Virus record (IMG/VR): IMGVR_UViG_3300046810_000239
Span: 1 to 33,544 of that record
Origin: a virus
DNA: 33,544 bases
Strand: one strand, 5' to 3'
The translations under genes and the position numbers were made by a program. Positions within the stretch are counted from its first letter, which is position 1, and each line of letters starts with the position of its first letter. Under the pieces are notes generated by a model, which was not told the DNA's origin, did not search any database, and saw only the letters and a list, made by a program, of their open reading frames with translations. Shown piece after piece: positions 1 through 33,544 of the stretch.

Positions 1-1094
1 AACATCTGAACGCTATGACCGAGCTGAGTGGCAATAAACGCAGGGTTCATCCCCGACATGAGGCACATGGTAGCGTAAGTGTGCCGGCAGTTGTATTGCC
101 GGCGGGCGCGAATGCCCAAATGGGTCAGTGCCGCCTGGAAGTGCTTGTCGGTCACACTGGACTGTTGGATGAACTCGAAGTTCTTGGTCGGTGGGAACAC
201 AAATGGCGACGCCTCCTGCTTACGACGCTTCTGCAACGTGCGTTGCTGGGCCTCGCGCTCGGCTTCCTCGATGGCGTGCAACGCGCGACTGTTGAGCATG
301 ACCTGCCGGTCGTTGCGGGTTTTGGTGCGCTCCTCGATCTTGTAGTCCGCGACGATCCGACACACGTTGACCAGGCGCTGCTCCTTGTCGACTTCTTCCC
401 AGCGAAGCGCCGCCATCTCACTGGGGCGCATGCCGGTATAAAAGGCGAACTCGAAGTACGCCGCGTAGATCCGCATCGAATGGGTCAGGGTCTTATAAAG
501 GTGGTCAATGATCGCGTCGGCCTCTGCCACCGTGAATGGGTCGATCGGCTTTCTGGTCCTCGCTGGTAATTCAATCGACTCGACCGGATTGCGATTGATC
601 AGCCCGTCTTTGACCGCAGTGCCGAACAGAGTGGTCAGCCGTTGGATGGCCGAGCGCTTCACGCCCGGCGAAGTCCATTCGATGTCGCCGACGATCTTGC
701 GCAGCATCACCGAGGTGATGCTGTCGATCGGTAGCAGCGCCAAATAGGGCATCCAGTACAGGTTAAGGGAGGCACGATAGTTCTTGCGGGTACCTGCCAC
801 TATCTCTCGGCTATTCAGCCACTCCTGGGCGTACTCCCCGAAACGGGAAGTCGCCGAGTAGCTGGCATAGGCGGAGTTGGGGAACAGCTCGGTATAGCGC
901 TGATCGTCGAGTACGCCATGTTTAATCAGGCTGGCTACGTTAGCGCGTAGATCGGCGGCAGCTTTAATCCCTTTCGGCGTTTGGGGATAGGGGAGGGTCT
1001 CGCAGCGGCGTTGCCCGTTCCAGGTGAAGCGAATGCGGACGGACTGTCCAGCAAATTCAACTCCGGTGGGCAATCCCATTGGCTTTCGAGCCAT
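1..1094 (-). CDS. int: Phage integrase, tyrosine recombinase (3' end cut by window edge)
   Basis: This site-specific recombinase inserts and excises the prophage. About 364 residues are visible from an ATG at 1094 (MARKPMGLPTG). The N-terminus resembles the Arm-DNA-binding type 2 domain (DUF3596) of Pseudomonas prophage integrases, with a basic start and the stretch GVEFAGQSVRIRFTWNG. A SAM-like core-binding domain follows at about residues 85-165, then the catalytic domain. Visible catalytic positions are Arg about 223 (TGMRPSE), the R-H-T-Y box with Arg about 337 (YNCRHTYATM; Tyr replaces the usual first His, as is common in this subfamily), and His about 360 (QLGHS). The nucleophilic Tyr must lie beyond the left edge. 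The gene is the last of the leftward operon and its start overlaps the excisionase-like gene by 160 bp. The attachment site is probably outside the window. Confidence 0.95.
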   Translation of the reverse strand, partial: MARKPMGLPTGVEFAGQSVRIRFTWNGQRRCETLPYPQTPKGIKAAADLRANVASLIKHGVLDDQRYTELFPNSAYASYSATSRFGEYAQEWLNSREIVAGTRKNYRASLNLYWMPYLALLPIDSITSVMLRKIVGDIEWTSPGVKRSAIQRLTTLFGTAVKDGLINRNPVESIELPARTRKPIDPFTVAEADAIIDHLYKTLTHSMRIYAAYFEFAFYTGMRPSEMAALRWEEVDKEQRLVNVCRIVADYKIEERTKTRNDRQVMLNSRALHAIEEAEREAQQRTLQKRRKQEASPFVFPPTKNFEFIQQSSVTDKHFQAALTHLGIRARRQYNCRHTYATMCLMSGMNPAFIATQLGHSVQM

Positions 1095-1411
1095 GCCTCG
1101 TATCTCCTGATGCTGTAATAAATGCGGCTATCGATGGTGTTCCAGACACCTTTGGGGATGACCCCTCTGGCGCGTTTACCCTGCAACGCTCGGCGGGTTG
1201 TGCCGACCAGTTCGGCCATCATATCTTCCGGAATCTTGTCGATCTGGTAAGTCTGGAGCGTCGATTCTGCGGCGGCATCGAAGTGCGTATATCCCAAGAA
1301 CGGCTGTGCTGGAGACCGTCCGTGAGCGATCAGTGACGCCTGGTGGCTCGCGGTGTCGTGCAGCATTTCGTGGTTGGTAAATACTTGGTTAGGTGCGCTG
1401 ATCCGATTCAT
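935..1411 (-). CDS. Excisionase-like winged-helix protein
   Basis: This 158-residue protein is probably the recombination directionality factor (Xis). Residues about 55-112 look like a small winged helix, PEDMMAELVGTTRRALQGKR followed by GVWNTIDSRIYYSIRRYEAWL. That matches the pattern 'helix-turn-helix, then gVW....dGrI...ir.YE.Wl' of phage excisionases that sit next to integrases. The reading frame runs 160 bp into int, so the last 50 or so residues, rich in Pro, Ser, Ala and Arg, are encoded inside the integrase gene and may be a loose tail. The start overlaps the upstream gene's stop by 4 bp (1408-1411). The Xis role is inferred from fold pattern and position. Confidence 0.7.
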   Translation of the reverse strand: MNRISAPNQVFTNHEMLHDTASHQASLIAHGRSPAQPFLGYTHFDAAAESTLQTYQIDKIPEDMMAELVGTTRRALQGKRARGVIPKGVWNTIDSRIYYSIRRYEAWLESQWDCPPELNLLDSPSAFASPGTGNAAARPSPIPKRRKGLKLPPIYALT

Positions 1412-1824
1412 GCGACCTCCTGTGATGCCGGTTCCAGTAGTACGGCCATAGCCAGGGCTTGCTCGCGAAGAGTAATGGAGTCACGTTCGAGCTTTTTTCC
1501 GGTGCGGAAGGCGCTGAATGTCTCAGCGGCGACCCTCAGTTTCTCAGCGATGGCGAGCAGGATTTGACGTTCTGGTTCGCCTAGTTTTGAAGCGGCCATT
1601 GCACGCTCGTAGTGGGCGTAGAGTTGCTTGTAATGACCTCTCGCTTGTTCGAGCGAGAGCTCAAGGCTTTGAATCGCTTGTGAGTTGTCGGACTGTTGGA
1701 TGGCTTTACCTTCGTCAATACCCTCAACGCGGCCATCATTCCGGCCACCTCGATAGCCTGTCCAGTAGAGAAGGGCAACTGCAATGATGAGGACGATCAG
1801 AGCGCAAATTTGAATTGTGGTCAT
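1408..1824 (-). CDS. Small membrane-anchored hypothetical phage protein
   Basis: I do not recognise this 138-residue protein. Residues about 5-24 (ICALIVLIIAVALLYWTGYR) form one hydrophobic segment followed by basic residues, so it is probably a single-pass inner-membrane protein with most of the chain in the cytoplasm. Residues about 45-115 are rich in Gln, Glu, Leu and Ala and look like a coiled coil. GAGGT lies 9 bases before the ATG as the ribosome binding site. It follows the DUF2303 gene in the leftward operon, separated by the 1846-1883 hairpin. Transmembrane plus coiled-coil proteins occur in superinfection-exclusion systems, but nothing here proves such a role. Confidence 0.75.
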   Translation of the reverse strand: MTTIQICALIVLIIAVALLYWTGYRGGRNDGRVEGIDEGKAIQQSDNSQAIQSLELSLEQARGHYKQLYAHYERAMAASKLGEPERQILLAIAEKLRVAAETFSAFRTGKKLERDSITLREQALAMAVLLEPASQEVA

Positions 1825-1845
1825 GTGCTGTGTACCTCGGTAAAA

Positions 1846-1883
1846 CCCACCGCCGGGATTCTTGGTGAGAGGCGGGCGGTGGG
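1846..1883 (-). ncRNA. RNA hairpin with CCTCTCACCA loop (copy L1)
   Basis: Read in the direction of the leftward transcript, CCCACCGCC (1875-1883) pairs perfectly over 9 bp with GGCGGTGGG (1846-1854). The loop holds CCTCTCACCA (1863-1872) followed by AGAAT. It lies between the DUF2303 gene and the small membrane-protein gene. It is one of five hairpins in the window with the same loop and unrelated stems. There is no T-run after it, so it is not a simple terminator. Confidence 0.7.
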
Positions 1884-1901
1884 GTGTTGTTTGGGGTTGA
1901 G

Positions 1902-2723
1902 TTACAGGGTGGCTTCGTACAGTGGTACGTCCCCGATTGCGCTTTGGATCTTCTGGCGAACGGCGTTGTAGGCCTCTTCAAGCACCTTGTCCGGGCGCAC
2001 CAGCTCGAACCACATTTGCAGGCGGCCTTCCAGAATGCGATAGCGGAAGCGGGCCGGGACGCAGAACGCGTCGCCACCAAGGAACGGTTTCACGGCAATG
2101 AAGAATTGTTCGGGGATACGCAGTTGGCCTGCTTCGCCGGCACGACCGTCGATTTCTTCGTTGTAGGTCAGTTGCACCTGCCCGTTATCGAGGCGGGTAC
2201 CTTGGCGAAAGGTGATGTTTTTCTTGGCTTCCAGGGTTCGGCTGATTTCCAGCATGTCGGCAGGGCTAGGGTCGTTCACTTCGTTTGCGCGCTGGGTGAT
2301 GTCCCTGACGTTCTCTTCGATGAACTCGGCGAACGTTGCTTGATCCATGCGCTTGCGGTCGTTCTCTTTCCAGCGGCCCCATTCGATGCTGGTAGGGCAA
2401 CGGTACGTGGCCACGTGTTCGCGCCAGGCGGGGGCAGTTGGCTGGTGGTAATCGATAACCGCCAAAAAGGTCCGGCCTTCGGGGCCGTTGCAAAACACTG
2501 CAGTTGCGGCATCGGCGAAGCGGTTCACGTATGCGATGAAGGACTCGGCATCAAGCACAGTGAGTTTCTGGCGCGTGCGAGTGGGGTTTGGCAACAGGTG
2601 TTCGAGGTCTTTGATGCTCACGCTGTCTGGTAGCAGTGCAATTGGCGCCAACAGCCCTGGGTGATCGATCGGCTTGCCGATTGCCTGGGCAAGGGTTACC
2701 AGTTCTTGAATCGCTTGTCGCAT
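1902..2723 (-). CDS. DUF2303 family phage protein
   Basis: This 273-residue protein is close to the usual length of the DUF2303 (YfdQ-like) family, found in early operons of Pseudomonas and enterobacterial prophages and of unknown biochemical role. Recognised features are the start MRQAIQELVTLAQ, a central stretch with FLAVIDYHQP, and WREHVATYRCPTSIEW about residues 105-125. The later part holds GELR/LTYNEEI-type strands and ends in an RYRILEGRLQMWFELVRP segment. GGAG lies 8 bases before the ATG. It lies downstream of the 114-residue gene, with a motif-bearing but apparently stemless CCTCTCACCA site between them. The family is recognised from memory of its sequence pattern. Confidence 0.85.
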   Translation of the reverse strand: MRQAIQELVTLAQAIGKPIDHPGLLAPIALLPDSVSIKDLEHLLPNPTRTRQKLTVLDAESFIAYVNRFADAATAVFCNGPEGRTFLAVIDYHQPTAPAWREHVATYRCPTSIEWGRWKENDRKRMDQATFAEFIEENVRDITQRANEVNDPSPADMLEISRTLEAKKNITFRQGTRLDNGQVQLTYNEEIDGRAGEAGQLRIPEQFFIAVKPFLGGDAFCVPARFRYRILEGRLQMWFELVRPDKVLEEAYNAVRQKIQSAIGDVPLYEATL

Positions 2724-2748
2724 TGGATGTGCTCCATTGGTGATGCTG

Positions 2749-2758
2749 TGGTGAGAGG
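2749..2758 (-). other. CCTCTCACCA motif without a clear stem (copy L2)
   Basis: The ten-base motif CCTCTCACCA occurs in sense orientation in the leader between the 114-residue gene and the DUF2303 gene, about 25 bases upstream of the DUF2303 start codon. I found no convincing flanking inverted repeat, unlike the other copies. It may be a degenerate hairpin. Confidence 0.5.
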
Positions 2759-2773
2759 TTTTGAAGTCAGAAG

Positions 2774-3118
2774 TTACTGACTGACGTGGCGCAATTTGTC
2801 GGGCGCGTGTTCTTCGCTGACGGTGCGCAGCGGCAGGTCTTGTTGCCGTGGGTCGCGGCGGGTCAGGTTGCCTTCTGGCGTCAGGAAGAACAGCGATGTG
2901 CCGCGAGACAAGATCGGTTCTTTCGCTTTGACGTCGGCCTTGATGGTCATCTGGCCGCTGCCGTCAGGCTTGTAAATCAGCTTAATGTTCAGCTCTCCGC
3001 CCTTGCCGGTCTGGCGGATAGCATCGATAAGGCTGTGTTGGGTTTCGCTGAGTTCATCAAGTAAGCCTCCGGCCTCAATGTCCCGTAGCGTGTCTATGAA
3101 GGGACGTGCTTTGCTCAT
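2774..3118 (-). CDS. Hypothetical phage protein, 114 aa
   Basis: The product is not recognised with certainty. I chose the ATG at 3118 (MSKARPFIDTLRDIEAGG) because TGAGG lies about 8 bases before it; a frame extending 40 codons further upstream has no such support. The N-terminal half (residues 1-45) is helical and acidic (LLDELSETQHSLIDAIRQTG). It is followed by a beta-rich part with GELNIKLIYKPDGSGQMTIK and TSLFFLTPEGNLTRRDP. It sits between the PrtN-like gene and the DUF2303 gene. Small early genes of this type are common in Pseudomonas prophages next to DUF2303, but no function is known to me. Confidence 0.75.
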   Translation of the reverse strand: MSKARPFIDTLRDIEAGGLLDELSETQHSLIDAIRQTGKGGELNIKLIYKPDGSGQMTIKADVKAKEPILSRGTSLFFLTPEGNLTRRDPRQQDLPLRTVSEEHAPDKLRHVSQ

Positions 3119-3176
3119 ATGCTGTGCCTCAATGAGTGGATGTTGTTTACCCCTGGACGGCAGGGGCGCCGTTGAA

Positions 3177-3422
3177 TCAGGCTGCTGTCTTCGTTGCTTG
3201 AGAATCGAGGTAGGCGGCCAGGTCGTGCAGATAAACAACCGCTGTGCCTTTATTTCCTGCTCCGCCTAGGCGGGTCACTTTCAATTGAATTCGCCCAGCG
3301 CTGATGCGGCGTAGTAGGTAGCGGTCGCTAGATATGTGAGAGAAGTAACGCTCACGGATGGCTGATAGCGTTGGGCATGGTGTCGCCCATTCCTTTCGCA
3401 ATTGGTCAATGGTGTTGCTCAC
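3177..3422 (-). CDS. prtN: PrtN-family transcriptional activator (pyocin activator homologue)
   Basis: This 81-residue protein matches the pyocin activator PrtN family. It has the characteristic core ERYFSHISSDRYLLRRISAG at about residues 23-42, then a strand with QLKVTRLGG and the C-terminal VVYLHDLAAYLDSQ helix. In P. aeruginosa, PrtN activates pyocin genes by binding P-box repeats, and the LexA-like repressor PrtR keeps prtN off. Translation starts at a GTG (3422) that overlaps the stop of the upstream gene by 4 bp, with GGAGG 7 bases before it. It is in the leftward operon under the CI-controlled PL promoter, so induction should switch it on. A P-box-like repeat lies at 10570-10617 before the late region, a likely target. 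Confidence 0.85.
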   Translation of the reverse strand: MSNTIDQLRKEWATPCPTLSAIRERYFSHISSDRYLLRRISAGRIQLKVTRLGGAGNKGTAVVYLHDLAAYLDSQATKTAA

Positions 3423-3802
3423 GCAGCGTCCTCCCCGAGCCCCTCCGATGGGGGCAGCAACTTGAGCCGAATCAGTTCAGCGAGGCTTTCTTTGCTTTTG
3501 CCCATGCCTGCAGCGCAGATTTGGCCCTTTACATCAGCGACCACGGCGCCGAATGGATACTCGGGCGAGTTGGTCGGGGTGACATAGGCCACTTGGCCTT
3601 CTTGAATCACGTCGTTGACGCAGCGAAATACCTCGGCCAGTTCCACTGTGCGGAAAGGCATGCTGTCCAGCAGGTCAATGGCTTCGCTGGCGGCGCCGAT
3701 CAGTGTGGCGCGGCTAACCACGCCCGGGCTGCCCAGGTAGATGGGGATCAGCCTCAGGGCGCCGAGGGCTTGTGTGTAGGCATTGAAGTAGTTGGTTTTC
3801 AT
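3419..3802 (-). CDS. Hypothetical phage protein, 127 aa
   Basis: I do not recognise a function. The start ATG at 3802 overlaps the previous gene's stop (ATGA), and its own stop overlaps the GTG of the PrtN-like gene, so translation of the three is probably coupled. Residues 1-60 are mostly helical (GVVSRATLIGAASEAIDLLD). A middle portion with VAYVTPTNSPEYPFGAVVAD looks beta-rich, and the C-terminus is charged (SKESLAELIRLKLLPP). No transmembrane segment or signal peptide is apparent. Confidence 0.8.
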   Translation of the reverse strand: MKTNYFNAYTQALGALRLIPIYLGSPGVVSRATLIGAASEAIDLLDSMPFRTVELAEVFRCVNDVIQEGQVAYVTPTNSPEYPFGAVVADVKGQICAAGMGKSKESLAELIRLKLLPPSEGLGEDAA

Positions 3803-4074
3803 GCGGCTGCGTCCTTGTGCGTGATGGTGACGCCCAGCTTCTTAGCCAGCCATTGCACGCCGGCCTCGGTGACCATCACTACTGCGTAGTGCTTGTAGCG
3901 GTTGGTGGTTCCGATCTGGACGCTGCGCGGGTCTGAAAACAGATTGCCGCCACCACGGTGGTGGCTGGCCAAGTCGCCGCTTTGCGTCAGCACATGGAGC
4001 GCACGCAGTTGCTCGCGGAATTTCCGGGGTTTGAGTCCGAGCACTGCGGCAGTTTCGTCCAGGGTGCGGTTCAT
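3799..4074 (-). CDS. KilAC-like winged-helix protein (possible antirepressor)
   Basis: This 91-residue protein begins at ATG 4074 (MNRTLDETAAVLGLKPRKFR). A longer frame upstream overlaps the kinase gene and lacks support. It has the layout of the KilAC domain found at the C-terminus of phage antirepressors: a helix-turn-helix start (DETAAVLGLKPRKFREQLRA), a strand pair around HRGGGNLFSDPRSV, and the ending VTEAGVQWLAKKLGV, which is typical of the family's 'T..G..wl...l' close. Only this DNA-binding half is present. Whether it acts as an antirepressor or a transcription regulator cannot be told from the sequence. Confidence 0.65.
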   Translation of the reverse strand: MNRTLDETAAVLGLKPRKFREQLRALHVLTQSGDLASHHRGGGNLFSDPRSVQIGTTNRYKHYAVVMVTEAGVQWLAKKLGVTITHKDAAA

Positions 4075-4084
4075 GGCGCTGTCC

Positions 4085-4651
4085 TCAGGCGACTGCTGCA
4101 CGGACGTGCAGCGTGTCCACGATGTCATCGACGTTCGTGAACAATTCATCGAAGGAGCCATCGTTTGTCAGCCGCAAATCGCCAGGAGCAACCTGGATTC
4201 CGTTTTCGCTGCTGTGCGGTTTTACGGGGGTTGCCACCACGCGATCCATGTGAAGTACGACGCCGCCGCGCTTTCGGATGAAGTCTGCTTCGTTGTTGAA
4301 CCGAATGTCGCTGACGACGAAGCCGCGTGCGGTGTCGTGGGTGCGTGCCAGTAGGTCGAGGTTCTGCGCGGCCAATAGCAGCCATAGTTCAGGGTGCACG
4401 CTGTTGCGGCCCCACTCGGTACCCAGGGACTGCATCAGCTCGCGAGGTGAGCGTCCCAACCATGGCAATGCTTGTTCCTTTTGCTCGCATTCGAAGTCGC
4501 ACGGGCTCAGGTTGAGGATGTGCATTAGGCCGTCACGCAACGGATCAGCGAACGCGTAGGACTGGAATCCGTGATTGTTAACCAGGTGTTGTGCCGCCGT
4601 GTCTTTGCCCGAGCGAGCCCGCCCGGTAAGGCCGATTAGAAGTGTCGTCAT
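4085..4651 (-). CDS. Deoxynucleoside monophosphate kinase-like protein
   Basis: This 188-residue P-loop kinase resembles phage deoxynucleotide monophosphate kinases (T4 gp1 type), which raise dNTP supply for phage replication. The Walker A motif is GRARSGKDT at residues 10-18. The phage-family stretch FADPLRDGLMHILNL follows at about 35-49. Residues 67-80 hold the SPRELMQSLGTEWGR segment typical of this family's substrate region, and FVVSDIRFNNEADFI at about 110-124 is the usual 'D-x-R-f-x-nE' motif. Its start overlaps the stop of the upstream 64-residue gene (ATGA at 4648-4651). Confidence 0.85.
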   Translation of the reverse strand: MTTLLIGLTGRARSGKDTAAQHLVNNHGFQSYAFADPLRDGLMHILNLSPCDFECEQKEQALPWLGRSPRELMQSLGTEWGRNSVHPELWLLLAAQNLDLLARTHDTARGFVVSDIRFNNEADFIRKRGGVVLHMDRVVATPVKPHSSENGIQVAPGDLRLTNDGSFDELFTNVDDIVDTLHVRAAVA

Positions 4652-4842
4652 GCTGCGTCACCCTCGAACGTCGAGAAGGCTGCGGCATTGGTGAGGGCTT
4701 GGATGGCCTCGGTATGACCTTTGGTGGTGATCACCAGCAGGCCGGTGCGGCGCTGGATGGCTTCTACTGCTGCGCGGCTACTGCATGCCGTTGGGTGCAG
4801 GTAGACCGGGCAGCGGGTGTCGTTGTGCTGTGTGGTTTGCAT
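4648..4842 (-). CDS. Small hypothetical protein, first gene of leftward operon
   Basis: This 64-residue protein is not recognised. The ATG at 4842 directly follows the 3' arm of the hairpin at 4843-4876, which forms the 5' end of the predicted PL transcript, so no usual spaced Shine-Dalgarno site is present. The composition is ordinary and soluble (AAVEAIQRRTGLLVITTKGH near the middle). Its position right after PL and the ATGA overlap with the kinase gene support it as a real gene. The unusual leader may control its translation. Confidence 0.65.
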   Translation of the reverse strand: MQTTQHNDTRCPVYLHPTACSSRAAVEAIQRRTGLLVITTKGHTEAIQALTNAAAFSTFEGDAA

Positions 4843-4876
4843 GGCTCGTACTCTTTGGTGAGAGGTTTACGGAGCC
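4843..4876 (-). ncRNA. RNA hairpin with CCTCTCACCA loop at the 5' end of the PL transcript (copy L3)
   Basis: In transcript sense, GGCTC-C-GTA (4868-4876) pairs with TAC-GAGCC (4843-4850) over 8 bp with one bulged C. The loop displays CCTCTCACCA (4856-4865) followed by AAGAG. The predicted PL start point falls at about 4871-4876, so the RNA would begin with this hairpin and the AUG of the first gene follows at once. In location it resembles the put RNA elements of phage HK022. Confidence 0.7.
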
Positions 4877-4877
4877 A

Positions 4878-4906
4878 AAATTAGTATCACTGATAAAATA
4901 AGTCAA
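4878..4906 (-). promoter_or_regulatory. Leftward early promoter PL
   Basis: On the minus strand, TTGACT (-35, 4901-4906) is followed after exactly 17 bases by TAATTT (-10, 4878-4883). It points at the leftward operon starting at 4842. One AGTGATACT site covers the end of the spacer and the first -10 base, and another lies just upstream of the -35, as expected for a repressor-controlled promoter. Confidence 0.75.
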
Positions 4907-4916
4907 CAGTGATACT
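4883..4916. promoter_or_regulatory. CI/Cro operator pair OL (inverted repeat)
   Basis: AGTATCACTG (4883-4892) and CAGTGATACT (4907-4916) form a perfect 10-bp inverted repeat with a 14-bp gap. Each arm also contains its own small palindrome, AGT-N3-ACT. The arms flank and overlap PL. Related sites occur at 5781-5789 (AGTAACACT) in PR and at 5724-5732 (AGTGGCGCT on the minus strand) in the repressor promoter. Binding by CI or Cro is inferred. Confidence 0.65.
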
Positions 4917-4945
4917 TATATTTACTGATTGATTTCCAATTTGCA

Positions 4946-4970
4946 CAAAAAAGCCCGCTTGTGCGGGCTT
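4946..4970 (-). terminator. Rho-independent terminator of the repressor gene
   Basis: AAGCCCGC (4951-4958) and GCGGGCTT (4963-4970) form an 8-bp stem with a TTGT loop. Read leftward, it is followed by a run of T (4946-4952). It lies 13 bases after the repressor stop codon and separates repressor transcription from PL. Confidence 0.85.
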
Positions 4971-4982
4971 CGGTAATGGGAT

Positions 4983-5708
4983 TCAAAGGTCGACAATTTT
5001 CCGTCTAGCTCTGCCGCAAATTGACCACTCTTCATTCATCCGGATTATTCGATCGGGCCAGTCAGGGTTGGTCGCGTAAAGGTAAAATTCGGTGCCTTCC
5101 TGTCGGAGTTGCTTAAGAGTGACAGCTTCGTCCCTATAGCGCTTCGCGACTACGACATCACCCGAATTCCATTGCATGTCGGGGTCGATTACCACTTTGT
5201 CACCAGGCTTGAAGTCTGGCTCCATACTAAATCCTTCGACGCGAAGGATGAATGCTCGTGGACCTGCAGGGCCGCCAGCTTCTACCCAGTCGTCTGCATC
5301 TTCAGGTTGAAAGTTTTCAACCGCTTCACAAAAAGCGCCTGCTTTTACGTAACCAATCACGGGCAGTAATCTCCCCGCTGACCCCATATCCGTCGTGTTT
5401 TGTACCTTCGGCTCGTATTTGCCCAATGATTCAGCAACGCCGCCTTGGCTAGTTGAAATCGTCTCGACCAACCGAGGGCTGACAGCTTCTGGAGGGAAGT
5501 TCAATGCCCGGCTCAGGCTCATTAGAGCGGATATGTTCAGCGGTATTTTTCCTGTCATGTACTGACTAACCACACTTTGGCTGGCCCAGCCGCATTCGTG
5601 CGCGACCTTTTCCTGATTCAGGGAGGGGTCGGCCGATTTTCGGGCCTTGTAGATCGCCTTGAGACGCGCTGCTTCTTCAGCAGAATGTGTATTTTTTTCG
5701 CTAGTCAT
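4983..5708 (-). CDS. cI: CI-type repressor, helix-turn-helix plus S24 (LexA-like) peptidase
   Basis: The product maintains lysogeny and is cleaved after DNA damage. With the start at ATG 5708 (MTSEKNTHSAEE) it is 241 residues. A helix-turn-helix lies at residues about 30-62 (NQEKVAHECGWASQSVVSQY). The S24 peptidase domain spans about 115-238, with the Ala123-Gly124 cleavage site in VKAGAF, nucleophile Ser161 in EGFSMEPDF and Lys199 in VTLKQL. A frame 34 codons longer would run through the operator region and is unlikely. No Shine-Dalgarno sequence precedes the ATG, and the predicted promoter puts the RNA start within a few bases of it, so the message may be nearly leaderless, like the lambda cI message. 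The domain layout is that of PrtR. Confidence 0.92.
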   Translation of the reverse strand: MTSEKNTHSAEEAARLKAIYKARKSADPSLNQEKVAHECGWASQSVVSQYMTGKIPLNISALMSLSRALNFPPEAVSPRLVETISTSQGGVAESLGKYEPKVQNTTDMGSAGRLLPVIGYVKAGAFCEAVENFQPEDADDWVEAGGPAGPRAFILRVEGFSMEPDFKPGDKVVIDPDMQWNSGDVVVAKRYRDEAVTLKQLRQEGTEFYLYATNPDWPDRIIRMNEEWSICGRARRKIVDL

Positions 5709-5715
5709 GGCAGGA

Positions 5716-5744
5716 AATATATTAGCGCCACTTATTCCTAGCAA
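5716..5744 (-). promoter_or_regulatory. Repressor maintenance promoter (PRM-like)
   Basis: On the minus strand, TTGCTA (-35, 5739-5744) is followed after 17 bases by TATATT (-10, 5716-5721). The ATG of the repressor comes only 7 bases after the -10. An operator-like AGTGGCGCT (5724-5732) lies in the spacer, which would allow the repressor to regulate itself. Confidence 0.65.
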
Positions 5745-5765
5745 AGAGTATTGCTTATATTTTTC

Positions 5766-5794
5766 TTGCCTGAAAATAGAAGTAACACTAATAT
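5766..5794 (+). promoter_or_regulatory. Rightward early promoter PR with operator
   Basis: TTGCCT (5766-5771), a 17-base spacer and TAATAT (5789-5794) point at the cro gene. The operator-like AGTAACACT (5781-5789) covers spacer positions 10-17 and the first -10 base. That is exactly the register of AGTGATACT in PL, which supports both promoter calls. Confidence 0.7.
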
Positions 5795-5823
5795 TCATCT
5801 GAACGCCCATCGAGGAAAAAGGG

Positions 5824-6024
5824 ATGGAAACTGAATTTGGAGTTCCCTTGAGGGACTTCGCAAAAGGGCGAAGTCAGCCAGAGCTGGCGGAGCTGCTCGG
5901 CGTCACTCAAAGCGCAGTGTCACAAATGCTCCATTCGACACGAGACATTCGGGTTCGAAGCGAGGGGCTGAACAAATATGTAGCGTTCGAGATACGGCCA
6001 ATAGGCAGTCGTCGGAAGCAATAG
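5824..6024 (+). CDS. cro: Cro-like repressor
   Basis: This 66-residue helix-turn-helix protein is divergent from the repressor and directly after PR. The DNA-binding motif is at residues about 16-37 (SQPELAELLGVTQSAVSQML), with the Cro-family ending YVAFEIRPIGSRRKQ. Its length matches Cro proteins of Pseudomonas phages. GAGGA lies 8 bases before the ATG. Its expected role is to turn down repressor and early transcription in lytic growth by binding the same operators. Confidence 0.85.
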   Translation: METEFGVPLRDFAKGRSQPELAELLGVTQSAVSQMLHSTRDIRVRSEGLNKYVAFEIRPIGSRRKQ

Positions 6025-6038
6025 ATTGAAAGGATGCC

Positions 6039-6074
6039 GGGCTGGGGCCTCTCACCATAAGAATCCCCCAGCCC
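6039..6074 (+). ncRNA. RNA hairpin with CCTCTCACCA loop (copy R1)
   Basis: GGGCTGGGG (6039-6047) pairs perfectly over 9 bp with CCCCAGCCC (6066-6074). The loop is CCTCTCACCA (6048-6057) followed by TAAGAATC. It lies 15 bases after the cro stop codon. Confidence 0.7.
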
Positions 6075-6118
6075 AGCGGTGGCGATACGCAGCACACACC
6101 GTAACGCCACATGAAACA

Positions 6119-6155
6119 CCGGCCTGAACCTCTCACCAAAGAAACTCAAGGCCGG
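6119..6155 (+). ncRNA. RNA hairpin with CCTCTCACCA loop (copy R2)
   Basis: CCGGCC (6119-6124) pairs with GGCCGG (6150-6155), and TGA/TCA extends the stem after one bulged base. The loop carries CCTCTCACCA (6129-6138) followed by AAGAAA. Confidence 0.65.
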
Positions 6156-6203
6156 AAGTAACGAGCTACACAAGGTACATGCAAGTCGCTACATAGCGCG
6201 TCG

Positions 6204-6237
6204 GCCCAGGACCTCTCACCATAAGAATCCCCTGGGC
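6204..6237 (+). ncRNA. RNA hairpin with CCTCTCACCA loop (copy R3)
   Basis: GCCCAGG (6204-6210) pairs with CCTGGGC (6231-6237) over 7 bp. The loop carries CCTCTCACCA (6212-6221) followed by TAAGAATCC, identical over 17 bases to the loop of copy R1 although the stems differ. Confidence 0.7.
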
Positions 6238-6329
6238 TGACTGGAACGATGAACCGTGCTGCACAGCACTATTCGCACAGCACATCGGTCGTGGTCGTAG
6301 AATAGAGCGTGTTTGACTCTACGGCCACA

Positions 6330-6350
6330 CCGTAAACAGGGGATTTACGG
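6330..6350 (+). promoter_or_regulatory. Hairpin presenting the ribosome binding site of the CII-like gene
   Basis: CCGTAAA (6330-6336) and TTTACGG (6344-6350) form a perfect 7-bp stem. The 7-base loop CAGGGGA is the only Shine-Dalgarno-like sequence before the ATG at 6353. A GGA inside a hairpin loop also fits the general form of RsmA/CsrA targets. Regulation is inferred. Confidence 0.5.
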
Positions 6351-6352
6351 TT

Positions 6353-6841
6353 ATGAGTCGCACAGATCTTTTGCCGGGTGCAGGCCCGGTCCTTTCACTG
6401 CGCAAAGCCCTTTACCGGGCAGGCCATGATTATCGGGGCGGTGTAACTGCTCTGGCATTGGACATGGTCATCGATTACGACACCCTCCAGAAGAAACTAA
6501 AGCACGACGAAGAGCGCCGGTGGCTTGATCCTGATGAGCTTGAAGAGGTGATACGCCTGACGGCAAATCCCTTGTTGCTGGATGCCCTAATGCGACCTGC
6601 CGGCATGGTCTGGTACAAGCCGGAAGCGGCGGCGCCGACCAAGGAAGCTTTGCTGGCCGTCAGCAAGGTGCTGCACCAGACCGGCCTGTTTGTTTCCAGC
6701 ATGCACGAAGGTGCCGCCGACAACGTCTGGGAGCCCCGCGAAGTTGAATGCTTGGAGAAACACGGCGCCGACGTTATCCGCGCGGTGTTGGGCATCATGG
6801 CCGGGGCCAGGGAAGCGATGGAGGCCCGCCAAGATGACTGA
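6353..6841 (+). CDS. CII-like phage regulatory protein (CP76 family)
   Basis: This 162-residue protein matches the phage regulatory protein CII/CP76 family, common after cro in Pseudomonas and P2-type phages. Diagnostic stretches are SLRKALYRAGHDYRGGVTAL at residues 14-33 and DYDTLQKKLKHDEERRWLDP at about 42-61, followed by ELEEVIRLTANPLLLDAL and the C-terminal helices DVIRAVLGIMAGAREAMEAR. In lambda, CII activates the repressor and integrase promoters; here that role is assumed from family and position. The gene sits behind a 328-base structured leader, and its own ribosome binding site is in a hairpin loop, which suggests post-transcriptional control. Confidence 0.85.
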   Translation: MSRTDLLPGAGPVLSLRKALYRAGHDYRGGVTALALDMVIDYDTLQKKLKHDEERRWLDPDELEEVIRLTANPLLLDALMRPAGMVWYKPEAAAPTKEALLAVSKVLHQTGLFVSSMHEGAADNVWEPREVECLEKHGADVIRAVLGIMAGAREAMEARQDD

Positions 6842-7037
6842 CGTTATCGATATTGCCAACGACCAGGCCGAGTACTTCCTGCAAGTGGCGTTGCATCGCC
6901 GTCCGCGCCCAACGAGCGCCGTCAGCGCGCAAATCTGTGAAGATTGCGACGAACCTATCCCGTTGCTTCGCCAACAGACGATCCAGGGTTGTGCGACCTG
7001 CGTCAGTTGCCAGGGGTTGCGGGAGCGGCGCAGATGA
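6834..7037 (+). CDS. Small DksA/TraR-type zinc-finger protein
   Basis: This 67-residue protein has four cysteines in the pattern C-x2-C-x17-C-x2-C (ICEDCDEPIPLL to CATCVSCQGLRER), which is the zinc finger of the TraR/DksA family. Small phage TraR-like proteins bind the secondary channel of RNA polymerase and mimic DksA with ppGpp. The start ATG at 6834 overlaps the end of the CII-like gene by 8 bp and is preceded by GGAGG. The ATGA at 7034-7037 couples it to the primase gene. Confidence 0.85.
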   Translation: MTDVIDIANDQAEYFLQVALHRRPRPTSAVSAQICEDCDEPIPLLRQQTIQGCATCVSCQGLRERRR

Positions 7038-9733
7038 GTGATCACGACAATCGATTGCCTACCGCTGATTGGGCTCAGTTTTACATTGATGCATTCGGTT
7101 TGGCGCTAGTCCCGATAGAACCCAGTGAAAAGGGTCCGAAGGGGAAGGGGTGGAACAAGCCGGGTGGCTACTTCACGGACTCGGCGAAGGCTGCCGCGTT
7201 CTGGGAAAAGAAGCCCCAGCACAACCTTGGCGTTGTATTGGGGCCGAGTCGGATCTGTTCTCTGGATGTTGATGATGTTCAGTGGGCTCGGCACGTGCTG
7301 TATGACCTGCTGGAAATTGACCTTGATGCGATGGCTCTGGTATTTCCGACTGTAGTTGGCAACCCGGCGCGCTTCCGCATTATGTTCCGCGTTCCTGATG
7401 GTGTTGAGTTGAGCCGGGTTGCACTTGCGTGGCCCAATGAAAAAGACCCTGATGGTTCGATCCACAAAACTCTGACCGCAAAGGCCAAAGCAGCAAAGGA
7501 CGCTGGTGATGCAGTAGGTGAGGCCGAGGCGCGTGCCGAGGCCGACGAGTATCAGCGCATCACCGTGTTCGAATTGCGTGGTGGGCTGGTGCAAGACGTG
7601 TTGCCGCCATCGATTCACCCTGGCACTGGCAAGCCCTACATCTGGCGCACACCACCAAGCTCTGTCGATGGCTTGCCGATGCTTGCGCCTGAGCTGCTGC
7701 AGATCTGGAACCATTGGGACATCTTCAAGCGCGACGCCGAGGCCGCTTGCCCGTGGGCACCGAAGCCGAAGACACCTCCGGCGAAAGTGATAAAACGTCC
7801 ACCGCCTGCCGCAAACAAGCCGTCGGTTATCGATGAATTTAATCGCAGCCACGATGTTGAAGAGCTGTTGCGGGCGCACGACTACATCAAGCGCGGCAGT
7901 AAGTGGTTGTATCCGCACAGTAGCACCGGGATGCCGGGTGTGACGGTCAGCGACGATGGTAAGGTTTATTCCCACCACGGCGCTGACCCGCTCGCGAACG
8001 GGCATCAGAACGACGCGTTCGAGATTTTCTGTTTGTTGCAGCATGGTGGTGACCAGTCGAAGGCGGTGAAGGACGCTGCGCGGATGCTGGGTATGCAGTA
8101 TTCAGCGAAACCTGACCCGCGTGATCTTCCCCCGCCCCCATCCGGTGATTCGAGCGGGCCGCACCCGGCAGCGGCTGTCGCGCCCAGCGAAGCCACTCCT
8201 GCAGCTGACGGGGGGGCGGGGGAGGTTATGACACTTGAACATTTGCTCCGTCGTTTTGCTTTGGTCGAGGGGACCACGCACGTTTGGGACTGTGACCAAT
8301 CGCGAGTGATGAAAAAATCAGCCTTCGAAGCGCGGGTCGGCAAGCCGCTGGCCAAAGCCTGGTTGGATGACACGAGCAAGCGGTTGATCTCTGATGAGCA
8401 TGTCCGTGACATCGAGCAGACGCGAAGAATGTCGGGCAAAAAAGGTGGTGCCTTGGGCATGCCGCCTACCGACCGCTATGTGTACATCGACGGCACCAAG
8501 GACGTGTGGGACCGGGAAAAGAAACGACGTGTAGCGGAAGGCGCGGTAAAAATGGCCTTGGGTGACGCTTATGCACTGTGGCTGAACAGCAGCGAGCGGC
8601 GCACGGTGGATGTGGACCACATTGTGTTTGACCCGACCATGACCAAGGATCCGGCGGTGTACATCAATACCTTTGATGGACTGCCTCTGCAGCCGGTCAG
8701 GGACGATGCGGCTTGTGCCAACTTGCGGTGGCTGATTTCGTTTCTGTGCAACCACGATAAAAATGCGGCGCTTTGGTTGACGCGCTGGTTGGCATTTCCG
8801 CTGCAACACCTGGGCGCCAAGATGGATACCGCAGTGCTGATGCATTCCAGCATGGAGGGCTCGGGTAAGAGTCTGTTTTTCGCCGATACCTTGGGCAGGC
8901 TCTACGGTCAGTACGCTGCAACGGTTGGGCAGACCCAGCTGGAAAGCAATTTCAACGCCTGGCAAAGTCGTAAGTTGTGGGCAGTTTTCGAAGAGGTTGT
9001 GAGTCGAGATCAACGCTACAACCAGGTGGGCAAGATTAAGCACCTGGTCACGGGCAAGACGGTGCGGATGGAATCCAAGTTCATCAATGGCTGGGAGGAA
9101 TCCAACCATATGAACGCGGTTTTCTTGAGCAACGAGATCATGCCGTGGCCTATCAGTGACAGCGACCGCCGGATGCTGGTGGTTTGGCCCTTGGAGACTT
9201 TACCGGTGGAGCGCCAGAAAGCCATCGGCCAGGAGTTGGAGCAGGGTGGCGTCGCGGCCCTTTACGGCTGGCTATTGTCGGTTGATTTGGGCGACTTCAA
9301 TCAGCGAACACGCCCGCCATCCACTGACGCCCGTGAGCGGCTGGTGGCCCTGAGTCGGGCCGGCTGGCAGACATTCCTACACCTGTGGAAATACAGCGAG
9401 TTGGGTCAGGGGCTCTGGGGGCCGTGCCTTTCCACTGACCTTTATTCGCTGTTCTTGGAGTGGTGTCAGCGCAACAAGGAACACGTGATGAGTCAGACGA
9501 AGTTCTCGCTGTTCATCAACTCCGAAGTGGAAAAAACGCGCTCGATACCCTGGACGGATGGAAATAATCGCAAGTTTGGCGCGTTCTTCTTCCCGGTTGA
9601 TCAGGATGCTTCCCCGCCCCCATCCCTGAAGTCGGCCGAGCTGGGTGTGATGGTCGTCGCCTGGCGGGCAAAGGCGAAGCTGGCAGGTTGGAATGTGGAC
9701 AATTGGGACCACATCAAGGCGGCTGCCGCATGA
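7034..9733 (+). CDS. Primase-helicase replication protein (prim-pol plus DUF5906-type helicase)
   Basis: With the ATG at 7034 (MSDHDNRLPTADWAQFYIDA), which overlaps the zinc-finger gene's stop, the protein has 899 residues. A frame 30 codons longer runs through that gene and is rejected. Residues about 15-230 resemble the bifunctional primase-polymerase domain: GLALVPIEPSEKGPKGKGW, then NLGVVLGP and the acidic SLDVDD at 76-81. A Pro/Ala-rich linker lies near 365-395. The C-terminal superfamily 3-type ATPase has Walker A EGSGKS (608-613) and a Walker B-like LWAVFEEV (648-655), followed by the KHLVTGKTVRMESKF segment typical of DUF5906 proteins. It should start and unwind phage DNA replication. 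An iteron-like array follows immediately. Confidence 0.9.
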   Translation: MSDHDNRLPTADWAQFYIDAFGLALVPIEPSEKGPKGKGWNKPGGYFTDSAKAAAFWEKKPQHNLGVVLGPSRICSLDVDDVQWARHVLYDLLEIDLDAMALVFPTVVGNPARFRIMFRVPDGVELSRVALAWPNEKDPDGSIHKTLTAKAKAAKDAGDAVGEAEARAEADEYQRITVFELRGGLVQDVLPPSIHPGTGKPYIWRTPPSSVDGLPMLAPELLQIWNHWDIFKRDAEAACPWAPKPKTPPAKVIKRPPPAANKPSVIDEFNRSHDVEELLRAHDYIKRGSKWLYPHSSTGMPGVTVSDDGKVYSHHGADPLANGHQNDAFEIFCLLQHGGDQSKAVKDAARMLGMQYSAKPDPRDLPPPPSGDSSGPHPAAAVAPSEATPAADGGAGEVMTLEHLLRRFALVEGTTHVWDCDQSRVMKKSAFEARVGKPLAKAWLDDTSKRLISDEHVRDIEQTRRMSGKKGGALGMPPTDRYVYIDGTKDVWDREKKRRVAEGAVKMALGDAYALWLNSSERRTVDVDHIVFDPTMTKDPAVYINTFDGLPLQPVRDDAACANLRWLISFLCNHDKNAALWLTRWLAFPLQHLGAKMDTAVLMHSSMEGSGKSLFFADTLGRLYGQYAATVGQTQLESNFNAWQSRKLWAVFEEVVSRDQRYNQVGKIKHLVTGKTVRMESKFINGWEESNHMNAVFLSNEIMPWPISDSDRRMLVVWPLETLPVERQKAIGQELEQGGVAALYGWLLSVDLGDFNQRTRPPSTDARERLVALSRAGWQTFLHLWKYSELGQGLWGPCLSTDLYSLFLEWCQRNKEHVMSQTKFSLFINSEVEKTRSIPWTDGNNRKFGAFFFPVDQDASPPPSLKSAELGVMVVAWRAKAKLAGWNVDNWDHIKAAAA

Positions 9734-10065
9734 CTACGCCTAAAAGTGTGTTGGGTGTGTCGGGTGTGTGTCGGGTTGTTTTTGGCTACCCAACACAGTT
9801 TCAGTCCTTTGTTTGCGTGGGTTTCGGCCTGTTGTGTTGGGTGTGTTGGGTTTGGCGTCGCGTGCGCGCATGCATGACATTATTTTCACCGAAAGCGATG
9901 ACGATAATTTTTTCTTATGCGAGGACAGAAAACCCCAACAAACCCAACACACTCAACTCAAAGTTAATAAGAGCATTGATTTTAAAGGGATTTATTTGTG
10001 TTGGGTTTGTGTCGGGTAGTGGTTTTTCTGTGTTGGGTTCGGTTTTTCGAGGGAAAGGGCGATGA
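9730..10065 (+). CDS. Doubtful 111-residue reading frame across the repeat array
   Basis: A frame begins with ATGA overlapping the primase stop and ends with ATGA overlapping the next start, so by spacing it could be a coupled gene. Its translation is dominated by the DNA repeats (LGVSGVCRVV, CWVCWVW, NPNKPNTLN, ICVGFVSGSG) and is rich in Cys, Val, Trp and Gly in a way I cannot relate to any family. It more likely reflects the repeat array than a protein. Confidence 0.25.
   Translation: MTTPKSVLGVSGVCRVVFGYPTQFQSFVCVGFGLLCWVCWVWRRVRACMTLFSPKAMTIIFSYARTENPNKPNTLNSKLIRALILKGFICVGFVSGSGFSVLGSVFRGKGR
9748..10038. repeat. Iteron-like array of GTGTYGGGT, candidate replication origin
   Basis: The nonamer GTGTTGGGT or GTGTCGGGT occurs on the plus strand at 9748, 9757, 9768, 9834, 9843, 9998, 10009 and 10030. 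It is inverted as ACCCAACAC at 9788 and 9942, with a weaker copy at 9933. Two AT-rich stretches, about 9877-9920 and 9959-9997, lie between clusters. Repeats on both strands, next to the replication protein gene and beside AT-rich DNA, are typical of iteron origins. Origin function is inferred. Confidence 0.55.
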
Positions 10066-10550
10066 TCGAGGAAATTGAAGCATTGATGCAGCATTGGGGC
10101 GTCCAGCACTGCCAGGTTGGCGACGGTGGTGGTTTGGGTAGTCCGATGGCGACAATCATGCAGTACGGTGGATGCGCTCCACGTGGCACACCTGGATCGC
10201 GCGATCTCATGATGTCGGCCGGTGGTGGCATGGATCACGCCAGTACTGAGGTTGCCGCCGCAGTTGCGCAGCTTGAGCGTCAGTCGGTGAAGGGCGCTCA
10301 GTTGGCGTTACTGGCTCGCAATCGTTACCTGGCCCAGCCGCCGATGACGGTGCGTGAACAGATGCGTTTGTTACAGCTCGCCGAGGATGCAGACCGGACG
10401 TACAGGAATTGGGTTCATCGTCTGCATCAGCAGGTGCAACTCATCCTCACGGTTCGCAGCGCGACGACCCGGGGACTTGATCGGCGCAGTGGTGTGCTCG
10501 ATACCAACCTAACCCGCGCATCAACAAGCAAGCGTGTGCGGGCATACTAA
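10062..10550 (+). CDS. Phage protein in late-regulator (Q-like) position
   Basis: This 162-residue protein is of a type I have seen downstream of primase genes in Pseudomonas prophages, but I cannot name its family with certainty. The N-terminus (EIEALMQHWGVQ, then GGLGSPMATIMQYGG and APRGTPGSRDL) is followed by a helical C-terminal half. That half contains VREQMRLLQLAEDADRTYRN and WVHRLHQQVQLIL at about residues 108-145, which looks like a helix-turn-helix similar to sigma region 4 or antiterminator proteins. It is the last gene of the rightward early operon, directly before the terminators and the P-box-like region. That is where phages usually place their late regulator, so a Q-like role is a reasonable guess. 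Confidence 0.7.
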   Translation: MIEEIEALMQHWGVQHCQVGDGGGLGSPMATIMQYGGCAPRGTPGSRDLMMSAGGGMDHASTEVAAAVAQLERQSVKGAQLALLARNRYLAQPPMTVREQMRLLQLAEDADRTYRNWVHRLHQQVQLILTVRSATTRGLDRRSGVLDTNLTRASTSKRVRAY

Positions 10551-10569
10551 CTACCGTTCGTCGGAGTAC

Positions 10570-10617
10570 TTTGTCGTATTGTGGTCGTATTGTGATCGTA
10601 TTCAGGTCGTTTGCTGA
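10570..10617 (+). promoter_or_regulatory. P-box-like repeat, probable PrtN binding site
   Basis: Units of the form ATTG-N2-GT are TTTGTCGT (10570), ATTGTGGT (10578), ATTGTGAT (10589), ATTCAGGT (10600) and a degenerate TTTGCTGA (10610). The core TCGTATT repeats at exact 11-bp steps (10574, 10585, 10596; TCGTTTG at 10607). The reported P-box of pyocin genes is ATTGnn(n)GTnn(n) repeated four or five times. The phage carries its own PrtN homologue at 3177-3422. Control of late genes is inferred. Confidence 0.65.
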
Positions 10618-10621
10618 CCTA

Positions 10622-10647
10622 CCGAAAATGACCTCTTTTCGGTTTTT
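10622..10647 (+). terminator. Rho-independent terminator after the rightward early operon
   Basis: CCGAAAA (10622-10628) and TTTTCGG (10636-10642) form a 7-bp stem with loop TGACCTC, followed by five T. It lies just after the P-box-like repeat and about 70 bases after the last early gene. Confidence 0.7.
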
Positions 10648-10753
10648 CCGGAGGGGGGTAAAAAGTGGCCACGATATGAAATTTGCGCCTCGGCGCTCCC
10701 CGAGCACGTGCTGTGCACTCCGTCCTGGCTCCGGTCATGACACTGAAACCCTG

Positions 10754-10777
10754 CCCCCCGGCGGGGTTTTCTTTTTC
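10754..10777 (+). terminator. Second terminator-like hairpin before the late genes
   Basis: CCCC (10754-10757) and GGGG (10763-10766) form a short GC stem followed by TTTTCTTTTTC. The outer CCCTG/CAGGG (10749-10753 and 10777-10781) could enclose it. If late transcription starts upstream, this lies in its leader in the manner of lambda tR'. Confidence 0.5.
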
Positions 10778-10794
10778 AGGGATCCCTTGGGTTC

Positions 10795-10835
10795 GATCTG
10801 GCAGCCACGAATCCAACCTCGGAGGCAGCCAGATC
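10795..10835. repeat. 12-bp inverted repeat downstream of the orphan minus-strand gene
   Basis: GATCTGGCAGCC (10795-10806) and GGCAGCCAGATC (10824-10835) pair with one mismatch around a 17-base loop. It lies 12 bases beyond the stop of the minus-strand gene and may act as its transcript end or as a protein site. There is no T-run. Confidence 0.5.
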
Positions 10836-10847
10836 CGGCCCGAATCT

Positions 10848-11144
10848 TTACAGATCACCGACCTCTTTGCTCAATTGCTTGATCACGACGCCAAGCATTT
10901 CAGGAAAGGTTTCATCGTAGAACCTTGCCTCTGTCTTAAACGGATGCATTGCGGGTTTGTTGATTCCGAACTTCTCGCCAGTACTGGTTAGTTTCTTGAA
11001 TGACTTCATCGCGCCACTACCTGTAGTGCTCGCATATTCGAAGTTTTCCGCATGCCCGGCTTTTAGCAGGGCATTCATGATGGTACTGGCGTCAAATGAA
11101 ACACCGTATTCGGAGATGAGTGCTTTCAGAGGTTTTGCTTGCAT
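10848..11144 (-). CDS. Orphan minus-strand phage protein, 98 aa
   Basis: This is the only leftward gene in the late half. AAAGGAA lies 6 bases before the ATG at 11144, a strong ribosome binding site, so translation is likely. The protein starts MQAKPLKALISEYGVSFDAS, has helices to about residue 40 and a segment LTSTGEKFGINKP that recalls the 'T..G..fg' turn of phage winged-helix proteins of the KilA type. It ends with a helix, PEMLGVVIKQLSKEVGDL. I do not recognise it firmly. Its lone, reversed position between early and late operons is typical of independently expressed lysogeny or accessory (moron) genes. Rightward late transcripts would run antisense to it. Confidence 0.75.
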   Translation of the reverse strand: MQAKPLKALISEYGVSFDASTIMNALLKAGHAENFEYASTTGSGAMKSFKKLTSTGEKFGINKPAMHPFKTEARFYDETFPEMLGVVIKQLSKEVGDL

Positions 11145-11193
11145 GGCGTATTCCTTTAGAGATACCGATCTGGTTACCCGACGGAGGTTTGCA

Positions 11194-11337
11194 ATGGAGG
11201 TTCAGGTAAGAGATGTACACGGCGAATTGCATATGGCCTCCAAGCCGCTCTCGATGATTGCAGTTCGACACTATCACTGCAGAACCTTCTTTGCCCATTG
11301 CTCCTGTAAGAGCCACCCAATGGATATGAACGAATGA
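11194..11337 (+). CDS. Small Cys/His-rich protein upstream of the holin
   Basis: This 47-residue frame starts at ATG 11194, has GGAGG 8 bases upstream, and ends in an ATGA overlap with the holin start, so it is likely translated and coupled. Residues 29-41 (RHYHCRTFFAHCSCKSH) concentrate four His and three Cys, which could bind a metal. No family is recognised. It may instead serve mainly to couple or delay holin translation. Confidence 0.5.
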   Translation: MEVQVRDVHGELHMASKPLSMIAVRHYHCRTFFAHCSCKSHPMDMNE

Positions 11338-11678
11338 CAAATGAACAGCAAGCCTTGGCAGAGATGCCGATTTGGTTAGTGATAGTCCTGGCTTTGGTCG
11401 GCGGCGTTTCGGGTGAGATGTGGCGGGCCGACAAAGACGGCGCGCGCGGTTGGGTGTTGTTGCGCCGATTGGCGCTGCGCTCTGGTGCCTGCATTGCCTG
11501 CGGGGTGTCCGCGATGATGCTGATGATCGCGGCGGGTATGTCGATCTGGGCGGCAGGCAGCTTGGGTTGCCTGACCGCGATGGCTGGCGCTGATGTTGCC
11601 ATCGGCCTCTATGAGCGTTGGGCTGCCAAGCGGCTGGGCGTCAGCGAAGTGTCCGCCGAATCGAATCGCTCTGAATAG
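11334..11678 (+). CDS. Holin, LydA-like (holin superfamily III)
   Basis: This 114-residue membrane protein forms the inner-membrane lesions that release the endolysin. Hydrophobic segments lie at about residues 12-28 (PIWLVIVLALVGGVSGE), 50-70 (SGACIACGVSAMMLMIAAGM) and 72-92 (IWAAGSLGCLTAMAGADVAI), with a basic loop RADKDGARGWVLLRR between the first two. The stretch GADVAIGLYERWAAKR near the end is typical of this holin family in Pseudomonas phages. It lies upstream of the terminase, while the endolysin and spanin are about 21 kb away at the end of the tail module. Confidence 0.85.
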   Translation: MTNEQQALAEMPIWLVIVLALVGGVSGEMWRADKDGARGWVLLRRLALRSGACIACGVSAMMLMIAAGMSIWAAGSLGCLTAMAGADVAIGLYERWAAKRLGVSEVSAESNRSE

Positions 11679-11713
11679 TTCTCACCGGCCCCCCAATAAG
11701 CAGATCCCCTGAA

Positions 11714-12214
11714 ATGAATGAATCCAGGCAGCAGCAGATGCTTGCTGGGCAATCCTCTATTGCTCAAAAAATCTTTGGTTATGTACCCATTCAATCATGC
11801 TGGGCAGCTCGCGATATTCACGGCGCCGTCCTAGCTGCCAACGCCAGTGGCGCATCGGCCTATGCCATACGCCGCGCACTTGGTGAGCTCAAAGATGCCG
11901 GGCTTATCAGGGAGCCAGTCGGCGGAAAGTTTCAGCGGACTGCAGCCACCCCCAAATCCAAGAAGGAGACAACCATGCCTCAGACAACCAAGCAGACCGT
12001 TGCATCGATCAAAACAACCGTAGGCGCGCTGGACGTTTTGGCGACCCTGTCGGGCGAAGTAGTGAGCCTGTCTGACGAGTTCAGCAAGCGCATGAAAGCG
12101 TTGGCTGGCCGTATCGAAGAGGTAGCTCTGTCGGTTGAGGCTGAACGCGAAAGTAATGCTGAAGCCATTGTCAAAGCCAAGCGCCTGCAAGAGGCGCTGC
12201 GGGAGTTTGCGTAA
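11714..12214 (+). CDS. Hypothetical protein with winged-helix N-terminus and coiled coil
   Basis: This 166-residue protein is not firmly recognised. Residues about 25-75 (ARDIHGAVLAANASGASAYA, then IRRALGELKDAGLIREPVGG) look like a winged helix. After a Lys/Thr-rich linker (TPKSKKETTM), the C-terminal 75 residues are a likely coiled coil of Glu, Ala, Ser and Lys (SDEFSKRMKALAGRIEEVAL). An internal Met at residue 88 is preceded by AAGGAG and could give a shorter product containing only the coiled-coil part. It lies between the holin and the probable cos region. Confidence 0.7.
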   Translation: MNESRQQQMLAGQSSIAQKIFGYVPIQSCWAARDIHGAVLAANASGASAYAIRRALGELKDAGLIREPVGGKFQRTAATPKSKKETTMPQTTKQTVASIKTTVGALDVLATLSGEVVSLSDEFSKRMKALAGRIEEVALSVEAERESNAEAIVKAKRLQEALREFA

Positions 12215-12460
12215 TCATCTGTCTTTGCTAACCCGGACCATCAAGCGCGCGGGTGTCAGCGAAGCGCTGGGGCCCGTGGATAGCAGAGGCGGTGCACCGT
12301 TCCGGGACGCCGAAAACCGCCGGGGACCCTGGGGTTATTCGGTGGGTACGGGGTCGGAAACCCGCGGGAAAGTGTTAGCCGCAGGGGTTACAGCTTACTG
12401 AAATTCAATCCATTGAAATTGAAAGTTTTCCATTGAAAAGCCGTTGAAAAGGAGGGCTTC
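12215..12460 (+). other. Non-coding stretch before the small terminase, probable cos region
   Basis: No gene is supported here. GGCGGT (12288-12293) and ACCGCC (12316-12321) are an inverted pair within a very GC-rich part that suits a cohesive-end site. TTGAAA is repeated at 12413, 12419, 12433 and 12444 next to the small-terminase start, where lambda-type phages keep terminase binding sites. The terminases are of the lambda (cos-cutting) type, so cos should be here, but I cannot place the cut. Confidence 0.4.
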
Positions 12461-13066
12461 ATGACAGATCCAATGTACCTGTCAAAGAGCGCGTTCGCGG
12501 CTCGCATCGGCAGGACGCCGAGCTACATAACCTGGTTGAAAGACAATAACCGATTGGTGTTATCGCCGAATGGCAAACAGGTTGATGTACTGGCGACCGA
12601 AACGCTGATCCTCGAAACCGCCGACCCCAGCAAGGCCGCTGTTGCGGCTCGCCACCAACAGGACCGAGTTCAGCGCGACGTTTACAGTCAACTGTCCCCT
12701 CTGGTCGAGCCGACGCCCACGGCTGCGCCGCAGCAACTGATCAGCGGCGGTGACGGCAAGTTGCCTGACTTCCAAAAGGCCCGCGCACTTCGCGAGCACA
12801 ACATGGCGAAGTTGACGGAAATCGAGTTGCACAAAGCCCAAGGCTCTCTGGTTGCCAAAGTCGCGGTTGAAACTGGTGCCTACAACGCCGGGCGTTTGCT
12901 TCGTGATCAGTTGTTTGGACCTTTGCCTCAATTGTCCCATGACCTGGCGGCCATGACGGATCCCTGGCTGATCGAAAAACACCTGACGGCGACGTTCCGC
13001 CGAACGCTGGAAGAGGCCGAGCGCTTGTCTTCAGCAGACCTTGAGCACGCAATGACAGTGAGTTGA
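12461..13066 (+). CDS. terS: Terminase small subunit (Nu1-like)
   Basis: This 201-residue protein should bind the cos site and recruit the large subunit. The N-terminus (YLSKSAFAARIGRTPSYITW, residues 5-24) is a helix-turn-helix, as in lambda gpNu1. A central helical region follows, with KARALREHNMAKLTEIELHK at about 107-126, typical of phage DNA-packaging Nu1-like proteins. A C-terminal part (LLRDQLFGPLPQLSHDLAAM) probably contacts the large subunit. AGGAGG lies 6 bases before the ATG. It opens the head module, 4 bases ahead of the large subunit. Confidence 0.85.
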   Translation: MTDPMYLSKSAFAARIGRTPSYITWLKDNNRLVLSPNGKQVDVLATETLILETADPSKAAVAARHQQDRVQRDVYSQLSPLVEPTPTAAPQQLISGGDGKLPDFQKARALREHNMAKLTEIELHKAQGSLVAKVAVETGAYNAGRLLRDQLFGPLPQLSHDLAAMTDPWLIEKHLTATFRRTLEEAERLSSADLEHAMTVS

Positions 13067-13070
13067 TCCC

Positions 13071-15092
13071 ATGCACACGGAATTTCCTGACGGTGCAAAG
13101 GTGTACCGTGAGGCCTATTTCCGTGGACTGCGACCCGATCCCGATCTTTGGATCGACGAGTGGGCCGACGAGTACATGCGCATCCCGCGAGACACCGGCG
13201 CACCAGAACCCGGTCAGTACCGGACATCGCGCACTCCCTATGCTCGTGAGCCTATGCGTTGCCTGTCGCCGGCACATCCCTGCAAGCGCGTGGTCACCAT
13301 GGTGGCTTCGCAGTTGATGAAAACCCAGATCGCCTTGAACTGGATGGGTGGCCTGATTCACATGGCGCCGTCGAACATTTTGGCTTTGCTGCCCAGCTTG
13401 AGCCTGTCGAAACGTGTCTCGGGCCGAATCAGCAAGACGATTAAAGCCACACCGGTATTGCGCGAGCGGGTCGCGGCCAGTCGCTCACGCGATGCCCGCA
13501 ACACCATGGACACCAAGGAATTCGAAGGCGGTTCGCTGTATGTCACCACCGCCGGCTCGGCGGCCAACCTGTCGGAATTGTCGGCGCGTTACATCTACGG
13601 CGATGAGGTTGATCGTTGGGAAAATGACGTCGGCCAAGAGGGTGATCCCATCGGTCTGGCAGAAACCCGAGCGACTAACTTTGGGCGCAACGCAAAGATC
13701 TATTTCTCCAGTTCCCCGACGATCAAGGGCGCCTCGCGCATCTCCGATCTATTTGACTCCAGTGACCAGCGTCACTACTACGTGCCATGCCCTCATTGCG
13801 GACACATGCAGGTGCTGGAGTGGGAGCGGCTGCACTACAGCAAGGACTTCAGCACTGTGCACTACGAGTGCGCAGGGGCTGAGTGTGACGTGCTGATCGA
13901 AGAACACCACAAGGGCGACATGCTCAGCCGGGGTGAATGGCGAGCACATGGCGTGGGCGATGGCGAGACCGTTGGTTTCCACCTCAACGCCTTGTATTCC
14001 CCAACCGGTTGGATGGGCTGGCGCACGCTGGCCAAGGACTTTGAAGAGGCAAAAAAGGCCCAGTCCAAGGGCGATATGGGCTTGATGCAAGTGTTCTACA
14101 ACACCCGTCTCGCCAAAGTTTGGGACAGTGCGCAGGAGCAAACCAAGGCCGATGTGTTGATCGCTCGGGCGCGGTTGGAAATCTACACCCTCGGCTCGAT
14201 GCCGGCCGGTGTGTTGATGCTGACCGGCTCCGTCGATGTCCAGGCCAACCGCCTGGAATTGATGGTGATGGGCTTCGGCGTCGGCATGGAACGTTGGGTG
14301 GTTGACCACCAAGTGATCTGGGGGGATCCAGCGGACGAACGCACGTGGGCTGTGCTGGATGAAAAACTCAAGGCGCGTTATCGGCATCCGTGCGGCGTCG
14401 GCTTGGCGATCCTCGCCACTGGCGTCGACTCCGGCGGTCACCACACCGACGAGGTCTACCAGTTCTGCCGCGTCCGCCGCTGGCGCAACATCTTCGCCAT
14501 CAAGGGTGCAAGCAAGCCTGGCAAACCAGTGATCGCTCAGCGCCCATCCATGGTCGATGTGACGTGGAAAGGCCAGACCGAACGCAACGGCGCCGAGCTG
14601 TGGTTTGTCGGTACCGACACCGCGAAAGACTGGATCTACAACCGTTACCCATTCGACAGCGGACCGGGTGCGCTGCACTTTGCCAACGACCTACCGGACG
14701 ATTTCTTCTCCCAGTGCGTCGCCGAGCGCAAGGTCGCCCGCTACATCCGTGGCCACAAACGGATCGAGTGGGTCAAGGGCAAGGCCGAGCGCAACGAAGC
14801 GCTCGATCTGATGGTGTACTGCCTGGCAATGGCGCACTACCTGGGCATCAACCGCTACCAGGAACACGATTGGGAGCGTGTCCGCCAGTCCTTGGCGCAG
14901 TCGGGTTTGTTTGACGAGGCGCTGGGTATCAAGCCTGTTCAAGGCGAGCGGGTCAGCAATACCGTCCAAGCAACACCGAACGCTGAACCGCAACCAGCTC
15001 CGCAACCTGCTGCGTCAGTCGTGCAATCGCGACCGGCAGCAACACCACCTCCACGCCGCAGCTCCGCCAGCGGTTACCTGAAGAGACGCTGA
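13071..15092 (+). CDS. terL: Terminase large subunit, GpA family
   Basis: This 673-residue packaging ATPase and nuclease belongs to the lambda gpA family. The N-terminal ATPase has a deviant Walker A at residues 77-86 (MVASQLMKTQ, with Lys84-Thr85) and Walker B YIYGDE around Asp178-Glu179. A Cys pair pattern CPHCGH followed by YECAGAEC at about 240-285 suggests a metal site. The C-terminal nuclease domain starts around SVDVQANRLELMV and includes GVDSGGHHTDEVYQFC. The end (about 625-673) is a low-complexity Pro/Gln/Ala tail. It packages DNA into the prohead from concatemers cut at cos. Confidence 0.93.
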   Translation: MHTEFPDGAKVYREAYFRGLRPDPDLWIDEWADEYMRIPRDTGAPEPGQYRTSRTPYAREPMRCLSPAHPCKRVVTMVASQLMKTQIALNWMGGLIHMAPSNILALLPSLSLSKRVSGRISKTIKATPVLRERVAASRSRDARNTMDTKEFEGGSLYVTTAGSAANLSELSARYIYGDEVDRWENDVGQEGDPIGLAETRATNFGRNAKIYFSSSPTIKGASRISDLFDSSDQRHYYVPCPHCGHMQVLEWERLHYSKDFSTVHYECAGAECDVLIEEHHKGDMLSRGEWRAHGVGDGETVGFHLNALYSPTGWMGWRTLAKDFEEAKKAQSKGDMGLMQVFYNTRLAKVWDSAQEQTKADVLIARARLEIYTLGSMPAGVLMLTGSVDVQANRLELMVMGFGVGMERWVVDHQVIWGDPADERTWAVLDEKLKARYRHPCGVGLAILATGVDSGGHHTDEVYQFCRVRRWRNIFAIKGASKPGKPVIAQRPSMVDVTWKGQTERNGAELWFVGTDTAKDWIYNRYPFDSGPGALHFANDLPDDFFSQCVAERKVARYIRGHKRIEWVKGKAERNEALDLMVYCLAMAHYLGINRYQEHDWERVRQSLAQSGLFDEALGIKPVQGERVSNTVQATPNAEPQPAPQPAASVVQSRPAATPPPRRSSASGYLKRR

Positions 15093-15093
15093 T

Positions 15094-15300
15094 ATGTCAT
15101 TCACTCAGAAGCACCTCGACGCGGTTGAGGCGGCAATTGCTCGCGGTGAGAAAACCGTGCGCTACAACGACCGCACCGTGGAGTACCGCACCGTCGATGA
15201 GCTGCTCAAGGCTCGCGAAGAAATTCGCACGTCATTGATCAGTGCTACCGGGCCGCGTTCTCGTGTGGTTCGGCTTTACCACGGAGGCAAGGGAATCTAA
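15094..15300 (+). CDS. W: Head-to-tail joining protein gpW
   Basis: This 68-residue protein matches lambda gpW in size and sequence pattern: LDAVEAAIARGEKTVRYNDR then TVEYRTVDELLKAREEI. gpW binds at the portal after packaging and prepares it for tail attachment. It lies between the terminase and the portal as in lambda, and its stop overlaps the portal start by one base. Confidence 0.9.
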   Translation: MSFTQKHLDAVEAAIARGEKTVRYNDRTVEYRTVDELLKAREEIRTSLISATGPRSRVVRLYHGGKGI

Positions 15301-16781
15301 TGGCTCGCCATTTTCCGACGCTCACCCGTAACGGATTCGTGTTGCCGTCGAACATTAAGGCCAGTTACGAAGGCGCCGGAGAGGGCCGACGTTCCACTGG
15401 CTGGGATGCTCCCGACAACGGGGTCAACAGTATCAACACCCCGGCGCTGCGCAACTTGCGGTCGCGTTCGCGGGCAGCGGTTCGCAACGATCCGTACGCC
15501 TTCAACGTGATCGATAAACGCGTCAGCAACTTGATCGGTACCGGCATTACACCGCGACCAAAAACTGATGACGAAGCCCTGCGTAAACTGCTGCAGGAAC
15601 TTTGGGATGATTGGGTCGATGAGTCGGATGCCGATGAGCGTACCGACTTCTACGGGCAGCAAGCACTGGCGGCGCGCACGGTCGAAACCTCGGGTGAATG
15701 TTTTATCCGGTTGCGACCACGCAGCTTGCACGAAGGTCTCGCGGTGCCGTTGCAGCTGCAGATATTGGCCCCGGAGTTTGTGCCGCACGACAAATTCGAA
15801 ACCACCAAAACCGGCAACATCATCCGCGCCGGCATCGAGTTCACACCAGATGGCAAGCGGGTAGCGTATTGGATGTACCTGTCGCATCCGCGTGATGCCT
15901 CGTCACTGAATGCGGGTTACAACCAGCTGGTGCGAGTGCCGGCCGCGCAGGTGCTGCACATCTTCGAACCGGTCGAGCCGAGTCAACTGCGCGGCGTGCC
16001 GCGATTATCGCCGGTACTCAAACGCCTGCGCAGTCTCGACAACTACGACGACGCGGTGTTGTTCCGCCAAGAGGTGGCCAACCTGTTCGCCGGCTTCATC
16101 AGTCGACCGGCCCCCGACTCTGGACCCGTGCCGAGGGATCCGGTCACCGGGCAGCTGCTGACGCTCGACCGTGATGGCTTCACACCGATGGTGGCACTGG
16201 AGCCCGGCACCATGCAGGAGCTCGGGCCAGGGGAAGAAGTCGAATTCTCCAAGCCGCCGGATGCGGGCAACAACTACCCCGACTTCATGCGGCAGCAACT
16301 GATGGCCGCTGCGGCGGGTACCGGCACGCCTTACGAGATCCTTACCGGCGACATGCGCGAGGTCAACGACCGAGCATTGCGGGTGGTGCTCAACGAGTTT
16401 CGCCGCCGCTTGGAGCAACTGCAATTCAGCGTCTACGTGCATCAACTTTGCCGCCCGGTCCGGGCTGCCTGGATGGACATGGCGGTGCTGTCCGGTGTCC
16501 TGATGCTGGATGACTATGCCAAACGACGGCGCGAATACCTGCGCACTCGTTGGGTGCCGCAAGGCTGGGCTTACATTCAGCCGGTGCAGGATGTTCAGGC
16601 GCGCCGCATGGAAGTGCAGGCCGGTTTTGCCTCACGCAGTGAGATGGTCCTGCGCACTGGCTACGACGCGGAAACGGTCGATGCAGAAAACGCTGCCGAT
16701 CTTCTACGAGCCACAAACCTAGGTCTCAATTACACCACTCTCGAAGCTTTCGTCCCTGTCGACGAGAAGGAGCAACCATGA
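15300..16781 (+). CDS. B: Portal protein, lambda gpB family
   Basis: This 493-residue protein forms the dodecameric portal. Family features include the early RNLRSRSRAAVRNDPYAFNV, then DERTDFYGQQALAARTVETS and GECFIRLR. The VLHIFEPVEPSQLRGVPRLS stretch at about residues 220-240 and the GTPYEILTGDMREVNDRALR region at about 341-360 are the most conserved parts of this portal family. ATGA links it to the next gene. Confidence 0.93.
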   Translation: MARHFPTLTRNGFVLPSNIKASYEGAGEGRRSTGWDAPDNGVNSINTPALRNLRSRSRAAVRNDPYAFNVIDKRVSNLIGTGITPRPKTDDEALRKLLQELWDDWVDESDADERTDFYGQQALAARTVETSGECFIRLRPRSLHEGLAVPLQLQILAPEFVPHDKFETTKTGNIIRAGIEFTPDGKRVAYWMYLSHPRDASSLNAGYNQLVRVPAAQVLHIFEPVEPSQLRGVPRLSPVLKRLRSLDNYDDAVLFRQEVANLFAGFISRPAPDSGPVPRDPVTGQLLTLDRDGFTPMVALEPGTMQELGPGEEVEFSKPPDAGNNYPDFMRQQLMAAAAGTGTPYEILTGDMREVNDRALRVVLNEFRRRLEQLQFSVYVHQLCRPVRAAWMDMAVLSGVLMLDDYAKRRREYLRTRWVPQGWAYIQPVQDVQARRMEVQAGFASRSEMVLRTGYDAETVDAENAADLLRATNLGLNYTTLEAFVPVDEKEQP

Positions 16782-17932
16782 GCAAAAAAGCGCGACCGCG
16801 CGTTTATAACCGAGCTGGCAAGCGAGTGGATGTGCAGGACAAAACCTGGTACGCCCTGCAAACCAACGGCGACGCCGCCGAGCGAGTGATCGAAGTTTTC
16901 GTGTATGGCGAGATCGGCGCCTGGGGCATCACTGCCAATCAGTTTGTGCAGGACTTGCGCGCCATGGACGACGGTGTCTCGCCGGTGATCGCGGCGTTTA
17001 ATAGCATCGGCGGCGACCTGTTCGACGGCTTGGCCATGCACAACGCGTTGTCACGTTTGGGTGAACGCTGCACCGGTCGCATTGATGCGTTGGCCGCCAG
17101 TGCTGCCAGCGTGGCGGTGTGTGGCGCGCACCGGGTGGTGATCGCCTCCAACGCCATGTTGATGATTCACAACCCATGGACTTACGCGGCCGGGGATGCC
17201 GAAGATTTTCGCAAGGTGGCCGACGTTCTCGACCAGACCATGGAAGCGATCATCGCGGCCTACAAGGCTAAGGCGCCGGACATCGATGAGGTCGAGTTGC
17301 GCCGCTTGGTCGCCGCTGAAACCTGGCTGACCGCCAATGAAGCGGTGGCGTTGGGCCTGGCCGATGAGGTCGGTGACGGTGTGACGGTCAAGGCCTGTCT
17401 CGGGCAGGGGGGTGTGCTGCAGCGTTACCAACATGCGCCGGCGAATTTATTGGCCCAGCTTGATGAGCCTCCCGAGCAAGATCCGGAACTGGAGCCGGAC
17501 GATCCGCCACTGACACCGCTTGTGGTCGACTCGGCCAAGCTGGCCTTGATGATCACCCAGCGTTGCGCAGAGTCGGGGATCAGCAACCTCATCGAGCCGC
17601 TGTTGAGCTCCACCAAGCTCGAAAGCGAAGCAATCGTTCAGGCGGGCCTGACTCGCGCCAAGGCGGTGAATGATCTTTGCGTGGCTGCCCGCTTGCCGGA
17701 GTTCAGTGCCGAATACGTCGCCGCTGGGCTAGACGCAGCGGCCGTTCGCGCGCGTCTATTCGACAAGATTGTCACCAGCGGTAAGGGCTTTGAGATCGAT
17801 AGCAGTCTGCCGCTCGACAATGACCCTGCACCGAAAGTGCAGGCCAAACAACCCGATCCCACCTCGATCTGGGCCGCGCGACAAGCTGCTCAATCCGGAC
17901 CTGCGCACGGCGCGAAAGGAGCAAGACCATGA
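16778..17932 (+). CDS. C: Head maturation protease, ClpP-like (S49/S14), with scaffold-like tail
   Basis: This 384-residue prohead protease has a ClpP fold in residues about 35-205. Gly-rich FNSIGGDLFDG at 74-84 and the nucleophile Ser108 in DALAASAASVAV are followed by His131 in MIHNPW and the TWLTANEAVALGLADEV motif near 181-197. The remaining part (about 215-384) has an acidic Pro-rich linker (EPEQDPELEPDDPPL) and helices, and probably acts as internal scaffold, as the lambda C/Nu3 region does. There is no separate scaffold gene. A possible internal start for a scaffold-only product was not found with confidence. Confidence 0.88.
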   Translation: MSKKARPRVYNRAGKRVDVQDKTWYALQTNGDAAERVIEVFVYGEIGAWGITANQFVQDLRAMDDGVSPVIAAFNSIGGDLFDGLAMHNALSRLGERCTGRIDALAASAASVAVCGAHRVVIASNAMLMIHNPWTYAAGDAEDFRKVADVLDQTMEAIIAAYKAKAPDIDEVELRRLVAAETWLTANEAVALGLADEVGDGVTVKACLGQGGVLQRYQHAPANLLAQLDEPPEQDPELEPDDPPLTPLVVDSAKLALMITQRCAESGISNLIEPLLSSTKLESEAIVQAGLTRAKAVNDLCVAARLPEFSAEYVAAGLDAAAVRARLFDKIVTSGKGFEIDSSLPLDNDPAPKVQAKQPDPTSIWAARQAAQSGPAHGAKGARP

Positions 17933-18273
17933 CCATTAAAAAAGAACCCATCCACACCGGTGAGTTTCTCCTGTCGGAAGGCGCAGGGAACATCTCGCGT
18001 GAGTCCATCAACGTCGCAGCCGGTCCGGCGCTGTACCCGGGTCAGATCCTCGGCTTGGTAACGGCTACCAGCGAATTCGCGCCTTACGCTCCGGCTGCCG
18101 AAGATGGCAGCCAGACAGCTGTAGCGATTCTCTTCGGTCCGCTGGGCGAGTCGGATGTAGTGCGGCGTGGACGCGCCGTCGTGCGGCTAGCTGAAGTCAG
18201 TGAAGCACACCTGACAGGTCTCGACACCGACGCCGAAAAAGACTTGGCTGCCCATTTCCTGATCGTTCGATAA
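17929..18273 (+). CDS. D: Head decoration protein, lambda gpD family
   Basis: This 114-residue protein stabilises the expanded capsid. It shows the decoration-protein pattern HTGEFLLSEGAGNISRESIN near the start, PGQILGLVTATSEFAPYAPA in the middle and VRRGRAVVRLAEVSEAHL near the end. It overlaps the protease gene by ATGA and is followed by a terminator-like hairpin before the capsid gene. Confidence 0.9.
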   Translation: MTIKKEPIHTGEFLLSEGAGNISRESINVAAGPALYPGQILGLVTATSEFAPYAPAAEDGSQTAVAILFGPLGESDVVRRGRAVVRLAEVSEAHLTGLDTDAEKDLAAHFLIVR

Positions 18274-18295
18274 CCCATTCAGCCAATTTTATGCA

Positions 18296-18317
18296 CCCCG
18301 CCTAGAGCGGGGTTTTT
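18296..18317 (+). terminator. Terminator-like hairpin inside the head operon
   Basis: CCCCGC (18296-18301) and GCGGGG (18307-18312), loop CTAGA, are followed by five T. It lies between decoration and capsid genes, 18 bases before the capsid ATG. It is preceded by ATAACCCATTCAGCC (18270-18284), which recurs exactly at 21376-21390 before another such hairpin. Confidence 0.7.
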
Positions 18318-18335
18318 CATTTATGGAGAGTACCT

Positions 18336-19331
18336 ATGGCCGATATCGCTATTTTTGACGACGAAGCGTTCACCGTTACAGCGCTCACCGCTGCACTCAA
18401 TGAACAACCGTACCTGCCGGGCCGTATCAGCGCGCTGGGTCTGTTCCGCGAGGAAGGGGTAACGACCCTGACCGTGCAGATTGAAAAGGACGGCGACACC
18501 CTGGCATTGGTACCGGCCGGTGAGCGGGGCAGTTCTGGCCTGGTGGTCGCGGCCAGCAAGCGCAATCTGATCCCCTTCAACACCGTCCACCTGCCAGAGC
18601 GCTTCACTATCAAGGCAGACGAGATTCAGGGCATTCGCGCCTTCGGTACCCGAACCGAATTGCAGGCGGTACAGGACGTGGTCAATACCCGCCTGGCCAA
18701 AGCGCGCCGGCAGTTGGATGCCACTCACGAGTTCCAGCGCATGGGCGCCCTCAATGGCCTGATTCTCGATGCCGATGGATCGACGGTACTGTTGGACCTG
18801 TACGACCGTTTCGGTGTGCAGCGTCAGAAGCTGCCCATGGGCCTGGCCGATCAGAGCACCGAGCTGCGGGTTAAATGCGGCGAAGCGCTGGATATGCAAG
18901 AGGACGCGCTGGGTAGCGTGACCAGTACGGGCTCCCGCGCCTTCTGCGGCAAGAACTTCTGGAACAAACTGATCGTTCACAAGGCGATCAAGGAAACCTA
19001 CCTCAACAGCCAGCAAGCGGCAGCCTTGCGCGGTGATGCCCGGGAAAGCTTCGAGTTCGGCGGCATTGTCTGGGAACGCTACCGTGGCAAAGTTGCCGGT
19101 GTGTCATTCGTTCACGACGACAAGGCGTTGCTGGTCCCGGAAGGTGTTCCTGATCTGTACATCTCTGTGTTTGCCCCGGCCGATTACATGGAGACGGTCA
19201 ACACCCAGGGCATTCCGTACTACAGCATGATCGAGCCACTGCCGTTCAATAAAGGTATGGCCGGTGAAGCCCAGTCCAACCCGCTGCACCTGTGCACTCG
19301 ACCGCGAGCACAGATCCTCTTGGAACTCTGA
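18336..19331 (+). CDS. E: Major capsid protein, lambda gpE family
   Basis: This 331-residue shell protein is of the usual length for the phage capsid E family. Recognisable parts are FTVTALTAALNEQPYLPGRI near the start, VPAGERGSSGLVVAASKRNL at about 53-72, and FNTVHLPERFTIKADEIQGI followed by AFGTRTELQAVQDVVNTRLA. The C-terminal PADYMETVNTQGIPYYSMIE stretch is strongly typical. GGAGAG lies upstream of the ATG. Confidence 0.93.
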   Translation: MADIAIFDDEAFTVTALTAALNEQPYLPGRISALGLFREEGVTTLTVQIEKDGDTLALVPAGERGSSGLVVAASKRNLIPFNTVHLPERFTIKADEIQGIRAFGTRTELQAVQDVVNTRLAKARRQLDATHEFQRMGALNGLILDADGSTVLLDLYDRFGVQRQKLPMGLADQSTELRVKCGEALDMQEDALGSVTSTGSRAFCGKNFWNKLIVHKAIKETYLNSQQAAALRGDARESFEFGGIVWERYRGKVAGVSFVHDDKALLVPEGVPDLYISVFAPADYMETVNTQGIPYYSMIEPLPFNKGMAGEAQSNPLHLCTRPRAQILLEL

Positions 19332-19333
19332 TC

Positions 19334-19654
19334 ATGGGCTTTCGCGATCTGATCGCCGAGGTCGATGCCGTGGTGTTCGAAACGCTGGGCGACACCGCTC
19401 GGATCGAGGGTCGCGACGAGCCAGTGCTTGGCATGTTCGCCGCTCCCTGGCTCCAACCCAAGATAGGCAAGCTCAACACGGGGCTGCGTGAGCCTCGGTT
19501 TGAAATTCGTGTCAGCGACTCGCACGGTCTGGAGCAGGGCATGTTGGTCACTGTCGAACTGCCGGAACTGGACGGCGGCGGCGACTACGACCTGTTGCAG
19601 CTGGAGCCTAGCGGTGACGGTCTGGTCGCCTTAATCCTGAGGATGCGTGCATGA
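19334..19654 (+). CDS. Head-tail attachment protein, FII-like
   Basis: This 106-residue protein (MGFRDLIAEVDAVVFETLGD) follows the capsid gene by 2 bases and overlaps the next gene by 4. Length, position and pattern (VFETLGDTARIEGRDEPVLG, then ELPELDGGGDYDLLQLEPSG) fit the lambda FII-type attachment proteins. It caps the filled head and provides the tail docking surface. An earlier in-frame start inside the capsid gene is not supported. Confidence 0.8.
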   Translation: MGFRDLIAEVDAVVFETLGDTARIEGRDEPVLGMFAAPWLQPKIGKLNTGLREPRFEIRVSDSHGLEQGMLVTVELPELDGGGDYDLLQLEPSGDGLVALILRMRA

Positions 19655-20316
19655 GTGTCGGTAGCTATTTCAAGCCATCGGCTGGTGGCGGGATGCTCTC
19701 TATCCAGTCCTCGGCGGCGGATCTGAAAGCCTTCGAGGAATTTGCCAAGGTGGTACCGAAAGCTGCGGCTGCGGCTCAACGTCGAGCGATCAACAAAACG
19801 TTGGGCTGGTTGCGCACTCACATTGCGCGGGCTGTCAGCCGACAGGAACGCATTGCCGTTGTGGCAGTTCGTCAACGCTTGCGTAGCTACCCAGTCTCCG
19901 GCGGGGCCACGAGCGGCAAGTTGTGGTTCGGCCTCAACGCCATTGAGTCCAGCCGGATCGGCCGAGCGCGACAGACTGGCAGCGGTGTGTCGGTCGCCGG
20001 GCGGCGGTACCAGGGTGCCTTTTTGAAAAAGGTTTATGGCAACAAGCCCGATATCTGGATCCGTACGGCGAGCAAGCATTTCAACTCGGACGTTTATCCC
20101 GATAGCACGGTGTCGTCGGGTGGCGGCGCCAGTTCAGGATGGGTCGCAGAAAACGGTGATCGCTTTCCGCTGGCCAAAGCCAAAGTCTCACTGGAGCAGG
20201 CGCGTCCGCACTTTGACAGTTGGGTCAAACTCGCCGATGCGCGCTTGCTAGAAATTCTGCAGCAGGAATTCAACTTTGAGCTGCAGAAGTATTTGAAGGG
20301 GACGGACAATGTCTGA
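19651..20316 (+). CDS. Z: Minor tail protein Z-like (tail completion)
   Basis: This 221-residue protein fits the prophage minor tail protein Z family: AFEEFAKVVPKAAAAAQRRA at about residues 27-46, INKTLGWLRTHIARAVSRQE, and the C-terminal SLEQARPHFDSWVKLADARL at about 180-199. In lambda, Z acts at the head-proximal end of the tail. Here it precedes a contractile tail module, so it probably forms the connector between head and tail. It overlaps the next gene by 8 bp. Confidence 0.85.
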   Translation: MSVGSYFKPSAGGGMLSIQSSAADLKAFEEFAKVVPKAAAAAQRRAINKTLGWLRTHIARAVSRQERIAVVAVRQRLRSYPVSGGATSGKLWFGLNAIESSRIGRARQTGSGVSVAGRRYQGAFLKKVYGNKPDIWIRTASKHFNSDVYPDSTVSSGGGASSGWVAENGDRFPLAKAKVSLEQARPHFDSWVKLADARLLEILQQEFNFELQKYLKGTDNV

Positions 20317-20818
20317 TGAACCTTTTAGCCTTGATCAGCTTTACCAGGCGATCGAACAGCACCTCTTGAGCAACCTCTCAGGGATCAAAGCTGTGACGGC
20401 CTGGCCGAACATCAAGGATCGGATTGCACTACCGGTGGTGTTCATTGAAATGGCCGAGATGGAACCAGGTAAAGACATCGGCACCGGAGAAACAACCTTG
20501 GTCTGCAAGTTCGAGGCTCGGATCATCGTTGATCCGATTCGTCCGAAACATTGCCAGCAGGTCGCACACCTTGCTGCGCAATTAGCCGTGTTGCTTCGCA
20601 TGCAGACCTGGGGAGTTGCGGTCGAGCCTGCTGAGTTTGTCCAGGCGATGCAGGATTGGACCAAGCCGGAGCTGGATGGTTATGTGGTCTGGCTGGTGGA
20701 ATGGACGCACCAGATTTACCTAGGTGTTGAGGAATGGCCGTGGCCAGACGAGCCGCCGGGCTCGCTAGTCTTTGACATCGAGCCCGGCGATGGCCCGGTT
20801 AAGCCGGAGGATCTGTGA
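20309..20818 (+). CDS. Tail terminator/neck-type hypothetical protein
   Basis: This 169-residue protein sits at the junction between head and baseplate genes. The pattern (LYQAIEQHLLSNLSGIKAVT, then LPVVFIEMAEMEPGKDIGTG and CKFEARIIVDP) resembles phage tail terminator or completion proteins that have a helix followed by a beta sheet. The exact family is not recognised. The stop overlaps the GTG start of gene V by 4 bp. Confidence 0.7.
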   Translation: MSDEPFSLDQLYQAIEQHLLSNLSGIKAVTAWPNIKDRIALPVVFIEMAEMEPGKDIGTGETTLVCKFEARIIVDPIRPKHCQQVAHLAAQLAVLLRMQTWGVAVEPAEFVQAMQDWTKPELDGYVVWLVEWTHQIYLGVEEWPWPDEPPGSLVFDIEPGDGPVKPEDL

Positions 20819-21372
20819 GTTACGCCAGTGCAGAGCATGACCGCATGATCGCGGCCATGCTGATGCCGTGTGCGGTGGTCGGGGTGGATCTGACGGGGCC
20901 GGCGGTGCGGGTGTCCAATGGCGAATGGACCAGCGCCTGGGTGCGCTGGCACAGCCTCGCGGCCGGTAAGGCGCGGCACTGGCGGGCGCCGAGCCTGGGT
21001 GAGCAGGGGGTGCTGTTTAACCCCAGCGGGCAGGCCGGTATGGGCACCTTTATTCCCGGCTTATACGGCAATACCGGGGCGGCGCCGGATAACCGCGATC
21101 ACGTGGAAGTCTGGCGTTTTGACGATGGCGGCTCGCTGGTCTACGACTGGGCGGCCAAGACCTACACCATCACCCTGCCCACGGGCACGGTGACGATCAA
21201 GGTCGGCAGCACGGTGGTGGCCGTTACGGATAACGCCATTGACGTAAAAAGCGGAACTATCACCCTGAAAGGGGCGGTGACAATCGACGGTGCGTTACTC
21301 GTAACGGGCAACATCGCCGGCGCGGGCAACATCATGGCGACCGGTCAGAGCGACAACCACCACACGCACTAA
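20815..21372 (+). CDS. V: Baseplate assembly protein V (spike tip)
   Basis: This 185-residue protein is the P2 gpV-type membrane-piercing spike. It starts at GTG 20815, overlapping the upstream stop (GTGA). An OB-like domain fills residues about 15-110 (PSLGEQGVLFNPSGQAGMGT), followed by repeated beta-strands (TYTITLPTGTVTIKVGSTVV) that form the triple beta-helix. The C-terminus ends in DNHHTH, the His-x-His that holds an iron ion at the spike tip of this family. Its presence shows a contractile tail, although the head genes are lambda-like. Confidence 0.9.
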   Translation: MSYASAEHDRMIAAMLMPCAVVGVDLTGPAVRVSNGEWTSAWVRWHSLAAGKARHWRAPSLGEQGVLFNPSGQAGMGTFIPGLYGNTGAAPDNRDHVEVWRFDDGGSLVYDWAAKTYTITLPTGTVTIKVGSTVVAVTDNAIDVKSGTITLKGAVTIDGALLVTGNIAGAGNIMATGQSDNHHTH

Positions 21373-21386
21373 TCAATAACCCATTC

Positions 21387-21409
21387 AGCCCGCCACGTGC
21401 GGGCTTTTT
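21387..21409 (+). terminator. Terminator-like hairpin after gene V
   Basis: AGCCCGC (21387-21393) and GCGGGCT (21399-21405), loop CACGT, are followed by a T-run to 21409. The 15 bases ATAACCCATTCAGCC (21376-21390) are identical to those before the 18296 hairpin. The next ATG follows 17 bases later. Confidence 0.75.
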
Positions 21410-21426
21410 CATGCCTGGAGAAAACC

Positions 21427-21642
21427 ATGGCCAAGACCACCGAAAAGCCCGGCGCCGATCAGTCGCCGGCGCCGGAGCTGCTGCTGAATTTTCGCGACAC
21501 GGTTTACACCTCGCGCACCCTGATCATTCCCGACACCGGCCGTACATTGCCGGTGGCCAAGGGTTGCGTCGAGGTGTCGGCGTCCGATGAGCAGGCCCTG
21601 AGCTACCTCAAGGCTCACGAAGAATTCGAGCCCCTGGAGTGA
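21427..21642 (+). CDS. Small hypothetical tail-module protein, 71 aa
   Basis: I chose ATG 21427 (MAKTTEKPGADQSPAP), which has GGAG 8-11 bases upstream. The longer frame starts inside the terminator hairpin. The protein has a Pro/Lys start, then LLLNFRDTVYTSRTLIIPDT and VEVSASDEQALSYLKAHEEF. It lies between V and W, where several Pseudomonas P2-type prophages have a small protein of unknown role. It is probably structural or an assembly factor. Confidence 0.75.
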   Translation: MAKTTEKPGADQSPAPELLLNFRDTVYTSRTLIIPDTGRTLPVAKGCVEVSASDEQALSYLKAHEEFEPLE

Positions 21643-21647
21643 GTTAG

Positions 21648-21974
21648 ATGATCGGAATGGACCGCCACACCGGCCAACCCATTTCCGGCATCGAGCACCT
21701 GCGCCAGTGCCTGGGCGACATCCTGAGCACGCCGCTAGGCAGTCGCCGGCACCGGCCGGAATACGGCAGCAAGCTGCGCGCCTTTGTCGACTTGCCGGTT
21801 AATGCCGGCTGGAAAAGCTCGGTGCAAGCGGAGGCGGCCAGGGCCTTGGGGCGCTGGGAGCCGCGTCTGAAACTGGAGAGCTTGCGCGTGTTGGCGGTGC
21901 TGGGAGGAAAAATCGATCTGAGCATTGCCGGCGAATACCTCGGCGACCGCTTTGTGTTGGAGGTGAGCGTATGA
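21648..21974 (+). CDS. W: Baseplate wedge protein W (gp25-like)
   Basis: This 108-residue protein belongs to the P2 gpW/T4 gp25 family, part of the baseplate wedge that starts sheath assembly. Typical motifs are the IEHLRQCLGDILSTPLGSRR stretch at about residues 15-34 and the RPEYGSKLRAFVDLPVN that follows. It overlaps J by 4 bp. Confidence 0.92.
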   Translation: MIGMDRHTGQPISGIEHLRQCLGDILSTPLGSRRHRPEYGSKLRAFVDLPVNAGWKSSVQAEAARALGRWEPRLKLESLRVLAVLGGKIDLSIAGEYLGDRFVLEVSV

Positions 21975-22858
21975 GTGGCTTGGATCTGTCGGCACTGCCG
22001 GCACCGGAGGTGCTGGAGTCCCTGAACTTCGAAGACGTCTACGAGGAAGGGCTGGGGGTGTTTCGCGGCTACATGGGCGACAACTGGAACGCGACGTTGG
22101 AGAGTGATCCGGTCACCAAGGTGATCGAGGTCGGGGCGTACATCAAAGTGGGCAACCGCGCGCGGGTCAACGACGGCGCCAAGGCGTTGCTGTTGGCGCA
22201 TGCGATCGGTGGCGACTTGGATCAGTTGGGGGCCAATTACAACTTGGCGCGGCTGGTGATCCAGGCCGAGGATCTGACGGCGGTGCCGCCGGTGCCAGAG
22301 GTCAAGGAAAAGGACGATCCGTTTCGCGAGCGCATTCAGTTGGCCTTTGAAGGGTTGACCACGGCCGGGCCGCGTAACAGCTACATCCTGCACGCGCGCA
22401 ACGCCTCGGGGTTGGTGACCGACGCCACGGCGGAAAGCCCCTCGCCCTGCTGCGTGACGGTCACGGTGCTGAGTTCGGAGGGGGAAGGGGCGGCCGGTCC
22501 CGATCTGTTGGCCAGTGTCGCGACGGCGCTGGATGATGAGGACGTGCGGCCGCTGACGGACTTTGTCACCGTGCAGAGCGCGCAGATTATCCACTATCGC
22601 ATCGACGCCATTTTGCACATGAACGGCGCTGGGCCCGAAGCGGACGCCAGTTTGGTGGAAGCCAAAAAACGTCTGGCGGCGTGGATCAATCCGCGCAAAC
22701 GCCTGGGCGTGGAGGTCGCGCGCTCGGCGGTGGACGCGCAGTTGCACGTTGCCGGCGTTTCCCGTGTTGAGTTGATCGGCTGGGTGGATCTGGCCCCGAC
22801 CAAGGCTCAGGCAGCGTTTTGCACCGGTTTTGACGTGGTGCTGGCGGGCTCGCCATGA
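21971..22858 (+). CDS. J: Baseplate assembly protein J
   Basis: This 295-residue protein is of the P2 gpJ family, the main wedge component of the baseplate. It starts MSGLDLSALPAPEVLESLNF, has the family stretch ANYNLARLVIQAEDLTAVPP at about 88-107, and DPFRERIQLAFEGLTTAGPR then NSYILHARNASGLVTDA in the central part. Start and stop overlap W and I (ATGA), as in P2. Confidence 0.93.
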   Translation: MSGLDLSALPAPEVLESLNFEDVYEEGLGVFRGYMGDNWNATLESDPVTKVIEVGAYIKVGNRARVNDGAKALLLAHAIGGDLDQLGANYNLARLVIQAEDLTAVPPVPEVKEKDDPFRERIQLAFEGLTTAGPRNSYILHARNASGLVTDATAESPSPCCVTVTVLSSEGEGAAGPDLLASVATALDDEDVRPLTDFVTVQSAQIIHYRIDAILHMNGAGPEADASLVEAKKRLAAWINPRKRLGVEVARSAVDAQLHVAGVSRVELIGWVDLAPTKAQAAFCTGFDVVLAGSP

Positions 22859-23466
22859 AAAGCCTGCTGCCGAGCAATAGCACGCAACTGGAGCGCGCGC
22901 TGGAGGCGTCGTTTTACGAGCGCACGATTATCCCGCTGCGCACCTTGTACAACGCTCAAACCTGTCCGGTGCATTTGCTGCCGCACCTGGCGTGGGCGTG
23001 GTCAGTCGATCGCTGGGACTATCGATGGTCTGAGTCGACCAAGCGCGGCGCCATTGCCGCGTCTTATTTCATCCATGCCCACAAGGGCACCATCGGTGCA
23101 TTGCGCCGGGTGGTCGAGCCCCTGGGCTACCTGATCGAGATTGTCGAGTGGTTCAACACGGTGCCGAAAGGCGTACCCGGCACGTTCTCGCTGAAGGTCG
23201 GCGTGCTGGACACCGGGATCACCGAGGAAATGTATCAGGAGCTGGAACGCCTGATCGACGACGCCAAGCCCGTGACCCGGCACCTGACCGGTCTCGATAT
23301 CACATTGGAAACCCGCTTAGACGCCTTTGTCGGCGTTGCTGTGTATGACGGCGACGAAATCGACGTTTACCCCTGGAACAACCCCGATATTGAGGTGGTG
23401 ATTCAGGGCTATCACGGCGTGAGCGATTACATCCTCGACGAATTGGACGTGTATCCCCATGGTTAA
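22855..23466 (+). CDS. I: Tail protein I (baseplate)
   Basis: This 203-residue protein is of the P2 gpI family, linking the baseplate wedges to the tail fibres. The start SLLPSNSTQLERALEASFYE and the stretch LLPHLAWAWSVDRWDYRWSE at about 41-60 are diagnostic, as is FIHAHKGTIGALRRVVEPLG. The C-terminal 50 residues (VYDGDEIDVYPWNNPDIEVV) are rich in acidic and aromatic residues. It overlaps the fibre gene by 8 bp. Confidence 0.92.
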   Translation: MKSLLPSNSTQLERALEASFYERTIIPLRTLYNAQTCPVHLLPHLAWAWSVDRWDYRWSESTKRGAIAASYFIHAHKGTIGALRRVVEPLGYLIEIVEWFNTVPKGVPGTFSLKVGVLDTGITEEMYQELERLIDDAKPVTRHLTGLDITLETRLDAFVGVAVYDGDEIDVYPWNNPDIEVVIQGYHGVSDYILDELDVYPHG

Positions 23467-25309
23467 TGCAAACTCTCTATTCGGCGGCATGCTCACTACT
23501 CAGGGGGCCGCCAAAAAAACCAACTGTGACGCGCTGGGTATTCCCTGGGAACCGCGTTACATGTTGATCGGCGATGCCAACGGTGCCGACCCGGTGCCGG
23601 ATGCCTCGCAGACCCAGCTGATCCATCAGGTCTATCGCGCCCAGCTCAATCAGTTGCGGGTCTCTCCCACGGACGACAATATTTTGATTGCCGAGCTGGT
23701 GTTGCCGCCAGACGTGGGCGGCTGGTGGATTCGCGAGCTGGCCCTGGAGGACAAAGACGGCGTGTTCTCGGCGGTGGCCAATGCGGCGCCCAGCTACAAG
23801 CCCTTGTTGGCGCAAGGGTCGGGGCGCAATCAGGTGGTGCGGATGCACATCATCACCACCGGCACGGCAAACATTCAGCTCAAGATCGATCCCAGCGTGG
23901 TGCTGGCGACGCGTGAGTATGTCGATCAAAAGGTGTTGGCCGAACTGAGCAAGCAGGATTTCAAGCATTCGGTGCTGGTGGCCACCACCGGCCCGGTGGT
24001 GCTGAGTGGTCTGCAAACGGTCGACGGCGTGCCGTTGCCGGCGGGTGCGCGGGTCTTGGTGAAAAATCAGGCGGCCCCCAACGATAACGGCCTTTACAGC
24101 GTGGCGGCCGGCGCGTGGACGCGTAGCACCGACGCGGATAGCAGCCTGGAGGTTACGCCCGGGCTGTTCGTGCATGTCGAGCGCGGCACGGCCAACGGCG
24201 ACAGCATTTGGCAACTGGTGACGGATGCGCCGCTTGCCCTGGGCGCGACGGATCTGCTGTTTGAAATGGCGGCCGGTCGCACCGGCATTAACGCCGGGAC
24301 GTATCGCAGCGTGACCGTCGACAAGTACGGCCGAGTGGTGGGCGGCACCAATCCCACGACGCTGGCCGGTTATGGCATCGACGTTGCGACGCAGGCCGAG
24401 GCCGAGGCGCAGACCGGGCAGGACAATACCAAGCCGATGACGGCCCTGCGGGTCTGGCAGGCGATCACCAAGAAATTCGCCTTGTTTTTCCAAACGGGAC
24501 TGACAGACGCCACGATCGGCAAGGGAATGTTGGTGGGGGCCGGTGGTTTGATGGGGGCGGTTGAGCCGTTTACTGATGCGAATGCCATCCCTTGGCGCAC
24601 CGGGTTTTTCGGGGCGTCAGGCGATACAGTCTTGAACGGTCCGGCCGGTGCTACAAGTGGCGATCCGGTCCGGCAAGAAGTCTTCAACCAGAACGCAGCG
24701 GTGCAGCATTGGACGTGCTATGCGGTTAACCGGAAGTACACGCGACGCTGGCAGGTCAACGCATGGACGCTATGGGATGAAGACCTGACCGTATCTAGTG
24801 TCGGCGCGCAGATGACGGCTACGCAGGCCCAGACCAACTCGGGCGTTGATGACACAAAGTACGTGACGCCGAAAAAGTTCGCGGCAGGTGTCGCAGCCTT
24901 GGTGATTCAAGCGACCGAAGCGGTTAAAGGCCTCGCTAAAATAGCGACTCAAGCGCAGGTCAATGCGGGCTCGGGTGATGACGTCATCGTCACGCCAGTG
25001 AAGTTGCGGTTTGGTTTCTTGTTGAGCCTTAACGCGCAGGGGTATGTGGTGTTTCCGCAGTTCCTCGGCGGCTTGGTCATTCAGTGGACTAGTTCGGCCG
25101 CAATTGGGCCGGGCGCGACGGGTGCTGCTTATTGGGCCATGGCCTTCCCGGTGGGCTGTATTTGGGCGCTCGCTTCGCCCCTGGGTAACTCTGGGAACAA
25201 CAATCCCGGAAATATCGTGGCGGGCGGCGTATCGCCTATCGCGGTGAACTTGTACAACTGGGGGAACGCGATTAGTGCGCCGGCCCGCGTTATTGGATTC
25301 GGAGTTTAA
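23459..25309 (+). CDS. H: Tail fibre protein (gpH-like)
   Basis: This 616-residue fibre should bind the host surface. The N-terminus (residues 1-150; GIPWEPRYMLIGDANGADPV, QVYRAQLNQLRVSPTDDNIL, GGWWIRELALEDKDGVFSAV) is the conserved P2-type baseplate attachment domain. Next comes a beta-rich module (TTGPVVLSGLQTVDGVPLPA, then ARVLVKNQAAPNDNGLYSVA) and the phage-fibre motif GTYRSVTVDKYGRVVGGTNP at about 280-299. The shaft has repeats of the form ATQAQTNSGVDDTKYVTPKK / ATQAQVNAGSGDDVIVTPVK around residues 452-515. The tip (about 530-616) is Gly/Asn-rich. Codon use in the shaft and tip is less GC-rich than in the neighbours, as expected for swapped host-range parts. Confidence 0.92.
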   Translation: MVNANSLFGGMLTTQGAAKKTNCDALGIPWEPRYMLIGDANGADPVPDASQTQLIHQVYRAQLNQLRVSPTDDNILIAELVLPPDVGGWWIRELALEDKDGVFSAVANAAPSYKPLLAQGSGRNQVVRMHIITTGTANIQLKIDPSVVLATREYVDQKVLAELSKQDFKHSVLVATTGPVVLSGLQTVDGVPLPAGARVLVKNQAAPNDNGLYSVAAGAWTRSTDADSSLEVTPGLFVHVERGTANGDSIWQLVTDAPLALGATDLLFEMAAGRTGINAGTYRSVTVDKYGRVVGGTNPTTLAGYGIDVATQAEAEAQTGQDNTKPMTALRVWQAITKKFALFFQTGLTDATIGKGMLVGAGGLMGAVEPFTDANAIPWRTGFFGASGDTVLNGPAGATSGDPVRQEVFNQNAAVQHWTCYAVNRKYTRRWQVNAWTLWDEDLTVSSVGAQMTATQAQTNSGVDDTKYVTPKKFAAGVAALVIQATEAVKGLAKIATQAQVNAGSGDDVIVTPVKLRFGFLLSLNAQGYVVFPQFLGGLVIQWTSSAAIGPGATGAAYWAMAFPVGCIWALASPLGNSGNNNPGNIVAGGVSPIAVNLYNWGNAISAPARVIGFGV

Positions 25310-25734
25310 TGATGAAGCGGTTTTACAGTCAGACGACTCTCACGACCTATCTCGATGGCGTTCATCGGGTAATGCCGGCAGATGCCAAGGAAATCACCGA
25401 GGCCCGTTATCTGGAGGTTATTGGCAACCCGGCGCCCGGCAAGGTTCGCGGCCATGATGCTGATGGGTTGCCGGTCCTGATCGACCCGCCTCTGGAGGAC
25501 CTGGCTATTCAGGCAAGGGCCTGGCGCGACGGCGAGATTATGAGGGTGCAATGGCTTCGTGACCGGCACCGTGACGAGCAGGATCTGAACCGCCCGACCT
25601 CGATCACAGCGGTGCAATTCGTGGGACTCCTGGGCTATATGCAGGAGCTGCGCGATTGGCCTGGACAATCGGCGTTTCCCGCCGAGGCGGCCCGCCCAGT
25701 TCCGCCCGCCTGGATCGCCGAGCAAGCCCAATAA
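25309..25734 (+). CDS. Tail fibre assembly chaperone-like protein
   Basis: This 141-residue protein directly follows the fibre gene, overlapping it by one base, which is the usual place of a fibre chaperone. It starts MMKRFYSQTTLTTYLDGVHR with a pattern of short phage fibre assembly proteins, followed by ITEARYLEVIGNPAPGKVRG. A helical charged part (QARAWRDGEIMRVQWLRDRH) is followed by a Pro/Ala-rich tail. The role is inferred mainly from position and the RxxxW..RDRHRDE helix common to these chaperones. Confidence 0.8.
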   Translation: MMKRFYSQTTLTTYLDGVHRVMPADAKEITEARYLEVIGNPAPGKVRGHDADGLPVLIDPPLEDLAIQARAWRDGEIMRVQWLRDRHRDEQDLNRPTSITAVQFVGLLGYMQELRDWPGQSAFPAEAARPVPPAWIAEQAQ

Positions 25735-25760
25735 ACGCCCCGCACTGACGGGGCGTTTTC
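25734..25760 (+). terminator. Terminator after the fibre chaperone gene
   Basis: AACGCCCCG (25734-25742) and CGGGGCGTT (25749-25757) form a 9-bp stem followed by TTTTC and TTTT. It overlaps the stop codon of the chaperone gene. Confidence 0.8.
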
Positions 25761-25766
25761 TTTTCC

Positions 25767-25778
25767 GTTACGCGTAAC
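25767..25778. repeat. Palindrome GTTACGCGTAAC (copy 1)
   Basis: This is a perfect 12-bp palindrome between two terminator hairpins before the sheath gene. The same 12 bases, extended to a 16-bp palindrome, occur at 31548-31563, also beside a terminator hairpin. Confidence 0.7.
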
Positions 25779-25793
25779 ACGAACACCCCTGAC

Positions 25794-25817
25794 AGCCTCG
25801 CTCGCGCGGGGCTTTTT
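25794..25817 (+). terminator. Second terminator-like hairpin before the sheath gene
   Basis: AGCCTCGC (25794-25801) pairs with GCGGGGCT (25806-25813), including one G-T pair, loop TCGC, followed by five T. Two hairpins in 80 bases make this the strongest break in the late operon. Confidence 0.65.
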
Positions 25818-25838
25818 CGTTTCTGGAGATTGATCCTT

Positions 25839-27008
25839 ATGAGTGGTTTTTTTCACGGCGTCACCACTACGCTGGTCGACACCGGTGCGCGCACCATTTC
25901 GCTGCCGTCGTCCTCGGTCATTGGTCTGTGCGACACCTTCACCCCGGGCGTGCTCGGTGGCGGTACGGCGCTGGCCGGCGAGCTGAAGCTGATCACCTCC
26001 GAGCGTGAGGCTATCGCCGCCTTCGGTCCTGACTCGGCGATCACCAAGGCCGCCCAGGCGATCTACGTGCGCGCCAAGGCGGTGATCGTCGCGGTCGGCG
26101 TCCCTAAGCTTGAGGACGCCGCGCTGCAAACCTCGGCCATCATCGGTGGCGTTCTCGCCGGCGGCCAGCGTACCGGCCTGCAAGCGCTGTTGGACGGTAA
26201 GAGCAAACACAACGCCCAGCCCAAACTGTTGATCGCCCCGGGGCATTCTTCGACCCAGGCGGTCGCCACTGCCATGGATGCGTTGGCCGGCAAGCTGCGC
26301 GCAATCGCCATCCTCGACGGGCCGAACACCACCGATGAGGCGGCGCTGGCCTACGCCCTGGAGTTCGGTAGCAAGCGCCTGTTTATGGTCGATCCGGGGG
26401 TGCAGTTCTGGGACTCCATCCTCAGCGCGACGGTCGACGCGCCGGGCTCGGCCTGGGTCGCGGGTCTGTTTGCCTGGACCGATGCCAATTACGGTTATTG
26501 GGCGTCGCCGTCGAACAAAGAGTTTGTCGGCATCACCGGCACCACCCGCCCGATCGAGTACCTGGACGGCGACGAAACCTGCCGGGCCAATCTGCTGAAT
26601 AACGCCAACATCGCGACGATCATCCGCGACGGCGGTTATCGCCTGTGGGGCAACCGCACGCTGTCCAGCGATCCGAAATGGTCGTTCGTCACCCGCGTGC
26701 GCACCTGCGACATCCTCATGGATGCGATTCAGGCCGGGCACAAATGGGCGGTCGATCGCTCGATCACCAAAACCTACGTGGCGGACGTGACCGAGGGGCT
26801 TCAGGCGTTCATGCGTGACCAGAAGAACGCCGGTGCGGTGATTAATTTCGAAGTCTACGCGGACCGGGAAAAGAACACGGCCAGCCAAATCGAACAGGGC
26901 AAAGTTTACTGGCGCATCCGTTTCACCGACGTGCCGCCGGCCGAAAACCCGAATTTCCTCATTGAAGTCACCAACGAATGGTTGACCGAAGTTCTTGAAA
27001 ACGCCTAA
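25839..27008 (+). CDS. FI: Tail sheath protein FI
   Basis: This 389-residue contractile sheath protein is of P2 FI length. I chose ATG 25839 (MSGFFHGVTTTLVDTGARTI) because it matches the family start; a TTG three codons earlier is too close to the GGAG. Typical stretches are GLCDTFTPG, ITSEREAIAAFGPDSAITKA, APGHSSTQAVATAMDALAGK and the C-terminal TDVPPAENPNFLIEVTNEWL. It follows two terminator hairpins, so it may have its own transcript. Confidence 0.94.
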   Translation: MSGFFHGVTTTLVDTGARTISLPSSSVIGLCDTFTPGVLGGGTALAGELKLITSEREAIAAFGPDSAITKAAQAIYVRAKAVIVAVGVPKLEDAALQTSAIIGGVLAGGQRTGLQALLDGKSKHNAQPKLLIAPGHSSTQAVATAMDALAGKLRAIAILDGPNTTDEAALAYALEFGSKRLFMVDPGVQFWDSILSATVDAPGSAWVAGLFAWTDANYGYWASPSNKEFVGITGTTRPIEYLDGDETCRANLLNNANIATIIRDGGYRLWGNRTLSSDPKWSFVTRVRTCDILMDAIQAGHKWAVDRSITKTYVADVTEGLQAFMRDQKNAGAVINFEVYADREKNTASQIEQGKVYWRIRFTDVPPAENPNFLIEVTNEWLTEVLENA

Positions 27009-27020
27009 GGGGGCCGCTCA

Positions 27021-27524
27021 ATGATTCCTCAAGTTCTCTCCAACTGCGCCGCGTTTGTCGACGGCGTGAGTTTTGCCGGCGACGTGCCGACCCTGTCGCT
27101 GCCCAAGCTGACGCAAAAGACCGACGACTATCAGGGCGGGGGTATGTCGGCCCCGATCGAAATGGCCATGGGCTTGGAAAAGCTCGAGGCGGCATTTACC
27201 ACCAACGGCGTGCGCCGCGAGTCGTTGAAATACTTCGGTCTGGCCGATCAGACCGCGTGCAACGTGGTATTTCGCGCGGCCTTCAAGGGCCTGAAAGGCG
27301 AGATCACGCCGGTGGTGGTGACCATGCGCGGCGGCATCAAAGAGGTCGACATGGGCGACTGGAAGCCCGCCGATAAATCCGAGATCAAGCACGCGCTGAA
27401 GCTCGTTTATTACAAGCTCGAAATCGACGGTCGAGTGATGTACGAAATCGACCCCATCAACATGATTCAAGTGATCGACGGTGTCGACCAATCGGCTGCT
27501 GAACGCTCGGCCCTCGGCCTCTAA
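27021..27524 (+). CDS. FII: Tail tube protein FII
   Basis: This 167-residue inner tube protein is of P2 FII size. Family features are MIPQVLSNCAAFVDGVSFAG, VPTLSLPKLTQKTDDYQGGG at about 25-44, PIEMAMGLEKLEAAFTTNGV, and the C-terminal KLEIDGRVMYEIDPINMIQV at about 132-151. It follows the sheath gene by 12 bases. Confidence 0.93.
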   Translation: MIPQVLSNCAAFVDGVSFAGDVPTLSLPKLTQKTDDYQGGGMSAPIEMAMGLEKLEAAFTTNGVRRESLKYFGLADQTACNVVFRAAFKGLKGEITPVVVTMRGGIKEVDMGDWKPADKSEIKHALKLVYYKLEIDGRVMYEIDPINMIQVIDGVDQSAAERSALGL

Positions 27525-27536
27525 GGACAAACGAAC

Positions 27537-27848
27537 ATGACTGAAGTACTCGCAGCTAACCCATTGCCGAAGTGGCTGGAACTCAGCGACGACGGCGTGA
27601 CCGTCACGCTGTTCTACAAGGCCAACTTTAGCGGCGTCAGTGTCGACAAGCTGGTGATGCGCGCGCCGAGCGTGAAGGACGTGGAGGCCGCCAAGGCCGG
27701 CGCCGGCGGTGATTATGAAAAGATGGAAAAGAGCCTGTTTTGCAGCTTGCTTACGGCCACCGAGGCCGAGCTGACGGGCTTGAAATACAAAGACTACAAA
27801 CGCTTGCAGGCTGGCTATTTTCGTCTGGTCGAAGAAGACGACGTGTAA
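27537..27848 (+). CDS. E: Tail assembly chaperone E
   Basis: This 103-residue protein is in the P2 gene E position between tube and tape measure, and its composition (SVDKLVMRAPSVKDVEAAKA, EKSLFCSLLTATEAELTGLK) fits the phage tail assembly chaperone families. Such genes usually produce a longer frameshifted form that helps assemble the tape measure. Here the longer form would need entry into the frame of 27844-27960. Confidence 0.88.
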   Translation: MTEVLAANPLPKWLELSDDGVTVTLFYKANFSGVSVDKLVMRAPSVKDVEAAKAGAGGDYEKMEKSLFCSLLTATEAELTGLKYKDYKRLQAGYFRLVEEDDV

Positions 27849-27960
27849 CGCGGCCACGCTTAAGGCAGCGGCCCGACGCTTGGCGAAAGAGACGGGGTTC
27901 TCTGCCGCCGAGATCAAGGCCATGCCGTTTTCCGAGATGATGTGGTGGCTCACGGATTGA
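27844..27960 (+). CDS. E' extension read by a frameshift from gene E
   Basis: After the E stop, the +1 frame is open from well before the stop to TGA at 27958-27960. It encodes a helical ending with AARRLAKETGFSAAEIKAMP then FSEMMWWLTD, similar in style to the small GpE partner of P2-type phages (helix, Pro, then 'm..l..W'). It has no convincing start of its own. A possible slip site is TTT-C at 27819-27822, where the Phe tRNA could move to TTC. The shift is +1 (or -2), not the -1 of P2. Confidence 0.6.
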   Translation, partial: CNAATLKAAARRLAKETGFSAAEIKAMPFSEMMWWLTD

Positions 27961-27997
27961 GCCGCCCTTGTTCTACCCGACGTAATAGGGCACGCAA

Positions 27998-30478
27998 ATG
28001 GCGAATAAACTCGCGCTCGGCCTGGTCATTGGCGGGGCGGTCAGCTCCTCGGTGGGCGCGGCGTTCAAGGATGTCACCAGTCGCATCAAGCGCCTGGAGG
28101 CGGAAGGCAAAAAAACCCGGGTGCTGGAAAAGACCATCGGCGACACCATGCGGCTGCGCGAGGAATGGCGCAAGGCGCACATGGCGGGCGAGAAGGGTGC
28201 CGGCGCGCTGCTGAAACAGCTTGAGCGAAATCTTGACAGCCTGAAGAAGCAAGGCGTTGAAGTTCATAATCTGACCAAGGCCTATACCGCCATGGGACGG
28301 GCGGCGGCCAAGTCTGAGCTGAAAGCCAAAGGTCACCAGCAACTCGATGCGGGGACGCAGCAGCTAAAAAGCACGGTCGGCCAAGCGGCGGCCGCCACGG
28401 CGGCGATGGTGATTCCGACCAAGGTCAGTGCGGAATATGGCGCGATCATTCGTGACATTGCGATCAAGGCCAACATTGCCAACAAACCCGAAGAGGCGCA
28501 GCTGTCCAAGACGGTGATCGATACGTCCCGGGACACCGGCATGGCGCGCAATCAGGTGGCCGAGGTGGTCAACGCGCTGGTGGGGGCCGGTATGGAGCTG
28601 GACAAGGCCCTGCAATACGCCCCGACGGCGGCCAAGTTTGCCGTGGGCCAAGGTTCGGACGGCGGCGAAACGGCGCGCATGATCAATGCCCTAGGGCAAA
28701 ACGCCAAAATCTCCGACCCGGCGGTGATGCAAAAGGCCCTGGAGGCGATCGCGTACCAAGGGCAGGCGGGGAGTTTCGAGGCGGCCGACATGGCGCGCTG
28801 GTTCCCCGAATTGCTCGCGGGCATGGGCAAGCTGGGCATCACCGGGATGGATTCGGTCACGCAACTGGGTTCAATGCTTCAGGTGCAAATGAAGACCGCC
28901 GGAGGCTCAGATGAGGCGGCCAACAACCTGAAAAACTGGATGGAAAAAATCGGTTCGGGTGACACGGTCACGGCCTATAAAAAGGCCGGGATCGATTATC
29001 AGGGCTCGATGAATACCGGCCTGCAGAATGGCAAATCCACGCTGGAGTCCAGCTTTGAGCTGGCGCAAAAGTACATCGCGGCGACCGATCCGAAGAAGGC
29101 CGCCGCCATGGCCGAGGCCACGGCGAAGATCAGCAAGGAGACGGACCCGGAAAAAGCCAAGGCCATGTTGGCGTCCCTGGAGCAAGCCTTGCGCACCGGT
29201 GACCTGTTCGCCGACATGCAGGTGAAGGGCGCGCTGACGGCGTACATGCAGAACAAGGATCTGTACGACAAACTTAAAAAGGACTCGGCCAGTGCCACGG
29301 GGATCTTGGATAAGAACCTGGAAGAGCGCCGGCAGTCGTCGGCGCAGAAGTGGTCGGAAATGGCCCAGGGCATGGATGACGCCATGCGCGCGATCGGCGA
29401 TGCGTTCCGTCCCGTCACGGACGCGGTGGCGGACGGGCTGACCCGCGTCACCCAGGGCCTTAGCAAATTCTCCGACGAGTCGCCCCGGCTGGTGACGGGG
29501 ATCGGCGCGGCAGTCGCGGCGGTGATCGCCTTTCAGGGCGCCATGAGTACCTTCAAGATCGCCAAGGGCCTGATGAACCTCGGGCGTGGCACGCTGATGG
29601 GTAACCCGAACATCCCGCAAAAGGTGATCGTGACCAACATGCCGGCCGGCGGTGGTCTGGATGGTGGCGACCTCGAAGCCGATGGCAAGAAGGGCAAGAA
29701 GGGCGGCAAGGTTGGCGGTGGTGGGGGCGGTGTCGGCGCGGTGGTGAAAGGGGCGGCGGTGTTCGCGGTGGCCGAGGCCGGTTACAAGGCCTACGACACC
29801 TATCAGAACGCCGAGACGCGGGACGAGAAAGCCGAAGGTTACGGCGGCGCCGCTGGTGGTTTGGCGGGCACGCTGGCGGGTGCGGCGGCCGGCGCGGCGA
29901 TCGGCACCGCTGTGCCAGTGATTGGCAACCTTGTCGGCGGGTTGATCGGCGGCTATCTCGGCTACATGGGCGGGGACGCCCTGGGCGGCGTGGTCGGTAA
30001 GTCAATGTTTGGCGCGCCTGACGAGCAAAAGCGGATGCCGGCCGCCGGGCCGTTGATGATGGTCGATGCCGGCAAGGACATTCCTCCAGTGATGGGCGAC
30101 ATTGCCCGATCGTTCGCCGCGCCGAAATCCGTCGGGCCGCTGGCCCTCCCGGGGGTGCCGTCCTCGGTGCCGGCCTCAGCGCCGGCCGTGCAGCCGGCCG
30201 TGCAGCCGGGAGATGCGGCTCGGTCAATGATGTTACCGCCGGCCAGTGCCGACGCGGCGGCGGGCCCGTTGGCTCAGGCTCCGACGCCGGGTAAGGCGGT
30301 GGCGCCCAAAGTTGAACAGAAGGTGGACATTCAGGCGCCGTTCTCGCTGGTGGTGAATGGCGATGTGAAGGACGCGGCGACGCTCTATGCCCAGCTCAAG
30401 CCGTTGCTCGATGAACACTATCGCGACATTTCCAAGCAAGTGGAGAGCAAGCAGCTCTTTGATGCACCACACGTTTAA
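27998..30478 (+). CDS. T: Tail tape measure protein
   Basis: This 826-residue protein sets tail length and is of the P2 gpT type. It starts with MANKLALGLVIGGAVSSSVG and a long coiled coil with basic and acidic residues (RIKRLEAEGKKTRVLEKTIG). The conserved tape-measure domain is around 120-330 (EYGAIIRDIAIKANIANKPE, DMARWFPELLAGMGKLGITG). Hydrophobic stretches are at about 495-520 and 570-670, where Gly/Ala-rich segments (AGGLAGTLAGAAAGAAIGTA) would cross the membrane during DNA entry. The last 150 residues are Ala/Pro-rich and then end with a conserved-looking FSLVVNGDVKDAATLYAQLK. Confidence 0.92.
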   Translation: MANKLALGLVIGGAVSSSVGAAFKDVTSRIKRLEAEGKKTRVLEKTIGDTMRLREEWRKAHMAGEKGAGALLKQLERNLDSLKKQGVEVHNLTKAYTAMGRAAAKSELKAKGHQQLDAGTQQLKSTVGQAAAATAAMVIPTKVSAEYGAIIRDIAIKANIANKPEEAQLSKTVIDTSRDTGMARNQVAEVVNALVGAGMELDKALQYAPTAAKFAVGQGSDGGETARMINALGQNAKISDPAVMQKALEAIAYQGQAGSFEAADMARWFPELLAGMGKLGITGMDSVTQLGSMLQVQMKTAGGSDEAANNLKNWMEKIGSGDTVTAYKKAGIDYQGSMNTGLQNGKSTLESSFELAQKYIAATDPKKAAAMAEATAKISKETDPEKAKAMLASLEQALRTGDLFADMQVKGALTAYMQNKDLYDKLKKDSASATGILDKNLEERRQSSAQKWSEMAQGMDDAMRAIGDAFRPVTDAVADGLTRVTQGLSKFSDESPRLVTGIGAAVAAVIAFQGAMSTFKIAKGLMNLGRGTLMGNPNIPQKVIVTNMPAGGGLDGGDLEADGKKGKKGGKVGGGGGGVGAVVKGAAVFAVAEAGYKAYDTYQNAETRDEKAEGYGGAAGGLAGTLAGAAAGAAIGTAVPVIGNLVGGLIGGYLGYMGGDALGGVVGKSMFGAPDEQKRMPAAGPLMMVDAGKDIPPVMGDIARSFAAPKSVGPLALPGVPSSVPASAPAVQPAVQPGDAARSMMLPPASADAAAGPLAQAPTPGKAVAPKVEQKVDIQAPFSLVVNGDVKDAATLYAQLKPLLDEHYRDISKQVESKQLFDAPHV

Positions 30479-30490
30479 TCAGGGGGGCAT

Positions 30491-31336
30491 ATGCCTGCAT
30501 TGGAGCAGTTACAGTCGGGGCTGAAATACCTCTCTTCGGCCGGGGAAACCGGCCGGCGCAGCCTGGACGGCATGCTGGGGCCGATGAATGGCGCGATCGG
30601 GGAAATTACCGGCGCGGCGTCGGAGCTGGAGGATCTGCCCTTTGTCGGGCCGGTGGTGGGGGACAAGCTTCAGCGTGTCATGCGTGGGGTGCAGGCGGCT
30701 CAGGCCAAGGTCGGGCAAGTGGTGGCCACCTACAACAAGGCCAGTCGCGCGCTGTCGGGAATGGACGAGCGCCTGGGCACACTGAAGGAGCAGACCGGCA
30801 AAGCGGCGACGGCGATTAACAAGATCGCCGGCAAGGTCAGTCCGTCGTTGGCCAACGTCGTGCCGACCGGGGCCTTTGCCGCCGACGCCACGCCGGCACC
30901 GGAGGCGGTGAAGCCGTTCCCGCACCTGCTGATCATCCAGCCGCAAGACCCCAAGGCCGCGCCGTATTACTTCAACCTCGACACGGCGGCCTTTGACTCG
31001 CTGCGCCGCTCGACCGAATTCCGCTGGGCTTCCCAAGAGCGTCTTTCGCGCCGACCGGCGCAGCAGGGGATCGGCATGGGGGACGAGAAAATCACCCTCA
31101 AGGGCGTGATCTTCCCGGGCTTCAAGGGCGGTCTGAAACAGCTCGATACGCTGCGCGCGCTCGGCGCCCAGCTTCAGCCGCTGACGCTGACCACGGGCTA
31201 TGGCGACGTGCTGGGGACGTGGTGCCTGAAGAGCGTCGAGGAAGATCAAAGCGTGCTGATGCACGGCGGGATTCCGCGTAAACAAGAGTTCACCCTGGAG
31301 TTTGTACGCTATGGCGACGACATGCAGGACGTCTGA
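30491..31336 (+). CDS. U: Tail protein U with long N-terminal extension
   Basis: The C-terminal half (residues about 135-281) is a P2 gpU-like tail protein: HLLIIQPQDPKAAPYYFNLD, RSTEFRWASQERLSRRPAQQ, ITLKGVIFPGFKGGLKQLDT and IPRKQEFTLEFVRYGDDM. gpU is usually about 150-160 residues, so the first 130 residues are extra. They are helical and rich in Ala, Gly, Lys and Val (LPFVGPVVGDKLQRVMRGVQ, SALSGMDERLG-type helices). The whole frame has normal codon use and a GGGGG sequence near the start ATG, so the extension appears genuine. Confidence 0.88.
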   Translation: MPALEQLQSGLKYLSSAGETGRRSLDGMLGPMNGAIGEITGAASELEDLPFVGPVVGDKLQRVMRGVQAAQAKVGQVVATYNKASRALSGMDERLGTLKEQTGKAATAINKIAGKVSPSLANVVPTGAFAADATPAPEAVKPFPHLLIIQPQDPKAAPYYFNLDTAAFDSLRRSTEFRWASQERLSRRPAQQGIGMGDEKITLKGVIFPGFKGGLKQLDTLRALGAQLQPLTLTTGYGDVLGTWCLKSVEEDQSVLMHGGIPRKQEFTLEFVRYGDDMQDV

Positions 31337-31517
31337 CGGGGATCTGCTGGACACCATCTGTCATAACTTCTATGGCCACCTGAACGGCAGTGTCGAGGCG
31401 GTGCTTGATGCCAATCAGGGCTTGGCCGAAGAGCCCCAGCCGTTTCGCACTGGCGTGCTGATCCGTCTGCCGGATCTGGCGGCTGCGGTGGAAGAACACG
31501 TAACCCTGTGGGACTGA
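31311..31517 (+). CDS. X: Tail protein X (LysM-like)
   Basis: This 68-residue protein starts at ATG 31311 inside the end of gene U (26-base overlap). It has the LysM-like P2 gpX pattern: TSDGDLLDTICHNFYGHLNG, EAVLDANQGLAEEPQPFRTG and VLIRLPDL. It is a small hub or tail-tip component next to U and D, as in P2. Confidence 0.9.
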   Translation: MATTCRTSDGDLLDTICHNFYGHLNGSVEAVLDANQGLAEEPQPFRTGVLIRLPDLAAAVEEHVTLWD

Positions 31518-31547
31518 CCCCGACCGGATTTGTTGCTGGCGCCGCGT

Positions 31548-31563
31548 GCGTTACGCGTAACGC
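31548..31563. repeat. Palindrome GCGTTACGCGTAACGC (copy 2)
   Basis: This 16-bp perfect palindrome between genes X and D has the same central 12 bases as 25767-25778. It lies 10 bases before a terminator-like hairpin. Confidence 0.7.
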
Positions 31564-31572
31564 CTCTCCCCT

Positions 31573-31599
31573 AAACCCGCCGTGTGCGGGTTTTCTTTT
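31573..31599 (+). terminator. Terminator-like hairpin before gene D
   Basis: AAACCCGC (31573-31580) and GCGGGTTT (31586-31593), loop CGTGT, are followed by T, C and TTTT. The gene D ATG follows at 31611. Confidence 0.7.
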
Positions 31600-31610
31600 G
31601 GAAGCCATTC

Positions 31611-32660
31611 ATGAACCCCATGTTTCGCATCGTCGCCGATGGTGCCGACATCACCGGCCTGATCAACGATCGGCTGTTGTTGCTGCGCACGTCGGACAAG
31701 CCCGGCATGGAGTCGGACGAGTTTGAGTTGCGCATTGATGACCGTGACGGCCTGGTCACGCTGCCCCGTCGTGGTGCCGGGATCGAGGTCTACCTGGGCT
31801 ATGCCGAGACGGGCCTGGCGCGCCAGGGCCGCTATGTGGTCGATGAGGTCGAGGTGTCGGGTCCGCCGGATACGATCGTGATCAAGGGCAAGGCCAGCGA
31901 CATGCGCGGCAGTGGCAAGACCATTCGCAGCGGGAGCTGGGAGGACGTGCCGCTGTCGAAGATCGTGACCGATGTCGCGGCGCGCAATGGCTGGGAGCCG
32001 GTGTGTCCGGTGACGACGAAGGTCGTCCGGGCGGACCAGCTCAGTGAGTCCGACTTTAATTTCATCACCCGTCTGGCCAAACAATACGACTGCACGGCCA
32101 AAGTCGCGGACGACAAACTGTTGGTAATGCCGCGCCAAGCGGGGCAAAACGCAAGCGGCAAGGCGTTCGGCGTGATCACCCTGACGCGCAGCGACGTGAG
32201 CCGCTGGCAGTTTCGCCTGGGCGATCGCAACACGCACAAATCCGTGGCCACCAAGCACCAAGACAAGAAAACCGGAAAGCTTGAGGTCGTGTCCCTGGAC
32301 AACGACGACCTGCCGGACGGCCTGCCCTCAGTGCATACCGATCGGCACATTCACCCGAACAAGACCGCCGCCGAATCAGCGGCCAAGGCGCGCTTGGCGG
32401 CCTTCAACCGTTCCAGCGCCGGGGTGCGCTTTGAAATGCCCGGGCGCACCGACCTGTTTGCCGAGCGCTCGATCAATGCCCAGGGCTTCAAGGTCGGGCT
32501 TGATGGCGAGTACCTGACGGATTCGGTGGAGCAGGTGTTCACCCAAGCCGGCTGGTCGACCACCGTCGAGTGCAACGGCGGCAAGAGCGGTAAGGCCAAC
32601 GCCAAGGGTAAGAAAAAGAAGAAGGCGGCGAAGCCGGTCAAAGTCGTCAGTCTGAAATAG
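31611..32660 (+). CDS. D: Late control D / baseplate hub protein
   Basis: This 349-residue protein is of the P2 gpD family, the hub around the spike (related to VgrG and T4 gp27). The start ATG 31611 (MNPMFRIVADGADITGLIND) is chosen over a GTG inside the hairpin. Typical stretches are DEFELRIDDRDGLVTLPRRG, GYAETGLARQGRYVVDEVEV and SDFNFITRLAKQYDCTAKVA. The C-terminus has an unusual Lys-rich tail (about 325-349; GKKKKKAAKPVK). Confidence 0.93.
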   Translation: MNPMFRIVADGADITGLINDRLLLLRTSDKPGMESDEFELRIDDRDGLVTLPRRGAGIEVYLGYAETGLARQGRYVVDEVEVSGPPDTIVIKGKASDMRGSGKTIRSGSWEDVPLSKIVTDVAARNGWEPVCPVTTKVVRADQLSESDFNFITRLAKQYDCTAKVADDKLLVMPRQAGQNASGKAFGVITLTRSDVSRWQFRLGDRNTHKSVATKHQDKKTGKLEVVSLDNDDLPDGLPSVHTDRHIHPNKTAAESAAKARLAAFNRSSAGVRFEMPGRTDLFAERSINAQGFKVGLDGEYLTDSVEQVFTQAGWSTTVECNGGKSGKANAKGKKKKKAAKPVKVVSLK

Positions 32661-32680
32661 CGCCCCGGCGCGCCCCATCG

Positions 32681-32702
32681 GCCGCCGCGTGCGGCTTTTT
32701 TT
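32681..32702 (+). terminator. Terminator-like hairpin before the endolysin
   Basis: GCCGC (32681-32685) and GCGGC (32691-32695), loop CGCGT, are followed by seven T. The endolysin ribosome binding site (TGGAG) lies immediately after it. Confidence 0.65.
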
Positions 32703-32717
32703 ATGCCTGGAGTATGT

Positions 32718-33281
32718 ATGTCCATCACTGAGCAGCAGTTACAACGCATCATGCCCAACGCCCGCCGCCAAGCGGGTATTTTTGTATCCGCCCTAAATAC
32801 AGCAATGGTGCATCGGCAGATCAATACGCCGAAACGGCAAGCCGCGTTCCTGGCCCAGCTCGGCCATGAGTCAGGTCAGCTGCAGTATGTCCGCGAACTG
32901 GGCGGCGATCAGTACCTGAGCAAATATGACACCGGCAACTTGGCCGTAAAACTGGGCAACACCACGGAACCGGACGGAGACGGCCAGCGTTATCGCGGTC
33001 GCGGCCTAATCCAGATCACCGGCTATAGCAACTATCTGCGCTGCAGTCTGGCGCTGTTCGGCGACGAACGTTTGCTGCGCGCGCCTGAGCTGCTCGAGCT
33101 GCCGCAGTGGGCGGCCGAGTCGGCGGCGTGGTTCTGGTGGGTACGCGAGCTGAACTCCCTGGCGGACCGGGACGAGTTCGAGGCGATCACCCGAAAGATC
33201 AACGGCGGGCTCAACGGCTTGGCCGATCGCCTGCAACTTTGGACCCGGGCGAGGGCAGTGCTATGCGTGTCGTCGACCTGA
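32718..33281 (+). CDS. Endolysin, glycoside hydrolase family 19
   Basis: This 187-residue enzyme (MSITEQQLQRIMPNARRQAG) cleaves peptidoglycan and belongs to the GH19 (chitinase-like) family used by many Pseudomonas phages. Catalytic Glu51 lies in QLGHESGQL, and the substrate-groove motif YRGRGLIQITGYSNY is at about 95-110. AAWFWWVRELN and the NGGLNGLADR segment near the end are also family marks. No signal peptide is seen, so it depends on the holin. CTGGAG lies 5 bases before the ATG. Confidence 0.93.
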   Translation: MSITEQQLQRIMPNARRQAGIFVSALNTAMVHRQINTPKRQAAFLAQLGHESGQLQYVRELGGDQYLSKYDTGNLAVKLGNTTEPDGDGQRYRGRGLIQITGYSNYLRCSLALFGDERLLRAPELLELPQWAAESAAWFWWVRELNSLADRDEFEAITRKINGGLNGLADRLQLWTRARAVLCVSST

Positions 33282-33544
33282 TCCCCGCACCGTACCGTCT
33301 GTTAGCCGTTGGTGCACTGCTGGCCGCATTGATCGGTGGATCCGCCGCGTCAGCCTGGAAGGTGCAGGACTGGCGCTACGGTAAGCAACTCGCCGAACTG
33401 GTCGGCCTGCACCAGAGCGATCTGGTCGCCATTAGCAACGCCGCCGCTGACCAGGTGCGCACAGCACAGGAAAAGCGCTTAGCCCTTGAGCGACGGCTGT
33501 CGGCCAGTGAACAAACCCATTACAAGGAACTCAGCGATGCTCAA
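33263..33544 (+). CDS. Rz-like i-spanin (3' end cut by window edge)
   Basis: Ninety-four residues are visible (MRVVDLIPAPYRLLAVGALL). One transmembrane helix lies at about residues 11-31, followed by a periplasmic coiled-coil portion rich in Ala, Gln, Glu and Lys (QVRTAQEKRLALERRLSASE). This is the layout of Rz inner-membrane spanins, which fuse inner and outer membranes at the end of lysis. It overlaps the endolysin gene by 19 bases. An outer-membrane partner (Rz1), if present, would lie in or beyond its end. Confidence 0.88.
   Translation, partial: MRVVDLIPAPYRLLAVGALLAALIGGSAASAWKVQDWRYGKQLAELVGLHQSDLVAISNAAADQVRTAQEKRLALERRLSASEQTHYKELSDAQ

Follow-up and report, generated by a model that had tools for sequence, protein, structure and literature searches.

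Early region of the phage and copies of the loop word

The stretch of DNA analyzed here, referred to as the window, consists of positions 1-33,544 of the IMG/VR record IMGVR_UViG_3300046810_000239, i.e., 33.5 kb of a phage whose early region is lambda-like, with cI and cro at the center of two divergent early operons, the left one on the minus strand and the right one on the plus strand (Table 1). The left operon contains the genes of PL1, DNMK, a KilAC-like protein, a PrtN-like protein, and a DUF2303 protein, and the genes of a TraR/DksA-type protein and of the primase are found on the right. Immediately 5' of the cII start codon there is a hairpin (ACCGTAAA-loop-TTTACGGT) whose loop holds the Shine-Dalgarno sequence AGGGGA and which is retained in the window-type and Turba-type relatives. 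An inverted repeat 5' of cII (GTGGTCGTAGA...TCTACGGCCAC) is kept, with altered sequence, in most P. aeruginosa-type relatives and is possibly a CII-linked promoter or an RNA hairpin.

Table 1. Coordinates of genes, signals, and element sites in the window.
Feature	Position	Strand	Description
CI-type repressor (LexA/S24 type)	4983-5810	-	S24/CI-like annotation of relatives' counterparts
Cro-like HTH protein	5824-6024	+	Cro and HTH_3 matches
CII/CP76-type regulator	6353-6841	+	PF06892, E 6e-15
PL1	4648-4842	-	first PL-operon gene, product of 64 aa; phrog_13491, function not assigned
DUF2303 (yfdQ) gene	1902-2723	-	behind site E; PF10065, E 5e-65
phrog_4300 gene	10062-10550		after the primase gene
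Predicted PL promoter	4878-4906	-	TTGACT-17-TAATTT, within the GTATCACTG...CAGTGATAC inverted repeat; read from sequence
R1 hairpin	6039-6074	+	loop word CCUCUCACCA at 6048-6057; fold z -1.8, GC-rich background
Motif B after R1	6087-6096	+	ACGCAGCACA, 1 mismatch, 29 nt past word
R2 hairpin	6119-6155	+	word 6129-6138, without motif B; fold z -3.4
R3 hairpin	6200-6241	+	word 6212-6221, copy closest to cII, present in almost all relatives; fold z -3.2
Motif B after R3	6261-6284	+	two copies, GCACAGCACT at 6261-6270 and GCACAGCACA at 6275-6284
L1 hairpin	4842-4877	-	word 4856-4865, start of predicted PL transcript, abuts PL1 start codon; fold z -3.8
Motif B after L1	4824-4833	-	ACACAGCACA, 22 nt past word, within PL1 codons TTQH
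Site E	2749-2758	-	stemless word directly upstream of DUF2303 gene; no structure on folding 2735-2775
F hairpin	1846-1883	-	word 1863-1872, between DUF2303 gene and 138-aa ORF; fold z -3.8
Motif B after F	1824-1833	-	ACACAGCACA, 29 nt past word, just 5' of the 138-aa ORF start codon
cII start-codon hairpin	6328-6352		Shine-Dalgarno sequence in loop
Inverted repeat 5' of cII	6290-6330		

The sequence CCTCTCACCA occurs exactly six times in the window, three times on each strand, and every copy is sense to its own early operon. When one mismatch was allowed, seven copies were found against 1.76 expected, a number that 0 shuffles reached, and the reversed pattern used as a control gave 0 copies in the window. 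Five of the six copies sit in the loops of hairpins whose stems differ in sequence, and the sixth has no stem; the coordinates and orientation given for these sites in a preliminary description of the DNA were confirmed, and folding agreed with them. An inner UCU/AGA mini-helix around CACCA is present in all five hairpins of the window, but is not retained at the F site of relatives. R1 and R3 are situated ~240 and ~400 nt, respectively, downstream of the predicted PR start. In the preliminary description, the predicted PL RNA begins with the L1 hairpin, which is plausible but inexact, because the best PL promoter places the +1 position near 4871; the transcript would then lack the outer GGCUC arm, and only the inner pairs would remain. 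In one related locus (L047, 4736-4775), a copy of CCTCTCACCA was observed upstream of the L1 site within a terminator-like hairpin with a T run.

The element has two parts, the hairpin (A) and a linear ACACAGCAC motif (B), which follows 3' of the hairpin at a near-constant 22-29 nt at most sites (29 nt at R1, 27-28 nt at R3, 22 nt at L1, and 29 nt at F). With one mismatch allowed, 252 of 336 sites had motif B close to the word, compared with 5% of background windows. It is mostly missing at R2 and E sites, and the scan detected none at the two Halomonas-type loci or at the R1 sites of the PG1/pAN type. Because the spacing from A to B is near constant while that from the word to the start codon varies widely, the element looks as if it were built around itself, not around a ribosome site. 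Hairpins of another family, whose loops contain GGACACAGCAC (motif B), were observed in the R regions of L244 (5174-5210), L249, and L424, and in pAN one hairpin with motif B in its loop is a perfect intrinsic terminator before cII.

Conservation of the sites and concerted change of the words

Approximately 200 related loci were gathered by a pattern scan and CII-based searches. In 160 window-type IMG/VR loci there are 494 exact copies, 204 on the plus strand between cro and cII and 290 on the minus strand in the left operon, and all of them (494/494) are sense, with 0 copies antisense or elsewhere, so that the sense-only rule noted earlier for the window withstands the refutation test set along with it and extends to all these loci. 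The R copies, which number one to four per phage between cro and cII, are at fixed offsets from cII (about -121 or -141, -203 or -221, and -285 or -303), and the R1 place is retained in the relatives having three of them; the left copies are also at fixed places, L1 preceding the first left gene and the DUF2303 gene having E in front of it and F behind it. In the relatives, stem retention is 100% at R1 and R3, 98% at F, 87% at R2, and 71% at L1, which is the least-kept hairpin, while site E is stemmed in only 19% and mostly stemless, yet conserved. The stem arms are diverse, with 110 different 7-mers across the window-type loci. Nevertheless, R arms paired far better with the 3' flank belonging to them (23.9) than with flanks that had been swapped (17.6, at most 18.8), and so did L arms (17.5 versus 9.9, at most 11.0), which supports the view, already put forward in the preliminary description, that structure as well as sequence has been kept.

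The copies of the word lie almost only at element sites. In 119 genomes of the genus Pseudomonas, the word is, judged by eye, about as frequent as the reversed control, with the exception of two genomes (G020 and G053) containing word clusters that look like prophages, and the matches of a genome-wide pattern scan beyond the phage group look like chance. No family was matched in an Rfam search at a relaxed E-value, which gave only two sub-threshold chance matches elsewhere and agrees with the previous statement that no named family has this loop; nothing carrying this motif was found in the literature on the word or on put/nut in Pseudomonas.

Relatives with the same gene order carry different loop words, and within a given phage almost every site has the same one. 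The word is CUCUCAC in the Turba type, CCUCUAC in the LPPA56 type, CUCUGAC at all five sites of L341, CUCUAAC at all five sites of L459, and CUCUAUU at three sites of L465, whose F site deviates; CACUUACCA is found in PG1, CACUCACCA in pAN, CACCUACCA in L449 and L451, and CCCACCAC in Halomonas phages. Exceptions to the rule of one word per phage are L340, in which one R loop is CUCUGAAC, L429, in which the sites differ, and L465. The concert was evaluated, with words not chosen beforehand, by comparing the longest match of each phage's own R loop to its own L1 leader with that to permuted leaders. The match was 9.79 nt for 62 phages outside the window clade, against 6.68 ± 0.22 nt after permutation (0 of 2000 permutations), and 7.77 against 6.21 ± 0.34 nt for 13 phages of the P. 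aeruginosa type, the observed value being equaled but not exceeded in 5000 permutations. Copying from site to site is an unlikely cause of the shared word because the flanking stems differ between sites. From the sequences, we infer that the words of a phage change together because they share a trans-acting reader specific to the phage type. Neither this concerted change nor the two-part build was contained in the preliminary description, the interpretation in which is partly supported. A word-like stretch (CCTCTACCAG, CCTCTATCAG, and CCTCACCCAG) was also observed inside the PL1 coding sequence (L334, 5148-5155; L465; L331), and it follows the word of the phage in most, not all, cases.

Possible function and candidate readers

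For the element observed here, with its position, orientation, spacing, and concerted words, the reading we prefer is that of an early RNA element resembling nut and put but using a new recognition code, most likely serving early processive antitermination, to which we give a probability of a little under one-half (about 0.48). The two-part RNA element would form on the nascent early transcripts, and its A hairpin would display the C-rich, almost G-free loop word beside the linear motif B. A factor that reads the word with a specificity differing between phages, probably phage-encoded and presumably a protein, might bind to A, perhaps together with a shared factor on B. The reader would then join RNA polymerase close to PL and PR and might be reloaded at the untranslated gaps E and F further along the left operon. 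A more specific version, which we put forward only tentatively, is that the sites represent a new class of early phage RNA, composed of a hairpin and ACACAGCAC, in which the loop word would be the code for an unrecognized phage protein family, with PL1 as the positional candidate, and antitermination would require neither boxA nor an N-type protein nor put RNA.

One competing explanation, which is unlikely but deserves serious attention, is a post-transcriptional regulon in which a phage RNA-binding protein reads the word and represses, activates, or protects the early mRNAs, RNA polymerase not being involved. All the left sites are just upstream of start codons, L1, E, and F being directly 5' of them, and the extra left sites of L341 and L342 again precede genes, a placement also compatible with translational control; moreover, site E is conserved though mainly stemless, and the GGAG or AGAG contained in the 3' arm of L1 could serve as a Shine-Dalgarno sequence. 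Of 15 phages checked, only vB_PstS-pAN has an intrinsic terminator in the interval from the R sites to cII, and the other 14 gave none, a count covering the intrinsic type only, as Rho-dependent terminators are invisible here; a target of antitermination is thus not directly indicated. Also counting against antitermination are the shortage of motif B at R2 and E, the failure of the proteins of the P. aeruginosa-type clade to track the word clearly, and the exceptions to the rule of one word per phage. The post-transcriptional explanation retains some weight from the lack of visible terminators behind the R sites and from the short distance between the left sites and start codons. However, the distance from the R sites to cII is 120-300 nt and no ORF there requires them, and it is the internal geometry of the element, not the distance to the start codon, that is maintained; this, along with the nut/put-matching places, favors a nascent-RNA signal over a translational operator. 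A put-like element that needs no phage factor and affects RNA polymerase by itself seems improbable to us. The positions do equal those of putL and putR, and no N-like protein was recognized, but the phages of one host type differ in their words, each of them in concert at nearly all sites, for which a fixed host polymerase gives no reason; the concerted words argue for a specific partner. In addition, the unrelated stems and the single hairpin with a linear motif do not agree with the conserved two-stem fold of put.

The CI RNA of satellite phage P4 recognizes repeated short targets in the early leader with type specificity, and the sites in question might similarly be targets of a phage antisense RNA, given that the words are short, single-stranded, present several times per early transcript, and changed together. 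We regard this as highly improbable because exact 7-nt complements of the checked words in P. aeruginosa-type loci are almost only the antisense of the sites themselves, and co-varying 5-6-nt complements with conserved flanks are coding positions only, mainly one inside PL1. The same result speaks against the small-RNA pairing suggested in the preliminary description, and the pairing with Shine-Dalgarno-like sequences suggested there leaves the concerted word change unexplained, whereas its other proposals, antitermination and the binding of a phage RNA-binding protein, are still the best. The slightest chance is given to single-strand DNA hairpins for replication, i.e., sites of priming or of a primosome located on the lagging-strand template, with a bidirectional origin close to cI/cro. 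Such a template would also fit the orientation of the sites away from cI/cro on both sides, and the primase gene adjoins the R sites. Nevertheless, the words of L465 and L468 differ while their primases are essentially the same in the N-terminal part and show 100% identity across the C-terminal 521 aa, and the sites abut promoters and genes and follow the transcription units.

If a phage protein reads the word, PL1 would be the positional candidate by analogy, as its gene takes the place of lambda N, touches L1, and exists in nearly all groups including Halomonas phages. PL1 belongs to an orphan family of 60-70 aa, nearly universal in these phages, with the C-terminus GGDAA or GGAA. Searches of Pfam and PDB gave no relative of PL1, its sequence lacks an arginine-rich stretch, and its AlphaFold model is of low confidence (pLDDT 67.5). 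A His/Asn residue of PL1 that had seemed to split CACUUACCA from CACUCACCA phages failed to do so once more phages were added. CII, TraR/DksA, the PrtN-like and KilAC-like proteins, and primase are disfavored as the reader because, when phages whose words differ are compared, they are ~98-100% identical, at least across long segments, and are therefore unlikely to carry the word specificity, and CI and Cro track the words inconsistently. The phrog_4300 protein separates the words in the PG1 clade (AUC 0.96), compared with an AUC of 0.55 in the P. aeruginosa clade, where the word is not clearly followed by the overall divergence of any protein (about 0.45-0.6 for universal proteins). This protein has variable, often basic C-terminal tails and occupies the place of lambda Q, and its counterpart in Halomonas phage H4907 is annotated as "antitermination protein." The candidates left for the reader are PL1, phrog_4300, CI, Cro, and genes located beyond the loci, none of which cleanly tracks the word.

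Comparison with known systems

To our knowledge, little is known about how polymerase reads through the early operons of lambda-like phages outside enterobacteria. The element spans a large set of temperate phages of Pseudomonas and Halomonas, in which the recognition word has been switched repeatedly and at nearly all sites together. The natural word variants constitute a ready set for testing the reader, the code, and the function by word swaps, and orthogonal RNA-protein pairs would result if the reader is a protein.

The lambda-type nut layout, in which the PL transcript carries sites near PL and the PR transcript carries them between cro and cII, is found in the window, and the positions are fixed in its relatives. 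Like the lambdoid nut/N systems, the sites combine a hairpin with a linear motif on both early transcripts, exist in several copies, as is also the case in coliphage mEp021 with its three nut sites (PMC11893012), and appear to involve phage-specific recognition of the loop and a presumed shared second motif. The linear motif is, however, ACACAGCAC and lies downstream of the hairpin, and boxA (GCTCTTTA-like) is not enriched within 100 nt upstream and 90 nt downstream (15 of 336 sites versus 6.5% in the background). Furthermore, in contrast to the 5-nt A-rich loop of lambda boxB, the loops are C-rich and ~8-26 nt long, with no G in the word of the window; extra copies precede internal genes of the left operon; and no arginine-rich N was recognized at the place of PL1 at the start of the left operon, although another gene could serve.

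HK022 put, with putL at PL and putR ~270 nt after PR (PMC9378689), resembles the sites in position relative to PL and PR, in the formation of nascent RNA hairpins, and in the lack of a recognized phage antiterminator. It differs from them as a conserved RNA of ~70 nt with two stems, whereas one hairpin with unrelated stems and a linear motif is found here, and as a factor-free element it would have no need for words that switch in concert between phages. The targets of P4 CI RNA are likewise short, repeated, and type-specific, but no exact 7-nt complementary RNA was found in the P. aeruginosa-type loci. As far as tested, boxA, the boxB loop, and N set the element apart from nut sites, its fold sets it apart from put sites, and it belongs to no known Rfam family; it would work like these systems without being a member of any of them.
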